Part shown: positions 1-64,000 of the stretch, piece after piece
Layout: every line of letters begins with the position of its first letter
Numbering within the stretch: position 1 is the first letter of the stretch
Assembly (NCBI RefSeq): GCF_900119145.1
Contig: NZ_FPIY01000001.1
Span: 310,001 to 374,000, forward strand
Direction of reading: 5' to 3'
From: Cellulophaga fucicola
GTDB taxonomy: Bacteria; Bacteroidota; Bacteroidia; Flavobacteriales; Flavobacteriaceae
DNA: 64,000 nt
The notes under the pieces: generated by a model
Database searches by the model: none
Seen by the model: only the letters and a program-made list of their open reading frames with translations
Told to the model about the DNA's origin: nothing
Program-made: the position numbers and the translations under genes

Positions 1-332
1 TAACTACGGGCGAGTACGACGAGTGGGGAAACCCTAACGATAAGGAATATTACGATTATATGAAGTCTTATTCTCCTTATGATAATGTTGTGGTACAAGA
101 CTACCCAACAATGTTAGTAACTACAGGTTTGCATGATTCGCAAGTACAATATTGGGAACCAGCAAAATGGGTAGCTAAATTAAGAGAATCTAAAACAGAT
201 ACTAATTTATTGTTCTTAGATACTAATATGGATGCAGGTCACGGTGGGGCATCTGGTAGGTTCGAGGCTTTAAAAGAGGTTGCAAAAGAGTATGCCTTTT
301 TAATAGATTTAGAAGGAAAAATCTCTAAGTAA
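1..332 (+). CDS. ptrB: Oligopeptidase B (S9 prolyl oligopeptidase family), C-terminal end only
   Basis: The reading frame is open from base 3 to the stop at 330-332, so the start of the gene lies outside the window. The visible 109 residues are the end of the alpha/beta-hydrolase catalytic domain. They carry the GLHDSQV segment with the catalytic Asp and the DAGHGG segment with the catalytic His; the nucleophilic Ser would lie upstream. The closely spaced EWGNP, SPYDN and YWEPAKW motifs are typical of oligopeptidase B rather than of DPP-IV-like S9 enzymes. The family cleaves short peptides after basic residues. Whether this copy has a signal peptide cannot be seen. Confidence 0.9.
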
Positions 333-400
333 AAAAAAATACTTAAATTTGTACCGTATTTGATAAGTAAACCAATATAAGCTTATCATATTATAACCAA

Positions 401-1447
401 ATGCGCATGAAAAATAAAATTAATGCCTACAACAATGTTTTAGAGTTAATAGGTAATACTCCATTAATTAAAATTAATAATATTACTAGCTCCTTTAAAG
501 GAGAATATTACGCTAAAGTAGAGGCTTTTAATCCAGGACATTCTGCAAAAGATAGAATAGCAATTCATATTATTGAAGAAGCAGAACGTAAAGGGATATT
601 AAATGAGGACAGTACAATTATAGAAACTACATCTGGTAATACAGGTTTTAGTATCGCTATGGCAAGTATTGTAAAAGGTTACAAATGTATTTTAGCAGTA
701 AGCTCTAAATCTTCTCCAGACAAAATAGATATGTTGCGCTCTATGGGTGCACAAGTATATGTTTGTCCTGCTCACGTTAGTGCAGATGATCCAAGATCTT
801 ATTACGAAGTTGCTAAAAGGTTGCACCAAGAAACAGAAGGTTCTATATACATTAATCAATACTTTAACGAGTTAAACAGACAAGCACATTACTTATCTAC
901 TGGTCCAGAAATTTGGGAACAGACAAATGGTAATATTACGCATCTAGTTGCTTGTAGTGGTACAGGAGGTACAATTTCTGGAACAGCTAAGTATTTAAAG
1001 GAGCAAAACCCTAATGTAAAAGTTATAGGTGTAGATGCTTTTGGATCTGTATTAAAGAAATATCATGAAACGCGTGAATTTGATGCTAATGAGATTTACC
1101 CATACCGCATAGAAGGTTTAGGTAAAAATCTTATACCAGGAGCAACAGATTTTGATACTATAGATAAATTTATAAAAGTTACTGATGAAGAAAGTGCACA
1201 TACCGCAAGGGAAGTGTCTGGAACAGAAGGGCTTTTTGTTGGGTATACAAGTGGAGCTGCAATGCAAGCTGTAAAACAGTTATATGCAGAAGGTGAATTT
1301 GACGCTAATAGTAGAGTAGTGATTATATTTCCTGATCACGGTTCTAGATATATGAGTAAAATTTATAGTGATGAATGGATGGAGGCTCAAGGCTTTTTAA
1401 ACGCTGTTAAGACAGAGGAAAAAGCAGAGATTCAATTTGTTAAGTAA
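401..1447 (+). CDS. capA: Cysteine synthase/CBS-fold PLP enzyme, probable cysteate synthase for capnine synthesis
   Basis: A 348-residue fold-type II PLP enzyme. The PLP lysine is K50 in GHSAKDR, the substrate loop is TSGNTG (about 77-82) and the phosphate loop is SGTGGT (186-191). Cysteine synthases normally read TGSVKDR and CBS reads GGSVKDR, so GHSAKDR marks a different subfamily. The next gene is an alpha-oxoamine synthase resembling the Flavobacterium cysteate fatty-acyltransferase. In the described capnine pathway a CBS-like enzyme makes L-cysteate from phosphoserine and sulfite, then acylation follows. I infer cysteate synthase from homology plus neighbour; a cysteine synthase or cystathionine beta-synthase remains possible. 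An in-frame ATG at 407 is an alternative start. Confidence 0.72.
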
Positions 1448-1475
1448 AAAGGAAACTACAAAAAAATAAAAAAAG

Positions 1476-1505
1476 CAATGAATTTTAATTCATTGTTTTT
1501 TTTTG
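1476..1505 (+). terminator. Rho-independent terminator between the capA-like and capB-like genes
   Basis: A 7-bp stem, CAATGAA with TTCATTG, and a short AT loop are followed by a run of nine T. The upstream side is A-rich, so it could also work in reverse. It separates two genes that probably act in one pathway, so the downstream gene needs its own promoter. Confidence 0.7.
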
Positions 1506-1541
1506 TTCATAAAATTGTTATGAAAACTTGCTGAAATTCTG

Positions 1542-1549
1542 TACTTTTG
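1542..1549 (+). promoter_or_regulatory. Bacteroidota -7 box (TAnnTTTG) of the capB-like gene
   Basis: TACTTTTG matches the TAnnTTTG consensus of the Bacteroidota housekeeping sigma factor and lies 22 bases before the ATG at 1571. No -33 TTG sits at the ideal distance, so only the -7 element is claimed. Confidence 0.5.
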
Positions 1550-1570
1550 CAGACAGCCAAAATAGCTTAG

Positions 1571-2830
1571 ATGAGAGATTTATTTGATAGAATACTAGCG
1601 AACAAAGGACCATTAGGAAAATGGGCATCGCAAGCAGAGGGATATTTTGTTTTCCCTAAATTAGAAGGAACCATTTCTAATAGGATGAAATTTCAAGGGA
1701 AGGAAGTAATTACTTGGAGTGTTAATGATTATTTAGGTTTAGCAAATCATCCAGAAGTTCGTAAAGTAGATGCGCAAGCAGCTGCAGATTACGGTTCTGC
1801 GTATCCAATGGGTGCACGTATGATGTCTGGACATACAGATTTACACGAGCAATTACAGAATGAGTTGGCTGCGTTTGTAAACAAAGAGTCAGCTTACCTT
1901 TTAAACTTTGGTTACCAAGGTATGGTATCTACTATAGATGCTTTGGTGTCTAAGGATGATATTATTGTTTATGATGTAGATTCTCATGCTTGTATTATAG
2001 ACGGTGTTCGTCTGCATATGGGTAAACGTTTTACGTACAAGCATAACGATATAGAGAGTTTAGAGAAAAACTTAGAACGTGCTACTAAAATGGCAGAACA
2101 AACTGGCGGAGGTATTTTAGTTATCTCTGAAGGTGTTTTTGGTATGCGTGGTGAGCAAGGTAGATTAAAAGAAATAGTTGCTCTTAAGAAAAAGTTCAAC
2201 TTTAGATTTTTAGTTGATGACGCTCACGGTTTTGGTACTTTAGGTAAAACTGGTGCTGGTGCTGGTGAAGAGCAAGGAATACAAGATGATATAGATGTAT
2301 ACTTTGCAACATTTGCTAAATCTTTAGCTAGTACAGGAGCATTTATAGCTGCAGATAAAGAAATTATAGATTATTTAAAATATAACTTACGTTCTCAAAT
2401 GTTTGCAAAATCTTTGCAAATGCAACTTGTGGTAGGTGCTCTTAAGCGTTTAGATATGTTAAGAACTATGCCAGAGTTAAAGAACAAGCTTTGGGAAAAT
2501 GTTAATGCATTACAAAGTGGTTTAAAAGAACGTGGTTTTGATATTGGAACTACAACTAGTTGTGTAACGCCGGTGTTTTTAAATGGTAGTATACCAGAAG
2601 CTATGGCTTTGGTTAGAGACTTAAGAGAAAATTATGGTATTTTCTGTTCTATAGTTGTATACCCTGTAATACCAAAAGGACTTATTTTATTAAGAATGAT
2701 CCCTACAACTTCTCATACATTAGAAGATGTTAATGAAACTCTTATTGCTTTTGATGCAATACGTGAGCGTTTAACAAATGGTACATACAAAAGATTATCT
2801 GCCGCTGTTGCAGCTGCAATGGGAGAGTAA
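1571..2830 (+). CDS. capB: Alpha-oxoamine synthase, probable cysteate-C-fatty acyltransferase (capnine synthesis)
   Basis: A 419-residue fold-type I PLP enzyme of the 8-amino-7-oxononanoate synthase / serine palmitoyltransferase family. The VDDAHG motif supplies the PLP-contacting Asp (216) and His (219); the PLP lysine is K250 in TFAKSLAS. Family members condense an amino acid with an acyl thioester and release CO2. In Flavobacterium johnsoniae a member condenses cysteate with a fatty acyl thioester to make the precursor of capnine, a sulfonolipid needed for efficient gliding. No biotin genes are nearby, and a cysteate-synthase-like gene lies directly upstream, which favours that role over biotin or sphingolipid synthesis. 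The gene has its own promoter after a terminator. Confidence 0.75.
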   Translation: MRDLFDRILANKGPLGKWASQAEGYFVFPKLEGTISNRMKFQGKEVITWSVNDYLGLANHPEVRKVDAQAAADYGSAYPMGARMMSGHTDLHEQLQNELAAFVNKESAYLLNFGYQGMVSTIDALVSKDDIIVYDVDSHACIIDGVRLHMGKRFTYKHNDIESLEKNLERATKMAEQTGGGILVISEGVFGMRGEQGRLKEIVALKKKFNFRFLVDDAHGFGTLGKTGAGAGEEQGIQDDIDVYFATFAKSLASTGAFIAADKEIIDYLKYNLRSQMFAKSLQMQLVVGALKRLDMLRTMPELKNKLWENVNALQSGLKERGFDIGTTTSCVTPVFLNGSIPEAMALVRDLRENYGIFCSIVVYPVIPKGLILLRMIPTTSHTLEDVNETLIAFDAIRERLTNGTYKRLSAAVAAAMGE

Positions 2831-2851
2831 ATATCTTTTATTACATATATT

Positions 2852-2886
2852 AAAAAAACCCAAGCTTATTAGCTTGGGTTTTTTAT
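2852..2886. terminator. Bidirectional terminator between convergent genes
   Basis: A perfect 9-bp stem ACCCAAGCT / AGCTTGGGT with a TATT loop is flanked by A7 on the left and T6 on the right. It can stop the acyltransferase transcript and the convergent lipoprotein transcript. Confidence 0.9.
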
Positions 2887-2914
2887 TTGGATTCTTTTAT
2901 GTGGTAGTCAAATA

Positions 2915-4099
2915 TTAGAATTTTTGACTATTAATTATTCGTTTTATATTCGCTTTTAAATCTTCGCCAGCATCATAAACCATTTGTTCGTTACTAGGGA
3001 ACTGTACTGACTTTAAGCTTAGCATTGATATTAAATCGCTACTTAAAGCTCTTTTGTCTCCTCTGTAGTTTGCGTAATTATGTATAAAAGCAAATTCACT
3101 AGATAAAGGATACGAGTTTACTTGTTGCTGTGTTTTTAAATCAACATAACTAACAACACCTGTAACTTGTGCAGTCTTAGATTGTGTAAATTGATAAAAA
3201 TTACAAGTAACAGTTTTAAATTTATCTGTTTTTACTTTGTTACCGTCTTCGTCTACTACAACTTGGCCGTCTTCATCTAAAACATATTTAAAACCATCTT
3301 TTACTTGTGTTTCTTTTACAAGTTCTTTTTCTCTTATTTGTTCTGGAGATATATTGATATCTCTAAAATCAACCTGCATTTCATAATCGTATGCAATATT
3401 ATTTACAGGGCTTGTGTGGTACTCTGTCCATAAACTGTTAAGACCATATGTGTTAAAGTTAAGTAGGTCATCTTCTAGACGTACAGGAATAATTTTGTCT
3501 GTACTATTTACAAGTTTAACTTTTATATAGTCAATACCTTTACTGTGTGCTTCTTCAATTTTTACTCTAGAGTCTGCGTAATTAGGGCTTAGTTCATTTA
3601 AATAATTAAAATCGTCATAAGCTCTTCTGTAATCCTCTTTTTGTACAGCGTTAGCTAGTAAATTACTAGCGTTGCTATATAAGTATTCTGCTAATTGTTT
3701 TTTAGAGGATAAAATTTTATCGTCATAATTCTTAATATCAAACTTAGCATTTCTATTTTCTTCCGTAATTCTTAGGGGAAGTAATGGTTTTATTTGCTCT
3801 TGAATGTTTTTAAGTCTACTGTATGCGTTAAATATATTTTCGTAATTAGCCGCATTACCATCTTTTTTTAAGAATGTAATTTTGTTTAATTCTCTTTCTG
3901 TATTTTTCTTAAAAGCATCTTCTAATAAAGCTATATAAGGCTGATTACTTTTTTTAGTTTTATTTGCAGCTAAGTTTTTTACAGACGTTTGTATAACAGA
4001 TATGTAATTACCCGTGTTTATGGCTTCCTGAGTTTTTTTAACTCCTCCACAGGATGCTAAAAATAAAGATACTGTGGTTAATAGTAGAAATTTTCTCAT
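2915..4099 (-). CDS. Lipoprotein of unknown function, mostly helical
   Basis: I do not recognise a named family. The chosen ATG at 4099 gives MRKFLLLTTVSLFLASCGG, a clean lipoprotein signal with lipobox LASC; the frame could start 18 codons earlier, but that would bury the signal. The mature part (about 375 residues) is rich in K, N and E. A segment reading YRRAYDDFNYLNELSPNYADS resembles a TPR-like hairpin. The C-terminal half is more beta-rich, with a DEDGQVVVDEDGN turn-like stretch. It is probably anchored in the inner or outer membrane facing the periplasm. It stands alone, convergent with the capnine pair and downstream of the fumarylacetoacetase gene on the same strand. Confidence 0.75.
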   Translation of the reverse strand: MRKFLLLTTVSLFLASCGGVKKTQEAINTGNYISVIQTSVKNLAANKTKKSNQPYIALLEDAFKKNTERELNKITFLKKDGNAANYENIFNAYSRLKNIQEQIKPLLPLRITEENRNAKFDIKNYDDKILSSKKQLAEYLYSNASNLLANAVQKEDYRRAYDDFNYLNELSPNYADSRVKIEEAHSKGIDYIKVKLVNSTDKIIPVRLEDDLLNFNTYGLNSLWTEYHTSPVNNIAYDYEMQVDFRDINISPEQIREKELVKETQVKDGFKYVLDEDGQVVVDEDGNKVKTDKFKTVTCNFYQFTQSKTAQVTGVVSYVDLKTQQQVNSYPLSSEFAFIHNYANYRGDKRALSSDLISMLSLKSVQFPSNEQMVYDAGEDLKANIKRIINSQKF

Positions 4100-4324
4100 A
4101 ACGTTTTGGTTTATTGTTGTAGGTATGTTTTCAATAGTCGTGCCAACATACAAAAGAGCAAACGTTATATGCTGCTCAATAGTATATTTTAAAGGGGTTT
4201 TTATACTTTTATTTTTTATTACAAATTATTTAAATAGTATTTTTATATTGATTTATAGTAAAATTACTGTACAATAAATCATCAATTTAAGCTTGTAAAT
4301 TTGATAAAAAAATGATGTAAAAAA

Positions 4325-4350
4325 GAAAAATTCCTGTTAAGGAATTTTTC
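4325..4350 (-). terminator. Terminator of the fumarylacetoacetase gene
   Basis: A perfect 10-bp stem GAAAAATTCC / GGAATTTTTC with a 6-base loop lies 24 bases after the fahA stop. On the minus strand it is followed by a T-rich tract. Confidence 0.8.
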
Positions 4351-4373
4351 TAATCAATAGTATAAGGTATAAT

Positions 4374-5657
4374 TTATTTTATAGTAACTGCAGGTAGTAA
4401 TTTTGTGGAAACTTCTCCAAAACCAATACGAACCCCATCTTTAATACAAAAACCTCTTAATGTTACAGTATCATTGTCTTCAATAAATTTTCTAGTCTCA
4501 CCATTAGCTAAAGGTACTGGCTTTGTACCTTGCCATGAAAGTTCTAACATAGAACCGTAAGAATCTGGAGTAGGACCAGAAATTGTTCCGCTACCCATCA
4601 TGTCGCCACTATTTACTTTACAACCATTAATTGTATGGTGTGTTAATTGTTGTGCCATTGTCCAGTACATGTATTTAAAATTAGATTTAGATACAGTTGT
4701 TGGCTCTCCGTTTTCAGGTGTAATATCTACTTCTAAATTAATGTCAAAAGATTTACTTCCTTTTTGTTGTAGGTAAGGTAGAGGTGTAGGTTCTTGAACA
4801 GGGCTTTCTGTTCTGTATGGCTCTAAAGCATCTAAAGTTACAATCCAAGGAGAAATTGAAGAAGCAAAGTTTTTAGCCAAAAACGGACCTAGTGGTACAT
4901 ATTCCCATTTTTGAATATCTCTAGCGCTCCAGTCATTAAAAACAACCATACCAAAAATATAATCTTCAGCCTCCTCAATAGGTATTGGTTCTCCTAAAAC
5001 GTTAGCATCTGTAGTTATAAAAGCTGTTTCTAGCTCAAAATCTACTAATCTAGAAGGTCCAAAAACAGGTGTTTCTGCTCCTTTAGGTAATGTTTGTCCG
5101 TTTGGTCTATGTACTGGTGTACCGCTAGGTATAATGGTAGAGCTTCTGCCGTGGTAACCTACTGGTATGTGTAGCCAGTTTGGCATTAGAGCATTTGCTG
5201 GGTCTCTAAACATAGTACCAACGTTAGTAGCGTGTTCTTTGCTAGAGTAAAAATCTGTATAATCGCCAATTAATACTGGCAATTGCATTTCTACTTCTTC
5301 CATAGTAAACAACACAATTTTTTTATGTTCTTCGTTATTTTGTAAAGCAGAATTGTTTATGTCAAAAATTTCGCTAATTCTATTACGAACTAAACGCCAA
5401 GTTTTTTTTCCGTCTGATATAAAATCATTTAAAGAATCTTGTAAAAAAATATCATCTGTTAACGGAATACCATCAAAATACCCTAATTGGTGCAGAGCAC
5501 CTAAATCTATTGCATAGTTTCCTATACGAGTACCTATGGTAATAATATCGTCCCTAGTTAAAAATACACCGAAAGGAATATTCTGAATAGGAAAATCTGA
5601 ATTTGAATCAACAGAAATCCAGGATTTTTTTGAAGGATCATTAGTTTTTATAGGCAT
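4374..5657 (-). CDS. fahA: Fumarylacetoacetase
   Basis: Hydrolyses 4-fumarylacetoacetate to fumarate and acetoacetate, the last step of tyrosine degradation. The 427-residue length fits the family (about 420). The N-terminal SH3-like domain carries the NIPFGVF segment. The C-terminal FAH domain has DFYSSKEHATNVG, with the catalytic His and a metal-binding Glu/Asp region, HGRSSTI, and the GDMMGSGTISG loop. Other tyrosine-degradation genes (hppD, hmgA) are not adjacent. The ATG at 5657 is followed directly by conserved sequence. A -7 box is present upstream. Confidence 0.95.
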   Translation of the reverse strand: MPIKTNDPSKKSWISVDSNSDFPIQNIPFGVFLTRDDIITIGTRIGNYAIDLGALHQLGYFDGIPLTDDIFLQDSLNDFISDGKKTWRLVRNRISEIFDINNSALQNNEEHKKIVLFTMEEVEMQLPVLIGDYTDFYSSKEHATNVGTMFRDPANALMPNWLHIPVGYHGRSSTIIPSGTPVHRPNGQTLPKGAETPVFGPSRLVDFELETAFITTDANVLGEPIPIEEAEDYIFGMVVFNDWSARDIQKWEYVPLGPFLAKNFASSISPWIVTLDALEPYRTESPVQEPTPLPYLQQKGSKSFDINLEVDITPENGEPTTVSKSNFKYMYWTMAQQLTHHTINGCKVNSGDMMGSGTISGPTPDSYGSMLELSWQGTKPVPLANGETRKFIEDNDTVTLRGFCIKDGVRIGFGEVSTKLLPAVTIK

Positions 5658-5694
5658 ATTGTACGTGTTAATTTAATTATGATAAATTTCTTTT

Positions 5695-5702
5695 CAAATA
5701 TA
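5695..5702 (-). promoter_or_regulatory. Probable -7 box of fahA
   Basis: On the minus strand the bases read TATATTTG, matching TAnnTTTG, and lie 38 bases before the ATG. No -33 TTG at 17-21 bp was found, so this is a partial promoter match. Confidence 0.4.
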
Positions 5703-5768
5703 TTATTTTCTTCTGATTAAAGATTCTCAATTTGTATTTTTACACTTTATTAACGCAATAAAATATCT

Positions 5769-7040
5769 ATGCAACGCGATAACCAAATTTTTGATTTAAT
5801 TAATGACGAAAAAGAACGTCAATTAGAAGGAATAGAATTAATAGCTTCAGAGAATTTTACGAGTCCACAAGTTATGGAAGCGGCAGGCTCAGTGCTTACC
5901 AATAAGTATGCAGAAGGGTATCCTGGAAAGCGTTATTATGGTGGTTGCGAGGTTGTAGACCAAGTAGAGCAATTAGCTATAGATAGAGCTAAAGAACTTT
6001 TTGGAGCAGAATATGTTAATGTACAGCCGCATTCTGGTTCACAGGCCAATGCATCTGTCTACCACGCATGTTTAAAACCTGGAGATACTATTCTTGGTTT
6101 TGATTTATCTCACGGTGGACATTTAACTCATGGTTCTCCAGTAAATTTTTCAGGTCGTTTATATAACCCAGTTTTTTACGGGGTAGAAGAGCAGACAGGG
6201 GTTTTAAATTATGATAAAATACAAGAGATAGCAACAAAGGAAAAACCAAAAATGATTATTGCAGGTGCTTCTGCTTACTCTAGAGATATAGATTTTGAGC
6301 GTTTTAGAGTTATAGCGGATAGTGTTGGTGCTTTATTGTTGGCAGATATTTCTCATCCAGCAGGTTTAATAGCTAAAGGTATTTTAAACGATCCTATGCC
6401 ACATTGCCATATAGTTACTACAACTACGCATAAAACATTACGTGGACCAAGAGGAGGAATGATAATGATGGGTAAAGATTTTGACAACCCATTTGGAATA
6501 ACTCTAAAAAATGGAAACTTGCGTAAAATGTCTGCTTTATTAGATTTAGCAGTTTTTCCTGGGAATCAAGGTGGTCCTTTAGAGCATATTATAGCTGCTA
6601 AGGCTATTGCTTTTGGAGAAGCTTTAACTGATGAATATTTACATTATATGATTCAGGTTAAGAAGAATGCAGCAGCAATGGCAGCAGCATTTATGAAAAA
6701 AGATTATAAAATTATTTCTGGAGGTACAGATAATCATATGATGCTTATAGATCTTAGGAATAAAGATATTACTGGTAAAGATGCAGAAAAAGCATTGGTA
6801 AAAGCAGATATTACAGCAAATAAGAATATGGTTCCTTTTGATGATAAGTCTCCTTTTGTAACATCAGGTATTCGTTTTGGAACAGCAGCTATTACTACGC
6901 GTGGTCTTAAGGAAGAACATATGCAAACTATTGTTGATTTTGTAGATGCCGTAATTACTAATCCAGAAGATGAAGAAGTACTTGAAGAAATTAGAGAAAA
7001 AGTAAATGCTCTAATGGAAGGTAGAGCATTGTTTAACTAA
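5769..7040 (+). CDS. glyA: Serine hydroxymethyltransferase
   Basis: Interconverts serine and glycine using tetrahydrofolate; the main source of one-carbon units in the cytoplasm. The 423 residues match the family length. The PLP lysine is K222 in [14 protein letters not shown]. The N-terminal LIASENF and the [14 protein letters not shown] motif are intact, as is the [10 protein letters not shown] segment with the PLP-contacting Asp. It is monocistronic, divergent from fahA with a 111-bp gap, and followed by a strong hairpin. A near-consensus -7 box (TATTTTTA, 5735-5742) lies upstream. No glycine riboswitch is visible. Confidence 0.98.
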
Positions 7041-7063
7041 GTTTTAAGCTTGTTACCGTTTTT

Positions 7064-7090
7064 ATGGAAAACCTTTTTAAGGTTTTCCAT
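7064..7090. terminator. Bidirectional terminator after glyA
   Basis: A perfect 12-bp stem ATGGAAAACCTT / AAGGTTTTCCAT with a 3-base loop lies between the convergent glyA gene and the hypothetical gene ending at 7095. Confidence 0.75.
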
Positions 7091-7094
7091 AATT

Positions 7095-7739
7095 TTAAAT
7101 ATGATCTACCATAAATAAGTCCCCCTTATTTGTGGTATTATTACTAACATCATATATCACGGCATCTTCTTCGGACTCATAATAAAGTCCCCAGAATCCG
7201 AAGTAAGATTTTTCAGTTATATTGGTTAAGTCTATTTTATCTTCTGGTAAAAGAGGTAGATGTATCTCTGTTGGCAGCTCTAGTTTATCCGTCACTAAGT
7301 TGTCAATGTTGGTTACAAGTGTGTCCAGTATAGCGTCTAAACTATTTACAATGCTATTTTTACAGACCTTACTAATTATTATAGAGGTATCTGTTAAGTA
7401 AATTGCAAGTTCAGCTATATCTACAAATTGCTCTGTATTATTTCTTAAACTTTCTAAACTGCTATAAAATTCCTCTAGTCTTGAAGAATTTATATCTAAT
7501 TTATCTTTTAACCAGTTAGAGTTATTGTAATAACAAACACCTTCTGATAGCCAAAAGTTAGATTGAAATTCTACGCCTATCTCTAGACTGTCTTGAGTGT
7601 TTTTTAGAACTCTAATAAGTACTCCAGAAAAATAGGCTTTTTCTAGTTTATTTCTAAAGATTTCTAATTGCTTTAAAACACTTTTTGGGACAGTATTAGA
7701 ATAGCGAATTCCATTGTATTTTGATGGGTTAGTCATCAT
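7095..7739 (-). CDS. Protein of unknown function at the end of a signalling island
   Basis: I do not recognise this 214-residue protein. It has no signal peptide, lipobox or membrane segment, so it is probably cytoplasmic. The sequence is acidic and predicted helical in the middle (about 60-140), with a C-terminal part rich in D, E and aromatic residues. It lies downstream of a histidine kinase and response regulator on the same strand but is separated from them by 151 bases that hold its own promoter-like box. That promoter carries a dyad element also found upstream of the LytTR regulator gene at 11848, which suggests shared control and a role in the same circuit. Function is unknown. Confidence 0.7.
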   Translation of the reverse strand: MMTNPSKYNGIRYSNTVPKSVLKQLEIFRNKLEKAYFSGVLIRVLKNTQDSLEIGVEFQSNFWLSEGVCYYNNSNWLKDKLDINSSRLEEFYSSLESLRNNTEQFVDIAELAIYLTDTSIIISKVCKNSIVNSLDAILDTLVTNIDNLVTDKLELPTEIHLPLLPEDKIDLTNITEKSYFGFWGLYYESEEDAVIYDVSNNTTNKGDLFMVDHI

Positions 7740-7766
7740 AGTATCAATTGTAGGTTATACTTAATA

Positions 7767-7774
7767 CAAAACTA
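7767..7774 (-). promoter_or_regulatory. Probable -7 box of the hypothetical gene at 7739
   Basis: On the minus strand the bases read TAGTTTTG, a full match to TAnnTTTG, 27 bases before the ATG. The copy upstream of the LytTR gene reads TAGTTTTA at 11866-11873 and lies at the same distance from the shared dyad element. Confidence 0.55.
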
Positions 7775-7801
7775 TGGTGATTTTCCGAATTTAGATTACA
7801 C

Positions 7802-7825
7802 GTAAACCTCAAATTTTATGAGGTT
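7802..7825 (-). promoter_or_regulatory. Dyad regulatory element, copy 1
   Basis: AACCTCA, seven bases, TGAGGTT: a perfect 7-bp inverted repeat. With the three bases before it, this 24-bp block matches 21 of 24 bases at 11901-11924, the three differences all being A/T swaps. Each copy begins exactly 31 bp upstream of a TAGTTTT(G/A) -7 box. The position, about -45 to -65 from the expected start, suits an activator site. Confidence 0.6.
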
Positions 7826-7890
7826 GTTATGTTTTAAAGGGGTTCAAATGTTAAAATTTAGAATGAAGCTTCTTTTTTCTGACTGTTTAA

Positions 7891-8556
7891 TTATATAAAA
7901 CCTCTTCTTTTAGCTTCATTTATTAGAGCTAAATCGTTCTCGTTTTCTATGTCAAAAATAAATTTTAACTTTCGTTTTCTGGTTTCAATTCCGGTTACAG
8001 AAAGATTTACATAATCTACAAGATCCTTGGTTTTTATTCCTAACGATAAACGGTAAAGAATTTCTTTATCATCTTCGTTAATCATAATATTGTTTGTCAT
8101 TGTTTTTCTAAAAACATCAATAGCAGATTTAGAATAATATGTACTATCATTTAAGACGTTGTCTAGCGCTTTTTCTAGAACTTCATCATTAACTTCTGTT
8201 TTAACAATGTAACCATCTGGATTTACAGAAGAAAAAATATTGCTAATTCTTAGGCTATCGCTAAAAGAAGATTGGAATATTATTTTTGTTTTAGGTGATA
8301 TTTCTCTTAGTAACATACCTAAGTTCTCACCGGTTTTATTTCCGTCTAAGTTTTCTTTGTCTGGCTTTTCTATCTGAATATCTAAAAAAGCAACATCAAA
8401 AATATTACTCTCTATAAGTTCTTTTGCTTTTTGATAGCTATTTGCTGTTGTTAGATTGATATTGTATTTAGCTGGATTTATATCAGCAAAAGTGTATTGA
8501 TACCCTTTTAAAATAAGTTGATGGTCATCTACTGCTAATATTTTTAAGGTTCGCAT
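7891..8556 (-). CDS. Response regulator, receiver plus NarL/LuxR-like helix-turn-helix
   Basis: A 221-residue DNA-binding response regulator. The receiver domain (about 1-135) has the acidic pair D10/D11, phosphoacceptor D59 in FLDIQI, and a lysine in the YIVKTE segment at the usual K position. The C-terminal part (about 155-221) has a LuxR-like layout, with LSLGIKTKDLVDYVNLSVTGIETRKRKL as linked helices. It follows the histidine kinase gene by 23 bases, so the two form a DesK/ComP-type pair in one operon. A reasonable target is the dyad element at 7802 and 11901, but that is inference. Confidence 0.9.
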   Translation of the reverse strand: MRTLKILAVDDHQLILKGYQYTFADINPAKYNINLTTANSYQKAKELIESNIFDVAFLDIQIEKPDKENLDGNKTGENLGMLLREISPKTKIIFQSSFSDSLRISNIFSSVNPDGYIVKTEVNDEVLEKALDNVLNDSTYYSKSAIDVFRKTMTNNIMINEDDKEILYRLSLGIKTKDLVDYVNLSVTGIETRKRKLKFIFDIENENDLALINEAKRRGFI

Positions 8557-8579
8557 ATTATTTGAAACTTTGATCTTGT

Positions 8580-10559
8580 TTATGTAAGTAATATATTGTC
8601 GTTGTCTAAAGGAATGGTGATAGTAATTCTAGTTCCTTTGTTTATTTCGCTGCTAATTTGCACTTTAGCATTAATTTTATTGGCTCTAGAGTATATATTT
8701 TTGTGTCCTATTCCTTTTTTATTTTTTTGGAGGTTAAAACCTACGCCGTTATCAGATAAAATTACAGATAAATTTGAGTTCTTCATACTTAAATCTAATA
8801 AAATATTTTCAGCCTTAGAATATTTAACACAGTTTTGAACTCCTTCTTGTATCATTCTGTATAAATTAATCTTTATTTCGGCGTTTAAGTGATCCCAGTC
8901 TATATGCTTATCAAAATTAAAGTTGGTTTTAATGCTAGAAGCTTTGCTTGTGTTGTGTAATAACTCTATTAAAGAGTTTGTGAAGTTTTGCATTTTTTTA
9001 GAAGAAGAAGCACTAAGTGTGTGAGATATAGTTCTTATTTCTTCTGCTGTTTCTTGCAATTGTTTAATTAAATCTAAACGCTCAGCCATTGCCTCTTCAT
9101 CTGCTCTTTTGTTGGTAGCTTTTAAAATTAGACCAATACCAGTTAAGCTACCAAGTACACCGTCATGAAGTTCTTGTGAAATTCTTAATTGTTCTTCTTG
9201 CTTGGCTTGGGCTAACTTTCCTTTTTGTGCAAGCATTAAATTAAAGGTTTCTAAATTGGTCTCTTGTTGTTCTTGTTCAAATTTTAATTTCTGATTTTTT
9301 AAATACTGACTACCAATTACAAAGATTGCGAAGGCTAATAATAGAGCGCCTATAACAAAAGAAATAAGCATTTGTTTTTGTTGTTCTAATACTTCTTTTT
9401 CTTCTATGACTTCATCGGTTTCATATTTTATTCTTGTAAACTTGTCTTGTAACAGGCGTTCTTCTGCAATTAAGCTATCATTAAGAACAATGTATTTGTG
9501 TGCGTAGGTACTTGCGTTAATAGGGTCTATTGTTGTTAAAATGTCATAAGCTTGTAATAGTCTTTTGTTATTTTTGTTTTGTAGTGAGTATTCTTCAGAT
9601 TTTTTAGCATTTTCTAATGCTTTAGAAGTGTCTTTTTTTAGAATATAAAATTCTGCTAAATTAAAATGGCTTATGGCTAAACCAGAAATATCATTTAAGC
9701 TATCTCTTAACTTTAAAGAGTAGAGTAGTTGGTTTTCTACATTAGTAGTGTCACCAGATTTTAACTTTGTATAAGCAAGGTTATCTAGTACCTTAGCGTA
9801 AAATGTTGTTTTGTTTTCAAATAAACTATCTACTTCTAATATTTTTTTATAATTTTTAATAGCACTTTTATAGTCTCCTTTATCTCTGTAGACATTCGCA
9901 ATGTTATTAACTACAGAGGTATTTATTGTGTTGTTTGGTTTGTATTTTTTGTAGTATTCAAGTGCCTTGTCATAATATCCTAGTGCCCTGTCATGCTCTT
10001 TTAGTGCATTTGTTACGGATCCTAAGTTGTTATAGCTGTGGTATAAGTTTTTGTCTTCTCCTTCTAAGGTTTTATATATTTCAATAGCTTTAATGGTTGA
10101 TATTTCACTTCCTCTGTAGTCTTTTACATTAGATTGAAGCAAAGCTAAAGACCTTAAAATGTCTCCTTCTTTTTTTTCGTTTTTTTGCAACTTTAAAATT
10201 TTCTGAGCTTTTAAATAGTAAAAAAAACTACTGTCTATTTTTGATTTAGTTTGAAAAAAATAGGCTAAATCCCAATAAGCGTATGCCAATAGAGTTGAGT
10301 CGTTCTGACTGTGAGATAAATCAATTACTTTTTTATTTGTTTCTCTAAATTTTACAGAATCTTTTTGATTTAGATATGTATAAGCAAGAGATTGTAGTTG
10401 TCTTCTGTGTATGGAGTCCTTTTTGTTTTGTAATAGGTTTATGGTGTCGTTTGTTTTTTGCTGATATTTTGTGTTTTCTGCAGAACTACTTTTCTCTTTT
10501 TCATTGGTACACGAAGAGATTATAACAATTAAAATTAGAAGAGTGAAAAATTTTTGCAC
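8580..10559 (-). CDS. TPR lipoprotein sensor histidine kinase (HisKA_3 type)
   Basis: A 659-residue kinase. Residues 1-17 form a lipoprotein signal with lipobox ISSC (Cys17), followed by several TPR-like repeats (about 55-360), one transmembrane helix (about 397-416), a coiled linker, the HisKA_3 dimerisation domain with H465 in SQELHDGVLG, and a HATPase domain with an N-box (EGVQNCVKYS) and G-box (DNGVGF). The TPR part should lie in the periplasm, held by both the lipid anchor and the helix. The paired regulator is immediately downstream. TPR modules bind peptides or proteins, so a protein ligand is plausible. A terminator separates it from the upstream repeat-lipoprotein gene. Confidence 0.92.
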   Translation of the reverse strand: MQKFFTLLILIVIISSCTNEKEKSSSAENTKYQQKTNDTINLLQNKKDSIHRRQLQSLAYTYLNQKDSVKFRETNKKVIDLSHSQNDSTLLAYAYWDLAYFFQTKSKIDSSFFYYLKAQKILKLQKNEKKEGDILRSLALLQSNVKDYRGSEISTIKAIEIYKTLEGEDKNLYHSYNNLGSVTNALKEHDRALGYYDKALEYYKKYKPNNTINTSVVNNIANVYRDKGDYKSAIKNYKKILEVDSLFENKTTFYAKVLDNLAYTKLKSGDTTNVENQLLYSLKLRDSLNDISGLAISHFNLAEFYILKKDTSKALENAKKSEEYSLQNKNNKRLLQAYDILTTIDPINASTYAHKYIVLNDSLIAEERLLQDKFTRIKYETDEVIEEKEVLEQQKQMLISFVIGALLLAFAIFVIGSQYLKNQKLKFEQEQQETNLETFNLMLAQKGKLAQAKQEEQLRISQELHDGVLGSLTGIGLILKATNKRADEEAMAERLDLIKQLQETAEEIRTISHTLSASSSKKMQNFTNSLIELLHNTSKASSIKTNFNFDKHIDWDHLNAEIKINLYRMIQEGVQNCVKYSKAENILLDLSMKNSNLSVILSDNGVGFNLQKNKKGIGHKNIYSRANKINAKVQISSEINKGTRITITIPLDNDNILLT

Positions 10560-10590
10560 GTAGATTTGGTTTAAGGAAACACCAAGGTAT

Positions 10591-10622
10591 AAAAAAAGCC
10601 TTAAATGTTAAATTTAAGGCTT
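10591..10622 (-). terminator. Terminator of the repeat-lipoprotein gene
   Basis: An 11-bp stem AAGCCTTAAAT / ATTTAAGGCTT with a 5-base loop is followed on the minus strand by seven T. It lies between the repeat-lipoprotein gene and the kinase gene, so the kinase is either separately promoted or reached by readthrough. Confidence 0.85.
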
Positions 10623-10666
10623 ATAAATATTTTATTTTTTATTGTATATGTATTCTAATTTGGGAG

Positions 10667-10987
10667 TTAGTTTACTGCGCCACCACTACCTTTAGGAGCT
10701 TCAACCTCATCATCATCAGTAGCAATTGCTCCACCACTACCTTTAGGAGCTTCAACTTCATCGTCATCCGTAGCAACTGCTCCACCACTACCTTTAGGAG
10801 CTTCAACTTCATCGTCATCCGTAGCAATTGCTCCACCACTACCTTTAGGAGCTTCAACTTCATCGTCATCAGTAGCGTTTACATTTTCGTATAAGGCATC
10901 ATTAGAGTTGGTGTCTACATCACAAGAGAATAATAATAGACTAAAAATAAACATCGCAAGCAGGTTAATTAAATTTTTCATAATCAT
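10667..10987 (-). CDS. Small lipoprotein with four tandem 17-residue acidic repeats
   Basis: A 106-residue protein of no family I know. The N-terminus is a lipoprotein signal ending LLLFSC, then a 15-residue linker, then four copies of ATDDDEVEAPKGSGGA followed by I or V (alternating I, V, I, V), then a final Asn. ATG codons at 10987 and 10981 are both possible starts. The mature part is exported, lipid anchored and low complexity: an acidic DDDEVE half, a PKG turn and a Gly/Ser/Ala half. It lies between a LytTR regulator gene and a TPR sensor kinase gene on the same strand, with its own terminator. Possible roles are signal-peptide precursor, kinase ligand, surface spacer or metal binder; none is shown. 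Confidence 0.8.
   Translation of the reverse strand: MIMKNLINLLAMFIFSLLLFSCDVDTNSNDALYENVNATDDDEVEAPKGSGGAIATDDDEVEAPKGSGGAVATDDDEVEAPKGSGGAIATDDDEVEAPKGSGGAVN
10673..10876 (-). repeat. Four 51-bp tandem repeats inside the small lipoprotein gene
   Basis: Units are at 10826-10876, 10775-10825, 10724-10774 and 10673-10723 in coding order. They differ by a few bases, mostly silent (for example the Asp codons and one Glu codon of the last unit), plus the I/V change. The protein repeat is kept more strictly than the DNA, which points to selection on the peptide. Confidence 0.95.
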
Positions 10988-11079
10988 TTTTTTGGTTAAA
11001 TTATTTTATTGCTTTGCTAAAGTATAATTATTCACTTATAAAAAAAGTAAGAATTTATTTCTTTTAGTATGTGGCCAGC

Positions 11080-11110
11080 TTCTGATAGTGATTATATTGT
11101 TTCTGATAGT
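11080..11110. promoter_or_regulatory. Direct repeat with 21-bp period, candidate LytTR binding site
   Basis: TTCTGATAGT occurs at 11080-11089 and again at 11101-11110, identical over 10 bp and exactly 21 bp apart. LytTR-domain regulators typically bind two direct repeats spaced about two helical turns. The site lies just beyond the stop of a LytTR gene and about 93-123 bp upstream of the repeat-lipoprotein start. Confidence 0.5.
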
Positions 11111-11116
11111 ATTTAG

Positions 11117-11848
11117 TTAATTTTGTGTGGAAATTGCATTTTTCGCCATCTTGTTTTTTAATTTGTCTATGTTTTCTTTGTAGGACTTGGAGAAAGGGAG
11201 TTGAAGATCTGATCTTTTTATATTACAAATACTTTTTCCATAGTTAATTCTAGATACATACTCTGTATTTAAAATGTAGCTTTGATGTATTCTTATAAAG
11301 TTTTCTGGCAATTTATTTTCAAATGTTTTTAATGTTTTAAAAGCACTAATTTTTTTTCCATTATTTAAAAATAAATCTGTGGCATTATTATCTGCTTTTA
11401 GGTATAGAATTTCTGAAGTGTCTATGTATTGATAATCTTTATAAGATTGTAAACAAAGAGTAGGTGTTGTTTCTTTTTTAGGAGTTTGTTTTCTTATTTT
11501 AAAAACAGCTTTTCTAATATCAAACTCATTATAAGGTAGTAGCCAGTAGTCAAAAAAACCATTTTTAATTGCATCATAGGCATAATCTTTAGAGGTGCTA
11601 ACGCCTATAATTAAAGGAATTTGATCAATATATTGGTGTAAGTCAGAAACCATTTGAAAGTACTCTCTTGTGTTTTTCTGTAAATCAACAAAAATGATAT
11701 CTGGACTGTATTTTAAAATACTGTTTAAAGCAACGTTAGAATTTTCTGAAATATCTACACAAGAAAAGTCGTTGTATTCTTCTAAAAAATGCTGTAATTG
11801 CAGATTAGAAGAAGCAGAGTTTCCTATAATAATATATGAATAATTCAT
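11117..11848 (-). CDS. LytTR-family DNA-binding regulator with degenerate receiver domain
   Basis: The 243-residue form starting MNYSYIIIGN is preferred; a start ten codons earlier is possible. The N-terminal domain (about 1-120) has a receiver-like layout with D55 in FVDLQK and a Ser near 84, but the usual acidic pair is replaced by GNSAS and the conserved Lys-Pro is Leu-Pro (L104-P105). The C-terminal LytTR domain (about 140-240) has ILYLKADNNATDLFL, FIRIHQSYILN and a final LPFSKSYKENI. Loss of the acidic pocket and Lys suggests control that does not depend on phosphorylation. It is the first gene of the minus-strand island, and its promoter region carries a dyad shared with the gene at 7739. 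Confidence 0.88.
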   Translation of the reverse strand: MNYSYIIIGNSASSNLQLQHFLEEYNDFSCVDISENSNVALNSILKYSPDIIFVDLQKNTREYFQMVSDLHQYIDQIPLIIGVSTSKDYAYDAIKNGFFDYWLLPYNEFDIRKAVFKIRKQTPKKETTPTLCLQSYKDYQYIDTSEILYLKADNNATDLFLNNGKKISAFKTLKTFENKLPENFIRIHQSYILNTEYVSRINYGKSICNIKRSDLQLPFSKSYKENIDKLKNKMAKNAISTQN

Positions 11849-11900
11849 TTCAAACGTTCTCAGTATAAAACTAAGCATAGATTATTGAAACATATTATAG

Positions 11901-11924
11901 GTAAACCTCTAATTTTTTGTGGTT
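11901..11924 (-). promoter_or_regulatory. Dyad regulatory element, copy 2
   Basis: GTAAACCTC, T, AATTTT, T, TG, T, GGTT: 21 of 24 bases match copy 1 at 7802-7825. It begins 31 bp (AACC to box edge) from TAGTTTTA at 11866-11873, the likely -7 box of the LytTR gene. The inverted repeat is imperfect here (AACCTC against GTGGTT). Confidence 0.55.
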
Positions 11925-11996
11925 TTAAGTGTTAAAATATTGATTTTTATCTGTTTTAGGGATAAAATCTTACATTTTTAAAAGAAATTAGATTAA

Positions 11997-13511
11997 TTAG
12001 TTGTTGGGTGTAAACTCATAAGCACCAATATCTGGAGAGATTGTTCTATTATTCCCTTTAATGTCTAATGGTGTTTTAAGAGCATTATTTTTATCTGCGT
12101 TATCTATTGCAACAGAGTTATTCTGGATTTTAAAGCTATTTTTCAGAGGATTTGCAAAAGCTGTTTCTGCTGAGATATAGGGAAGTGTATAATGTAATTC
12201 ATCTTTAAAATTATAAAGGTTGCTTGTTACTTTGGTGTCAAATTTTATAATACAATTTGTAAACTTAAAGCTTAGTGGGCTAGACGGAGATTCTATTAAA
12301 AGTAGTTCATTGGTTGCGTTGCCATCTATAATACTGTTTGTAAAGTTTACCTCTAATGTATTTGCTGTGTTATTAGTAGAGGTGTTATTAATTTGTAAAG
12401 CTGTACCTGTACGGTATGTTCTAGACCAGTAATTAGCAATTGTAGTGTGATTAAAATTATAGGTACCAGCTTGTTTTAATTGTAATGATGCGTAGCCAGC
12501 ATTTGCAATTACACAATTATAGGCTTCAATATTAGAGTTTAGTGCATAAATATTAGTTTGTAGGCTATTGTATATTTGTGTGTTGCTAAGGGTTAGGGTA
12601 GTGGTGTTGCTTTCTCTTTTTCCATTGATATAAATACCAATGCTTGCGTTTTTTATAGTAGCGTAGTTTATGGTGTTATTTGTACTTCCTTTTTCTATCC
12701 AAAGACCGTCCCATTGTCCGGCTACATTTGTATAAGAAGGCTCTAATCTATCTGCTTCAAAAAGAACTTCATTTTCTAATAAATTCTCGTCTGCACTAAG
12801 TTTTCCGTTAACTTGTATGCTTGCATTGTCTTTTATTAGTATGCCAGAATTTTTATGAAAATAGATTCTTGCGCCAGCATCTATTATTAAAGTCTCATTT
12901 TTGGGAACGGTAGCATAGCCGTAAATTACATATGGTTTACTTGCTGTAAAATGTAAATTATCTTCTTTTAGTGTAAACCCATCTTTTGTTAGTTCTTCGT
13001 TGCTTTCTTCTAATGTTAAAACAATAGTCTCTGTGGTGCCATTTTCAAACTTGGTAGGAAACAAAAAAATAGCATCTTTTACTAAGCTTACAAGTTCAAC
13101 TTTTTGTGTGTTACTGCCACTATCAAATAAAATAGCATCGGTATATAAAAAATCTGAAACTTTAGTATTTGGCACATTTATCTCTACAAAGATATAAAGA
13201 CTGTCTTTTGCATAAAGAGGAGTATTGGTAAAACTTTCGCCAGCTTGTCCGTCTACATTTAGCTTATAATAACTATTAGCACCTTTTGCTAGTTTTATTG
13301 TGGGTATTTGTAAATCTGTATTACTTTTATTGTAAACTTTAAAACCGTAAGTACTGCTATTTATAGTAGAGAAAACAGTATCTAAGTAAACTGTGTCTTT
13401 AGAGAAAGATAAATTACCAGTGCTATCTTCAAAATTAAAATCTTTACGACAAGAACTCCCTAAAATAACAAAGAATATAATTGCTATATATAATAAGGAG
13501 TGCATTTTCAT
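11997..13511 (-). CDS. Secreted lipoprotein with right-handed beta-helix, choice-of-anchor Q-like end
   Basis: A 504-residue protein with a signal ending ILGSSC. The first third is beta-sandwich-like (STYGFKVYNKSNTDLQIP resembles an abnormal-spindle/Ig-type domain). The middle (about 200-440) has short repeating beta segments with N, T and I ladders (for example TINYATIKNASIGIYING), as in right-handed parallel beta-helices. The C-terminus has SPDIGAYEF, the motif that ends choice-of-anchor Q proteins. It is probably on the cell surface or in the outer membrane. Such helices often bind or cleave polysaccharides, but no catalytic set is recognised. It is 13 bp downstream of the thioesterase gene on the same strand, so probably cotranscribed. 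Confidence 0.8.
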   Translation of the reverse strand: MKMHSLLYIAIIFFVILGSSCRKDFNFEDSTGNLSFSKDTVYLDTVFSTINSSTYGFKVYNKSNTDLQIPTIKLAKGANSYYKLNVDGQAGESFTNTPLYAKDSLYIFVEINVPNTKVSDFLYTDAILFDSGSNTQKVELVSLVKDAIFLFPTKFENGTTETIVLTLEESNEELTKDGFTLKEDNLHFTASKPYVIYGYATVPKNETLIIDAGARIYFHKNSGILIKDNASIQVNGKLSADENLLENEVLFEADRLEPSYTNVAGQWDGLWIEKGSTNNTINYATIKNASIGIYINGKRESNTTTLTLSNTQIYNSLQTNIYALNSNIEAYNCVIANAGYASLQLKQAGTYNFNHTTIANYWSRTYRTGTALQINNTSTNNTANTLEVNFTNSIIDGNATNELLLIESPSSPLSFKFTNCIIKFDTKVTSNLYNFKDELHYTLPYISAETAFANPLKNSFKIQNNSVAIDNADKNNALKTPLDIKGNNRTISPDIGAYEFTPNN

Positions 13512-13524
13512 TTTTAAGTATAAA

Positions 13525-13917
13525 CTAGTCTATAAAAATATTCTTGATTTCTTCTGAAACTCTTATTGGTCTTAAACTTTTAGAGTTTAGTAGGCACCAT
13601 TCTGTTTTAGCTTTTAAAATAATCTTATTGGTTAACGAGTTGCGCATTTCTACGATACGAACTGAAATTGCTCCTTCAGACTTTTTAATATATGTTTTAA
13701 CTTTAATAATGTCGTCTAGTATAGCTGCAGCTTTATATTCTAAAAAATGCGTACTAACAACCCACATATGGTTTTCTTGTACTTCTTTGCTAGCAGATGC
13801 TTGCCAATGTTCTTTGGATATATCTTGTACCCATTGTAGGTATCTAACATTGTTTACATGATTTAGATCGTCTAAATCATCTGCTGTTACTGTAATAGTT
13901 TTGTGGTAGACTTTCAA
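13525..13917 (-). CDS. Acyl-CoA thioesterase, 4HBT/YbgC-FadM hotdog family
   Basis: A 130-residue single hotdog domain. The motif DDLNHVNNVRYLQW holds the Asp (17) that acts as the catalytic base in the 4HBT group. The family hydrolyses acyl-CoA or related thioesters in the cytoplasm; the exact substrate cannot be told. It lies 4 bp downstream of the glutamine cyclotransferase gene and 13 bp upstream of the beta-helix lipoprotein gene, all minus strand, so the three are probably one operon despite unrelated functions. Confidence 0.88.
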   Translation of the reverse strand: MKVYHKTITVTADDLDDLNHVNNVRYLQWVQDISKEHWQASASKEVQENHMWVVSTHFLEYKAAAILDDIIKVKTYIKKSEGAISVRIVEMRNSLTNKIILKAKTEWCLLNSKSLRPIRVSEEIKNIFID

Positions 13918-13921
13918 TGTC

Positions 13922-14971
13922 TTACTTTTTTATAATATTAACCTCAAACATCTTATCCCAGTTTTTACCCGTTACAAAAAATGTTTTGGTAGTAGGGTTG
14001 TAAGCAATGCCATTTAATACATCTACATTGTCTGTTTTTGTAACCTTGTCCTTAAGTCCGTTAAAGTTAATAATACCTTCTACTACGCCGCTTTCTGGGT
14101 TTATAATTACAGCAACATCCTGGCCAGACTGCCAAGTATTGGCGTAGATTTTACCATCTACGTATTCTAGTTCATTAATTTTAACTAGCTTTTTACTATT
14201 TGTATATATTTCTATAGCGCTTTCTTCTATTAATGTTTCTGGATTTAATGTCCATATTTTTTCAGACCCATCACTCTTGTATAATTTTTCTCCATCATTA
14301 CAAAATCCCCAGCCTTCTTTACTTTTTCCGTAGGTAAACTGGTCTATTTCTTTAAATGTATTTGCGTCATAAACAAAGCCAATATTGCTTTGCCAAGTAA
14401 GTTGGTATATCTTATTATTTAAAATAGTAATACCTTCTCCAAATTGGGTGTTTTTTAATTTATGTTCTTTATAAACTGTGCCAGTTTTGTAGTCTAGCTT
14501 AACTAAAACAGATTTTCCTCTTTTTCCAGTTCCTTCGTACAAAGTATCTTTATGGAACTCTAAGCCTTGGGTAAAGTAATTTGGATTGTGTGGGTATTCG
14601 TTAATTACTTCGTAACTATATATGCTTGGAGATTTAGATGCAAAAACAATAATTTTTTTAGAAACCTCAGCTACAGTATCATCATATTTAACTTCTGCAG
14701 TAATAGTTTTGCTACCAACTTTAGGTACGTCTAAAACTAATTTGTTGTCTTTTATATCAATTTTCTCACCATCTATAGAATAGGTAATACTATTAATAGT
14801 CTTGTTTTTTTTGTTTTTTAGGTTGATATCTACCGTTTCATTTTGGTGAAATTTGGCATTTTTACCTGAAATCTGTATTTCAAACAAGCTTGAAGCAGGA
14901 GTATTTGCTCCTCCGCAAGAAGCTAGTAAAATAGTTAGTGCGCTGTAAGTTAAAAACTTAAGTGTTTTCAT
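13922..14971 (-). CDS. Glutaminyl-peptide cyclotransferase, beta-propeller type, lipoprotein
   Basis: A 349-residue protein from the ATG at 14971, giving a signal that ends ILLASC; a start eight codons earlier is unlikely. After a short Ig-like region (about 30-115) comes the five-bladed propeller of the plant/bacterial glutamine cyclotransferase family, with YPHNPNYFTQGLEF, GKRGKSVLVKLD, YQLTWQ and NELEYVDGKIYANTWQS, which are hallmark segments. The family turns N-terminal Gln into pyroglutamate on exported proteins. It is probably periplasmic and lipid anchored. It is the first gene of the likely three-gene operon down to 11997, and lies divergent from the SRP RNA gene. Confidence 0.92.
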   Translation of the reverse strand: MKTLKFLTYSALTILLASCGGANTPASSLFEIQISGKNAKFHQNETVDINLKNKKNKTINSITYSIDGEKIDIKDNKLVLDVPKVGSKTITAEVKYDDTVAEVSKKIIVFASKSPSIYSYEVINEYPHNPNYFTQGLEFHKDTLYEGTGKRGKSVLVKLDYKTGTVYKEHKLKNTQFGEGITILNNKIYQLTWQSNIGFVYDANTFKEIDQFTYGKSKEGWGFCNDGEKLYKSDGSEKIWTLNPETLIEESAIEIYTNSKKLVKINELEYVDGKIYANTWQSGQDVAVIINPESGVVEGIINFNGLKDKVTKTDNVDVLNGIAYNPTTKTFFVTGKNWDKMFEVNIIKK

Positions 14972-15026
14972 AATAGTAGTGTTATTCCTAAGCAAGGTAT
15001 TTAATAAAAATTAGATAGAAAAATGA

Positions 15027-15056
15027 TTGCGTCAAATTTAAAAGATTGTATATTTG
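15027..15056 (+). promoter_or_regulatory. Consensus promoter of the SRP RNA gene
   Basis: TTG at 15027-15029, 19 bp, then TATATTTG at 15049-15056: a perfect match to the TTG-N19-TAnnTTTG promoter of Bacteroidota. The expected start is within a few bases of 15061, where the RNA helix begins. Confidence 0.85.
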
Positions 15057-15060
15057 CAGC

Positions 15061-15153
15061 GGCAAGTCCTACACGACCAGCTCCTGTTTAATCCCCCAGG
15101 GTGGGAACGCAGCAAGGGTACACGGTTGAGCGGTGCGATGTAGGTAGCTTGCC
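15061..15153 (+). ncRNA. ffs: Signal recognition particle RNA (small bacterial type)
   Basis: The conserved SRP domain IV loop is visible as CCCCCAGGGTGGGAACGCAG followed by CAAGGGTA. The ends pair: GGCAAG at 15061 with CTTGCC at 15148-15153, and CCTACA with TGTAGG inside. At about 93 bases it is the short type without an Alu domain. It binds Ffh and directs membrane and secreted proteins to the translocon. A T-run at 15155-15160 ends the transcript. Confidence 0.95.
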
Positions 15154-15240
15154 ATTTTTTATGCGCTAAATTTAGCAGAGCATAATTTCCACCATCCTTT
15201 ATTTATTTGTTAATTTGCACTCATAATTATCTACAATAAT

Positions 15241-16050
15241 ATGAGTAAAAAAGTAGTCTTAATAACAGGCGGTTCTTCAGGTATAGGAAAATCTATTGGT
15301 ATATATTTAACTGCACAAGGCTATAAGGTTTACGGCACTACGCGTAACAAGGCAAAATATCCAAATTTTAACGATTTTAATTTAGTAGAACTAGATGTTA
15401 GAAAAACAGAAACTATAGCGCAAGCTGTATCTTATGTTGTAGCGCAAGAAGGTTCTATAGATGTTTTGGTAAACAATGCAGGTGTTGGTATTACCGGTCC
15501 AATAGAGGAAACTCCAGACGAGGAAATTGTAAATGCATTTAATATCAACTTAAATGGCCCAATACATTTAATGAAAGCCGTTTTGCCGCAAATGAGAAAG
15601 CAAAAAAACGGACTTATAATCAATATTACATCTATTGCTGGTTATATGGGGTTACCTTATAGAGGTATTTATTCCGCTAGTAAAGGAGCTTTAGAGCTTG
15701 TGGTAGAGGCAATGCGTATGGAGGTAAAAGATTTTGGAGTACATATTACAACTGTGGCACCAGGAGACTTTGCTACTAATATAGCTTCTGGTAGATATCA
15801 CGCACCTCTTTTAGAAGATTCAGCATACAAAATACCTTACGGCAATACGTTGCAGGTAATGAATGAACACGTAGATTCTGGTGAAGATCCAATACAGGTT
15901 GCAAAAATGGTATTTAAAATAATGAATACTAAAAAGCCCAAAGTACATTATAGAGTAGGGGCTTTTATGCAGAAATTTTCGTTGTTTTTAAAGAAAATTT
16001 TACCAGATAAAACATATGAAAAATTATTATTGAACCATTACAAGTTGTAG
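15241..16050 (+). CDS. Short-chain dehydrogenase/reductase
   Basis: A 269-residue classical SDR. The Rossmann motif is TGGSSGIG (9-16), NNAG is at 78-81, and the catalytic set is S131, Y144 and K148 (YSASK). The Arg-35 region (TTRNK) after beta-2 suggests NADP(H) preference. The substrate cannot be told. A 3-keto-lipid reductase role is conceivable, since the capnine pathway needs an SDR-type ketoreductase and the capnine pair is 12 kb away, but there is no direct link. It is monocistronic between the SRP RNA and the transaldolase-like gene. Confidence 0.9.
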   Translation: MSKKVVLITGGSSGIGKSIGIYLTAQGYKVYGTTRNKAKYPNFNDFNLVELDVRKTETIAQAVSYVVAQEGSIDVLVNNAGVGITGPIEETPDEEIVNAFNINLNGPIHLMKAVLPQMRKQKNGLIINITSIAGYMGLPYRGIYSASKGALELVVEAMRMEVKDFGVHITTVAPGDFATNIASGRYHAPLLEDSAYKIPYGNTLQVMNEHVDSGEDPIQVAKMVFKIMNTKKPKVHYRVGAFMQKFSLFLKKILPDKTYEKLLLNHYKL

Positions 16051-16123
16051 TTTTGTACAAATTGTAAAATAGGCTGATTAACAACCATATTTATTTAAAA
16101 CATAATTTTTAAAATAACAGAAG

Positions 16124-16777
16124 ATGAAATTTTTTATTGACACAGCAAATTTGGCACAAATCAAAGAAGCACAAGAATTAGGTGTTTTGGATGGTGTAAC
16201 AACTAACCCTTCTTTAATGGCCAAAGAGGGCATTACAGGTAGAGATAATATTTTAAAACATTATGTAGATATCTGCAACATTGTAGATGGTGATGTTTCT
16301 GCAGAAGTTATTGCTACGGAGTACGATGCAATGATAAAAGAAGGTGAAGAGTTAGCAGAATTGCATGAGCAAATTGTTGTTAAATTACCAATGATAAAAG
16401 ACGGTATTAAAGCTTGTAAATATTTTTCTGATAAAGGAATAAGAACTAATGTAACTTTAGTTTTTTCTGCAGGTCAGGCTTTATTAGCAGCTAAAGCAGG
16501 TGCTACTTACGTTTCTCCTTTTATTGGTAGATTAGATGATATTTCTACAGATGGTTTAAACCTTATTGCAGAAATTAGACATATCTATGATAACTATGGT
16601 TTTGCTACGGAGATTTTAGCTGCATCTGTTAGACACACAATGCATGTTATAAACTGTGCTAAAATTGGTGCAGATGTAATGACAGGGCCTTTATCCTCTA
16701 TTGAAGGATTGTTAAAACACCCTTTAACTGATAGTGGTTTAGCTAAGTTTTTAGAAGATTATAAAAAAGGAAACTAA
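16124..16777 (+). CDS. fsa: Transaldolase / fructose-6-phosphate aldolase-like enzyme
   Basis: A 217-residue TalC/FSA-type class I aldolase. The Schiff-base lysine is K87 in VVKLPM. FIDTANL at the N-terminus, GVTTNPSL, and [16 protein letters not shown] are family motifs. The short length fits the single-domain FSA/TalC group rather than the 320-residue TalB group. It acts in the pentose phosphate pathway or as a fructose-6-phosphate aldolase; the sequence alone does not decide between them. It is followed by a strong terminator. Confidence 0.95.
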
Positions 16778-16795
16778 GTTTCTTTTTACTGTATA

Positions 16796-16832
16796 AAAAA
16801 AATCCCCTAGAATTTATTCTAGGGGATTTTTT
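16796..16832. terminator. Bidirectional terminator after the transaldolase-like gene
   Basis: A perfect 12-bp stem AATCCCCTAGAA / TTCTAGGGGATT with a TTTA loop, flanked by A and T runs, lies between convergent genes. Confidence 0.95.
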
Positions 16833-16852
16833 GTGTTTATATGTCAGTTTTG

Positions 16853-18253
16853 TTATTTATTGTAATTACCATATATGTTAGCAAAACCATCTATAATTTT
16901 ACCATTGTCTGTAATTACAGCTCTGTTTAGTTTTCCGTTAATAATTAATATATTATTTAACTTTTTAAGATCTTCTGCTCTGTATTGTGTTTTCTGGTCT
17001 AAGTTATTAGATTTTACAATGTCTTTCCAGTTCTTTTCATCTGTACGTAGACTAATTCCAATATAAGTGTACTTATTGTTTGGATTTTCTTTTAGCTGAT
17101 TTACACGATTTGTAATGTGTCTAAAATGTACATTGTTCTCACCCATCCAAAAATAGAAGACAACATTCTTGTGTGCTTTACTAATATCTTCTAATGATTT
17201 TTTTTCGCCATCTACATTGTGTATGTAAATTTTTGGTAGTACTAAATTAGGTTGTAAATTTTTGATGCTCTTGTATAAAGAGTCTATTTCGCCAATATGT
17301 TTGTTATTACTTGCTACTTTGTGTAAGTCTTTCATGAAAATGGTATTATTTTCATAAGTATCATCAGAACGCAGTAAGTAGTTCAATGCTACATTTCTAA
17401 TTAAGTTGTCTTTTAGGTTTTTTTCGCCAACCATACTATCTATTAAAGTAATTTGGTGCTCATTAAAATGTAATTGATTGATGTAAAAACTTCCATTAAC
17501 CTCACAACCTTCTTTACAATTTATATAAGACATACCACCAAAGTGTTGCTTCATAAAATTATAATACGGTGTTATATAAGTATAATTAGGATTGTTGTAT
17601 GTCAACTCTTTTCTATAGTTGTAAAAACCTTCTGGAGGCTGCATTAAAGCTTTTTCCTTTACGGCTCTTCTGTGTTTAAAAGGATATTTTTCTTTGTATA
17701 AATAGGTAGTGTAGTCAATACCTGTTTTTGCAATACGTACAGCATTGTCAGTTAAAGAAGCTTCTGTTTTAAGGGTGTTAAGTAAGTCTATTTTTTTATC
17801 ATGTAAAGAGTCAACCTTTTTGCTAAACTCATTAGGATTTAAAAAATACATTTTTTCTACAATGTTTAACTCTTCATCTTCATGAGTTAAAAACATTTCG
17901 AGTAAAAAATTGTTTATCTCTTGTCCTTTTCCATCAAAAACTAGTGACTCATCAAAATCAACTGTATTTACTCTTATCAAAAGGCTGTCACCTTTTTCTA
18001 AATAAATATATTGCACTTCTTCGTGTCCAAAGTGGTATAAGCCTTCCTCGGCAGAAGAGTCTAACTCAAAAGCAAACCTATTATTACTGTCTAATTTACT
18101 AGAACAAACCTTACGATCATCTTTATAAAGAATAACGCTATCGTTTTTTGGGTTTACAATTTCACCAGCAAAGTATATGTATGGGGAGTTTTTTTTATTC
18201 TCACCACAACTAAATAAAAAAGTAATGGAAAGAAAGAGTAAAAATTTATTCAT
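16853..18253 (-). CDS. Thioredoxin-fold lipoprotein lacking the CXXC site
   Basis: A 466-residue protein from the ATG at 18253, signal ending TFLFSC. The first 130 residues are beta-rich, like the N-terminal domain of Bacteroidota TlpA-type proteins (GEIVNPKNDSVILYKD). The middle is helical. The last 130 residues look like a thioredoxin fold with VFYFWMGEN where an active protein would have a WC..C motif, so disulfide chemistry is unlikely. NKYTYIGISLRTDEKNW matches the strand after the first helix pair. It is probably periplasmic and membrane anchored. A -7-like box TAAATTTG lies at 18278-18285 on the minus strand. Confidence 0.8.
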   Translation of the reverse strand: MNKFLLFLSITFLFSCGENKKNSPYIYFAGEIVNPKNDSVILYKDDRKVCSSKLDSNNRFAFELDSSAEEGLYHFGHEEVQYIYLEKGDSLLIRVNTVDFDESLVFDGKGQEINNFLLEMFLTHEDEELNIVEKMYFLNPNEFSKKVDSLHDKKIDLLNTLKTEASLTDNAVRIAKTGIDYTTYLYKEKYPFKHRRAVKEKALMQPPEGFYNYRKELTYNNPNYTYITPYYNFMKQHFGGMSYINCKEGCEVNGSFYINQLHFNEHQITLIDSMVGEKNLKDNLIRNVALNYLLRSDDTYENNTIFMKDLHKVASNNKHIGEIDSLYKSIKNLQPNLVLPKIYIHNVDGEKKSLEDISKAHKNVVFYFWMGENNVHFRHITNRVNQLKENPNNKYTYIGISLRTDEKNWKDIVKSNNLDQKTQYRAEDLKKLNNILIINGKLNRAVITDNGKIIDGFANIYGNYNK

Positions 18254-18277
18254 ATAATATATAGCTAACGTTACACA

Positions 18278-18285
18278 CAAATTTA
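18278..18285 (-). promoter_or_regulatory. Probable -7 box of the thioredoxin-fold lipoprotein gene
   Basis: On the minus strand the bases read TAAATTTG, a full TAnnTTTG match, 24 bases before the ATG at 18253. No clear -33 element. Confidence 0.4.
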
Positions 18286-18394
18286 ATGAACCTAAGGGTG
18301 TACTATTGTTAATGTGTCGTTAAAATAATTATTAGAAAGATAAAATAGCTATTTTATTGGTTGAAATGTATTGGTTTAAGGGTTTAAAATTCAC

Positions 18395-18402
18395 TATTTT
18401 TG
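18395..18402 (+). promoter_or_regulatory. -7 box of the YbiT-like ABC-F gene
   Basis: TATTTTTG matches TAnnTTTG and lies 21 bases before the ATG at 18424. A TTG at 18371-18373 is 21 bp upstream, slightly longer than the ideal spacing. Confidence 0.5.
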
Positions 18403-18423
18403 CACAAATTTTAAAATTAAAAT

Positions 18424-20046
18424 ATGCTATCAGTATCTAATTTATCTGTTCAATTTGGTAAAAGAATTCTTTTTGATGATGTTAACGTAAGTTTTACTCA
18501 AGGAAATTGTTATGGTATAATTGGTGCCAACGGTGCTGGTAAATCTACCTTTTTAAAAATATTATCTGGGCAAATAGACGCTACCTCTGGTCACGTGCAT
18601 TTGGAGCCAGGAAAAAGAATGTCTATTCTTGAGCAGAACCACAATGCTTATGATGAATCTACTGTTCTAGAAACAGTGGTAATGGGGAATAAGCCATTAT
18701 ATACAATTAAGAAAGAAATTGATGCTCTTTATGCAGATTATGACGATGCAAATGCAGACAGAATAGGAGAGTTGCAAGTTTTGTTTGAAGAAATGGATGG
18801 TTGGAATACAGACAGTGCAGCAGCAACAATGTTGTCAAATTTAGGTATTTCAGAAGAGTTTCATTTTACTTTAATGGGCGATTTAGATTCTAAACTAAAG
18901 GTAAGAGTTTTACTTGCACAAGCACTTTTTGGTAGTCCAGATGTATTAATTATGGATGAGCCTACGAACGACTTGGATTACGAAACAATAAACTGGTTAG
19001 AGCGTTTCTTGGCTGGTTATGATAATACAGTAATAGTAGTATCTCACGATAGACACTTTTTAGATGCGGTTTGTACTTCTATTGGTGATATAGATTTTGG
19101 CAAGCTTAATATATACTCTGGTAACTACACATTCTGGTACGAGAGTAGTCAGCTTGCAGCAAGACAAAGAGCTCAACAAAATAAAAAAGCAGAAGACAAA
19201 GCAAAGGAGCTTCAGGAATTTATTATGCGTTTTAGTGCTAACGTTGCAAAAAGTAAACAAGCAACATCTAGAAAAAAAATGCTTTCTAAATTAAAAATAG
19301 ATGATATTAAACCATCTAGTAGAAGGTATCCTGCTATTATTTTTGAAAGAGAAAGAGAAGCAGGAGATCAGATATTAAATGTAGAAAATCTTTCTGCAAC
19401 ATCTGAAGATGGAGATTTGCTTTTTAAAGACCTTAGTTTAAACTTAGCAAAAGGAGATAAGGTTGCAATAATCTCTAAAGATTCTAGAGCAACTAGTGCT
19501 TTTTATGAAATTATAAACGATAATAAAAAAGCTACTTCAGGAGAATTTAAATGGGGTGTTACAACATCGCAATCTTACTTGCCAGCAGATAACTCGGACT
19601 TTTTTAATAAGCCAATTAACTTGGTAGATTGGTTACGTCAATGGGCAACAACAGAAGAGGAAAGAGAAGAGGTACATATTAGAGGTTTTCTAGGTAAAAT
19701 GCTTTTTAGTGGTGAAGAAGGATTAAAAAAATGCACAGTACTTTCTGGAGGAGAAAAAGTAAGATGTATGCTTAGTAGAATGATGATGATGAGGGCTAAC
19801 GTGCTTATGTTAGATGAGCCTACAAACCACTTAGACTTAGAGAGTATTACAGCATTTAACAACTCGTTAAAGAACTTTAAAGGAACAGTGTTGTTTACAA
19901 CGCATGATCACGAATTTGCAAATACAGTAGCAGATAGAGTAATAGAGTTAACACCAAATGGATCTATAGATAGATACATTACTTTTGATGAATATATGTC
20001 TGATAAGTCTATAAAAGAACAAAGACAAAAATTATACGAATCTTAA
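18424..20046 (+). CDS. ybiT: ABC-F ATPase, YbiT-like
   Basis: A 540-residue soluble protein with two ATP-binding domains. NBD1 has Walker A GANGAGKS (34-41), Walker B VLIMDEPTN and a KLKVRVLLAQ segment instead of LSGGQ, as in YbiT. The linker (about 245-300) is the basic P-site tRNA interaction motif. NBD2 has signature LSGGEKVR and Walker B MLDEPTNHLD, but the Walker A position (about 348-358) reads IISKDSRATSA and lacks GxxGxGKS. ABC-F proteins bind the ribosomal E site and rescue or regulate stalled translation. No TM segments. It has its own promoter. Confidence 0.93.
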   Translation: MLSVSNLSVQFGKRILFDDVNVSFTQGNCYGIIGANGAGKSTFLKILSGQIDATSGHVHLEPGKRMSILEQNHNAYDESTVLETVVMGNKPLYTIKKEIDALYADYDDANADRIGELQVLFEEMDGWNTDSAAATMLSNLGISEEFHFTLMGDLDSKLKVRVLLAQALFGSPDVLIMDEPTNDLDYETINWLERFLAGYDNTVIVVSHDRHFLDAVCTSIGDIDFGKLNIYSGNYTFWYESSQLAARQRAQQNKKAEDKAKELQEFIMRFSANVAKSKQATSRKKMLSKLKIDDIKPSSRRYPAIIFEREREAGDQILNVENLSATSEDGDLLFKDLSLNLAKGDKVAIISKDSRATSAFYEIINDNKKATSGEFKWGVTTSQSYLPADNSDFFNKPINLVDWLRQWATTEEEREEVHIRGFLGKMLFSGEEGLKKCTVLSGGEKVRCMLSRMMMMRANVLMLDEPTNHLDLESITAFNNSLKNFKGTVLFTTHDHEFANTVADRVIELTPNGSIDRYITFDEYMSDKSIKEQRQKLYES

Positions 20047-20055
20047 TTTAAGGTT

Positions 20056-20071
20056 ATTTTATCGATAAAAT
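20056..20071. repeat. 16-bp palindrome after the ABC-F gene
   Basis: ATTTTATCGATAAAAT is self-complementary without a loop. It lies about 10 bases after the stop codon; as an RNA hairpin it would be weak, so an operator-like site is as likely as a terminator. Confidence 0.5.
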
Positions 20072-20108
20072 ACCTATTTTATAGTTGTACGTACAGTAAA
20101 AGTTGTAT

Positions 20109-20141
20109 ATTGTCGGTGAACTTATGCAGTTCACCGACAAT
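20109..20141. promoter_or_regulatory. Strong hairpin upstream of the fasciclin gene
   Basis: A perfect 13-bp stem ATTGTCGGTGAAC / GTTCACCGACAAT with a 7-base loop ends 27 bases before the ATG at 20169. It is GC-richer than its surroundings and has no T-run, so it may be a leader structure of the fasciclin mRNA or a rho-type end of the upstream transcript. Confidence 0.6.
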
Positions 20142-20168
20142 TATTATGATTATTACTCTAAAGCAATT

Positions 20169-20723
20169 ATGAAATTTCCCCCAATTCATCTTCTAATAGC
20201 TATACTATCTGTAGGCTATTTATCAGCACAAAATACTACTCAAACTACTAAGAATCAAGGGATGAATCCCAATTTTTCTATTGTAGAAAACACACAACAA
20301 TCGCTAACACACCAGACATTATTGGCTGCTATGCAAGGATCAGATTTAGAGGATTTGTTGCGTAATGATGGACCGTTTACCGTGTTTGCACCTTCAGATA
20401 AGGCGTTTAGTAAAATATCATCAGAAAAGATTGCAGAGCTACTTAAGAGCGAAAACAAAAAAGACTTAACTTCTTTACTTACCTACCATATAATAGCCGG
20501 AAAAATATCAGCTTCTAAAATATTAAAAGCGATGTGTCAAGGTAATGGAGTAGCTACTTATACAACAGTTCAAGGAAAAGAAATTGTAGCAACTATGAAA
20601 GGTACAGATATTATACTTACAGATGCTCTAGGGCATTCTGCTAAAATTACAGCTGCAGATGCAGAACAGTGTAATGGTGTAATGCATCTGATAGACAGCG
20701 TAATTTTACCGAAACAGATTTAA
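20169..20723 (+). CDS. Secreted fasciclin-domain protein
   Basis: A 184-residue protein from the ATG at 20169, which gives a standard signal peptide ending GYLSAQ; the longer frame from 20103 would place the hairpin inside the coding region and hide the signal. Residues about 40-182 form one FAS1 domain: the GPFTVFAPSDKAF H1 motif, LLTYHIIAG, and GVMHLIDSVILP H2 motif are clear. FAS1 domains mediate adhesion or bind ligands outside the cell. It converges on pheT with a 4-bp gap and no room for an independent terminator. Confidence 0.92.
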   Translation: MKFPPIHLLIAILSVGYLSAQNTTQTTKNQGMNPNFSIVENTQQSLTHQTLLAAMQGSDLEDLLRNDGPFTVFAPSDKAFSKISSEKIAELLKSENKKDLTSLLTYHIIAGKISASKILKAMCQGNGVATYTTVQGKEIVATMKGTDIILTDALGHSAKITAADAEQCNGVMHLIDSVILPKQI

Positions 20724-20727
20724 CGTA

Positions 20728-23154
20728 TTAACGTAATTCTGCTCCTAATTTATTTTCGTAGTTATTTCTAAGCTTAGACATTATTTTGTCTATTTGCTTA
20801 TCTTTTAGTGTGTCTTTATCATCTGCTAATGTAAAGCTTACAGCGTAAGATTTTTTGCCTTCTGGTAGTTTGTCTCCAGTGTATACATCAAACAAGTTTA
20901 CTTCTTTTAAGAACTTCTTTTCAGTTTCAAAAGCAATATCATAAAGATCTTTAAAACTAACTTTGGAATCTAGTAATAAAGCAAAATCTCTTTTAACAAC
21001 AGGGTATTTGCTTATCTCTTTAAATATAACAGTATTTTGTGCGGCTAGTTTAATAATATTATCCCAGTTAAAATCTGCAAACAATACTTCTTGTTTAATA
21101 TCAAAAGCATTTGCAATTGTAGGTTTAATAACGCCAAATTCTACTAAACTTAGTTTGTTTCCTTTTAATGATAAACCTTCTTGGTAAACATCATTTTCTA
21201 CAGGTGTAGAGCTTGTTTTGTTTATTCCTAGTTTACTAAGAACTGTTTCTATAGAGGATTTAAGGTAAAAGAAATCAGATTTTTTCTGAGCACCGTACCA
21301 ATTATCATCTTCTTGATTTCCTGTTAAAAATAAAGATAAGTGTTTATTTTCTATACGCTTGTCAGAGAAGTTGTGGTATGTTTTTCCAAATTCAAAAAAC
21401 TTAAGGTTTAATCTTTTTCTGTTAATGTTATGAGATATAGCTTCTAGTCCACTAAATAACATAGATTGTCTTAAAACAGATAAATCTGAACTAAGCGGAT
21501 TTAGCATTGCTACAGAATTTTCATCCTTTATAGCTTCAGAATGCTTGTTGTATTCTATGGTGGTTAAACTGTTTGCCATTATTTCATAAAAACCTTGACT
21601 AGCTAACTGGTTTCCAATTACATTTTGTAGTTTGTAATCTTCAAACCTAGATGTAGTTGCTATAGACGCATTTAACTTAGTGGTAAAGTTAATATTGTTG
21701 TAGCCATAAACTCTTAAGATTTCTTCAATAACATCTACTGGTCTTTGTACGTCTACACGATAAAAAGGAATAGCAAGACCCATTCCAGATTCAGATACAT
21801 TTTTAACCTTAATATCTAAAGATGTTAAGATAGATTTTATAGTCTCTCTAGAAATTTCTTGTCCTATTAACTTATTAATTTTTTCATAAGTTAAAAACAC
21901 CTCATGATCTTCAACCTTTTTAGAATAAAGATCTACAATGTCAGATGTAATGTCTCCTCCAGCAATTTCTTTAATTAAAGAAGCTGCTCTACGTAACGCG
22001 TATTCAACATTTTGTATGTCTATACCTCTTTCAAACCTAAAAGAAGCATCTGTATTTAATCCGTGTCTTTTAGCAGTTTTACGTACAGAAACAGGATTAA
22101 AGTATGCACTTTCTAAAAAGATAGAAGTTGTATTTTCTGTTACACCAGAATCTTTACCTCCAAAAATACCAGCAATACATAGTGGTTTTTCTTCATCACA
22201 GATCATTAAATCCTCTTCGTGTAGTTCTCTTTCTACATCGTCTAGGGTTGTAAATTTTGTTCCGGCAGCAACCGTTTTTACTTCAATCTTGTGACCTTTA
22301 ATTTTATTGGCATCAAAAGCATGTAATGGCTGCCCTAATTCGTGTAAAACGTAATTGGTAGCATCTACAACATTGTTTTTTGGTGTTAAGCCAATAGAAC
22401 GCAACCTATTTTTTAGCCAATCTGGAGAATCTTTAACTTCTAGATTGCTAATAGTAACACCACAATACCTTGGTGCTAAATCATTATTAAGTACGTCTAC
22501 TGCTATTTTTAACGACCTGTTTTCTATGTTAAAATTAGTAACAGGTGGTGTAATAAGTTCTTTTGTAATTTCTTGCTGTATTAAACCAGCTCTTAAATCT
22601 CTTGCAACACCAAAGTGGCTCATTGCATCTGCACGATTAGGAGTTAACCCAATCTCAAAAATAATATCTGTTTCTACTTCAAAGATTTCTGCGCAAGGTG
22701 TTCCAGGTTTTAAGTCTTCGTCTAAGACCATAATACCATCATGACCCTTGCCTAAACCTAGTTCATCCTCAGCGCAAATCATTCCGTGACTTTCTTCACC
22801 ACGAATTTTACCTTTCTTAATTTTCCAAGCTTCACCTTCTGCAGTATATAACGTAGTGCCAATAGTTGCAACAGGTACTTTTTGTCCTTTATCTACATTT
22901 GGTGCACCACAAACAATTTGCACAGGAGCATCTGCACCTATGTCTACAGTTGTTAATTTTAGTTTATCTGCGTTAGGGTGTTTTATACACGTTAATACGT
23001 GCCCAACCACAATACCTTTTAGTCCACCTTTAACGGTTTCAAACTCAGAAATACCTTCTACTTCTAAACCTAAATCTGTTAATAATTCTGCTGTTTTCTC
23101 AGCTTCCCAATCAATATGTAAAAACTGTTTTAACCAGTTGTAAGATATTTTCAT
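20728..23154 (-). CDS. pheT: Phenylalanine-tRNA ligase beta subunit
   Basis: Charges tRNA-Phe together with PheS as an alpha2-beta2 enzyme. The 808 residues fit the full-length subunit. Domains in order: N-terminal helices, EMAP/OB tRNA-binding domain (about 40-150, GLKGIVVGHVL), B3/B4 editing domain (about 215-380), B5 DNA-binding-like fold (about 400-475), catalytic-like core, and C-terminal FDX-ACB anticodon-binding domain (about 715-808, ISKYPVVKRDFALLLD). The alpha-subunit gene is not adjacent, so pheS and pheT are split here. A good promoter lies just upstream. Confidence 0.98.
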   Translation of the reverse strand: MKISYNWLKQFLHIDWEAEKTAELLTDLGLEVEGISEFETVKGGLKGIVVGHVLTCIKHPNADKLKLTTVDIGADAPVQIVCGAPNVDKGQKVPVATIGTTLYTAEGEAWKIKKGKIRGEESHGMICAEDELGLGKGHDGIMVLDEDLKPGTPCAEIFEVETDIIFEIGLTPNRADAMSHFGVARDLRAGLIQQEITKELITPPVTNFNIENRSLKIAVDVLNNDLAPRYCGVTISNLEVKDSPDWLKNRLRSIGLTPKNNVVDATNYVLHELGQPLHAFDANKIKGHKIEVKTVAAGTKFTTLDDVERELHEEDLMICDEEKPLCIAGIFGGKDSGVTENTTSIFLESAYFNPVSVRKTAKRHGLNTDASFRFERGIDIQNVEYALRRAASLIKEIAGGDITSDIVDLYSKKVEDHEVFLTYEKINKLIGQEISRETIKSILTSLDIKVKNVSESGMGLAIPFYRVDVQRPVDVIEEILRVYGYNNINFTTKLNASIATTSRFEDYKLQNVIGNQLASQGFYEIMANSLTTIEYNKHSEAIKDENSVAMLNPLSSDLSVLRQSMLFSGLEAISHNINRKRLNLKFFEFGKTYHNFSDKRIENKHLSLFLTGNQEDDNWYGAQKKSDFFYLKSSIETVLSKLGINKTSSTPVENDVYQEGLSLKGNKLSLVEFGVIKPTIANAFDIKQEVLFADFNWDNIIKLAAQNTVIFKEISKYPVVKRDFALLLDSKVSFKDLYDIAFETEKKFLKEVNLFDVYTGDKLPEGKKSYAVSFTLADDKDTLKDKQIDKIMSKLRNNYENKLGAELR

Positions 23155-23172
23155 TCTAAAAATTTAAAGCCT

Positions 23173-23203
23173 CAAAGATAGGACAATGAAAATAGAGATT
23201 CAA
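23173..23203 (-). promoter_or_regulatory. Promoter of pheT
   Basis: On the minus strand TTG (23203-23201), 20 bp, then TATCTTTG (23180-23173) match the Bacteroidota consensus. The expected start leaves a leader of only about 10 bases before the ATG at 23154. Confidence 0.65.
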
Positions 23204-23280
23204 CACATATTTTAATCAATTCTCTTTTTTTATTGTAAGCTTTCAATTTATATTACGATTTTTACAGAAACCACTTTATT

Positions 23281-24516
23281 ATGAAGAATATAGGATACCT
23301 TTTTATTGTTTTATTATTTGTTTTTTCTTGTTCTGAGTCAAAAACAGATAAATTAGAAGAAGGTAATTGGTTGTTAGAATTAGGTATACAAGACAACCAA
23401 GTGCTACCTTTTACTTTTTCTGTTAATTATACTTCTGAAAATAATATAGAAATAAATGTTTTTAATGCTGAAGAAGTAATAAAGGTTGATGAAATTACGG
23501 TTAAAGGAGATTCTATTACTATAAAAATGCCTGTTTTTGAAGGGTATTTAAAAGGAAAATTTACAGCAAAAGAAATAACAGGTAATTTTATTAAAGAAAG
23601 TTTAGATAGAGTAGTGCCTTTTACAGCAGTATGTGGCAATGAAAAGAGATTTAAAATTAGTGCAGAAGCTAGGAAAGATGTCACTGGTATTTGGGAGACT
23701 GTTTTTAGTCCTGAAACAGAAGATAGTTATATTGCAAAAGGAATTTTTAAGCAAGATGATTCTAAAGTTACAGGAACATTTAGAACGACCACAGGAGACT
23801 ATAGGTATTTAGAAGGAGTGGTAGATGGAGATTCTTTAAAACTTTCTACTTTTGATGGAGCCCATGCATTCTTGTTTACAGCCAAAGTAACAGATTCTAT
23901 TTTAAAAGGAACTTTTTATTCTGGAAATCACTTTAAGGAACCATTTATAGCAAAGAGAAATAAATTGTATGAACTGCCAGCAGATACAACACTTACTTAT
24001 TTAAACGAAGGTTATAAGAAATTAGATTTTTCTTTTCCTGATATAGATAATAAGATGGTTTCTTTAACTGATAAAAAGTATAATAATAAAGTAGTAATTG
24101 TACAGATAATGGGAACCTGGTGTCCTAATTGTTTAGATGAAACTAAGTTTTTAACTCAGTTTTTAAAAGAGCATAAGAATGAAGAATTAGAAATAATCTC
24201 TTTAGCTTTTGAGTATGCAAAGACAAAAGAAAGCGCTTTTGATAAAATTAGCAGATTAAAAAATAGAGTAGGAGTAACATATCCTATTTTATTAGCGCAG
24301 TACGGAAACTCTAGCAAAACAGAAGCACAGGAGAAATTACCAATGCTAAATCATATTTTATCTTACCCAACTACTCTGTTACTAGATAAAAATGGTGATG
24401 TACGTAAAATATATACGGGTTTTAATGGTCCTGCAACAGGAGAAAAATACACAGAATTTAAAGCCGACTTTACAGCTACAGTGAAAAACTTGCTAAAAGA
24501 AAAATCTACTAAATAA
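23281..24516 (+). CDS. TlpA-family thiol-disulfide lipoprotein
   Basis: A 411-residue protein with a signal ending LFVFSC. Residues about 25-235 form a beta-rich N-terminal region. The C-terminal thioredoxin domain (about 250-405) has the intact active site WCPNC in MGTWCPNCLDE and the cis-Pro loop SYPTTLLLD. It probably reduces or exchanges disulfides in the periplasm, tethered by lipid; its target cannot be told. The 3' end overlaps the convergent leuB gene by 8 bp, and a hairpin spans both stop codons. Confidence 0.92.
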   Translation: MKNIGYLFIVLLFVFSCSESKTDKLEEGNWLLELGIQDNQVLPFTFSVNYTSENNIEINVFNAEEVIKVDEITVKGDSITIKMPVFEGYLKGKFTAKEITGNFIKESLDRVVPFTAVCGNEKRFKISAEARKDVTGIWETVFSPETEDSYIAKGIFKQDDSKVTGTFRTTTGDYRYLEGVVDGDSLKLSTFDGAHAFLFTAKVTDSILKGTFYSGNHFKEPFIAKRNKLYELPADTTLTYLNEGYKKLDFSFPDIDNKMVSLTDKKYNNKVVIVQIMGTWCPNCLDETKFLTQFLKEHKNEELEIISLAFEYAKTKESAFDKISRLKNRVGVTYPILLAQYGNSSKTEAQEKLPMLNHILSYPTTLLLDKNGDVRKIYTGFNGPATGEKYTEFKADFTATVKNLLKEKSTK

Positions 24517-24527
24517 TAGTAGATTTT
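24501..24527. terminator. Shared hairpin across two overlapping stop codons
   Basis: A perfect 11-bp stem AAAATCTACTA / TAGTAGATTTT with a 5-base loop covers the stop of the TlpA-like gene (24514-24516) and the stop of leuB (24509-24511). Each strand ends the stem in TTTT, so it can serve as a compact bidirectional terminator. Confidence 0.65.
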
Positions 24528-25627
24528 CCTAAGCCTATGTTTTCATCATTTAAGTGTAAATACTCATCTGTATCTACAATACTGTTTGCTATGTAATTAC
24601 CAACATAATCTGTTCCAAATCTACTGTCTGGGTTTAGATCAGATGTAACTACATTATTTATTATTGCATTTTCTACAGCCATATAAATAGCTTGTGCCTC
24701 TTCATTTAAACCGTGATGTTCTATTAACATTGCAGCAGACAAAATTGCAGCTATAGGATTTGCTATATCTAGACCCGTTGCTTGTGGGTAAGATCCATGA
24801 ATAGGTTCAAACATTGCAAAGTCTGTACCAACAGATGCAGAAGCAAGTAAGCCAATAGAACCCGTAATAACGCTAGCTTCATCAGAAATTATATCACCAA
24901 ACATATTGTTGGTCAAAATAACATCAAACTGTGCAGGGTTTAAAATCATTTGCATAGCGGCATTATCAACAAATAGAAAGTCTAATTCTATTTCAGGATA
25001 ACTTTCTCCTATTCTTGTAACTACTTTGCGCCATAGTCTAGATGTTTCTAGAACATTAGCTTTGTCTATAAGTGTTACTTTTTTTCTTCTATTTTTAGCA
25101 GCTTTAAATGCTAAGTGCGCCATTCTACTAATTTCTTTTTCAGAATATTCACAAAGATCAGAAGCTACAGTACCTTTTTCATTTAATTTCTTTTCACCAA
25201 AATAAATGCCTCCGGTTAATTCTCTGTAAATAGTAAAATCTACTCCAGAAATAATTTCTTTCTTTAGCGGTGATCTATCTATTAAGCTAGGGTAAACACG
25301 TACAGGTCTTATGTTACTAAAAAGACCTAACTCTTTTCTAAGCTTAAGTAAGCCTTGTTCTGGGCGTACTTTAGCAATAGGATCGTTATCGTATTTTGGA
25401 TCACCGATAGCGCCAAAAAGAACAGCGTTAGAATTTTTACAAATTTCTAAAGTTTCATCTGGTAACGGGTTACCAGTTTGGTCTATCGCAGTAGCGCCAA
25501 CTAAGGCAGGGGAAAAGGTGAAATGGTGGTTAAATGTAACCTCTACAGACTGTAGGCATTTAACAGCTTGCGCAAGAACCTCTGGTCCTACGCCATCACC
25601 GCCAAGAAGAGCTATTTTTAAATTCAT
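24509..25627 (-). CDS. leuB: 3-isopropylmalate dehydrogenase
   Basis: Oxidises and decarboxylates (2R,3S)-3-isopropylmalate with NAD+ in leucine synthesis. The 372 residues fit the family. Visible motifs are the N-terminal LLGGDGVGPEV, the substrate-binding ELTGGIYFGEK with its Tyr, the KANVLETSRLW segment with the catalytic Lys, and DNAAMQMI and FGDIISDEAS with metal-binding Asp residues. It follows leuA with a 1-bp gap on the same strand. The isomerase genes leuC and leuD are not in the window. Confidence 0.96.
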   Translation of the reverse strand: MNLKIALLGGDGVGPEVLAQAVKCLQSVEVTFNHHFTFSPALVGATAIDQTGNPLPDETLEICKNSNAVLFGAIGDPKYDNDPIAKVRPEQGLLKLRKELGLFSNIRPVRVYPSLIDRSPLKKEIISGVDFTIYRELTGGIYFGEKKLNEKGTVASDLCEYSEKEISRMAHLAFKAAKNRRKKVTLIDKANVLETSRLWRKVVTRIGESYPEIELDFLFVDNAAMQMILNPAQFDVILTNNMFGDIISDEASVITGSIGLLASASVGTDFAMFEPIHGSYPQATGLDIANPIAAILSAAMLIEHHGLNEEAQAIYMAVENAIINNVVTSDLNPDSRFGTDYVGNYIANSIVDTDEYLHLNDENIGLGKSTII

Positions 25628-25628
25628 A

Positions 25629-26801
25629 TTATACGGTTGTTTCTATTTGTATGTTACAGACGCTTATTATTTCATGTATGTCTTCATCTACGATTTCTTT
25701 TTTTCTATCAGCAAAATTTAAAAACTCAGTATAAACAACATCTAATTGTGTTTTAGTAAGTTCATAACCAATATTTTTAGCTCTGTAAGCTAAAGCAGCT
25801 CTACCGCTACGTGCTGTAAGTACTATAGAAGATTCGTTAACACCAACATCTGCAGGGTCTATAATTTCGTAAGTTTCTCTGTTTTTAATTACTCCGTCTT
25901 GGTGTATACCAGAACTATGTGCAAAGGCATTAGCGCCAACAATTGCCTTGTTTGGCTGCACTGGCATTCCCATTTTACTAGACACCATTAAACTAGTATC
26001 GTACAATAATTTACTGTTTATGTCTGTATCTAGGTTTAAGTTAGGGTGTTGTCTTAAAATCATAACAACTTCTTCTAAAGAAGTATTCCCTGCACGTTCA
26101 CCAATACCATTAATTGTACATTCTATTTGTCTAGCCCCGTTCATAACACCAGCTATAGAGTTAGCAGTTGCCAAACCTAAATCATTATGACAGTGACAAG
26201 ATAAAATTGCCTTGTGTATACCCTCTACGTTTTCGTATAGATATTTCATTTTTGCTCCATATTCTTCAGGTAAACAATAGCCTGTTGTATCTGGAATATT
26301 AAGTACAGTTGCACCTGCTTTTACTACTGCCGAACATACTTTTGCTAAAAATTCATTATCTGTTCTACCTGCATCTTCTGCATAAAACTCTACATCTTCT
26401 ACAAATGTTTTAGCATATTTTACAGCAGCCACAGCTCTCTCTATAATTTGATCCTTATTAGAATTAAATTTATATTTTATGTGAGAGTCAGATGTGCCAA
26501 TCCCTGTATGTATTCTAGGTCTTTTAGCATATTTTACAGCCTCTGCAGCAACTTCTATATCTTTTTTTACAGCTCTTGTTAAACCACAAACAGTTGCATT
26601 TTTAACTAATTTAGCTATCTCTTTTACAGAATTAAAATCTCCAGGGCTAGAAATAGGAAAGCCAGCTTCTATTACATCTACACCTAAGAGGTCTAAACGT
26701 TCAGCAATTATTAGCTTTTGTGTAGCATCTAATTTACATCCTGGAACTTGTTCTCCGTCTCTTAGTGTTGTGTCAAATATTTGAACTTTATCTTTACTCA
26801 T
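25629..26801 (-). CDS. leuA: 2-isopropylmalate synthase, short form without regulatory domain
   Basis: Condenses acetyl-CoA with 2-oxoisovalerate, the first step of leucine synthesis. The DRE-TIM barrel is complete, with [13 protein letters not shown] at the N-terminus and the metal-binding HCHNDLGLA motif, then [11 protein letters not shown] and SGIHQDGV. At 390 residues it stops before the C-terminal LeuA dimer domain that gives feedback inhibition by leucine in the roughly 500-residue forms. Citramalate or homocitrate synthase cannot be excluded from sequence alone, but direct linkage to leuB favours this assignment. It heads the two-gene unit and is divergent from the gene at 26948. Confidence 0.9.
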
Positions 26802-26947
26802 TTTATTTATATAATTTTGGGCTGCTATACGAATATATAGTCCTTTATTCTTAATATTGAATCAGCTAAAAATCATTTACAACGTTTAAGTGGTTTTTAA
26901 AAATATTAATTAATTGATAATCAGTTATTTAAATTCATTTTTTTACG

Positions 26948-28492
26948 ATGACAACTCCTCATAAAGATGCCCTGTTTGTATTGGTAAAGTCTCTTTCTAA
27001 ATCAGAAAAGAGACAATTTAAGTTGTATGTAGGTCGCTTAGGTGTAAATACTGATGCTAAATTTTTAGCGCTTTTTAATCTTTTAGATAAGACAAAAAGT
27101 TACAGTGAAAAAGCTATACTAGAAAGTGGTATTGTTAAAAAAGCACAACTATCTAATTTAAAAGCACATCTATACAAGCAAATTTTAGTTAGTTTAAGAT
27201 TAAATCCCGTAAACCAAAATATACGTGTACAAATTAGGGAACAATTAGACTTTGCTACTATTTTATACCAGAAAGGATTGTATAAACAAAGTTTAAAGCT
27301 TTTGGATAAAGTAAAAGGAATTGCTATAGAGAACGAGGAAAAAAATATAGCTTATGAAATAGTTGAGCTAGAAAAAATAATAGAAACACAATACATTACA
27401 CGTAGTATACCAGACAGAGCAAATGAATTAGCAGTGCAAGCAAAAGAGCTATCTGCACAAAATGTAATGACAAGTAAGTTAAGTAATTTGTCTTTACAGT
27501 TGTATGGTATGATGCTTAAAGTTGGGTATGTGCGTAGTGATGAAGATTTAAAAAAAGTAAAAACTTACTTTAATGATCATTTACCTATCTATGATATTGA
27601 AGATTTAGGTTTTAGAGAAAAACTTTGGCTTTACAAAGCATATTTATGGTATAGTTTTTTAATTCAAGATTTTTTATCTTGTTATAAATATGCTAATAAA
27701 TGGGTAGACCTTTTTTATGAAAATAAAGATATGATTTATCTAAACCCAGTTTTCTTTTTAAAAGGAAGCAACTATTTATTAGAGTCGTTGTTTTATGTAA
27801 AGTATAGTTCTCAATTTAAAGCTACATTAATAAAAATGGAAGCAATGATAGAGAGCAAGAGTTTTCCTAAGAACGATAATATTTCATCTCTAGCGTTTTT
27901 GTATTTAAACTCTAATAAGCTAAATCAGCACTTTTTAGAAGGTACTTTTGAAAAAGGTTTGTATTTAGTGCGTATTGTGGAATACGGAATTAATAAGCAT
28001 AAAGATCGTATAGATGAGCACCACATAATGTTATTGTATTATAAATGTGCTTGTTTGTATTTTGGTGTTGGAGATAATAAAATGTGTATACAGTATTTAA
28101 AGAAAATAATAAATAATAAGAACTTAAAAATGAGAGAAGATCTTATGTGTTTTTCTCGTGTGTTAAGTCTTGTTGCGCATTATGAGGCTGGTATGGATTA
28201 CCATCTAGAGGTACAATTAAAAAGCACATATAAGTTTTTAATAAAGATGAACGATATGCACGCTGTGCAGAAAGAGATGATCAAGTTTTTAAGAAACTTA
28301 AGAGATATTTATCCTACAGATTTGCCAAATGCGTTTAAAAAGTTACATACAGAATTAAAGAAATACGAAAATCATCCTTACGAGAAAAGAGCCTTTTTAT
28401 ATTTAGATATTATCTCTTGGTTAGAGAGCCATTTGTATAATAAACCAGTAGGTGAAATTGTACGTGAAAAAGCAAAAAAACTAACTAGATAG
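26948..28492 (+). CDS. Helical protein of unknown function, TPR-like
   Basis: I do not recognise a named family, though such proteins appear conserved in flavobacteria. It is a 514-residue cytoplasmic protein without signal or membrane segments. The N-terminus (LFVLVKSLSKSEKRQFKLYV) is a conserved-looking helix pair. The rest is almost wholly helical, with TPR-like hairpins such as LLDKVKGIAIENEEKN and YYKCACLYFGVGDNKMCIQYLKK. It may act as a scaffold or peptide-binding protein. It is monocistronic and ends 1 bp before the convergent pseudouridine synthase gene. Confidence 0.8.
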   Translation: MTTPHKDALFVLVKSLSKSEKRQFKLYVGRLGVNTDAKFLALFNLLDKTKSYSEKAILESGIVKKAQLSNLKAHLYKQILVSLRLNPVNQNIRVQIREQLDFATILYQKGLYKQSLKLLDKVKGIAIENEEKNIAYEIVELEKIIETQYITRSIPDRANELAVQAKELSAQNVMTSKLSNLSLQLYGMMLKVGYVRSDEDLKKVKTYFNDHLPIYDIEDLGFREKLWLYKAYLWYSFLIQDFLSCYKYANKWVDLFYENKDMIYLNPVFFLKGSNYLLESLFYVKYSSQFKATLIKMEAMIESKSFPKNDNISSLAFLYLNSNKLNQHFLEGTFEKGLYLVRIVEYGINKHKDRIDEHHIMLLYYKCACLYFGVGDNKMCIQYLKKIINNKNLKMREDLMCFSRVLSLVAHYEAGMDYHLEVQLKSTYKFLIKMNDMHAVQKEMIKFLRNLRDIYPTDLPNAFKKLHTELKKYENHPYEKRAFLYLDIISWLESHLYNKPVGEIVREKAKKLTR

Positions 28493-28493
28493 T

Positions 28494-29186
28494 TTAAGAA
28501 CAAACATCCCATATAGGATCATCTGGTAAAGGGGCTATAATTTCTAATGGCTCCTTTTTTACAGGGTGAATAAAAGACAATTTACGAGCGTGTAAATGTA
28601 TGCCACCATCAGCATTACTACGATTAAAACCGTATTTTAAGTCGCCCTTTATAGGGCAGCCAATACTTGTAAGTTGAGATCTAATTTGGTGGTGTCTACC
28701 TGTTTGTAAGTTTATTTCTAGTAAGTAGTAATTGTCTAGTTTTTTAAGAACAGTATAGTCTAAAATAGCTTTTTTGCTATCTGGCACCTCTTTAATGTTT
28801 GCGTAAGATTTGTTTTGCTTGGTGTTACGTTTAAGGTAGTGTACAAGCGTATCTTTAGTTTTTTTAGGCTGTTGTTTTACAACAGCCCAATATGTTTTTT
28901 TAGCGTCTTTTTCTGCAAACAATTTGTTTAAACGCGGTAATGCTTTAGATGTTTTAGCAAAAACAACAATTCCGGTTGTAGGCCTGTCTAATCTGTGAGC
29001 TACACCTAAGTAAACATTGCCAGGTTTGTTGTATTTTTCTTTAATATAATCCTTTACAATATCACTTAAAGGAGCATCACCTGTTTTGTCTCCTTGTACA
29101 ATGTCGCCAACACGTTTATTTATGGCAATAAGGTGGTTGTCTTCATACAATACCTGAAGATTTTGAGGAGTAGAAACGGTTTTCAT
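28494..29186 (-). CDS. RluA-family RNA pseudouridine synthase
   Basis: Isomerises uridine to pseudouridine in rRNA or tRNA. The 230 residues form the catalytic domain with D67 in AHRLDRPTTGI as the catalytic Asp, then the LLEINLQTGRHHQIR segment and the GDLKYG motif. There is no N-terminal S4 domain, as in RluA/TruC-type rather than RluC/RluD-type enzymes. It lies 63 bp downstream of panB on the same strand. The target site cannot be told. Confidence 0.94.
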   Translation of the reverse strand: MKTVSTPQNLQVLYEDNHLIAINKRVGDIVQGDKTGDAPLSDIVKDYIKEKYNKPGNVYLGVAHRLDRPTTGIVVFAKTSKALPRLNKLFAEKDAKKTYWAVVKQQPKKTKDTLVHYLKRNTKQNKSYANIKEVPDSKKAILDYTVLKKLDNYYLLEINLQTGRHHQIRSQLTSIGCPIKGDLKYGFNRSNADGGIHLHARKLSFIHPVKKEPLEIIAPLPDDPIWDVCS

Positions 29187-29249
29187 TTAAAATTTATTCT
29201 AAAGAGCTGTTGTTAACTTTTGTCTAACGACTTAATTCTAATTATTTGC

Positions 29250-30068
29250 TTAGTATTGTTCCTCTTCGTTAGGGAAGTCTTTAGTTTTTACATCGTCTAC
29301 GTAGTTGGAAATGGCAGTACCCATTTCTTCATATAAGTTCATATATCGTCTTAAAAAACGAGGATTAAACTCTTTTGTCATACCTAAAAGATCGTGTATC
29401 ACAAGTACTTGTCCGTCTACATCGCCACCAGCACCAATTCCTATTACAGGAATTGTTAAACTCTCTGCAACTTCTTTAGCAAGTTTTGCAGGAATTTTTT
29501 CTAAAACAATAGCAAAGCAACCTAATTTTTGAAGTAATAATGCATCCTCTTTAAGTTTTTTAGCTTCTTCCTCTTCTTTAGCTCTAACTGTATAAGTGCC
29601 AAATTTATAAATAGATTGTGGAGTTAAACCTAAATGTCCCATTACCGGAATACCAGCATTAAGAATACGTTTTACAGAATCTTTAATTTCTATACCACCT
29701 TCTACCTTAATAGCGTGTGCGCCACTTTCTTTCATTATGCGTATAGCAGAACGTAAAGCTTCTTTTGGATCGCTTTGGTAACTACCAAAAGGAATATCAA
29801 CAACAACTAAACATCTGTTAATAGCTCTTATTACAGAAGATGCGTGGTAAATCATTTGATCTAAAGTAATAGGTAATGTAGTTTCGTGACCTGCCATAAC
29901 ATTACTAGCTGAATCACCAACTAAGATAACATCTACATTGGCATCGTCTATAATCTTTGCCATAGAATAATCATAGGCAGTAAGCATAGAGATACGTTCT
30001 CCGTTTTTCTTCATATCTACGAGCGACTTCACTGTAACTCTTTTATATTCTTTTTTGGCAACTGACAT
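29250..30068 (-). CDS. panB: 3-methyl-2-oxobutanoate hydroxymethyltransferase
   Basis: Transfers a hydroxymethyl group from methylene-tetrahydrofolate to 2-oxoisovalerate, the first committed step of pantothenate and CoA synthesis. The 272 residues match the family. Metal and substrate motifs are visible: [44 protein letters not shown] and [11 protein letters not shown], with [14 protein letters not shown] near the end. It is probably cotranscribed with the downstream RluA-type gene. panC is not adjacent. Confidence 0.97.
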
Positions 30069-30213
30069 TGTATGTTTATTTAGTTTAGATGCGCTAAAAT
30101 TATGAAAAAAGATTAAGAGTACGCATCTTTATTATATTTAAGAATGTGATATGTTTTATATGAATTGATAGAATTATATAAGTGGAAAAGATTTTAGAAG
30201 ATTGTAAGTAATA

Positions 30214-30705
30214 TCAGCTAATTACATCATCTTCTCTTTTAAATTGTTCCTTTTGTTCTCCTTTAAGCTGTAGTTGTTGCTCTATTTTATCTTTAGTTGG
30301 TCTTAGTGTTATAAAGTAAATTATGATAAAACCTGTAATGCTTAGGTAAAATAAATTACTGTTAGATAAAGCAAATACTAAGCAAACAAAAGCAGAACCC
30401 TCTACAAAAGCAAATTTGTAAATTAAGGCAGATTGATAAACGCCTAGCTTTTGTTTTAAAGATTTTTTATCTAGAATAGGCTCAATCTTCTTTTTAAAAA
30501 CGTAATTACTTAAGTATATGCCTATAATGGCTATAAGTGGTACAATTACAATACTTGGGGTATTTATGGGAAAAGTAAATATCCAGCTTTCTTGTTGAAA
30601 ATAAAGAAAAATAGTAAAAAGTAATATGCCAATGCAAAAAACTAAATGCATTACAGACATAACTTTTAAGTATCCTTTAAAGGTAAGTGAATTTCTATCT
30701 TCCAT
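30214..30705 (-). CDS. Small integral membrane protein of unknown function
   Basis: A 163-residue protein with four likely transmembrane helices (about 15-35, 48-66, 91-108 and 112-130) and charged ends; the C-terminus is a hydrophilic, K/E/Q-rich tail. I do not recognise a named family. The start lies 5 bp after the stop of the S15 peptidase gene on the same strand, so it is probably the last gene of an sdaA-peptidase operon. Confidence 0.75.
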   Translation of the reverse strand: MEDRNSLTFKGYLKVMSVMHLVFCIGILLFTIFLYFQQESWIFTFPINTPSIVIVPLIAIIGIYLSNYVFKKKIEPILDKKSLKQKLGVYQSALIYKFAFVEGSAFVCLVFALSNSNLFYLSITGFIIIYFITLRPTKDKIEQQLQLKGEQKEQFKREDDVIS

Positions 30706-30710
30706 ATATT

Positions 30711-32546
30711 TTACTTAACGGCTTTTATATAGCTTTCTATACCACCAACAATTGGTATAGAAATTTCAGTTTCGTTAGTATCTATAGTTAACTCTGTCCC
30801 TGGTTTAGGTAAAATAGTAAACTGATTATCACTAGAAAAAATAACCAATCCAATTTGTTGTCCTGCAGGTATTATCTGGTCATCTGGTTGTAAATTAAAC
30901 GTCATAGTATAAAATTTACCAGGCTTTAATGGTTTGCTTTCAGATATGGATTTGTGATTTTGAGGATCTGCCCAGCCACGCGTAATAATGTTGTCTGTAA
31001 TAAGAGCATCTTTATTTGTATTCCAAGGTAAAGAAACTAAGGCAATAGATAAGTTTGCCGCAGGTTTACTGCTAGCAAGTTTTATTGTAATTGAAGTTGT
31101 ACCAGAAATATGCACATCTTTAGTGAATATTGGGGTGGTGTATAGTAGTCTGTTTTTAGAGTTAACAGCTTTTGCTAATTCTTCCATTGAAATGTTATGG
31201 TCGTCTACTAAGGTTTCAGTTTTTTTATTTTTGTTAGATTCTACTTCTAGTTTACCTTGTTCTGGAGCTCCATTTTTTAAATGTAAGACTACAGGAGATG
31301 CTTTAGGATTTGGGTACTCGTCATATGGAGTAGGGTTGTCTTGTGTATCATGTTCGCGAACAATCCAAGCTCTTTTGTCTTTTTCTACATCGTTCTTAAT
31401 GCCGTGTAAATATCTAGTAAACCAACGGTTCATTAATGTTATTGGAGGAGGTCCACCATGACCGTTTTGGTGGTAGTATATTTGTGTTGGTAATCCTTTT
31501 TCTTTTGCAGCTTTGTAAATACGGTAGCTGTGTTCTGGTACAACATTCCAATCGTTAAAGCCGTGAGACATTAATAAAGCCGCTTTCATAGGCTTCATTT
31601 TAGTTAGGTAATCGCGTCCGGCCCAAAAATCGTTAAAATCTCCGGTTTCTCTGTCCATACCATTTATTAGCTCTGTATCTCTAATGGTTTTGTTGCTGTA
31701 GGCACGTTTACTAGGGTCTCCACTGTGTATAAAATCGTATAAAACATCTATATCTTCACCTAAATAACCACCAGGACTCCTTACTAAGCCGTTAGAGCGG
31801 TAGTAGTGGTAAGAAGATGTGTTAGGTGCAATAGGTATAATAGCCTCTAAACCTTCTACACCAGTTGTTGCTGCAGCTAAAGGTATTGTTCCGTTATAAG
31901 ATGTGCCTGTCATACCTACTTTTCCTGTAGACCAAAAAGCAGTAACTTCTTCAGTATTGTCTGGAGAGGTAAATCCTTTTGCACGACCACATAACCAGTC
32001 AATAACAGTTTTTGGAGCTAAAGCTTCATTAGGTCCGCCAACAGTAGGAGCTCCTTGAGAAAATCCTGTTCCTGGTGCAGATGTGTGTACTACAATGTAG
32101 CCTCTGGGAACCCATTTTTGTATGTGAGAGTTAGATATTATAGGGCGTTCACCTCTGCGTTTTACTTCAGGATGAGAGCGTTTTGGAGCTTTTTCACCTA
32201 ATTCGTGATTTACATTCCAAAATAAACCTTCTTCTGCTCCGGTAGCAGTACCAGCATAATAGGGACTAGAACATAAAATTATAGGCAGTTTTAAACCTTC
32301 ATTTTCAGTTTGCTCTGGTCTTGTAACGCTAACGTGCATACGATCTAGTTTGCCATCGCCATCAGTATCAAACGTAGTTTCTACAAATAGGTCATGACGT
32401 ATCCATTTATCAGGATCACTAAAGCCTTCTACAATTTGTGCTTCACCGTCTTTAAAAACAGGAACCGTTTTTTCAGTTTGTGCAATACTTATTATTGATA
32501 GAAATAAAAATAAGCAGCTTACTTTAAATTTAATTGTAGTTTTCAT
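30711..32546 (-). CDS. Secreted Xaa-Pro dipeptidyl-peptidase-like hydrolase (S15, CocE/NonD)
   Basis: A 611-residue protein from the ATG at 32546, with a signal peptide ending ISIAQ. Residues about 35-390 form the alpha/beta-hydrolase domain; the nucleophile lies in GMTGTSYNG, the Asp probably in GFNDWNV and the His in GHGG. A C-terminal jelly-roll domain (about 410-611) is typical of X-prolyl dipeptidyl aminopeptidases. It probably removes dipeptides before proline, outside the cytoplasm; an esterase role in the CocE group is possible. It lies 25 bp downstream of sdaA on the same strand. Confidence 0.9.
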   Translation of the reverse strand: MKTTIKFKVSCLFLFLSIISIAQTEKTVPVFKDGEAQIVEGFSDPDKWIRHDLFVETTFDTDGDGKLDRMHVSVTRPEQTENEGLKLPIILCSSPYYAGTATGAEEGLFWNVNHELGEKAPKRSHPEVKRRGERPIISNSHIQKWVPRGYIVVHTSAPGTGFSQGAPTVGGPNEALAPKTVIDWLCGRAKGFTSPDNTEEVTAFWSTGKVGMTGTSYNGTIPLAAATTGVEGLEAIIPIAPNTSSYHYYRSNGLVRSPGGYLGEDIDVLYDFIHSGDPSKRAYSNKTIRDTELINGMDRETGDFNDFWAGRDYLTKMKPMKAALLMSHGFNDWNVVPEHSYRIYKAAKEKGLPTQIYYHQNGHGGPPPITLMNRWFTRYLHGIKNDVEKDKRAWIVREHDTQDNPTPYDEYPNPKASPVVLHLKNGAPEQGKLEVESNKNKKTETLVDDHNISMEELAKAVNSKNRLLYTTPIFTKDVHISGTTSITIKLASSKPAANLSIALVSLPWNTNKDALITDNIITRGWADPQNHKSISESKPLKPGKFYTMTFNLQPDDQIIPAGQQIGLVIFSSDNQFTILPKPGTELTIDTNETEISIPIVGGIESYIKAVK

Positions 32547-32571
32547 AAGGTAAAGGTTTAATATATCAATC

Positions 32572-33996
32572 TTAACAATCACTTAAAAATACACCAACGG
32601 CTAAGCCACCTGTAGATGTTTCTTTATATTTAGAGTTCATATCTTTTGCAGTTTCCCACATTGTATTAATAACTTTGTCTATGGGTACTTTTGCATTTGC
32701 AGGATCTGAGTCTAGTGCTAACTCTGCAGCATTAATAGCTTTTATTGCGCCCATAGAGTTACGTTCTATACATGGTACTTGTACTAAGCCACCAATAGGA
32801 TCGCAAGTTAAACCTAAGTGGTGTTCCATAGCTATTTCTGCAGCCATTAAAACTTGTTCTGGAGTACCGCCTAAAAGCTCTGTTAATGCACCAGCAGCCA
32901 TAGCAGATGACACGCCAATTTCTGCTTGGCAACCACCCATTGCGGCAGAGATAGTAGCTCCTTTTTTAAATAAACTACCAATTTCTCCGGCAACTAGTAA
33001 AAACTTTTTAATGTGACTAAAGTCCGCATCGTGGTTTTCTATTACCATATAATACATTAGTACAGCGGGTATAACACCAGCGCTACCATTTGTAGGAGCT
33101 GTTACAACGCGACCTAAAGATGCGTTAACCTCGTTTACACTTAATGCAAAACAGCTAACCCATTTTAGTATTTGTCTAAATTTTACTTCTGTATTACGTA
33201 TAGTTTCTAACCACTCTTGTGGTGTGTTGTAGGGTGCATCGCCTTTTAGTTTTTCGTGTATATCAAAAGCACGTCTACGTACATTTAATCCGCCAGGTAA
33301 AGTACCTTGTGTATGGCAACCAATATGCATACACTCTAACATAGTACCCCAAATGGCTTTTAATTGTGTGTCTACTTCTTCGTTTGTTCTTAAAGACAGT
33401 TCATTTTCCAAAACAATTTCAGAAATTGTTTTATTACCAGCTTTACAATGTTCTAGTAAAGCAACACCAGAATTTACTGGATGCGGAAAAGTTTTAAAAA
33501 CCTGTATGTTTTCTTTAGCGTGTATTCGCTCTTCTTTTACAACAAAACCACCGCCAATAGAGTAGAAGGTGTCTTCGTAAACACTATTATCGTCCATTAT
33601 GGCAGAAAATTTAATGCCATTTGCATGAAATGGCAAAGATGTCTTTAAAAAAACAATGTGCTCTGTTGCGCTATAAGTAATAGGGTATTTGCCTAAGAGT
33701 AGAAGTTGGTTGTTTTGTTTAATGGTGTCTATAATAGTACCGATATTTTGCACCTCCATTGTAACAGGGTCTTCTCCAGAAAGTCCTAACATAACAGCAA
33801 GGTCTGTTGCGTGTCCTTTACCTGTTAAAGATAAAGAACCGTACAGCTCTGTTTGTATAGTTTTAACACTGCTAATGCTTTGTGTTTGCTGTAACTCTTG
33901 TAGAAAGCGCTCTGCAGCTCTCCAAGGTCCAAGTGTGTGCGAGCTAGAAGGCCCAACACCAATTTTAAGCATATCAAATATACTGATGCATTCCAT
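32572..33996 (-). CDS. sdaA: L-serine ammonia-lyase, single-chain iron-sulfur type
   Basis: Deaminates L-serine to pyruvate and ammonia. The 474-residue protein joins the beta-like N-terminal domain (about 1-160) to the alpha domain (about 190-474), as in E. coli SdaA. The family segments [27 protein letters not shown], the cysteine-containing [15 protein letters not shown] and a C-terminal GVFLSDC are present; the cysteines fit the [4Fe-4S] site and its tail ligand. It probably heads an operon with the S15 peptidase, which would fit a role in peptide and amino-acid use. A -7 box lies upstream. Confidence 0.97.
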
Positions 33997-34022
33997 TTAC
34001 GAAAACGTTTTATTACTACGGA

Positions 34023-34030
34023 CAAATATA
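34023..34030 (-). promoter_or_regulatory. Probable -7 box of sdaA
   Basis: On the minus strand the bases read TATATTTG, identical to the box proposed for fahA, 27 bases before the ATG at 33996. No clear -33 TTG. Confidence 0.45.
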
Positions 34031-34161
34031 CATTTTGGAATGATATAACATACCTTTTTACCATATTAGTTTGTTTGCGTAGTTATAAATCATCATACAT
34101 AAATCTGCTAATGAAGAAATTAATAAAAGTCTTTACTGCCACCTTGTCATATTTTATTTCC

Positions 34162-34178
34162 TTGGCATATTGTTTGTC
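34162..34178 (+). promoter_or_regulatory. Sigma-54-like -24/-12 element upstream of dnaK
   Basis: TTGGCATATTGTTTGTC resembles the sigma-54 consensus TTGGCAC-N5-TTGC. GG at 34164-34165 and the downstream GT (34176-34177) are separated by exactly 10 bp; the consensus has GC at the second position. The predicted start is near 34189, about 42 bases before the ATG. No TAnnTTTG box is present between this site and the gene. Confidence 0.4.
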
Positions 34179-34230
34179 AATCTAATATCAAAATATAAAT
34201 ATAAACGCTAATTTATTTAAGTAATATAAT

Positions 34231-36129
34231 ATGAGTAAAATTATTGGTATAGATTTAGGAACAACCAATTCTTGTGTTTCTGTGATGGAAGGGAATGAAG
34301 CGGTTGTAATTCCAAACGCAGAAGGTAAGAGAACTACGCCATCTGTAATTGCATTTGTAGAAGGTGGTGAAATTAAGGTTGGTGACCCTGCTAAAAGGCA
34401 AGCGGTTACAAATCCTACTAAAACCATATATTCTATTAAACGTTTTATGGGTAACGTATATTCTGAGTCTAAGAATGAAGCAGATAGAGTACCTTATAAA
34501 GTAGTTAAAGGAGATAACGATACACCTAGAGTAGATATAGACGGACGTTTATACTCTCCTCAAGAATTATCTGCTATGATTCTTCAGAAAATGAAGAAAA
34601 CTGCAGAAGATTATTTAGGTCAAGATGTAACTAGAGCTGTAATTACAGTTCCTGCTTACTTTAACGATGCGCAAAGACAAGCTACAAAAGAAGCTGGTGA
34701 AATTGCTGGTTTAACAGTAGAGCGTATTATTAACGAGCCAACTGCTGCTTCTTTAGCATACGGTATGGACAAAAAAGATACAGATCAGAAAATAGTAGTA
34801 TTTGATTTTGGTGGTGGTACACATGATGTATCTATATTAGAATTAGGTGATGGTGTTTTTGAAGTATTATCTACAGACGGAGATACTCACTTAGGTGGTG
34901 ATGACGTTGATCAAAAAATTATTGATTGGTTAGCTGATGAATTCAATAGTGAAGAAAGCATAGATTTACGTAAAGATGCTATGGCATTACAACGTTTACG
35001 TGAAGCTGCTGAGAAAGCTAAGATTGAATTATCTTCTTCTGCATCTACAGAAATTAACTTACCATATGTAACAGCTACGGCTTCTGGCCCTAAGCATTTA
35101 GTACGTACATTAACTTTAGCTAAATTTAATCAGTTAATAGATGATTTAGTAAAAAGAACTATAGCTCCATGTGAGTCTGCATTAAAAGCTGCAGGTTTAT
35201 CTAAGAGTGATATTGATGAAATTATCTTAGTTGGTGGTTCTACAAGAATCCCAGCTGTTGTTGAAGCTGTTGAAAAATTCTTTGGTAAAAAGCCATCAAA
35301 AGGGGTTAACCCAGATGAGGTTGTTGCAGTAGGTGCAGCTATACAAGGTGGTGTTTTAACAGGTGATGTTAAAGATGTATTATTATTAGATGTTACTCCT
35401 TTATCTTTAGGTATTGAAACTATGGGTAGCGTAATGACTAAGTTGATTGAAGCTAACACTACAATCCCAACTAAAAAGTCGCAAGTATTCTCTACGGCAG
35501 CAGACAATCAGCCATCTGTAGAAATACACGTTTTACAAGGAGAGAGACCAATGGCTAATGATAACAAGACAATAGGTCGTTTTCATTTAGATGGTATTCC
35601 ACCAGCACAAAGAGGAACTCCACAAATTGAAGTAACTTTTGATATTGATGCAAACGGTATTATTAAAGTATCTGCAACAGATAAAGCTACTAACAAAACG
35701 CAAGACATTAGAATTGAAGCTTCTTCTGGTTTAACAGAAGAAGAAATCAAGAAAATGAAAGCTGAAGCAGAAGCTAATGCTGAATCTGATAAAATTGCTA
35801 AAGAAACTGCAGACAAGTTAAATGAAGCAGACGGAATGATTTTCCAAACTGAAAAGCAATTAAAAGAATTTGGAGATAAGATTTCTGATGATAACAAGAA
35901 ACCAGTAGAAGAAGCTTTAGAAGAATTAAAGAAAGCTTACGAAACTAGAGATATAGCAGTTATTACTCCAGCTTTAGATAAGATTAACGAAGTATGGAAA
36001 GGTGCTTCTGAAGAAATGTACAAAGCCCAAGCAGAAGCTCAAGGTGGTGCAGCTCCAGGACCAGATGCTGGTGCAGAAGCTAAAGAAGGTGATGATGTAG
36101 AAGATGTTGACTTTGAAGAAGTAAAATAA
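34231..36129 (+). CDS. dnaK: Chaperone DnaK (Hsp70)
   Basis: ATP-dependent cytoplasmic chaperone working with DnaJ and GrpE. The 632 residues match the usual length. The nucleotide-binding domain has [28 protein letters not shown], the phosphate-2 motif [12 protein letters not shown] and GGSTRIPAV; the linker is [15 protein letters not shown]; the substrate domain and helical lid follow, ending in an acidic DFEEVK tail. It stands alone: dnaJ and grpE are not adjacent. It is followed by a clear terminator and preceded by a sigma-54-like element. Confidence 0.99.
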
Positions 36130-36149
36130 TATTTTACACAATACAATTT

Positions 36150-36182
36150 AAACCCACTAAATTAATTTTTAGTGGGTTTTTT
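36150..36182 (+). terminator. Terminator of dnaK
   Basis: A perfect 12-bp stem AAACCCACTAAA / TTTAGTGGGTTT with a 6-base loop, followed by more T. Confidence 0.93.
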
Positions 36183-36251
36183 AGTACAATAGAACCACCA
36201 TTTACACCTTATTTAGTTTTTTATAACTAATAAATGAACTAATTTTGGAGT

Positions 36252-37199
36252 ATGACTATAACTAAACATAACCTATACAATTTTTGCTTAGTATTAACCT
36301 TTTTGTTGCCTATAACCATTGGTGCGCAAGAGCTACGCATTTTTTCAAAAGCCGATTTTAATTTAATAGGAAACGTAAAAAAGAGTACTGTGATTACCAA
36401 TTACGGTAAAGAAGAGTTTTACTTTAATAAAGAAGGTAAGCTAACAAAGTCTATTACACGTTATACAGATGAAGATTATAGTATTACATATTATAAATAC
36501 AGTAATAATGAGATATTAGAAAAACGCTTAGAAAATTACAGAGATGGAGTTTTTGATAAGAACACATCTATAGCTCATATTTACAAAATAGATACTACGG
36601 AAAATAAAAAAGTAATAGAAAAAATACTAACATACAGTAAAAAATTTTTAGATCAATACGAGTATGAGTTTGATGCTGAAAATAGATTAAAAGTAATTAA
36701 ACGTATAAATGATGAGGAGATAGATGAAACCACTATTGAGTATACAGTATACGGAGCAGAGAAAGAACAAGCGTATTACTTAAACGGAAAGCTATTAAAG
36801 TCTATAAGAGAATCCTATAAAACAAACTCTAAGGGCGAGAAATTAAAAACAGTGCTTACCAAAGAATTTATAAAGGGCAAACCGTTAAAGGCAGAAGAAG
36901 TAGTTACAAAAGAGAATGGTAGTATAGTGTCTAAGGATTACTTTACTGCAGATGCAGCAGAGACTAAGTTTGTGTTTCGTAAAAAGGAAGTGTACACGTA
37001 TAAAAAAGACAACCAAGTAATAGATAAAATTACGGTTAAAACAGCAAAGAAAACATATGATGTTACTTATTTACATCAGTTTGACGGTGAGAATGGCAAT
37101 TGGATTAAGCAAGTAATTTCACCAGACAATACATACATTACCAGAAAAATACAGTACTACCCAGAAGAGGTAGTAACAGAAGAAACTATAAAGAATTAG
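36252..37199 (+). CDS. Secreted protein of unknown function with repeated beta-strand motifs
   Basis: A 315-residue protein with a signal peptide ending TIGAQ. The mature part consists of short repeats that alternate aromatic and charged residues, such as YYKYSNNEILEKRLENY and YEFDAENRLKVIKRI, similar in style to YD/RHS-like or MORN-like strand repeats. I cannot assign a function. It is probably periplasmic or exported. It lies alone between dnaK and the convergent acetyltransferase gene. Confidence 0.75.
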   Translation: MTITKHNLYNFCLVLTFLLPITIGAQELRIFSKADFNLIGNVKKSTVITNYGKEEFYFNKEGKLTKSITRYTDEDYSITYYKYSNNEILEKRLENYRDGVFDKNTSIAHIYKIDTTENKKVIEKILTYSKKFLDQYEYEFDAENRLKVIKRINDEEIDETTIEYTVYGAEKEQAYYLNGKLLKSIRESYKTNSKGEKLKTVLTKEFIKGKPLKAEEVVTKENGSIVSKDYFTADAAETKFVFRKKEVYTYKKDNQVIDKITVKTAKKTYDVTYLHQFDGENGNWIKQVISPDNTYITRKIQYYPEEVVTEETIKN

Positions 37200-37212
37200 T
37201 ATTTAGGAACTG

Positions 37213-37779
37213 TTATTTATTAAAATGTGTTTGTTTTAAAGTAGGCCACTCTTCTTTTAAAATACCGTAACAGCAAGAGCTACGTCTAAAGTTATTTTTT
37301 GTAGTTACGTTTTTTCTTAAGATACCTTCTAAACTAGCTCCTAGTTTTTCAACAGCTTTTCTAGATTTTATATTTCTTTCGTCTATACGGAGTTCTACTT
37401 TTTCAAAACCTAAGTGTTCAAACGCATAGGAAAGCATTAGAAACTTCATTTTATGATTAAGGCCTGTGCCTTGTGTTGCAGGAGATATCCAAGTCCATCC
37501 AATATGTAATACTTTGTTTTTGGTGTCTATATTTCCAAACCGCGTAGAGCCTACATAGCTAGATGTTCTTTTGTCGTATATGGCAAAAGCAATTACATTA
37601 TCTGCTTTAAGAGCATTAGAAATATATTCCTTTAAATTAATTAAGGTAGATATGTCACTAGAGCCAAATTTGTATAAATCTACTTGTTGTGCAACTGGCC
37701 ATAATAAATCTGTGTGACTGTGTTCTAATGGAATTAACTTAACAATATTATCTTCTAATATTTGCGTGGTGTTTATCAT
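37213..37779 (-). CDS. GNAT N-acetyltransferase, RimJ/RimL type
   Basis: A 188-residue single GNAT domain. The order of motifs fits the RimJ/RimL/Acetyltransf_3 group: LIPLEHSHTDLLWPVA at the N-terminus, YVGSTRFGNID, HIGWTWISPATQGTGLNHKMK (acetyl-CoA loop region, with Q-G-T-G) and ELRIDERNIKSRKAVEKLGA. It transfers acetyl from acetyl-CoA to an unknown amine. Its start overlaps the stop of the upstream hydrolase gene by 4 bp, so the two are translationally coupled. Confidence 0.92.
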   Translation of the reverse strand: MINTTQILEDNIVKLIPLEHSHTDLLWPVAQQVDLYKFGSSDISTLINLKEYISNALKADNVIAFAIYDKRTSSYVGSTRFGNIDTKNKVLHIGWTWISPATQGTGLNHKMKFLMLSYAFEHLGFEKVELRIDERNIKSRKAVEKLGASLEGILRKNVTTKNNFRRSSCCYGILKEEWPTLKQTHFNK

Positions 37780-38423
37780 TTTACCAGATTGTTTATTACT
37801 TCTTTTTTAACTTCATGAGTGCCATTAAAAGTTATAAAATTTGTGTTAGGGTCTATAATATTCTTAACTCTTATTTTTTCTAGCTCTTTACGGTCATCAT
37901 CAAAATAAGCATCTTCATTACCAACTATATATGTTGTTTTGGTGTTATTATCTTTTAAGAATGTAAAATCTTCTTTGTGTAATTCTTTTGGTATTGTGCC
38001 AGCATACAATACAAAATTAGTACACTTTATTTTTTCTTTAGCCAACCATCTTGTAACTACAGATACACCTTGGGAATATCCTAACACAATAAAGTTACAA
38101 TTGTCTGGAATATTCTCTGCCTGGTATACCGTATTTAAATAAGATATTAAATTCTCTGTTTCTGTGCTCGTGTTTTCTCTAGTGAGCCAACTAGCGCCAA
38201 TATGAGTAAATTTATTGTTTAAGTAGTATTTAGAAGGTGCTTGTGGGGCAATAATATAATTTTCGGTTTCTGGGAGTTCGTTAAAATACCGCAAAAAGTA
38301 TTTACTAAGGTATCCTATGCCGTGGCACACAAGCCAGACATTTTTAGTGTCTTTTGTTAATGTGTTAAGTGTAGTGTAAGAGTTGGTTGTTGTATAGCTT
38401 ACTTCTTTTTCTATTGGCTGCAT
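37776..38423 (-). CDS. Alpha/beta hydrolase, carboxylesterase/phospholipase-like
   Basis: A 215-residue cytoplasmic hydrolase from the ATG at 38423; a TTG ten codons upstream is a less likely start. The nucleophile elbow is GYSQG, the Asp is probably in the GNEDAYFDD segment and the His in GTHEV near the C-terminus, as in the Abhydrolase_2 family. The oxyanion region is WLVCHGIGYLS. It has no link to MenH in motif detail despite lying near menaquinone genes. It is coupled to the acetyltransferase gene downstream and divergent from the thioesterase at 38515. Confidence 0.85.
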   Translation of the reverse strand: MQPIEKEVSYTTTNSYTTLNTLTKDTKNVWLVCHGIGYLSKYFLRYFNELPETENYIIAPQAPSKYYLNNKFTHIGASWLTRENTSTETENLISYLNTVYQAENIPDNCNFIVLGYSQGVSVVTRWLAKEKIKCTNFVLYAGTIPKELHKEDFTFLKDNNTKTTYIVGNEDAYFDDDRKELEKIRVKNIIDPNTNFITFNGTHEVKKEVINNLVK

Positions 38424-38514
38424 AAAATGTGCTTTGCTGAGGTCTAAAATCAAAATTTAAAGTTATAGCTTTTGTTGTATATGGATTGATTATTTTTACA
38501 AAAAAAAATAGGGT

Positions 38515-38940
38515 ATGAACGAAATTCAAGAGAAAATACTACGTATTTGTAATGAGAACTCTAAGAATACTTTAATGGAAACATTAGATATAGAGTATGT
38601 TGAGGTTGGAGAGAATTTTTTAGTAGGTAAAATGCCAGTAGGGCCTAAGGTATATCAGCCAGACGGAATTTTACACGGTGGTGCTACAGCTGCTTTAGCG
38701 GAAAGTGTTGGTAGTGCGGCTTCTTATATTTTTTTAAACGGACAAGAGTTTTTTGTACGTGGATTAGAAATTACTGCCAATCACGTAAAAAGTGTTAAAG
38801 AAGGTAATGTTTATGCAAAAGCAAGCATAATACACAAAGGAAGAACTACACAGCTTTGGGAGATTAGAATTACCAATGATGCAGGTGAGTTGGTATCTTT
38901 ATGTAAGTTAACAACTATTTCTCTGCCAAGAAAAAAGTAA
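38515..38940 (+). CDS. menI: PaaI-type hotdog thioesterase, probable DHNA-CoA thioesterase
   Basis: A 141-residue hotdog protein. The HGGATAALAESVGSAAS motif contains the catalytic acidic residue of the PaaI/YdiI group. It lies 3 bp before menF, so it is almost certainly cotranscribed with a menaquinone gene. MenI hydrolyses 1,4-dihydroxy-2-naphthoyl-CoA in that pathway, which makes the assignment likely; other acyl-CoA substrates are possible in this family. Confidence 0.8.
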   Translation: MNEIQEKILRICNENSKNTLMETLDIEYVEVGENFLVGKMPVGPKVYQPDGILHGGATAALAESVGSAASYIFLNGQEFFVRGLEITANHVKSVKEGNVYAKASIIHKGRTTQLWEIRITNDAGELVSLCKLTTISLPRKK

Positions 38941-38943
38941 TAG

Positions 38944-40050
38944 ATGAAACATTTTTTTGAGCAACTACAAACTCAGTTAGATTTAACTAAGCCTTTTGTA
39001 GTTTACAGAAAACCAAAAGAAACTAAAGTTAATGCAATATTACAAGCAGATGCTGTTTTGCATTACGTAAAAGATTATCAGGAATCGGGATTTGTATTTG
39101 CACCTTTTAATAGTAAAGATGCATCAATCTTAATACCAAATACAACTGTTTTAACAACTACTTATACATCAGAAGAACAAAATGCTAGTTCTTCTCTAGA
39201 TAGTGTTGTGGCGTCTACTGTAACGGCTAAAGAGAATCATATCAACCTTGTAAAAAAAGGAATTGCAGCTATAATAAAAGCCCAGTTGCAAAAAGTAGTG
39301 TTGTCGCGTACAATAGAAGTAGCAACAGCAAAAGCTCCTTTAGATTTATTTAAGCAGTTATTAGATGTATACGATACTGCGTTTTGTTATTTGTGGTATC
39401 ATCCAAAAGTAGGGATGTGGTTAGGGGCAACACCTGAGGTTTTGTTAAAAACTGAAAACCAGCGTTTAGAGACTTCGTCTTTGGCAGGTACTCAGGTTTA
39501 TAAAGAAGGGCAAGAACCAATTTGGGGAGAAAAAGAATATAACGAGCAAGATGTAGTAACTCTGTTTATAAAAAAAGAATTAGAGGATAAGGTAACCAAT
39601 TTAAAAGTAACAAATGTAGAGTCTGTAAGAGCTGGTAAACTATGGCACCTTAGGACTAAGATTACGGGAGTAATGCAAAATAACTTAAAAGATATTTTAG
39701 TAGCATTGCACCCAACACCTGCAACTTGTGGCTTACCAAAACAAACAGCAAAAGAGTTTATTTTAGCAAATGAGAATTACAATAGAAGCTATTATACAGG
39801 CTTTTTAGGAGAGCTTAACTTTAGTAAAGAACTACATAGAGCTAAGACAAGGCGTAATATAGAGAATAGAGCATATACTGCAATTAAAAAGGTTTCTAAT
39901 ATCTATGTTAACTTACGTTGTGCAGAGGTAACTAATACAGGAATAAAGGTATATGTTGGTGGCGGAATAACAAAAGGCTCTAATCCAGAAAAAGAATGGG
40001 AAGAGACAGTAGCTAAAAGTGGTACTATGTTGCGTATTATTCTAAAATAA
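38944..40050 (+). CDS. menF: Isochorismate synthase
   Basis: Converts chorismate to isochorismate, the entry to menaquinone synthesis. The 368 residues cover the chorismate-binding domain. The KVVLSRTIEV segment, the TPEVLL motif, ETSSLAGTQ, HPTPATCGLPK and YTGFLGEL are typical, with the catalytic acidic residues in the last motifs. It follows the thioesterase gene by 3 bp and precedes menD. Confidence 0.95.
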   Translation: MKHFFEQLQTQLDLTKPFVVYRKPKETKVNAILQADAVLHYVKDYQESGFVFAPFNSKDASILIPNTTVLTTTYTSEEQNASSSLDSVVASTVTAKENHINLVKKGIAAIIKAQLQKVVLSRTIEVATAKAPLDLFKQLLDVYDTAFCYLWYHPKVGMWLGATPEVLLKTENQRLETSSLAGTQVYKEGQEPIWGEKEYNEQDVVTLFIKKELEDKVTNLKVTNVESVRAGKLWHLRTKITGVMQNNLKDILVALHPTPATCGLPKQTAKEFILANENYNRSYYTGFLGELNFSKELHRAKTRRNIENRAYTAIKKVSNIYVNLRCAEVTNTGIKVYVGGGITKGSNPEKEWEETVAKSGTMLRIILK

Positions 40051-40074
40051 TTGGGTAAACAATAGTTTACAATG

Positions 40075-40082
40075 TACTTTTG
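40075..40082 (+). promoter_or_regulatory. -7 box of menD
   Basis: TACTTTTG matches TAnnTTTG and is followed by CAC, 33 bases before the menD start. A TTG at 40051-40053 lies 21 bp upstream, the same long spacing seen at the YbiT-like gene. Confidence 0.5.
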
Positions 40083-40115
40083 CACAATTAAATTACTAAT
40101 AAATATTCTTATAAA

Positions 40116-41873
40116 TTGAGATACTCCAGTATACCTAGCGCCCAATCTGTTATATTACATTGTAAGGCAAAAGGAGTTAAAGATATAGTAATATCACCAG
40201 GTTCTAGAAATGCACCATTAACCATTGGTTTTACAGAAGATCCTTATTTTAAGTGTTACAGTATTGTAGACGAGCGTTGTGCAGCTTTTTTTGCATTAGG
40301 CATAGCACAGAACACAGGTAAGGGTGTTGCTGTTGTTTGCACATCTGGTAGTGCATTGCTTAATTATTACCCGGCAATTGCAGAGGCTTTTTACAGTGAT
40401 ATTCCTTTATTGGTTATTTCTGCAGACAGACCAACGTATAGAATAGATATAGGGGACGGACAAACCATTAGACAAGCTAATGTGTTTAAAAATCACATAG
40501 GATATCAGGCTAATTTAAAGCAAGATGTTTTGCACGCTACAGCAACTGTTCAAAAATATGGTAAAGCATTATTGTTAGCTAAAGAATCTCCAGAGACGCA
40601 ACAGAACAACATAAATAATTACAATGGTGTAGAGTTGCAAAAAGCAATAGATTATGCTTTAGAAGAGCGCTCACCTGTACATATAAACGTTCCTTTTGAA
40701 GAGCCTTTGTATAATACGCAAGACTATGCATCTGTTTTTCCTAGTATAAAGGAAGAGGAAGACCCTACATTAGAAACATGTTCTCGTTTAGACGATTTTG
40801 CAGCTATATGGAATAACGCTAGTAAAAAAATGATTTTAGTGGGTGTTAATAAACCCAGTGTGGTAGAACAACAGTTTTTAGATGAATTAGCTGAGGACGA
40901 ATCTGTAATTGTTTTTACGGAAACAACATCTAACATACATCATCCTTCTTTTTTTAATAGTATAGATAGTATTTTGGCTCCTATTGAAAAATTAGATAAT
41001 AAAGACGAATTGTTTACGACATTGCAACCAGATGTCTTGTTAACTTTTGGAGGTTTGATAGTGTCTAAAAAAATAAAACAATTTTTACGTACATATAAAC
41101 CAAAGCATCATTGGCATATAGACGGTAAAAAAGCTTACGATACATTCTTTAGTTTATCGCATCATTTTAAAGTAGATACAAATACATTTTTTAATGCTTT
41201 TTTAGATAAGACAAAATATAAGGAGAGTGGTTATTATGAGTATTGGTCTAAGGTTAAGCTTGGTTATGAGCAAAAGAGAGAAGCATATTTAGAAACTATT
41301 CCGTTTTCAGATATGTTGGCTTTTTCAAAAATACTACCTAACATACCAAGTGGTTACCAAGTACACTTGTCTAATAGTTCTACGGTTAGGTATGCACAGC
41401 TTTTTCCGCTAAAAAGTGCGTTAAAAGTATATTGTAATAGAGGAACAAGTGGTATAGATGGTAGTACGTCTACAGCTGTAGGTTCATCGATCTACGCAAA
41501 AAAACCTACTGTTTTAATAACAGGTGATTTAAGTTTTTTATACGATAGTAATGCACTTTGGAATAACTATATAAAGCCTAATTTTAGAGTTATAGTATTA
41601 AATAATAGTGGAGGTGGTATTTTTAGAATATTACCAGGTCAAGAAGAGACAGATAACTACAAAACATATTTTGAAACAACTCATAACTTAGATATCTCTA
41701 ATTTATGTAAAATGTATAGCATTGATTATAAGCTCGCTGAAGATGAAGAAATGTTAGAAAAACATTTAGAGAATTTTTATGAAGAATCTGATAGACCTAA
41801 ATTATTAGAGGTGAAAACACCTAGAATAATAAACAATAAAATTTTGCTTAGTTATTTTGATTTTATATCTTAG
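40116..41873 (+). CDS. menD: SEPHCHC synthase, TTG start
   Basis: Joins isochorismate with 2-oxoglutarate using thiamine diphosphate, the second step of menaquinone synthesis. The 585 residues begin at TTG; no ATG precedes it in frame and the conserved start of the family (YSSIPSAQSVI) follows at once. Visible motifs are SPGSRNAPL, DERCAAFFALG with the catalytic Glu, and GTSGIDGSTSTAVG with the ThDP region ending NNSGGGIF. It has its own promoter box after menF. MenH and MenB, needed for later steps, are not in this window. Confidence 0.95.
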   Translation: MRYSSIPSAQSVILHCKAKGVKDIVISPGSRNAPLTIGFTEDPYFKCYSIVDERCAAFFALGIAQNTGKGVAVVCTSGSALLNYYPAIAEAFYSDIPLLVISADRPTYRIDIGDGQTIRQANVFKNHIGYQANLKQDVLHATATVQKYGKALLLAKESPETQQNNINNYNGVELQKAIDYALEERSPVHINVPFEEPLYNTQDYASVFPSIKEEEDPTLETCSRLDDFAAIWNNASKKMILVGVNKPSVVEQQFLDELAEDESVIVFTETTSNIHHPSFFNSIDSILAPIEKLDNKDELFTTLQPDVLLTFGGLIVSKKIKQFLRTYKPKHHWHIDGKKAYDTFFSLSHHFKVDTNTFFNAFLDKTKYKESGYYEYWSKVKLGYEQKREAYLETIPFSDMLAFSKILPNIPSGYQVHLSNSSTVRYAQLFPLKSALKVYCNRGTSGIDGSTSTAVGSSIYAKKPTVLITGDLSFLYDSNALWNNYIKPNFRVIVLNNSGGGIFRILPGQEETDNYKTYFETTHNLDISNLCKMYSIDYKLAEDEEMLEKHLENFYEESDRPKLLEVKTPRIINNKILLSYFDFIS

Positions 41874-41915
41874 AAGCATTATTAACATTAACTATCAAAA
41901 AAGAACATTAAAATT

Positions 41916-42260
41916 ATGAGTCAAAGAGATGATTTAATTACAAAATATGCAGCAGACATAAAAGATAAATTTGGTGAAACTGCAGATATGGATTTATTAA
42001 CTAAAGTAACTATTGGTTTAGGTCCGTCTATATACAATAAAGACTCTTCATTAGTATCTGGTTCTGACGAAAAAGAATTAGAAACAGTTAAGAAAAACTT
42101 TTTAATGAAGAAGTTAGGGATGAGTGATGATCCTAAATTAATGGAAGGTATAAAAGCTGTTATGGATAAATATGGCTCTGCTAATAGAAATAAGCACAGA
42201 GCTGTAGTATATTATAAATTAGCACAGCATTTTAAAAAAGAATCTGTTTATAACAAATAG
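41916..42260 (+). CDS. DUF2853 family protein
   Basis: A 114-residue cytoplasmic protein that I recognise as DUF2853. The family reads much like this one throughout: an N-terminal KYAADIK helix, GLGPSIYNKDSSLV, a SDEKELETVKKNFL helix and a final HRAVVYYKLAQHF helix. It is all helical, with no known catalytic residues; function is unknown. It follows menD by 42 bp on the same strand and is followed by a terminator. Confidence 0.85.
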   Translation: MSQRDDLITKYAADIKDKFGETADMDLLTKVTIGLGPSIYNKDSSLVSGSDEKELETVKKNFLMKKLGMSDDPKLMEGIKAVMDKYGSANRNKHRAVVYYKLAQHFKKESVYNK

Positions 42261-42280
42261 AACTTTTAATAAAATATTTT

Positions 42281-42318
42281 AAAAGAGGCTATCTTAAGTA
42301 AGGTAGCCTCTTTTTTTT
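42281..42318 (+). terminator. Terminator after the DUF2853 gene
   Basis: An outer 11-bp stem AAAAGAGGCTA / TAGCCTCTTTT, with a further inner CTTA/TAAG pairing, is followed by eight T. It ends the menD unit before the S1-protein gene. Confidence 0.93.
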
Positions 42319-42322
42319 ACTG

Positions 42323-42330
42323 TATTTTTG
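42323..42330 (+). promoter_or_regulatory. -7 box of the S1-domain gene
   Basis: TATTTTTG, a full TAnnTTTG match, lies 5 bases after the T-run of the preceding terminator and 17 bases before the ATG at 42348. Confidence 0.55.
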
Positions 42331-42347
42331 CGATATACAATTGTAAA

Positions 42348-43175
42348 ATGGAATTAGGAAAATATAACACACTAGAAATTTTAAGAGACACCAGTGTTGG
42401 TTTGTTTTTAGGAGATGAAGAAGGTAATGACGTTTTGTTGCCTAACAAGTACGTACCAGAGAATTTTGAGATAGGAGATATGCTTACTGTATTCTGCTAC
42501 TTAGATTATGATGAAAGACCAGTTTCTACAACATTAAAACCATATATTACCCGTAACGATTTTCATTTGCTACGAGTAGCTGAGGTAAATAACTTTGGTG
42601 CTTTTATGGAGTGGGGATTAGAAAAACACTTGTTGGTTCCTTTTAGAGAACAACGTACTAAAATGGTAGATGGCCAGTGGTATATTGTGTACTGTTATTT
42701 AGATGAAAAAACAGATAGGTTAGTTGCATCTAATAAATTAGATAAATTTTTATCTAATGAAGAGTTAACTGTAGAAGATAACGATGAGGTTAATATTTTG
42801 TTTACACGTAAAACAGATCTTGGATGGGAAGTTATAATTAATAACTTGCACAAAGGTTTAGTGTATTCTAATGAAGTTTTTAAAGATATATCTATAGGAG
42901 ATAAGCAAATAGGGTATATTAAAAATATAAGAACAGATAATAAAATAGATGTTTCTCTACAGCCTTTAGGTCATTTAAGCTTAGAACCTGTAGCTGCCAA
43001 AATTTTACAAAAAATTAAGGACGACGGGGGTTATTTAGGCTTGCACGATAAATCTGATCCAGAAGATATTAAAATACAGTTACAGCTAAGTAAAAAAGCA
43101 TTTAAAAAAGGCGTGGGTACTTTGTATAGAGAGCGCAAAATAGAAATTAGAGAAGATGGTCTTTATTTGCTTTAA
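42348..43175 (+). CDS. cvfB: S1-domain RNA-binding protein, CvfB family
   Basis: A 275-residue cytoplasmic protein. It consists of S1-like OB domains (first about 1-65, second about 70-135 with VAEVNNFGAFMEWGLEKHLLVP, third about 145-215) and a C-terminal winged-helix-like region (LGLHDKSDPEDIKIQLQLSKKAFKKGVGTLYR), the order seen in CvfB/YitL. It binds RNA; in staphylococci the homologue influences virulence-gene expression. It lies between menD and menA where other flavobacterial clusters often carry menB, but menB is absent here. Confidence 0.9.
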   Translation: MELGKYNTLEILRDTSVGLFLGDEEGNDVLLPNKYVPENFEIGDMLTVFCYLDYDERPVSTTLKPYITRNDFHLLRVAEVNNFGAFMEWGLEKHLLVPFREQRTKMVDGQWYIVYCYLDEKTDRLVASNKLDKFLSNEELTVEDNDEVNILFTRKTDLGWEVIINNLHKGLVYSNEVFKDISIGDKQIGYIKNIRTDNKIDVSLQPLGHLSLEPVAAKILQKIKDDGGYLGLHDKSDPEDIKIQLQLSKKAFKKGVGTLYRERKIEIREDGLYLL

Positions 43176-43333
43176 AAGAAAGTAACAGTTAGTTTGTAAA
43201 ATTAAACCTACAAGATTAATTTTGTAGCATAATTTAATAGTACAACATTTTTTATTAGTTTAAAAAAGGTTTAAATTGCATAGACCACAATGTCTTTTAC
43301 ATTACTATTGAACTAACCACTAAATTAAAGAAT

Positions 43334-43942
43334 ATGCCATTTATAGAAGAAGTAGATTTACTAGAATTGCATAAGGATATAGACAAAGCTCAGTTAATGA
43401 ACGAGCGCTTACTAGATCAAATTAAGTTTAAAAATAAAGAACTCAAGAGAAAAAAGAGACAACGTAATGTTTTAGGAGTAATTGCAGCTGTGTTTTTTCT
43501 TGGAACGTTAGTCTTCACCTCGTTTTCTGCGGGTTTGTCTACAAGGGCAAGAGCTTTTAATAAACAAGAGAATAATAACATATTGGTATCTATAGATAGT
43601 TTAGATGTTATTAAATCTAGAATTAATAACCTTAAAGAACAAAACGAAGAACTTAACTTTGTAAACGATTTTTATTTAGCTAAAAATATTTTAGACAAAA
43701 AAATAATTTATTCTGTTCAAGTAAAAACATTTGTAGACAATAATGTAACATTAGTGTCTAATACATTGGCAAACACTTTATTTGTAAAGAATAATCCTTT
43801 TTACACATATTCTATTGGTAATTTTGAAACTATTGATGAGGCTAGAACATTTAGATTACAGCTTGTGAAAATGGGTTTTGAAGATGCTTTTGTTGCCTCT
43901 TATAAAGATGGTAAACGATTAAAAATAGAGAACCCTAATTAA
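43334..43942 (+). CDS. Single-pass membrane protein with SPOR-like C-terminal domain
   Basis: A 202-residue protein. The N-terminus (about 1-45) is a charged coiled coil rich in K, R and E, followed by one transmembrane helix (about 46-67), a second coiled coil (about 85-112) and a C-terminal domain (about 122-195) reading IYSVQVKTFVDN ... YTYSIGNFETIDEARTFRLQ ... GFEDAFVASYKDGKR, the layout of SPOR peptidoglycan-binding domains. It probably sits in the inner membrane with the SPOR part in the periplasm. It precedes menA by 2 bp and may be cotranscribed with it. Confidence 0.8.
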   Translation: MPFIEEVDLLELHKDIDKAQLMNERLLDQIKFKNKELKRKKRQRNVLGVIAAVFFLGTLVFTSFSAGLSTRARAFNKQENNNILVSIDSLDVIKSRINNLKEQNEELNFVNDFYLAKNILDKKIIYSVQVKTFVDNNVTLVSNTLANTLFVKNNPFYTYSIGNFETIDEARTFRLQLVKMGFEDAFVASYKDGKRLKIENPN

Positions 43943-43944
43943 GA

Positions 43945-44850
43945 ATGAAATTAAAAGCTTGGGTAAATGCAGCTAGGTTAAGAACCTTGCCTTTGTCTGT
44001 ATCTGGAATTATAGTTGGTTATGCGCTTGCAAGCTTATTTGGTTTTACTAATAGCACTATTTTTATATTAGCCTTGCTAACAACTGTTGCGTTACAAGTA
44101 ACTTCTAATTTTGCAAACGACTACGGAGACGGTGTTAAGGGTACAGATAACGACACAAGAATAGGACCAAAGCGTGCTTACCAAAGTGGTATACTAGCAA
44201 GAAAAGAACTTAAAAGAGGTATTATTATAGCTATAGTTATAAGTTTAGCTTTAATAATAGCATTAATATTATCTGCATTTAGCACAGATAGTCTTGTGTA
44301 TATAGCTATTTTTTTTGTGTTAGGTATATTGGCAGTATGGGCATCTATAAAATATACGGTAGGCGAATCTGCTTACGGTTATAGGGGTTTAGGAGATGTG
44401 TTTGTATTTATATTTTTTGGTTTAGTTAGTGTATTGGGCTGTATGTTTTTGCTTACTAATAAACTATATGCAGTAGCATTTTTACCTGCAATAACAGTTG
44501 GGTTATTAAGTGTGGCAGTTTTAAACTTAAATAATTTACGAGACATTATATCAGATAAAAACTCGGGAAAAAATACAATAGTTGTTAAAATGGGCTTTTT
44601 AAACGGAAAAAAGTACCATTATTCAATACTTATAGTTAGCTTTATTTGCGCATTAGTTTTTACACTATATAGCTATACAAATTTTATTAATTTTATATGG
44701 ATAATAGCTTATATACCTATAGCTAAACATTTTACAAGAATTGTTAAAATGAAAGATTCATTAACAATGGATCCTGAGTTAAAAATAGTAGCTTTGAGCA
44801 GTTTTTTATTTGCTATTTTGTTTTATTTTAGTTTTAATAATTTTTTGTAA
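43945..44850 (+). CDS. menA: 1,4-dihydroxy-2-naphthoate polyprenyltransferase
   Basis: Attaches the polyprenyl chain to DHNA in the membrane, giving demethylmenaquinone. The 301-residue protein has eight to nine transmembrane helices. The first Asp-rich motif is NDYGDGVKGTDND (about 58-70) and the second is NNLRDIISDKNSGK (about 196-209); both bind the prenyl diphosphate through Mg2+. The N-terminal WVNAARLRTLPLSV is typical of MenA. It follows the SPOR-domain gene by 2 bp. Confidence 0.96.
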   Translation: MKLKAWVNAARLRTLPLSVSGIIVGYALASLFGFTNSTIFILALLTTVALQVTSNFANDYGDGVKGTDNDTRIGPKRAYQSGILARKELKRGIIIAIVISLALIIALILSAFSTDSLVYIAIFFVLGILAVWASIKYTVGESAYGYRGLGDVFVFIFFGLVSVLGCMFLLTNKLYAVAFLPAITVGLLSVAVLNLNNLRDIISDKNSGKNTIVVKMGFLNGKKYHYSILIVSFICALVFTLYSYTNFINFIWIIAYIPIAKHFTRIVKMKDSLTMDPELKIVALSSFLFAILFYFSFNNFL

Positions 44851-44887
44851 ATTAGCGTATATAAAGTCCATCCTAAAACCAACAAAA

Positions 44888-45634
44888 TTGGAAAAACCCA
44901 TAAAAATACTAATTGTAGAAGATAATGTTATCATAGCAGATGATATGCAATCAATGCTAGAGGAGATAGGCTATGAAATAGTAGGTAACGTTATTGTTTA
45001 TGAGCAGGCAGAGGAAGTACTAAGAACTACAGAAGTAGATTTAGTGCTTATAGATATCATATTAGCATCAGATAAAACAGGTATAGATCTAGGTAAGCAT
45101 ATTAGAGCAAACTATAACATTCCTTTTATATTTGTTACGTCTAACTCAGACAGAGCTACAGTAGAAAAAGCAAAAATTGTTAAGCCAAACGGGTATTTAG
45201 TAAAACCTTTTGAGCAACAAGATTTATATACGTCTATAGAAATAGCTTTATCTAATTTTAACTATTTAGACAAACAAGGACTTACGGAGGACGATGTAGA
45301 TAAGCCTATGTCTAACTCAGTTTTAAAAGATTCTATCTTTGTTAAAAAACAACACCTATACTACAGAATTAATTTCACAGATATACAGTTTATTAAAGCT
45401 GATAATGTATACTTAGAGGTAAACACTGTAGATAAGAAGTTCTTGGTAAGGTCTCCACTAAAAGATTATTTAGAGAAATTACCTAGAGATAAATTCTACA
45501 GGGCTCATAAATCTTACATTGTAAATGTAGATCATATTGGCGCTGTAAATTCTAAAGATGTTATGATTAATGATAAGTTAATCCCGATCTCTAAAGAATT
45601 TAAAGAGTTTATAATTTCTTCAATGAATTCGTAA
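44888..45634 (+). CDS. LytTR-family response regulator with intact receiver, TTG start
   Basis: A 248-residue regulator. The TTG at 44888 is preferred as start because the receiver begins right after (KILIVEDN); a longer frame from 44810 overlaps menA and adds a meaningless hydrophobic stretch. The receiver (1-120) is canonical: E11/D12, phosphoacceptor D56, T84 and K106-P107. The LytTR domain (about 145-248) has FIKADNVYLEVNT and FYRAHKSYIVNVD. The next gene is a HisKA_2 kinase on the same strand, so the two are probably partners despite the terminator between them. Confidence 0.9.
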   Translation: MEKPIKILIVEDNVIIADDMQSMLEEIGYEIVGNVIVYEQAEEVLRTTEVDLVLIDIILASDKTGIDLGKHIRANYNIPFIFVTSNSDRATVEKAKIVKPNGYLVKPFEQQDLYTSIEIALSNFNYLDKQGLTEDDVDKPMSNSVLKDSIFVKKQHLYYRINFTDIQFIKADNVYLEVNTVDKKFLVRSPLKDYLEKLPRDKFYRAHKSYIVNVDHIGAVNSKDVMINDKLIPISKEFKEFIISSMNS

Positions 45635-45651
45635 AACTGACTGTACAAAAT

Positions 45652-45686
45652 AAAAAAGCCTTACTAATTTTAGTAAGGCTTTTTTA
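45652..45686. terminator. Terminator of the LytTR regulator gene
   Basis: A perfect 15-bp stem made of AAAAAAGCCTTACTA and TAGTAAGGCTTTTTT around a 4-base loop. It starts 18 bases after the stop. Confidence 0.95.
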
Positions 45687-46043
45687 TTGGTTATTGGTGT
45701 AAGTTTTTACTGTAGAATTTTTGTTGTTACTTTGTTTGTAGAAAATAGGTATGCATCTCTATCTTTTTAAGTCTTATGTTATTGTGCTAAAAGTGTTTTA
45801 TTTTAGCAAATCGGAGCTTTTATTTTAAATAATTGTAAGTAATTCTTACAATAGAGCACATTTTTTATAAAAACAAAGAAGTTTTGCCCTATTATTTTTA
45901 CTATTTTAAGCCTATTATTATTAAGAAAATCATAACTTGCCCTAGACTTTAACAGAAACTTAAGAAAAAGAGAAATTTTAGAGTTTCAGTCTCTTTTTGC
46001 TTAACTTTCGTTAGGCTAAATATTATAACAGACCTCTCAGAAT
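45687..46043. other. Long gene-free stretch with three dyads and a direct repeat
   Basis: No open reading frame of note. It holds TGCTAAAA / TTTTAGCA (45785-45808), ATTGTAAG / CTTACAAT (45832-45852), the direct repeat CCTATTATT at 45888 and 45911 (23-bp period), and a hairpin AAAAAGAGA / TCTCTTTTT (45965-45998) that ends in T5 and lies 46 bases before the kinase start. It must contain the kinase promoter, and could also encode a small RNA or an attenuator. Confidence 0.55.
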
Positions 46044-48074
46044 ATGATTACTATAATTGCTGGTATATTGAGCAACCAAAAAACAAGAATAACCAATCTA
46101 ACTCCAAGAATAAAAGTAGTAAGCACTAAAACGTGTTGTGCTGCTCTTATTTTATTATTTATAGCAACAAGTAATCTGGTTGCTCAAGAAATACAACTAC
46201 AACAAACAGTTCTAGATAGTTTTGTAAAAATACCATCTGCAAAAGATAAGTTTAACTATTTTTATAAGACGCCAAATAGATACAAGGAAAATTCTAGTTA
46301 TGAGTGGTTAGAGAGCATAGACTCTATGCTTACCAAAGCAAGAACGGCACAAGATGATGGTTCTATTGAGTATTATAAAATTCTTCAGGCTCATATACAT
46401 CAAGATTTAGTGCAGTATGATAAGAGTATAGCAATTACAAATGAGCTATATATAGATAAAACAAAACTGACAGATACTCTAAAAAGTGCGCTATTAGATA
46501 TAATGGATGAGAATTATTCTCAACTTAAATTATATGAAAAGCAAATTGCCATTCGTAAAGAGAAAAAAGAACTAGGGTTAGCAGATAATATCTCTTTTTT
46601 CGACATTTATGCAGATCAGGGCTTGTACCAAAAGGCAAGAAGCGAGTATATTAGAGAAATGAGTAATTCTATTAGTAATAAAGATTACTATGGTCAGGCA
46701 CTTTACAATAATAAAATCGGTGATTTTTTAAGATTAGATAAATCATCACAGGTTGCTTTAGATAAATACCAAGAGGCAAGAAAATTTATAAATACTTATT
46801 TAGACACTATTGCAAGACCCAAAACAGAAGATGATTTGGTTAAAGGAGCTCTTTTAAAAGGAGTTATAGAAGGTAATATTGGTAAATGTTATATGATCTT
46901 AAAAAGATACGATGAAGCTATACCATTGTTAGATTCTAGTTTAGTTAAGATAAGAGAAAACAATGTAGAAGTATACTCGCAAGATGCAGTAGAAAACACA
47001 TTAGACTTGGCAAATTGTTATTTGCAAACCAATAAATTAGATAAGGTTTTAGAGTTAATTAACGACGATTTGCGTACAATTAAGGTTTCTAATGTATTGC
47101 GTAAAAACCAGTTGTTAGCTGTTTATTATCAAAAAATGAACGACTTTAGAAGAGCTAACTATTATTTAAATAATAACATTAGAATAAACGATTCTATTAG
47201 AGTTAACGAGACACTTAAAAAACACCAACAAATAGCAACAGTCTTTGAAAAAGAGTTAGAAAACTCTGAAGACAGGTTAGATGAGAAAAAAATAGAATTA
47301 GAGAATGCTAAAATAGAAGCTCAGGCAAATGATGAGCGTATGAGTCTTATTTTAATCTCTTTAATATTTACATTGTTAGGTTTAGGAGGTTTAGTTTTTG
47401 CTTATATAAAGAGTATTAAAAACCAACGTGTTATTGCAAAGCAAAACAATATTATAGAAAGTCAGTTAATAGAAAAAGACTCGTTATTAAAAGAAATTCA
47501 CCATAGAGTAAAAAATAACCTTCAGATGGTATCTAGTTTGTTAAGTCTACAAACTAAAAACACTAAAAGTAAAGCTGCTATTATGGCTTTAGAAGAAGGT
47601 AAGAGTAGGGTTAAAGCAATGGCTTTAATACACCAAAAACTATATCAGAATGATGATTTATCTGTTATAGAAATGCAAGGTTATGTAGAGAGTTTGGTAA
47701 ATAGTGTGCAATCTGTATTTAAAAAGGGTGGTCATAATATTACCATTACAATAGATGCAGAGGGTGTAGAACTAGATATAGATAGAGCAATTCCGTTTGG
47801 TTTAATATTAAACGAACTTGTATCTAACTCGTTTAAATATGCCTTTCCAGAGAACGACGATAACGGTAAAATCTATATACATTTAAGAAACACAGAAACG
47901 GGTGGTTATTTTGAGTATACAGATAACGGAGTAGGTTTACCAGACGATACAGACGAAAGAACAAAGTCTTCTATGGGTATTCGTTTAATGAATCGTTTAG
48001 TAAATCAGCTACAATCTACACTTAATATAGATAAATCTGTAGAAGGAGTTCGTTTTTGGTTCAATTTTAAATAA
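46044..48074 (+). CDS. TPR sensor histidine kinase (HisKA_2 type)
   Basis: A 676-residue kinase. A signal-like hydrophobic segment (about 30-47, ending NLVAQ) is followed by TPR-like repeats (about 90-400), a coiled coil (about 400-432), a transmembrane helix (about 434-454), the HisKA_2 domain with EIHHRVKNNLQ (H486/H487) and a HATPase domain with NELVSNSFKYAF and DNGVGLPD. The sensor part should be periplasmic. The LytTR regulator upstream is the likely partner. The N-terminal 29 residues before the hydrophobic stretch are long for a signal peptide, so the true start may be later, but no later start codon fits well. Confidence 0.92.
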   Translation: MITIIAGILSNQKTRITNLTPRIKVVSTKTCCAALILLFIATSNLVAQEIQLQQTVLDSFVKIPSAKDKFNYFYKTPNRYKENSSYEWLESIDSMLTKARTAQDDGSIEYYKILQAHIHQDLVQYDKSIAITNELYIDKTKLTDTLKSALLDIMDENYSQLKLYEKQIAIRKEKKELGLADNISFFDIYADQGLYQKARSEYIREMSNSISNKDYYGQALYNNKIGDFLRLDKSSQVALDKYQEARKFINTYLDTIARPKTEDDLVKGALLKGVIEGNIGKCYMILKRYDEAIPLLDSSLVKIRENNVEVYSQDAVENTLDLANCYLQTNKLDKVLELINDDLRTIKVSNVLRKNQLLAVYYQKMNDFRRANYYLNNNIRINDSIRVNETLKKHQQIATVFEKELENSEDRLDEKKIELENAKIEAQANDERMSLILISLIFTLLGLGGLVFAYIKSIKNQRVIAKQNNIIESQLIEKDSLLKEIHHRVKNNLQMVSSLLSLQTKNTKSKAAIMALEEGKSRVKAMALIHQKLYQNDDLSVIEMQGYVESLVNSVQSVFKKGGHNITITIDAEGVELDIDRAIPFGLILNELVSNSFKYAFPENDDNGKIYIHLRNTETGGYFEYTDNGVGLPDDTDERTKSSMGIRLMNRLVNQLQSTLNIDKSVEGVRFWFNFK

Positions 48075-48096
48075 ATTTGAACTAAAATAAAATACT

Positions 48097-48777
48097 ATGA
48101 AAATTACATTCCTTGGTCACGCAACTTTGTTACTAGAAGTTGGAGACAAAACTGTTTTGGTAGATCCATTTATTTCTGGAAACCCAAAGAATACTAATTT
48201 AGTAGATAAAGATACTTTAAACCCAGATTACATATTAGTTACTCACGCACATCAAGATCACGTTTTAGATGTAGAAGATATAGCTAAAAGAACCGATGCT
48301 GTAATTGTTAGTAATTTTGAAATTGCAACGCATTACGAGAGCAAAGGACTAAAAGTACACCCTATGAATCATGGTGGTAGTTGGACTTTTGATTTTGGAA
48401 CCGTAAAATACGTAAATGCAATACATACATCTTCATTTGCAGATGGGGCTAATGGTGGCTTACCAGGCGGATTTATTATTACATCAGCAAATAGAAGTAT
48501 TTACATAGCTGGTGATACAGCTTTAACTATGGATATGAAACTTATCCCTATGTTTACAAAGTTAGATTTGGCTGTTTTACCAATAGGAGATAACTTTACT
48601 ATGGGTGTAGATGATGCTATTATTGCATCAAACTTTGTAGAATGTAATACAGTTTTAGGATATCATTTTGGTACTTTTGGTTTTATAGAGATTAATGAAA
48701 CAAAAGCTGTAGAAAAATTTAAAGCAGCCGGTAAAGAACTACATTTATTAGCAATAGGTGCATCACTTACAGTATAA
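48097..48777 (+). CDS. UPF0173 metal-dependent hydrolase (metallo-beta-lactamase fold)
   Basis: A 226-residue cytoplasmic protein. Metal ligands are visible in THAHQDHV (HxHxDH), a His in the HTSSFAD segment, the Asp in IAGDTAL and the His in GYHFGTF. UPF0173 members are metal-dependent hydrolases of unknown natural substrate. It starts 23 bp after the kinase gene and is followed by menC with a 10-bp gap, so it is probably cotranscribed with menC-CPBP-menE. Confidence 0.93.
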   Translation: MKITFLGHATLLLEVGDKTVLVDPFISGNPKNTNLVDKDTLNPDYILVTHAHQDHVLDVEDIAKRTDAVIVSNFEIATHYESKGLKVHPMNHGGSWTFDFGTVKYVNAIHTSSFADGANGGLPGGFIITSANRSIYIAGDTALTMDMKLIPMFTKLDLAVLPIGDNFTMGVDDAIIASNFVECNTVLGYHFGTFGFIEINETKAVEKFKAAGKELHLLAIGASLTV

Positions 48778-48787
48778 TATAGCTGTA

Positions 48788-49837
48788 ATGGAAGCAACTT
48801 ATAAAAAATATACACTAGACTTTAAAAGACCTAGCGGAACCTCTAGAGGTGTGCTTACGCAAAAAGAAACTTGGTTTATCATTTTAAAACAAAACGATAA
48901 ATTAGGTATAGGTGAGTGTGGCATATTAAGAGGTTTAAGTATAGATGATGTTCCAAATTACGAGGATAAGCTAAAGTGGGTGTGTGCTAATATTCATTTA
49001 GGTTTAGACACGCTTTTAAATACTTTAACAGAGTTTCCTAGTATACAATTTGGACTAGAACAAGCATTTTTATCATTAGCATCAGAAAATCCTTTTACCT
49101 TGTTCAAAAACGATTTTTCAACCAGTGAAGCTAGTATTCCTATTAACGGACTAATCTGGATGGGAGAAGAATCTTATATGCATCAACAAATACAGCAAAA
49201 ACTAGAAGATGGTTTTAGTTGTATTAAAATGAAAATTGGAGCAATCGATTTTGATAAAGAAATAGCGCTTCTAAAATCGATTAGAGCAAAATATAAAAAA
49301 GAAGAAATAGAACTTCGTGTAGATGCAAATGGTGCTTTTAAAGAGGATGCTTTAGTTAAGTTGAAGATTTTATCTCAATTAGATTTACACTCTATAGAAC
49401 AACCAATTAAGCAAGGCAATTACGCCCAAATAAAAAATCTTTGTGCTGTTACGCCATTACCTATTGCTTTAGACGAAGAATTAATTGGTGTGTTTGGTGT
49501 AACAAAAAAGGAAGAACTGCTACAAACTATACAACCACAGTATATTATTTTAAAACCTAGTTTAGTTGGTGGGTTTAAAGGTTGTGAAGAGTGGATTTCT
49601 ATTGCAGAAAAATATAATATTGGTTGGTGGGTAACAAGTGCATTAGAAAGTAACATTGGTTTAAATGCAATTGCGCAATGGACATATGGTTTGCAAAATA
49701 AAATGCCACAAGGTTTGGGTACAGGAGGTTTGTATACTAATAATTTTAATAGCCCTTTAGAAGTTAGTAATGGGGCAATTAGCTACCGTAAAAATCTAAA
49801 TTGGCAAGAAAATTTAATAAAGAACTTATGTATATAG
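48788..49837 (+). CDS. menC: o-succinylbenzoate synthase
   Basis: Dehydrates SHCHC to o-succinylbenzoate in menaquinone synthesis. The 349 residues from the ATG at 48788 fit the enolase superfamily; ten codons more upstream would overlap the previous gene. The KxK motif is IKMKIG, metal ligands are D in LRVDANGAF, E in SIEQPI and the Asp/Glu in IALDEEL, and the second lysine is in IILKPSLVGG. Dipeptide epimerases share this fold, but the men context decides. It overlaps the next gene by 10 bp. Confidence 0.92.
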   Translation: MEATYKKYTLDFKRPSGTSRGVLTQKETWFIILKQNDKLGIGECGILRGLSIDDVPNYEDKLKWVCANIHLGLDTLLNTLTEFPSIQFGLEQAFLSLASENPFTLFKNDFSTSEASIPINGLIWMGEESYMHQQIQQKLEDGFSCIKMKIGAIDFDKEIALLKSIRAKYKKEEIELRVDANGAFKEDALVKLKILSQLDLHSIEQPIKQGNYAQIKNLCAVTPLPIALDEELIGVFGVTKKEELLQTIQPQYIILKPSLVGGFKGCEEWISIAEKYNIGWWVTSALESNIGLNAIAQWTYGLQNKMPQGLGTGGLYTNNFNSPLEVSNGAISYRKNLNWQENLIKNLCI

Positions 49838-50766
49838 AACAAGGATATAAAGGAAAAACTAGAGGTCTATGGAAGTATTTTATTATTCCTACAGCTTTTA
49901 TTATTTTAATGATTTTTAATTATATAGCAGTAAAAGCATCACCTGTTCCATTAGATAAGTTAATGGGTGATATGATAAAACAGTTTGGTAGAAATACTGT
50001 TTTTGCTATTAATTTATTTCCTTTGGCTATGGGCTTTTTTTTAGTTTTAGGATGGACAAAGCTGGTACATAGGCAATCTGTAACATCTTTAACAACAGCA
50101 AGAAAAAAGATAGACTTTAAGCGTATAGGTTTTTCTTTTGCTTTTTGGGGTTTATTAACTGTTTTTTTATTTGCTGTGGGATTTGTGTTATCTCCAAACG
50201 ATTTTGTTTTCAATTTTAAAGTAGGACCTTTTATAGCCTTAGCAATTATAAGTTTGCTGTTAATACCCTTACAAACTAGTTTTGAAGAATACCTTTTTAG
50301 AGGACATATGATGCAAGGTCTAGGACTCTTGGCAGGCAATAAATTAGTGCCGTTAATTATAACATCAGTTTTGTTTGGTGTTATGCATATGGCTAATCCA
50401 GAGGTAGAAACGCTAGGTTATGGTATTATGGTGTATTACATTGGTACAGGTTTCTTTTTAGGAATTATTACGCTAATGGATGAAGGTTTAGAGCTTGCGC
50501 TTGGTTTTCACGCTGCAAATAATTTAATTGGAGCTTTGTTGGTTACTGCAGATTGGACCGTTTTTCAGACAGATTCTATTTATGTAGATGTGAGTAAACC
50601 AGAACTAGGCTGGGATATTTTTGTACCTGTTTTAGTAATATATCCAATATTAATATTTCTTTTTGCTAGAAAATACAAGTGGACAAATTGGAAAGAAAAA
50701 CTAACGGGTAAAGTTTTAAAAGAAGAGGAATTATCTCCTGAGCAACTTACAGATAATGCATTTTAA
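49828..50766 (+). CDS. CPBP-family intramembrane metalloprotease
   Basis: A 312-residue polytopic protein (about eight helices) from the ATG at 49828; a TTG nine codons upstream is unlikely. The CPBP/Abi motifs are present: EEYLFRG (motif 1, EExxxR), FGVMHMAN (motif 2) and HAANN (motif 3), the glutamate-zinc centre of Rce1-like proteases. The substrate cannot be told. It is wedged between menC and menE, overlapping them by 10 and 11 bp, so it is translated with them. A quinone-linked role is not known for the family. Confidence 0.92.
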   Translation: MYIEQGYKGKTRGLWKYFIIPTAFIILMIFNYIAVKASPVPLDKLMGDMIKQFGRNTVFAINLFPLAMGFFLVLGWTKLVHRQSVTSLTTARKKIDFKRIGFSFAFWGLLTVFLFAVGFVLSPNDFVFNFKVGPFIALAIISLLLIPLQTSFEEYLFRGHMMQGLGLLAGNKLVPLIITSVLFGVMHMANPEVETLGYGIMVYYIGTGFFLGIITLMDEGLELALGFHAANNLIGALLVTADWTVFQTDSIYVDVSKPELGWDIFVPVLVIYPILIFLFARKYKWTNWKEKLTGKVLKEEELSPEQLTDNAF

Positions 50767-51808
50767 AACAATACATCCTAAATTTAAACTTAATGGTGTT
50801 TCTTTCTCTAATGATAGCCTAAAAGCATATGCTTTAGAGTTAATTAAGAAAAATAATTTTGAAAATGCCATAGGTTTGTTTTTACAAGATTGGCTTTCTG
50901 TTGCAGCAACTTTAACAGTGCATACTTCTGGTTCTACAGGTACTCCTAAACCAATTACGTTGCAAAAAGAGCAAATGGTAAATTCAGCTTTGGCAACAGG
51001 TTCGTTTTTTAATTTAAAAGAAGGAAGTACGGCACTATTATGTTTGCCTGCAAGTTATATAGCAGGTAAAATGATGTTGGTTAGAGCATTAATTTTAGGT
51101 TTAGAATTAGACTACGTAGATCCTAGTTCTAATCCTTTAGAAGAAATAAATAAACAATATAAGTTTTCTGCAATGGTTCCTATGCAGGTTTTTAATTGTA
51201 TAGATAAATTACATTTAATAGATACACTTATAATTGGTGGTGCATCAGTTTCTATAGATTTAAAAGAAAAGTTAAAAGGAAGAAAAACACAGTTGTTTGA
51301 AACTTATGGGATGACGGAGACTATTACCCATATAGCAGTAAAAGAAATTAATGCAGCGACTTTTAAAGCATTACCAAATGTAGCACTCTCTTTAGATAAA
51401 CGTAATTGCTTGGTTATAGACGCTCCGCAAGTTTCTAAAGAAATTATTAGCACTAATGATGTTGTAGAGTTGGTTTCTAAGGGCGAGTTTAAATGGTTGG
51501 GTAGGTTTGATAATATTATTAACTCTGGAGGAATAAAATTGAATCCAGAGCAGATAGAAACTAAATTGTCAGATTTTATAACTGTACCATTTTTTATAAC
51601 TAGTTTACCAGATAGTTTATTAGAAAACAAGCTTGTTTTACTAATAGAAGGAGAGCAAACAATTGAAGACTTAATTTTCTCTCTTAAAAGTTCTACAGCA
51701 TTTACTTCTTATGAAATACCTAAAGAAGTATATTATATACCTGAGTTTACTCGTACAGAATCTGGAAAAATTCAACGTGCTAAAACTTTAGAATTACTTA
51801 AAAAGTAA
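50756..51808 (+). CDS. menE: o-succinylbenzoate-CoA ligase, short form
   Basis: Activates o-succinylbenzoate with ATP and CoA in menaquinone synthesis. The AMP-binding motif HTSGSTGTPKPI (about 62-73), FETYGMTETITHIA and WLGRFDNIINSGGIKL are intact, and the last lysine is in SGKIQRAK. At 350 residues it is shorter than the common 450-residue MenE, lacking much of the N-terminal subdomain, as is usual in flavobacteria. It is the last gene of the 48.1-51.8 kb unit. Confidence 0.93.
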   Translation: MHFKTIHPKFKLNGVSFSNDSLKAYALELIKKNNFENAIGLFLQDWLSVAATLTVHTSGSTGTPKPITLQKEQMVNSALATGSFFNLKEGSTALLCLPASYIAGKMMLVRALILGLELDYVDPSSNPLEEINKQYKFSAMVPMQVFNCIDKLHLIDTLIIGGASVSIDLKEKLKGRKTQLFETYGMTETITHIAVKEINAATFKALPNVALSLDKRNCLVIDAPQVSKEIISTNDVVELVSKGEFKWLGRFDNIINSGGIKLNPEQIETKLSDFITVPFFITSLPDSLLENKLVLLIEGEQTIEDLIFSLKSSTAFTSYEIPKEVYYIPEFTRTESGKIQRAKTLELLKK

Positions 51809-51868
51809 CTTCACTCACTCAAAAGTACACTTCCCTAATTCCGTGTTTTTCTATTGGCGACTGTATTG

Positions 51869-51876
51869 TAGGTTTG
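51869..51876 (+). promoter_or_regulatory. -7 box of the plug-domain gene pair
   Basis: TAGGTTTG, a full TAnnTTTG match, lies 24 bases before the ATG at 51901. Confidence 0.5.
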
Positions 51877-51900
51877 TTTTAAACTTATAAACCAATCATT

Positions 51901-52320
51901 ATGAAAAACTTTTTATTTGCCTTATGTATTATTTTTTGTAGCACACAATTAAGTGCCCAGACAAAAACAGATAAAGTTGTAGTTACAGATAGTGGAGATG
52001 TATTTTATAGCTGCTTTTCAAAACTATCAGATAATCTACCATTTAATATTTACGAGTTTGGGGCGGAAAACATTAATTCTCAGCAAGATTTGTACAATGC
52101 AATTAGAGCTAAAGTTCCGGGTGTTCAAATAACCAATACTCAGAATAATAATACGCCAAAAATTAATATGAGAGGAGATAGTAATACCATTGTTATTATA
52201 GACGGTGTTCGTTATACAGATACTTCAATTTTACAAACCATTAGCCCTTTAGATATTGAAAAGGTGTATGTCGCTAATTCTGTTGCGGCCTCTAATTATT
52301 TGCTAACCAAAAGAAACTAA
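51901..52320 (+). CDS. Secreted stand-alone TonB-receptor plug-domain protein
   Basis: A 139-residue protein with a signal peptide ending QLSAQ. The rest is one plug domain: DLYNAIRAKVPGVQITN, PKINMRGDSNTIVIIDGVRY and ISPLDIEKVYVANSVAAS follow the order of SusC/TonB-receptor plugs. There is no beta-barrel and no TonB-box-like region. The next gene, 5 bp downstream, carries a related signal (MKNLLFILCIIVCSIQANAQ) and its own plug, so the two probably arose by duplication and are cotranscribed. Confidence 0.85.
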   Translation: MKNFLFALCIIFCSTQLSAQTKTDKVVVTDSGDVFYSCFSKLSDNLPFNIYEFGAENINSQQDLYNAIRAKVPGVQITNTQNNNTPKINMRGDSNTIVIIDGVRYTDTSILQTISPLDIEKVYVANSVAASNYLLTKRN

Positions 52321-52325
52321 ATTTT

Positions 52326-54416
52326 ATGAAAAATCTATTATTTATACTTTGCATAATTGTATGTAGCATACAAGCAAACGCACAAGAACTAACAATTACG
52401 GGTATAGTTACAGATGCTACTGGTCCTTTACCAGGAGTAAATGTTATTAGTTCAGGAACAAAACATGGAACAACCACAGATTTTGATGGCCTATATACTA
52501 TAAAAGCCAAAAAAGGGGACACGTTAGCATTCACCTACATAGGTTATAAATACAAAGAAGTTGTAGTAAAAGAGAGTCTTAAAATTGATGTTGTCTTAGA
52601 AGAGGATACTGCCACTTTAAAAGAAGTAGTTATCACAAGTTATGCAAGCTCTTCAGAAATAGCATACACAGGTAATAATGTTAGAAAGGTTACAAAGAGA
52701 GAGAAAATACAAAACAAAATTTCTAATCAATTAGCGGGTAATGTTGCAGGTGTGCAGATTACAAAGGGCACAAAAAACACGGCTAAACCAATAGTAATAA
52801 GAGGTGTATCTTCAATTAGCGCAGGTAATGAACCATTATATATTGTAGATGGAGTTCCTGCAAAAGAGGGTAACAGAGCTATTTATAAAATTAAACCATC
52901 AAAAATTAAATCTATGGAGGTTTTTAAATCTCCTAAGGCAAGTGTTTTGTTTGGTGAAGCAGGTAAAAATGGATGCGTAATTATTACAACAAAAGGATAT
53001 ACTAGTACAATTAATTACGATGAGGAATATGCTAAATTATCAGAAAATCAATTTAAGAAAGTTACGCTAGACCCTCTTTCTACTTTTTCTATAGATGTTG
53101 ATAAAGCTGGTTATAGTAATATAAGAAGAATGATAAATAACGGGGAAGATATTCCTTTTGATGCTGTTAAGGTTGAAGAAATGGTTAATTATTTTGATTA
53201 TGCTTACCCACAACCAACAGAGGAGCATCCATTTTCTATAACTACAGATGTAGCTAAAACGCCTTGGAATACGCAAACAGAATTGGTTCGTATAGGTTTA
53301 CAAGGAAAAGAGTATTTAAATGAAGAATTGCCAGCATCTAACTTAACTTTTTTAATAGATGTTTCTGGCTCTATGGGAGATTATAATAAATTACCACTTT
53401 TGGTATCTGCTTTTAAATTATTGGTGCATCAACTTAGAGAAAAAGATAAAGTTTCCATTGTAGTTTATGCAGGTGCTGCTGGTGTTATTTTACCACCAAC
53501 AAGCGGACATCAAAAAGAAAAAATAATAAATGCATTATCTAAATTAGAAGCAGGCGGTTCTACAGCAGGCGGTCAAGGTATTCAGTTGGCGTACAAATTA
53601 GCAGAAAAGAACTTTAAAAAGAACGGAAACAATAGAGTAATACTTGCTACAGATGGCGATTTTAATGTGGGTGCGTCTAGTAACAAGGATATGGAAAAAT
53701 TAATAGAGGAAAAGAGATCTTCTGGAGTATTCTTGTCTGTTTTAGGTTTTGGAATGGGGAATTATAAAGATTCTAAGTTAGAAACATTGGCAGATAAAGG
53801 TAATGGTAACCACGCGTATATAGATAATATGCAAGAGGCTCAGAAAGTATTTGGTAAGGAGTTTGGAGGTACGCTGTATACTATTGCTAAAGATGTAAAA
53901 ATTCAGGTTGAATTTAATCCTGCTAAAGTACAGGCATACCGTTTAATTGGTTATGAAAATAGACTTTTGGCAGATGAAGATTTTGTGGATGATACTAAAG
54001 ATGCAGGTGAATTGGGTAGTGGTCACAAAGTTACAGCGTTATACGAGGTAGTTCCTGTTGGTGTAAAAAGCGATTATGTAAAAGATGTAGCAGATTTAAA
54101 ATATACAAATACAGAGGTAACAGATAGCTATACTGATGAGTTGTTTACGGTTAAGTTTAGATATAAGAAACCAGATTCAGATACAAGTACAGAAATGGTT
54201 CACATTCAAAAAAATGAAGAAACAGAAATGTCGGCAGATTTTAAATTTGCTTCAGCAGTAGCTTTATTCGGATTGCAATTGCGTAAATCTCAGTTTACAA
54301 ATAGTGCTAGTTTTAGTACTGTACTTAAGTTAGCAGAGCAAGGTAGAGGAGAAGATAAGCAAGGATATAGAGCCGAGTTTATACGTTTAGTAAACGCTAC
54401 AAATAAGGAATTATAA
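52326..54416 (+). CDS. Carboxypeptidase-regulatory + plug + VWA (YfbK-like) fusion protein
   Basis: A 696-residue exported protein. Signal peptide to about 20; CarboxypepD_reg-like domain (about 22-92, GIVTDATGPLPGVNV); plug domain (about 110-225, with IVIRGVSS and IVDGVP); a YfbK-type N-terminal region (about 245-335, STFSIDVDKAGYSNIRRMI); VWA domain (about 338-510) with MIDAS DVSGS (345-349) and TDGDFNVG; then the C-terminal YfbK-type domain (about 530-690). It has the front of a SusC-like receptor but no barrel. VWA domains bind proteins through a metal ion. It is probably a surface or periplasmic binding or adhesion protein. Confidence 0.9.
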   Translation: MKNLLFILCIIVCSIQANAQELTITGIVTDATGPLPGVNVISSGTKHGTTTDFDGLYTIKAKKGDTLAFTYIGYKYKEVVVKESLKIDVVLEEDTATLKEVVITSYASSSEIAYTGNNVRKVTKREKIQNKISNQLAGNVAGVQITKGTKNTAKPIVIRGVSSISAGNEPLYIVDGVPAKEGNRAIYKIKPSKIKSMEVFKSPKASVLFGEAGKNGCVIITTKGYTSTINYDEEYAKLSENQFKKVTLDPLSTFSIDVDKAGYSNIRRMINNGEDIPFDAVKVEEMVNYFDYAYPQPTEEHPFSITTDVAKTPWNTQTELVRIGLQGKEYLNEELPASNLTFLIDVSGSMGDYNKLPLLVSAFKLLVHQLREKDKVSIVVYAGAAGVILPPTSGHQKEKIINALSKLEAGGSTAGGQGIQLAYKLAEKNFKKNGNNRVILATDGDFNVGASSNKDMEKLIEEKRSSGVFLSVLGFGMGNYKDSKLETLADKGNGNHAYIDNMQEAQKVFGKEFGGTLYTIAKDVKIQVEFNPAKVQAYRLIGYENRLLADEDFVDDTKDAGELGSGHKVTALYEVVPVGVKSDYVKDVADLKYTNTEVTDSYTDELFTVKFRYKKPDSDTSTEMVHIQKNEETEMSADFKFASAVALFGLQLRKSQFTNSASFSTVLKLAEQGRGEDKQGYRAEFIRLVNATNKEL

Positions 54417-54438
54417 AATAGATAGTGGTTGTGTTTTT

Positions 54439-54472
54439 AAAGTGCTAGCTAATTATGGTTAGCACTTTTTTT
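54439..54472 (+). terminator. Terminator of the VWA gene, overlapping the MFS 3' end
   Basis: The stem AAAGTGCTA / TAGCACTTT extends inward by G-T and C-G pairs and is followed by T7. The right arm lies inside the last codons of the convergent MFS gene, whose stop is at 54449-54451. Confidence 0.85.
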
Positions 54473-55741
54473 ATGTTGCAATCTGTAAAATAATACAGAG
54501 GCTAATAAACCAATTAAAGAGAAACTTGCAAGCATAATAAAAACGTGTTGGTGTCCTAATTCACCAGGAGAATTATCTAGTAAAACACCCATTAAAGGAC
54601 CTGCAAAAATATCTGGCGTATAGCCAATAATAGAAATAAGCCCTACTGCAGTTCCTGTTAAAACTAGAGGTATGTGGCCTTCTTGCATAGTTGCAAAATA
54701 TAAAGAACGTACCGCATAAACACCGGTAACTGTAATTAAAATAGAGACTAAAAACAGCGTTGTACTTGTAGGTGTTATAATTCCAGAGGCAAATAGTAAA
54801 GATCCTAAAATACTAAGTATAAAACTTATAATAAGCCAAAGTGTAGTTTTGCTTCTATCTGCAATAAAACCTATTAAAATGCCAATAATAGGTCTAATAA
54901 AGAGTAAAAGTGTACCAATTTCGGCAGATTTCACCTCATTGTATAACATTACTTCTTTTGCGTAAAGAGAGAAAACATCTGTTATTTTATAGCCAACATA
55001 AGCACACAAAATAATTACCATTAACAACCAAATTGAGGGTATTTTTAAAACCGTTTTTATTTGGTGTGTAGATATAGACTGTATCTGTATTTCTTCTTCT
55101 TTTATACTATTAGACTTTAAAAAGAACCAGACAATAATGCCAATTACAACTATAATGCCAGATGTTACCCAAACAATATAATTAAAAGCTTCTGTTCTAT
55201 TTGCTAGGCTTGCTGTTTCTACAGCTCCAATTATAAATAAAGAAAATATAAAAACGCCTAAAGCACCAAAGCTAGCACCAACTAGTCCGCGACCACCATC
55301 TAAAAAGCCAAACGCTTTACCTTGCGAGGTATTTCCGCCCCAAACACGAGTAGCTTTTATCATTGGAGCCCAAAACAAGAAAATGGTTGTAAAACCCCAA
55401 TAACCGTACAATACTTTAAGTACAAAATAACTTGGATTAGCAGCAAGTACTAATCCGCCTAGAGCAGTAGCAAATAATGCCATCGCAATTAATTTTCTAG
55501 GAGGAAATCTATCAGCTATTGGTCCGCCTAATAAATAAGATGCCATAGCAACAAAACCATAAACAGAAAAACAAGTACCTAGCTCTAAATTGGTTAAATT
55601 AAAAACCTCTAATACGGTAGGTCTAAAAACTCTTGCTAAAACAAAAGGTAATATAAACACTGCTTCTCCAGATAAAATAAGGAGAAACAAATAGAGCCAG
55701 TTATGTTTTCTTTTAGTGTCGATAAATAGATTTTTGATTAT
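54449..55741 (-). CDS. Major facilitator superfamily transporter, start codon uncertain
   Basis: A polytopic transporter of about 430 residues with twelve likely helices. The motif between helices 2 and 3 (GGPIADRFPPRKLIA) is the MFS motif A variant. The substrate cannot be told. The only standard start, TTG at 55690, lies inside the first helix. The frame is open further upstream and includes the hydrophilic stretch KNLFIDTKRKHNWLYLFLL, which looks like a genuine cytoplasmic N-terminus, but it has no ATG, GTG or TTG. I give 55741 (an ATA codon, 5 bases after the upstream stop codon) as the likely N-terminal limit. It is downstream of the carboxylase gene on the same strand. Confidence 0.8.
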   Translation of the reverse strand: MIKNLFIDTKRKHNWLYLFLLILSGEAVFILPFVLARVFRPTVLEVFNLTNLELGTCFSVYGFVAMASYLLGGPIADRFPPRKLIAMALFATALGGLVLAANPSYFVLKVLYGYWGFTTIFLFWAPMIKATRVWGGNTSQGKAFGFLDGGRGLVGASFGALGVFIFSLFIIGAVETASLANRTEAFNYIVWVTSGIIVVIGIIVWFFLKSNSIKEEEIQIQSISTHQIKTVLKIPSIWLLMVIILCAYVGYKITDVFSLYAKEVMLYNEVKSAEIGTLLLFIRPIIGILIGFIADRSKTTLWLIISFILSILGSLLFASGIITPTSTTLFLVSILITVTGVYAVRSLYFATMQEGHIPLVLTGTAVGLISIIGYTPDIFAGPLMGVLLDNSPGELGHQHVFIMLASFSLIGLLASVLFYRLQHKKSANHN

Positions 55742-55745
55742 AAAA

Positions 55746-57374
55746 TTAAACCTGTATTACTCCTAAGTTAAAAGGCTTTTCAATAGGAGCGTGGTCTGCA
55801 GCTTCAATACCCATAGAGATCCATTTTCTAGTATCTAATGGGTCTATTACACCATCTGTCCATATGCGAGAAGCAGCATAATAAGGAGATATTTGCTCGT
55901 CATATCTAGCTTTCACTTTATCAAACAATTCTTTTTCTTTTTTCTCGTCTATTTCTTCTCCCTTTTTAAGTAAAGAAGCTTTTTCAATCTGCATTAAAAC
56001 TTTAGCGGCAGAATTACCACTCATTACAGCAAGTTCTGCACTTGGCCAAGCAGCAATTAATCTAGGATCGTATGCTTTACCACACATAGCATAATTACCA
56101 GCACCATAACTATTACCAATGACAATGGTAAATTTAGGAACAACAGAGTTGCTAACTGCGTTTACCATTTTAGCACCATCTTTAATTATACCGCTATGCT
56201 CACTTTTACTGCCTACCATAAAACCAGTAACATCTTGTAAGAATACAAGCGGAATTTTCTTTTGGTTACAGTTGGCAATAAAACGAGTAGATTTATCTGC
56301 GCTGTCATTATAAATAACGCCACCAAATTGCATTTCTCCTTTTTGTGTTTTTACCAATTTACGTTGGTTGGCAACTATACCAACAGCCCAGCCATTTATA
56401 CGACCATAGCCTGTAATTATAGTTTTTCCATAACCTTCTTTGTATTCTTCAAAATCAGAATCATCAACTAGACGCTTAATAATCTCAAGCATATCATACT
56501 GGTCACTTCTAGATTTTGGTAGAATACCATAAATATCTTTAGGATCTTCTTTAGGCTTTTTAGCTTCAATTCTATTAAAGCCAGCTTTATCGTAATCGCC
56601 AATTTTACTTACTAGATTTTTTATTTTATCTAAAGCATCAGCATCGTCTTTAGCTTTATAATCTGTAACTCCAGAAATCTCACAGTGTGTAGTTGCTCCA
56701 CCTAAAGTTTCGTTGTCAATATTTTCTCCAATAGCAGCTTTAACTAAATAACTACCAGCTAAAAATATACTAGCTGTTTTATCTACAATTATGGCTTCAT
56801 CACTCATAATTGGTAGGTAAGCACCACCAGCAACACAGCTTCCCATAATAGCAGAAATTTGAACAATTCCTATACTACTCATTCTGGCATTATTTCTAAA
56901 AATGCGTCCAAAGTGTTCCTTGTCCGGAAAAATTTCGTCTTGCATTGGTAAATAAACACCAGCACTATCTACCAAATATATAATTGGCAATTTATTTTCT
57001 ATTGCAATTTCTTGCGCTCTTAAGTTTTTCTTTCCGGTAATTGGGAACCAAGCACCAGCTTTAACCGTAGCATCATTAGCAACAACAATACATTGCTTGC
57101 CTTGTATATATCCCATTTTAACTACAACGCCACCAGAAGGGCAGCCACCGTGTTCTTTATACATACCTTCACCTGCAAAAGCAGCTATTTCTATAGCATC
57201 TGCTTTAGAATCTAATAAGTAGTCTATACGCTCTCTGGCAGTCATTTTACCTTTTGCGTGTTGTTTTTCAATTTTACTTTTGCCACCACCCAACTTTACT
57301 TTAGTCAGTTTATGTTTTAAATCTGATAAAAGGAGCTTGTTGTGATCTTCGTTCTTATTGAAATTTATATCCAT
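55746..57374 (-). CDS. Acyl-CoA carboxylase carboxyltransferase (beta) subunit, methylcrotonyl-CoA-like
   Basis: A 542-residue carboxyltransferase of the biotin-dependent acyl-CoA carboxylase family. The segments HGGCPSGGVVVKMGYI, NDATVKAGAWFPITGKKN and GATTHCEISGVTD, plus AIMGSCVAGGAYLPIMSDEA and GNSYGAGNYAMCG, resemble methylcrotonyl-CoA carboxylase beta more than propionyl-CoA carboxylase. It needs a biotin carboxylase/biotin carrier subunit, which is not adjacent. It probably works in leucine breakdown. The MFS gene follows at once on the same strand. Confidence 0.9.
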   Translation of the reverse strand: MDINFNKNEDHNKLLLSDLKHKLTKVKLGGGKSKIEKQHAKGKMTARERIDYLLDSKADAIEIAAFAGEGMYKEHGGCPSGGVVVKMGYIQGKQCIVVANDATVKAGAWFPITGKKNLRAQEIAIENKLPIIYLVDSAGVYLPMQDEIFPDKEHFGRIFRNNARMSSIGIVQISAIMGSCVAGGAYLPIMSDEAIIVDKTASIFLAGSYLVKAAIGENIDNETLGGATTHCEISGVTDYKAKDDADALDKIKNLVSKIGDYDKAGFNRIEAKKPKEDPKDIYGILPKSRSDQYDMLEIIKRLVDDSDFEEYKEGYGKTIITGYGRINGWAVGIVANQRKLVKTQKGEMQFGGVIYNDSADKSTRFIANCNQKKIPLVFLQDVTGFMVGSKSEHSGIIKDGAKMVNAVSNSVVPKFTIVIGNSYGAGNYAMCGKAYDPRLIAAWPSAELAVMSGNSAAKVLMQIEKASLLKKGEEIDEKKEKELFDKVKARYDEQISPYYAASRIWTDGVIDPLDTRKWISMGIEAADHAPIEKPFNLGVIQV

Positions 57375-57466
57375 TCTTTAAAAATTGCTTTAGACCATAA
57401 AGATAAGTGGAATAATATATATGATATTGATTAACTTTGATAAAATATATAAATAAAGTTATTTTA

Positions 57467-58450
57467 ATGCGAGATAAAATACGCTGGGGAATTATAGGGT
57501 TAGGTAATATAGCTGAAAAATTTGCTAAAGATTTAGCTTTGGTTAAAGATGCGGAACTGGTTTCTGTATCTTCTAGAAACGTAGAAAAAGGCACATATTT
57601 TGCAGAAAAACATAGTGTAAAAAACAGATACTCTAGCGCGGTAGATTTATGTAATTGTAAAGATGTAGATGTAGTTTATATTGCTACGCCACATACAATA
57701 CATGCAGAATTAGCTATTTTAGCTATGAACAGTGGTAAGCATGTTTTATGCGAAAAACCAATGGGTGTTAATACAACACAAGTAGAAAAAATGATAACAG
57801 CATCTATAAAAAACAATGTTTTTTTAATGGAAGCTTTATGGAGTAGGTTTCTGCCATCTATACAAAAAGTAAAAGAAATTGTAGATACTAAAGAATTAGG
57901 AGAAATAAGCTATTTAAAGTCTGACTTTGCCTTTTACGGCTTAGATAGAGCAGAAGATAGCAGACTGTTAAATGCTAATTTAGCAGGAGGTTCTTTATTA
58001 GATATAGGTATTTACCCTGTGTTTTTAGCATATCTACTTTTAGGAAAACCTAAAGAAATACTAGCAACAGCAAACTTTTATAGTACAGGTATAGAAAAAC
58101 AGATTTCTATTATTTTTAAGTATGATAACGCACAGGCGCATTTGTATAGTGCATTAACTGCTAACACAGAAACTAGTTCAGAAATTTCTGGAGCTAAAGG
58201 ACTTCTAAAATTAGAAACCAGATGGCACGAAGCAGAGGGTTATTATATTGAAAAAAATAGAGAAAAAGAATACTTTAAAACTCCTAAATTAGGTATAGGG
58301 TATACGCACGAAATTAAAGAAGTAAATACATGTATTAGAAACGGAAAAATAGAAAGTGAACTATGGTCGCATCAAAATAGTTTGGATTTAATACATTTAT
58401 TAGATCAAATTAGAGAAAAAACAAACATAGTTTTTCCTTTTGAAGCCTAA
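57467..58450 (+). CDS. Gfo/Idh/MocA-family oxidoreductase
   Basis: A 327-residue NAD(P)-dependent oxidoreductase from the ATG at 57467. The Rossmann motif is WGIIGLGNIAEKFA (about 5-18), the EKP motif is CEKPMG (about 92-97), and the C-terminal alpha/beta domain has GGSLLDIGIYPV with the substrate-region Asp. The length and motifs resemble trans-1,2-dihydrobenzenediol/D-xylose dehydrogenase-like members. The substrate cannot be told. It is divergent from the carboxylase gene and ends 65 bp before the small membrane protein gene. Confidence 0.92.
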   Translation: MRDKIRWGIIGLGNIAEKFAKDLALVKDAELVSVSSRNVEKGTYFAEKHSVKNRYSSAVDLCNCKDVDVVYIATPHTIHAELAILAMNSGKHVLCEKPMGVNTTQVEKMITASIKNNVFLMEALWSRFLPSIQKVKEIVDTKELGEISYLKSDFAFYGLDRAEDSRLLNANLAGGSLLDIGIYPVFLAYLLLGKPKEILATANFYSTGIEKQISIIFKYDNAQAHLYSALTANTETSSEISGAKGLLKLETRWHEAEGYYIEKNREKEYFKTPKLGIGYTHEIKEVNTCIRNGKIESELWSHQNSLDLIHLLDQIREKTNIVFPFEA

Positions 58451-58515
58451 TTTATTAGGTATTTTCCCCATAAAATTACGATATTTGACAATTACTAAAC
58501 CAACAAAATTTGAAG

Positions 58516-58692
58516 ATGAATAAAAATACAGTTTTAGCGTGGGCTACATTTATTATGATATTTGTAGGTTTGGCGCTAATTGCACTAGGTGCTTTTAGAT
58601 ATGATGATGTTGCCGGATGGGGATTTGCAGCCGTAGGTTTTGGCTTTTTTGCTATTGCATGGGTTTTTAATGCACTTAAAGGTAGAGTGTAA
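58516..58692 (+). CDS. CAL67264-family small membrane protein
   Basis: A 58-residue protein with two transmembrane helices (about 5-25 and 34-53), from the ATG at 58516. It is highly conserved in Flavobacteriaceae and recognised by its name family; the FRYDDVAGWGFAAVGFGFF and WVFNALKGRV segments are typical. No function is known. A strong terminator follows. Confidence 0.85.
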   Translation: MNKNTVLAWATFIMIFVGLALIALGAFRYDDVAGWGFAAVGFGFFAIAWVFNALKGRV

Positions 58693-58705
58693 AACATAAA
58701 ATATT

Positions 58706-58747
58706 AAGGCAAAACAGTATTAACCATACACTGTTTTGCCTTTTTTT
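58706..58747 (+). terminator. Terminator of the small membrane protein gene
   Basis: A perfect 13-bp stem AAGGCAAAACAGT / ACTGTTTTGCCTT with an 11-base loop, followed by T5. Confidence 0.93.
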
Positions 58748-58782
58748 AATTGAATTATTTAATAACTAATAACATAAAAAAT

Positions 58783-60474
58783 ATGTCTGACGATAAGAAA
58801 GTCATTTTTTCAATGTCTGGTGTAACAAAAACCTTTAAAACGGCCAATACTCCAGTATTAAAAAATATATATTTAAGTTTCTTTTATGGTGCCAAAATTG
58901 GTATTCTAGGTCTTAACGGCTCTGGTAAATCTACCTTATTAAAAATTATAGCAGGTTTAGATAAAAACTATCAAGGAGATGTTGTTTTTTCTCCTGGGTA
59001 TAATGTTGGCTATTTAGAGCAAGAGCCTAAATTAGACGAAGATAAAACTGTAATAGAAATAGTAAAGGAAGGTGTTGCAGAAACTGTAGCTATTTTAGAT
59101 GAGTACAATAAGATAAACGATATGTTTGGCTTAGAAGAAGTGTATTCTGATGCAGATAAAATGGACAAGTTAATGGCTAGACAAGCTGTTTTACAAGATC
59201 AGATAGATGCTAGTAACGCTTGGGAATTAGATACTAAATTAGAAATTGCTATGGATGCTTTACGTACTCCAGATGGCGATAAAAAGATTAGTGTATTATC
59301 TGGTGGTGAGCGCAGAAGAGTTGCTTTATGTAGACTGTTATTACAAGAACCAGAAATTTTGCTTTTAGATGAGCCTACTAACCACTTGGATGCAGAATCT
59401 GTACACTGGTTAGAGCATCATTTAGCACAATATAAAGGTACTGTTATTGCTGTAACGCACGATAGATACTTTTTAGATAACGTAGCTGGTTGGATTTTAG
59501 AATTAGATAGAGGTGAAGGTATTCCTTGGAAAGGAAACTACTCTAGTTGGTTAGATCAGAAATCTAAGCGTATGGCAGATGAAAGCAAAGTAGCCTCTAA
59601 ACGTCAAAAAACATTAGAACGAGAGTTAGAATGGGTGCGTCAAGGTCCAAAAGGGCGTCAAAGCAAACAAAAGGCACGTTTAAAGAATTACGACAAATTA
59701 ATGAGTCAAGATCAAAAACAGCTTGACGATAAGTTGGAGATTTACATACCTAACGGTCCGCGTTTAGGAACTAATGTAATAGAAGCAAAAGGTGTTAGTA
59801 AAGCTTTTGATGATAAATTACTTTATGAAGATTTAAACTTTAGCTTGCCACAAGCAGGTATTGTTGGTATTATTGGTCCTAATGGTGCTGGTAAAACAAC
59901 AATATTTAGAATGATAATGGGAGAGGAAACTCCGGATAAGGGAGAGTTTAGTGTTGGTGAGACTGCTAAAATTGCTTATGTAGACCAAAGTCACTCTAAT
60001 ATAGACCCAGAAAAAACAATCTGGCAAAACTTTAGTGATGAGCAAGAGTTGGTAATGATGGGTGGTAAGCAAGTAAACTCTAGAGCTTATTTAAGTAGAT
60101 TTAACTTCTCTGGTAGTGAGCAAAACAAAAAAGTAAGTATGTTGTCTGGTGGTGAGCGTAACCGTTTACACTTAGCAATGACGTTAAAAGAAGAGGGTAA
60201 CGTTTTACTTTTAGATGAGCCAACAAACGACTTGGATGTAAATACTTTACGTGCCTTAGAAGAAGGTTTAGATAACTTTGCAGGTTGTGCTGTTGTTATC
60301 TCTCACGATAGATGGTTTTTAGATCGTATATGTACACATATATTGGCTTTTGAAGGTGATTCTCAAGTCTATTTCTTTGAAGGGTCTTTCTCTGATTATG
60401 AAGAGAATAAGAAGAAACGTTTAGGTGGAGATTTAATGCCAAAACGTATTAAATATAAAAAGTTAATTAGATAA
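58783..60474 (+). CDS. ettA: ABC-F ATPase EttA, energy-dependent translational throttle
   Basis: A 563-residue soluble protein from the ATG at 58783; an upstream TTG would add a meaningless N-terminus. NBD1 has Walker A GLNGSGKS, signature LSGGERRR and Walker B ILLLDEPTNHLD; NBD2 has GPNGAGKT, LSGGERNR and VLLLDEPTNDLD. The arm and the basic linker (GPKGRQSKQKARLKNYD) are intact. EttA binds the ribosomal E site and gates entry into elongation according to ATP level. Both ATPase sites are complete, in contrast to the YbiT-like paralogue at 18424. Confidence 0.96.
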   Translation: MSDDKKVIFSMSGVTKTFKTANTPVLKNIYLSFFYGAKIGILGLNGSGKSTLLKIIAGLDKNYQGDVVFSPGYNVGYLEQEPKLDEDKTVIEIVKEGVAETVAILDEYNKINDMFGLEEVYSDADKMDKLMARQAVLQDQIDASNAWELDTKLEIAMDALRTPDGDKKISVLSGGERRRVALCRLLLQEPEILLLDEPTNHLDAESVHWLEHHLAQYKGTVIAVTHDRYFLDNVAGWILELDRGEGIPWKGNYSSWLDQKSKRMADESKVASKRQKTLERELEWVRQGPKGRQSKQKARLKNYDKLMSQDQKQLDDKLEIYIPNGPRLGTNVIEAKGVSKAFDDKLLYEDLNFSLPQAGIVGIIGPNGAGKTTIFRMIMGEETPDKGEFSVGETAKIAYVDQSHSNIDPEKTIWQNFSDEQELVMMGGKQVNSRAYLSRFNFSGSEQNKKVSMLSGGERNRLHLAMTLKEEGNVLLLDEPTNDLDVNTLRALEEGLDNFAGCAVVISHDRWFLDRICTHILAFEGDSQVYFFEGSFSDYEENKKKRLGGDLMPKRIKYKKLIR

Positions 60475-60495
60475 TTTTCTAATTACTACAATAAT

Positions 60496-60532
60496 AAAAA
60501 AGCTCCTTAGAATTATCTAAGGAGCTTTTTTG
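60496..60532. terminator. Bidirectional terminator after ettA
   Basis: A perfect 16-bp stem AAAAAAGCTCCTTAGA / TCTAAGGAGCTTTTTT with an ATTA loop, between convergent genes. Confidence 0.95.
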
Positions 60533-60535
60533 GTT

Positions 60536-61654
60536 TTATAAGTTTTTACGATACGTTCTACGTCTTCTAAAAATTTCAGGATCAAAATTTTTCCAGATTT
60601 GCCTAATGGCTGTATTTTCTTCTAATTCTGGAGTTCTAATACAATTTTCTATATTTTTAGCTTTAAAGGTTTTGTAGCATTCATTAAAAAGAATGGCAGT
60701 TACACCTTTGTTTTGGTAGTCTGGATGTACACCTATTAAATAAAATATAACATCCTTACTGTGCTTTTTAGCTTGTAATAAGTGGTACGCACCAAACGGA
60801 AATAATTTTCCTTTTGATTTTTGTAATGCTTTTGAAAAAGAAGGCATCACTATAGAAAATGCAATGATTTTATCATTCTTATCTAAAACAAATTTTATGT
60901 ATTCTGGATTTATAAAACTGATGTATTTCTTTTTAAAGTGTTCTTTCTGTATGTCGTTTATAGGAACAAATGAAGCTAATGAAGCGTAAGACTCGTTAAA
61001 AAGATCGAACATTTCATCTGCTAAAGGCATTACCTCTTTAGTTTTTGTAAAGTTCATTTCTTTTAAGTTGTATCGCTTTTTTATTAGCGCTTGTATTCTT
61101 TTAAAAAATTCAGGTTTAACATTAGAAAACGGAAATTTGTTTTCTAAGTATTCTTTTTCCTTTTTAAAGTCTAAACGCTCATAGTGGTGTACATAATAAG
61201 GGTGGTTGTACCAAGTGATCATATTACCTATATGGTCGTAGCCTTCTGTTACAACACCAACTTTATCTAGATTAGAAAAGCCCACAGGACCTTCCATATA
61301 TTCTAAATCGTTTAACTTACCTAATTCTTCAACCTTTTGTAAAAGTGCTTCAGATACGTTTGTGTCATCAACAAAATCAAACCAACCAAAGCGCATCTTT
61401 TTTACTTTTTGCTGCTTAATTTCAATCCAATTAATCATGGCAGCAACTCTACCTACAAGTTTGTCTCCATCGTAAGCTAGAAAAAACCAAGCGTCTGCAT
61501 CTTTAAAAACAGGATTTTTATCTTTGTTAAAAGAATCTAATTCGTCACTAATAATGGGTGGTACCCAATATGGAGAATCTTTATATATGGTAAACGGAAA
61601 TTTTACAAATTTCTTTAATTCAGAAGTCGTTTTAGCTTCAACAATAGTAATCAT
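60536..61654 (-). CDS. YghO-type acetyltransferase-like protein
   Basis: A 372-residue cytoplasmic protein with a GNAT-like fold in the C-terminal half: VIFYLIGVHPDYQNKGVTAILFNE holds the acetyl-CoA loop (QNKGV) and the following helix. The N-terminal half (FVKFPFTIYKDSPYWVPP, EGPVGFSNLDKVGV) is typical of the YghO family rather than simple GNATs. The substrate is unknown. It is monocistronic and converges on ettA, its stop lying only 4 bases from the terminator stem. Confidence 0.87.
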   Translation of the reverse strand: MITIVEAKTTSELKKFVKFPFTIYKDSPYWVPPIISDELDSFNKDKNPVFKDADAWFFLAYDGDKLVGRVAAMINWIEIKQQKVKKMRFGWFDFVDDTNVSEALLQKVEELGKLNDLEYMEGPVGFSNLDKVGVVTEGYDHIGNMITWYNHPYYVHHYERLDFKKEKEYLENKFPFSNVKPEFFKRIQALIKKRYNLKEMNFTKTKEVMPLADEMFDLFNESYASLASFVPINDIQKEHFKKKYISFINPEYIKFVLDKNDKIIAFSIVMPSFSKALQKSKGKLFPFGAYHLLQAKKHSKDVIFYLIGVHPDYQNKGVTAILFNECYKTFKAKNIENCIRTPELEENTAIRQIWKNFDPEIFRRRRTYRKNL

Positions 61655-61730
61655 ATTCTAATATCTTTTTGCTACATCAATATTAGGGATATTAATTAAT
61701 AAGAGAAAGCTTGTGGTTTACTATTTTATT

Positions 61731-62756
61731 TTAAAAATCAATTGGCTCGTCGTCCTTAGATTTTTTCTTCTTTTTACCCTTTTTTGCTTTTGCTGCTCTT
61801 TTTGCTTCTTTTTGAGATTTCTTTAAATCTTTTTTTCTGATTTTTCCGTCTTTAGTAGTTGCATTTTGGTCTTCTATAGCAATTTGTTTGTCTTTATGGT
61901 TGTCTATTCTGTATGAAAAACCCGCTGTAGCAAACATTCTTGTTGGTGTATCTTTTATGTTGGCACCTAAATTAAAATCTACTTGCATATTTTCTGCAAT
62001 TAAATAAGCAGTACCTCCTCTGAAAACTACATCAGAATATCTATCGCTTTTAATACCTTGATTTTCTACAAAAACACTCCATTTAGGATTCCTTAGTGCG
62101 TGAGATAAAGAAACTACATAATTCCATTCTGGAAAATCTGTACCTATTCTGTCATAAGCTACATTTGTAATAAGTACAAATTTAGAAGATAATCTACTTT
62201 GTGTAGCAATCATACCTCTTGGAGATATTGTTGCTTCATTTGGGTAAAACGGATTGTCTCCTAAAACAAAGTTTGCTCCTGCATATACAGAAATGGCAGG
62301 AATTAAATTTTTAAGTTGAAATGTGTTGTTCGCTTTCCAGCTGTATAAATCTGGCTTGTTAGCTTCTTCACTTTTATAAGGATCAAAAATTAAATATTTA
62401 AGTCCAATTCTATTTCTTCTAAAATCTGTAAATTTTTGATCTGGAAAACCAATAGCTGAATATGTTCTGTTTTCGTTGGTGTATGTAGCTTCGTAAATAA
62501 GTTCTAATTCTTCAAAAAGTAAACCATATCTAAGGGCTAAATCTACACCTAAAAACTTAGAATCTGTTTGTAGTGTGTTGTGGCTTTGTTTTTCATAAGA
62601 AACTCCAAATTCTGATTGTATAACACCTGTGCCAATTGCGTATGCACTTACAGATTGTCCTGGTCTGTTAGAGTTTATAACGTCTGTATATTGTGATATT
62701 CCTAAAAAAGGAAGTGTAAATAGAAATAAAGAGAATATTTTTTTTAAGTTTTTCAT
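61731..62756 (-). CDS. Outer-membrane transporter-like protein (Phenol_MetA_deg type) with basic C-terminal tail
   Basis: A 341-residue protein with a signal peptide ending LGISQ. Residues about 25-285 form alternating beta strands of a likely outer-membrane barrel (NRPGQSVSAYAIGTGVIQSEFG is the family-like start). After the last strand (FSYRI) comes a 55-residue tail that is very rich in Lys (KDLKKSQKEAKRAAKAKKG, then more Lys), ending in DDEPIDF. A barrel ending in a basic, unfolded tail is unusual. The family is thought to be outer-membrane but the transported substrate is unknown. It stands alone, upstream of the acetyltransferase gene. Confidence 0.85.
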   Translation of the reverse strand: MKNLKKIFSLFLFTLPFLGISQYTDVINSNRPGQSVSAYAIGTGVIQSEFGVSYEKQSHNTLQTDSKFLGVDLALRYGLLFEELELIYEATYTNENRTYSAIGFPDQKFTDFRRNRIGLKYLIFDPYKSEEANKPDLYSWKANNTFQLKNLIPAISVYAGANFVLGDNPFYPNEATISPRGMIATQSRLSSKFVLITNVAYDRIGTDFPEWNYVVSLSHALRNPKWSVFVENQGIKSDRYSDVVFRGGTAYLIAENMQVDFNLGANIKDTPTRMFATAGFSYRIDNHKDKQIAIEDQNATTKDGKIRKKDLKKSQKEAKRAAKAKKGKKKKKSKDDEPIDF

Positions 62757-62831
62757 ATCAGTAAGGTTGCCTAAAAGTCACTTTTATTATTATTTTAAGA
62801 GAATTACTCTTTATATACAACGACAGAATTG

Positions 62832-62839
62832 TATTTTTG
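62832..62839 (+). promoter_or_regulatory. -7 box of the DUF4834 gene
   Basis: TATTTTTG, a full TAnnTTTG match, 21 bases before the ATG at 62861. Confidence 0.5.
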
Positions 62840-62860
62840 ATATAAATTTTTACAACAATT

Positions 62861-63115
62861 ATGAATTTTTTAATAGCCATTCTAGTAATTATTGCGGTTT
62901 ATTACCTGTTAAAGTTTTTGGTGCGCCTGTTTGCGCCTAAAATGATGAATTATGCAGCTAAAAAAACGGAAGAACATTTGAAGAAAAAATTTGAGCAATT
63001 TGCTCAAGACTCTAATCAGAATACAACAAATAGTACTACAACTAAAAAAGATAAATTTAAGTCTAACCCATCTAAAAAAGTTGGGGAATATATAGATTTT
63101 GAAGAAGTAGAGTAG
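62861..63115 (+). CDS. DUF4834-family small membrane protein
   Basis: An 84-residue protein with one N-terminal transmembrane helix (about 2-24, NFLIAILVIIAVYYLLKFLV), a short basic amphipathic region and a hydrophilic tail ending GEYIDFEEVE, which is the typical end of DUF4834. It is conserved in flavobacteria and its function is unknown. It precedes the YfhO-family gene by 101 bp, with a weak hairpin (AACAATT / AATTGTT, 63153-63170) between them. Confidence 0.85.
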   Translation: MNFLIAILVIIAVYYLLKFLVRLFAPKMMNYAAKKTEEHLKKKFEQFAQDSNQNTTNSTTTKKDKFKSNPSKKVGEYIDFEEVE

Positions 63116-63216
63116 TACTAGATACAACCAACCAAAATTATATTAGTAGTCTAACAATTGCTTAATTGTTGTTTACTAGTGTTATGTGTGATAATTTTAA
63201 CAACACTAAAAACGAA

Positions 63217-64000
63217 ATGAAAATCAGCTTTAAATCAATCTTAACAAACTTTTTTGTTCTTGTCTTATTTGTAGTTGCTTCTTTGGCTTATTTTACTCCT
63301 GTTCTTCAAGGTAAAAAAATATTTCAGTCAGATATTGCCCAGTACACTGGAATGGCAAAAGAGCAAAATAATTTTAGAGATAAAACAGATACAGAACCAT
63401 ACTGGACAAATAGTGCTTTTGGTGGTATGCCAACGTATCAATTAGGAGCTAATTATCCAAATAATTATATTAAAAAATTAGATAAGTTAATACGTTTTTT
63501 ACCTAGACCAGCAGATTATTTATTTCTTTATTTTTTAGGTTTTTATATACTATTATGTTGTTTAAAAGTAGACTATAGATTGGCTGTAGTTGGCGCATTG
63601 GCTTTTGGTTTTAGTACATACTTAATTATTATTTTAGGTGTTGGCCATAATGCAAAAGCGCATGCATTAGGCTATATACCTATGCTCTTAGGGGGTATAG
63701 TGTTAATGTTTAGAAAAAAATATATACTAGGTTTTATTCTTACGGCATTTGCAATGGCTTTAGAAGTAAATGCAAATCACTACCAAATGACCTATTATTT
63801 TATGCTTTTAATACTTATTTTAGGTGTAATTTATTTGATATATGCGGTTGTACAAAAACAATTAAAACACTACTTTGTTTCTGTTGGTTTGTTAGTTATA
63901 GCTGTTGTTTTGGGTATTGCTACCAATGCTACAAATTTAATGGCAACCAAAGAATATTCTGACTGGAGTACTAGAGGTAAATCTAGTTTAACAATTAATC
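63217..64000 (+). CDS. YfhO-family polytopic membrane protein, N-terminal part only
   Basis: The frame is open from the ATG at 63217 to the window end (261 codons). It encodes an N-terminal transmembrane helix, then a soluble loop with IFQSDIAQYTGMAKEQ, TDTEPYWTNSAFGGMPTYQL and a string of further helices (from about residue 100). The GGMPTYQ segment and the alternation of helices match the YfhO family, which includes GT-C-fold proteins thought to modify lipid-linked sugars. The C-terminus is outside the window, so full length and substrate are unknown. Confidence 0.9.
   Translation, partial: MKISFKSILTNFFVLVLFVVASLAYFTPVLQGKKIFQSDIAQYTGMAKEQNNFRDKTDTEPYWTNSAFGGMPTYQLGANYPNNYIKKLDKLIRFLPRPADYLFLYFLGFYILLCCLKVDYRLAVVGALAFGFSTYLIIILGVGHNAKAHALGYIPMLLGGIVLMFRKKYILGFILTAFAMALEVNANHYQMTYYFMLLILILGVIYLIYAVVQKQLKHYFVSVGLLVIAVVLGIATNATNLMATKEYSDWSTRGKSSLTIN

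Follow-up and report, generated by a model that had tools for sequence, protein, structure and literature searches.

A tandem-repeat lipoprotein beside a TPR sensor kinase as a candidate peptide-signal precursor in Flavobacteriaceae

Why should a small lipoprotein consist, behind its signal peptide and a short linker, of four near-identical 17-residue units, and which partner, if any, do these units serve? The question is raised by a gene in a 64,000-nucleotide stretch of the Cellulophaga fucicola genome (contig NZ_FPIY01000001.1, positions 310,001 to 374,000), which as a whole is termed the window here. The gene takes part in a gene order conserved in Flavobacteriaceae, which runs from a LytTR regulator through a tiny secreted precursor and a TPR histidine kinase to a response regulator. 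An earlier note on this DNA had described the product as a lipobox Cys, a short linker and four 17-residue units. The window translation confirms this layout for 10667-10987 on the minus strand, which reads MIMKNLINLLAMFIFSLLLFSC-DVDTNSNDALYENVN-(ATDDDEVEAPKGSGGA(I/V))x4-N. The features of the locus are as follows.

7095-7739 (-): conserved downstream gene, with no Pfam or NCBIfam match above cut-off; hit in 65 of the 68 loci with full downstream sequence
7891-8556 (-): second response regulator
8580-10559 (-): sensor histidine kinase, with N-terminal TPR superhelix, hydrophobic segment, HisKA_3 and HATPase
10667-10987 (-): putative precursor gene, repeat lipoprotein of 106 aa; start ATG at 10987, or at 10981, giving MKNL...
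10673-10723 (-): unit 4, ATDDDEVEAPKGSGGAV
10724-10774 (-): unit 3, ATDDDEVEAPKGSGGAI
10775-10825 (-): unit 2, ATDDDEVEAPKGSGGAV
10826-10876 (-): unit 1, ATDDDEVEAPKGSGGAI
10877-10921 (-): linker DVDTNSNDALYENVN, with an ALYE-like motif common to many relatives
10922-10987 (-): signal peptide with lipobox LFSC (Cys22), judged by eye
11059-11110 (-): three direct repeats with a 21-bp period (ACTATCAGAA, ACTATCAGAA, ACTAAAAGAA), candidate LytTR operator before the precursor gene
11117-11878 (-): LytTR-domain response regulator (first regulator)

The 51-bp array is the sole strong tandem repeat of the window: TRF places it at 10676-10876 with 3.9 copies, 95% matches and a score of 360, and the only other array scores 59. 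Per pair, the four DNA units show 2.67 synonymous against 0.67 non-synonymous differences (pS 0.219, pN 0.017). The excess of silent over amino-acid change that had been reported for them is thus reproduced, and the proposal that the unit peptide is under selection is borne out by pN/pS. Purifying selection also keeps the units of other species. Of 35 arrays found, 32 were scored (L041, L063 and L081 were left out), and pN is below pS in all 32, with a median pN of 0.046 versus a pS of 0.383; some arrays reach a pS of 0.56-0.81 with a pN of 0 (L140, L129). Judged by this divergence, the copies of an array are old yet encode the same peptide, which argues against recent slippage; such constancy is what a single partner that has to be matched by each copy would lead one to expect. 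The window copies, given their high pS, are not fresh slippage products either. The suggestion that repeat number could change by slippage therefore holds in one part only: copy number does differ between species (3, 4, 5, 6), but not through freshly slipped copies.

Attempts to assign the window protein to a known family gave short chance repeats (Chlam_PMP, POMP_repeat) and a weak model at the level of the signal peptide, and membership was rejected. Ten relatives of the precursor likewise revealed no consistent family; PG1828_fam_lipo matches the signal-peptide region in three of the ten, below its cut-off, and the remaining matches are chance, arising from repetitive sequence. Binding of Ca2+ or another metal through DxDxD or CxxC was also discarded, as the units of other clades lack these residues.

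Kinase orthologues are present in 18/18 genomes of the genus, and the regulator is 71-96% identical to those of the four nearest named relatives (Cellulophaga). The precursor of the window is no chance open reading frame, because a precursor adjoins the LytTR regulator in all 18 genus genomes, one of them with a masked tail. At the kinase loci of the genus, 16 of the 18 hold a tiny secreted protein in this slot; the other two (L016, L018) have the precursor on another contig (L005, L008). Repeat-array precursors occur in seven of the 18 genomes, with 3, 4, 5, 5 and 6 units where they are uncut by a contig end, and their units include TDDDEVEFPKGSGGEVG, TDDDEVGEPQPSNGEVA and TDNDQIKPVGF. Ten of the remaining eleven genomes encode a precursor of 49-56 residues that carries its tail once, for example CDDCGHVTTKGN or CTDCHTPPPPRGN, and the eleventh is masked. 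These single-copy tails mark the repeat protein as an amplified version of a short C-terminal peptide. Several draft contigs end in or beside a repeat array (L005, L011, L012 and L016 of G005; L008 and L018 of G014; L075; L094), and automatic annotation of such precursors may therefore be cut or missing.

Wider samples were searched with the regulator. Of 237 relatives that the regulator alignment matched in public genomes, the best 80 were kept, and a family sample held regulator relatives in 51 of 199 genomes at E<=1e-50. The 132 LytTR records, less 24 duplicates judged by their last 200 residues (L094 among them, compared apart), make 108 distinct loci, of which 18 stem from genus searches that used kinase or precursor as query and 90 were fetched by the regulator alone. 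L142, with no regulator by pattern and its region read as L143, and the second-copy loci L031 and L032 stand outside this set. The slot is occupied by a precursor in 107 of the 108 loci, and in 89 of the 90 fetched by the regulator alone; the sole exception is the second tandem regulator of L133 (G049), a locus with two tandem LytTR regulators and one precursor array. As a control, the ORF finder was applied to both strands of 76 slots, with 0 hits on the reverse strand against 76/76 on the forward strand, the latter true by construction. Ten shuffles each gave 2/76, probably the N-run loci L081 and L087, which the shuffler returned unchanged.

Arrays were detected by algorithm in 35 of the 107 loci, with ~2 to 10 copies, several of them weak two-copy cases of 66-70% identity; elsewhere the C-terminal peptide is usually single. 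The units are unlike in different clades. Zobellia barbeyronii (L107) has ten copies of STDGDDVQIDRRGS, Z. russellii (L052) seven and Z. uliginosa (L086) a single copy. Arenibacter has a 28-residue unit in 4-7 copies, one Maribacter group two to eight copies of a CDDC-type unit, and a Robiginitalea five copies of TDGDDTPTDDRQS. The earlier note had expected homologues with a kept unit sequence: homologues are indeed many and the unit is kept inside each array, but it differs between species. On a tree of the 107 regulators the array state needs 13 changes (37 array, 68 single, 2 uncounted: L075, L021), of which the starred branches force only 2, so that the tree lends weak support to separate origins of the arrays. 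Among 53 single-copy precursors, 42 have their final Lys or Arg no more than three residues from the C-terminus; 78 of 79 tails are net acidic from residue 25 on, and some carry CxxC. Lipidation, which the earlier description as a lipoprotein had implied, does not appear essential. The lipobox Cys is present in the window precursor and in 77 of the 107 (67 by pattern and ten YSC lipoboxes by eye), and absent in 30 (40 by pattern, less those ten that the pattern missed).

In Flavobacterium, where 40 of 101 genomes have a regulator relative, all 30 of the 40 loci that were read hold a slot precursor, in every case without a lipobox. Repeats are seen in 19 of the 30, split repeats included, for example IIGAGATGGNKKVD four times, and 23 of the 29 complete precursors end in Asp. 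Sampling about one genome per genus around a Flavobacterium genome, the regulator search finds 2/149; order- and phylum-wide samples match in 23/246 and 18/296 genomes at E<=1e-40, all within the same family. There are also 24 weaker regulator matches, of which 20 were fetched, and no obvious array was seen in these 20. By filter, a short secreted protein fills the slot in 15; L159 has a longer slot protein, L149 and L155 have one by eye, L151 is frame-broken, and L153 has none and no kinase.

As the earlier note had stated for adjacent genes, no processing protease was recognised among the seven neighbouring proteins scanned, and no exporter either. No modification enzyme was recognised among these seven, and the reading as a RiPP precursor was dropped. 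Genes for a thioesterase and a glutamine cyclotransferase (PF05096), at 13525-14995 in the window, lie upstream on the same strand in 72/72 loci with full upstream sequence. The cyclotransferase gene is located 2.0 kb past the LytTR gene; its product does not count among the recognised RiPP enzymes, and peptides with an N-terminal Gln might be capped by it. Immediately upstream of the regulator, at 11997-13511, is a choice-of-anchor Q protein (NF041518), which is hit in 67 of 80 loci. Downstream, the gene at 7095-7739 is a possible further part of the system.

The same genome encodes a second tiny lipoprotein (G000:C16, L163:6878-9746), with tail ATEGDDGEDIPLPEPPPIPNTVN and no repeat, which precedes an apparent kinase gene and a receiver protein; its divergent neighbour differs. 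This set is possibly a paralogous system, and a similar one is found in L164 (G010). Beside the other two HisKA_3 kinases found in the genome no tiny secreted neighbour was seen within 3.2-kb loci. The second-copy TPR kinases of two genus members, L031 (G016) and L032 (G003), are preceded by a lipoprotein of 79-80 residues without repeats.

In LytTR operators, direct repeats recur about every two helical turns, and the 21-bp direct repeats at 11059-11110 are a candidate for such an operator. The perfect half-site pair occurs once in the genome. Besides this pair and the overlapping third half-site, the genome has a single site with 2 mismatches (C12:191917) and four with 3; no regulon is claimed, since five control matches were obtained at up to 3 mismatches. 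Between regulator stop and precursor start, a spacing of 21 yields at least 9/10 matches in 26 of the 107 loci, compared with 0-3 loci for any other spacing between 11 and 40, a mean of 0.8 in shuffled sequences and 0/63 in the gap after the precursor. Among representatives less than 80% identical in the regulator, 12 of 49 reach this level of at least 9/10. The consensus of the half-site reads TACTCACAAAA, and its start has its median and both quartiles 5 bases after the regulator stop. In Flavobacterium a spacing of 21 is best on average, but only 2/30 reach at least 9/10. Repeats at so fixed a place would suit control of the precursor by the LytTR protein.

The LytTR protein itself, at 11117-11878, is a pseudo-receiver regulator: its phospho-acceptor position holds Asp in 10 of the 107 loci, Asn in 77, His in 14, Phe in 3 and Arg in 3, and is thus non-Asp in 97. 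This makes a simple autoinduction loop from the kinase to the LytTR protein doubtful. The second regulator keeps its receiver Asp in 77/77 loci where it was found (82 were looked at), and for this reason the kinase most likely acts through the second regulator.

What could bind the units is suggested by the kinase. Its N-terminus is lipobox-like, and the TPR part (~aa 30-390), probably periplasmic by a topology judged by eye, is joined to HisKA_3 and HATPase by a hydrophobic segment. The model of the sensor, built from an alignment of 75 sequences, is a TPR superhelix with a mean pLDDT of 92.3, and Pfam assigns the TPR fold as well. The best Foldseek hits are peptide-binding TPR proteins (LGN with NuMA or Inscuteable, kinesin light chain) or designed ones, and Rap proteins with Phr-type pheromones follow slightly lower, at ranks 36, 38, 43, 45, 46 and 48. 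As TPR superhelices resemble each other, these hits show a suitable fold, not a ligand. The NCBIfam FimS model matches aa 122-428 of the kinase at 2e-15, far below its cut-off, and for the catalytic part other kinase models match better than FimS.

The evidence that ties tail to sensor is their joint divergence. When the 82 loci that contain a complete kinase are compared pair by pair, the regulator averages 65% identity, the TPR domain 42% and the kinase domain 52%. In the pair L044/L056 the proteins are 99% identical in the regulator and 93% in the kinase, and 58% in the TPR domain, the change occurring at ~residue 350-375, before the hydrophobic segment. DNA-level identity profiles were drawn for 13 locus pairs. 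In three of them the divergence begins inside the precursor gene after the leader and continues through the non-coding gap and the TPR domain, as the following percentages show.

L044/L056: regulator 95, promoter 94, leader 92, tail 56, gap 64, TPR 62 and 63, kinase 85, next gene 85
L084/L090: regulator 94, promoter 98, leader 95, tail 77, gap 58, TPR 77 and 71, kinase 95, next gene 98
L079/L081: regulator 93, promoter 91, leader 85, tail 66, gap 56, TPR 72 and 70, kinase 92, next gene 93

In L108/L110 and L089/L102 the tail and the TPR domain drop and the gap does not; in the other profiled pairs the drop is slight or the profile even. The dS of the TPR domain compares with that of the two flanks as 1.38 versus 0.33 and 0.19 in L084/L090 and as 1.96 versus 0.48 and 0.34 in L079/L081, and is saturated versus 0.28 and 0.75 in L044/L056. 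Values so far above both flanks point to the exchange of whole alleles. L026/L027 and L081/L087, which share the same core, have even dS; in the like-core pairs L013/L014 (the window and its nearest relative) and L060/L071 the TPR dS is ~1.5-2 times that of the flanks. Two Maribacter isolates (L091/L094) have near-identical regulator, promoter and leader, followed by unlike repeat units; the contig of L094 ends before the kinase.

Given kinase and regulator distance, the partial correlation between tail and TPR divergence is 0.65 in 51 close pairs, a value reached by 4 of 2000 within-clade permutations. In wider sets it is 0.71 (95 pairs, 0 of 2000), 0.57 (147, 0), 0.40 (599, 1) and 0.32 (3081, 0). 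For comparison, tail and kinase given the regulator correlate at 0.39, 0.31, 0.51, 0.30 and 0.18 in the sets of 51, 95, 147, 599 and 3081 pairs. The masked loci L021 and L087 were left out of these correlations, in which pairs share loci and hence are not independent. Among the 51 pairs with a regulator identity of at least 90%, which share loci, 12 have unlike tails (similarity <0.6) with a median TPR identity of 0.62 and none above 0.77, and 32 have like tails with a median of 0.74; kinase identity is equal in the two groups (0.89 and 0.88). There are exceptions: L096/L108 have nearly the same core and TPR domains 60% identical, and three Arenibacter pairs with like cores have TPR domains 69% identical. 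The tail similarity of Arenibacter is overstated, as the similarity score saturates for 28-residue units. An allelic block of peptide and sensor domain is clear in several of these comparisons, all made between species. With the exceptions named, the co-divergence of tail and TPR domain has the appearance of a signature of co-diversifying ligand and receptor, and it supports the earlier proposal of the kinase TPR domain as partner.

We therefore put forward, at a probability of roughly 0.65, that the repeat protein may be a precursor that gives rise to a peptide signal, with the neighbouring TPR kinase as its sensor, in line with the pheromone analogy of the earlier note, which gains support. 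The precursor would be exported by the Sec route, lipidated in this species, and cut outside the cytoplasm into copies of one peptide of ~12-17 residues with Lys or Arg near its end, the tandem copies giving more peptide per precursor. After release past the outer membrane, the peptide would be bound by the TPR superhelix of the adjoining sensor kinase, which would pass the signal by phosphotransfer to the second response regulator and on to whatever that protein controls. The LytTR regulator, on the 21-bp direct repeats, would set the expression of the precursor. Because tail and TPR domain change together between close relatives, cells of one type would respond to their own peptide, as in a pherotype-like system. 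We also lean towards the wider claim of a pherotype peptide-pheromone system in Gram-negative Bacteroidota, with a secreted and often multi-copy precursor and an outward-facing TPR kinase, spread across Flavobacteriaceae including Flavobacterium, whose ligand and receptor would be exchanged together.

Extracellular action is the boldest step of this scheme, and its main rival is a private ligand. The action of the peptide may be confined to the periplasm of the cell that makes it, the tail then being a ligand or brake of its own kinase, a periplasmic accessory lipoprotein that reports the state of the envelope and co-evolves with the TPR domain in the absence of any signal between cells. The lipobox in 77 of the 107 precursors, a sensor domain that is probably periplasmic and the outcome of the scan of seven neighbours for an exporter or protease would all fit such a ligand. 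We nevertheless hold it to be unlikely, as 30 of the 107 precursors and those of Flavobacterium lack the lipobox Cys, and as it does not clearly explain why the unit changes from species to species, why close relatives have exchanged divergent stretches of tail and TPR domain, or why selection maintains many like copies. It is more doubtful still that diversifying selection is really directed at the TPR domain, with another ligand, and that the tail of a structural or metal-binding repeat protein hitchhikes in the recombination tract. Tail and TPR domain are adjacent, many tails are acidic (78/79) and some have CxxC, and some like-core pairs still have raised TPR divergence, so the tail may partly hitchhike with TPR exchange. 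Yet the unit is nearly constant within arrays at high pS, the tail is replaced and the leader intact in L091/L094, acidic and CxxC residues are not shared by all tails (compare IIGAGATGGNKKVD of Flavobacterium), and 0/12 unlike-tail pairs keep a TPR identity above 0.8.

Scarcely credible, finally, is the idea of a surface lipoprotein of low complexity, prone to slippage and lacking a specific partner, whose neighbours are coincidental. Small acidic lipoproteins are common in these bacteria, and copy number differs between species; the fixed slot (107/108 loci), pN below pS in 32/32 arrays scored and a divergence correlated with that of the kinase sensor are at odds with it. Synteny and pN/pS thus speak strongly against a partnerless lipoprotein.

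Should the preferred reading of a peptide signal and its TPR receptor be true, it would supply a testable circuit, a peptide signal with a defined receptor, for a large group of marine and algal bacteria. It would also imply that recognition of peptides by TPR domains can operate on the outer side of a Gram-negative inner membrane, and would provide a natural series of matched and mismatched ligand-receptor pairs. Peptide-pheromone systems are hardly known in Flavobacteriaceae. A comparative study detected homoserine-lactone gene clusters in a single flavobacterial strain (PMC7440613), and the words Bacteroid- and Flavobact- are absent from the main text of a 2026 quorum sensing review (PMC13220807). 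A search of PMC papers, with preprints and most subscription journals outside its scope, found no earlier description of this system, and a search on FimS found none either. FimS-type TPR kinases of Bacteroidota, such as FimS of Porphyromonas gingivalis, share the periplasmic TPR sensor kinase, and the signal of that kinase is reported as unknown (PMC11053733). The present reading, if true, would offer a ligand class for Bacteroidota TPR sensor kinases whose signal is unknown.

The closest parallel in the receptor is the RRNPPA family of Firmicutes (Rap-Phr, NprR, PlcR, AimR), whose TPR receptors bind exported peptides and whose propeptide may hold several copies of the mature peptide (PMC9765709). 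Shared with it are the TPR superhelix as receptor, presumed to bind a peptide here, and a short precursor exported by SPI or SPII next to the receptor gene, with a C-terminal active peptide that is sometimes multi-copy; in the present case the export signal is judged by eye. In contrast, the TPR domain here is an extracytoplasmic sensor of a histidine kinase, rather than a cytosolic regulator with HTH or Rap output fed by re-imported peptide; the host is Gram-negative, and the regulators are LytTR and receiver proteins.

The Gram-positive agr, com and fsr systems combine a peptide precursor, a histidine kinase and a LytTR-family regulator in one locus and form pherotypes. The present locus holds the same three components, with a variable peptide and sensor domain between a conserved leader and kinase. 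It differs in that the leader looks Sec-type, with no double-glycine leader seen, and in that the seven neighbours scanned include no AgrB-like protease and no ABC exporter such as ComAB. The sensor is a TPR superhelix, whereas theirs is a polytopic membrane domain, and the LytTR protein mostly lacks the phospho-Asp. As each comparison fails on a defining feature, the cytosolic receptor in one case and the dedicated protease or exporter in the other, the locus is assigned to neither RRNPPA nor agr/com. Fungal mating-factor precursors, too, are secreted and hold tandem copies of one peptide, but depend on eukaryotic processing enzymes and a GPCR receptor. By analogy with these systems, the best reading of the locus would be peptide-pheromone-type signalling built of other parts in a Gram-negative family.
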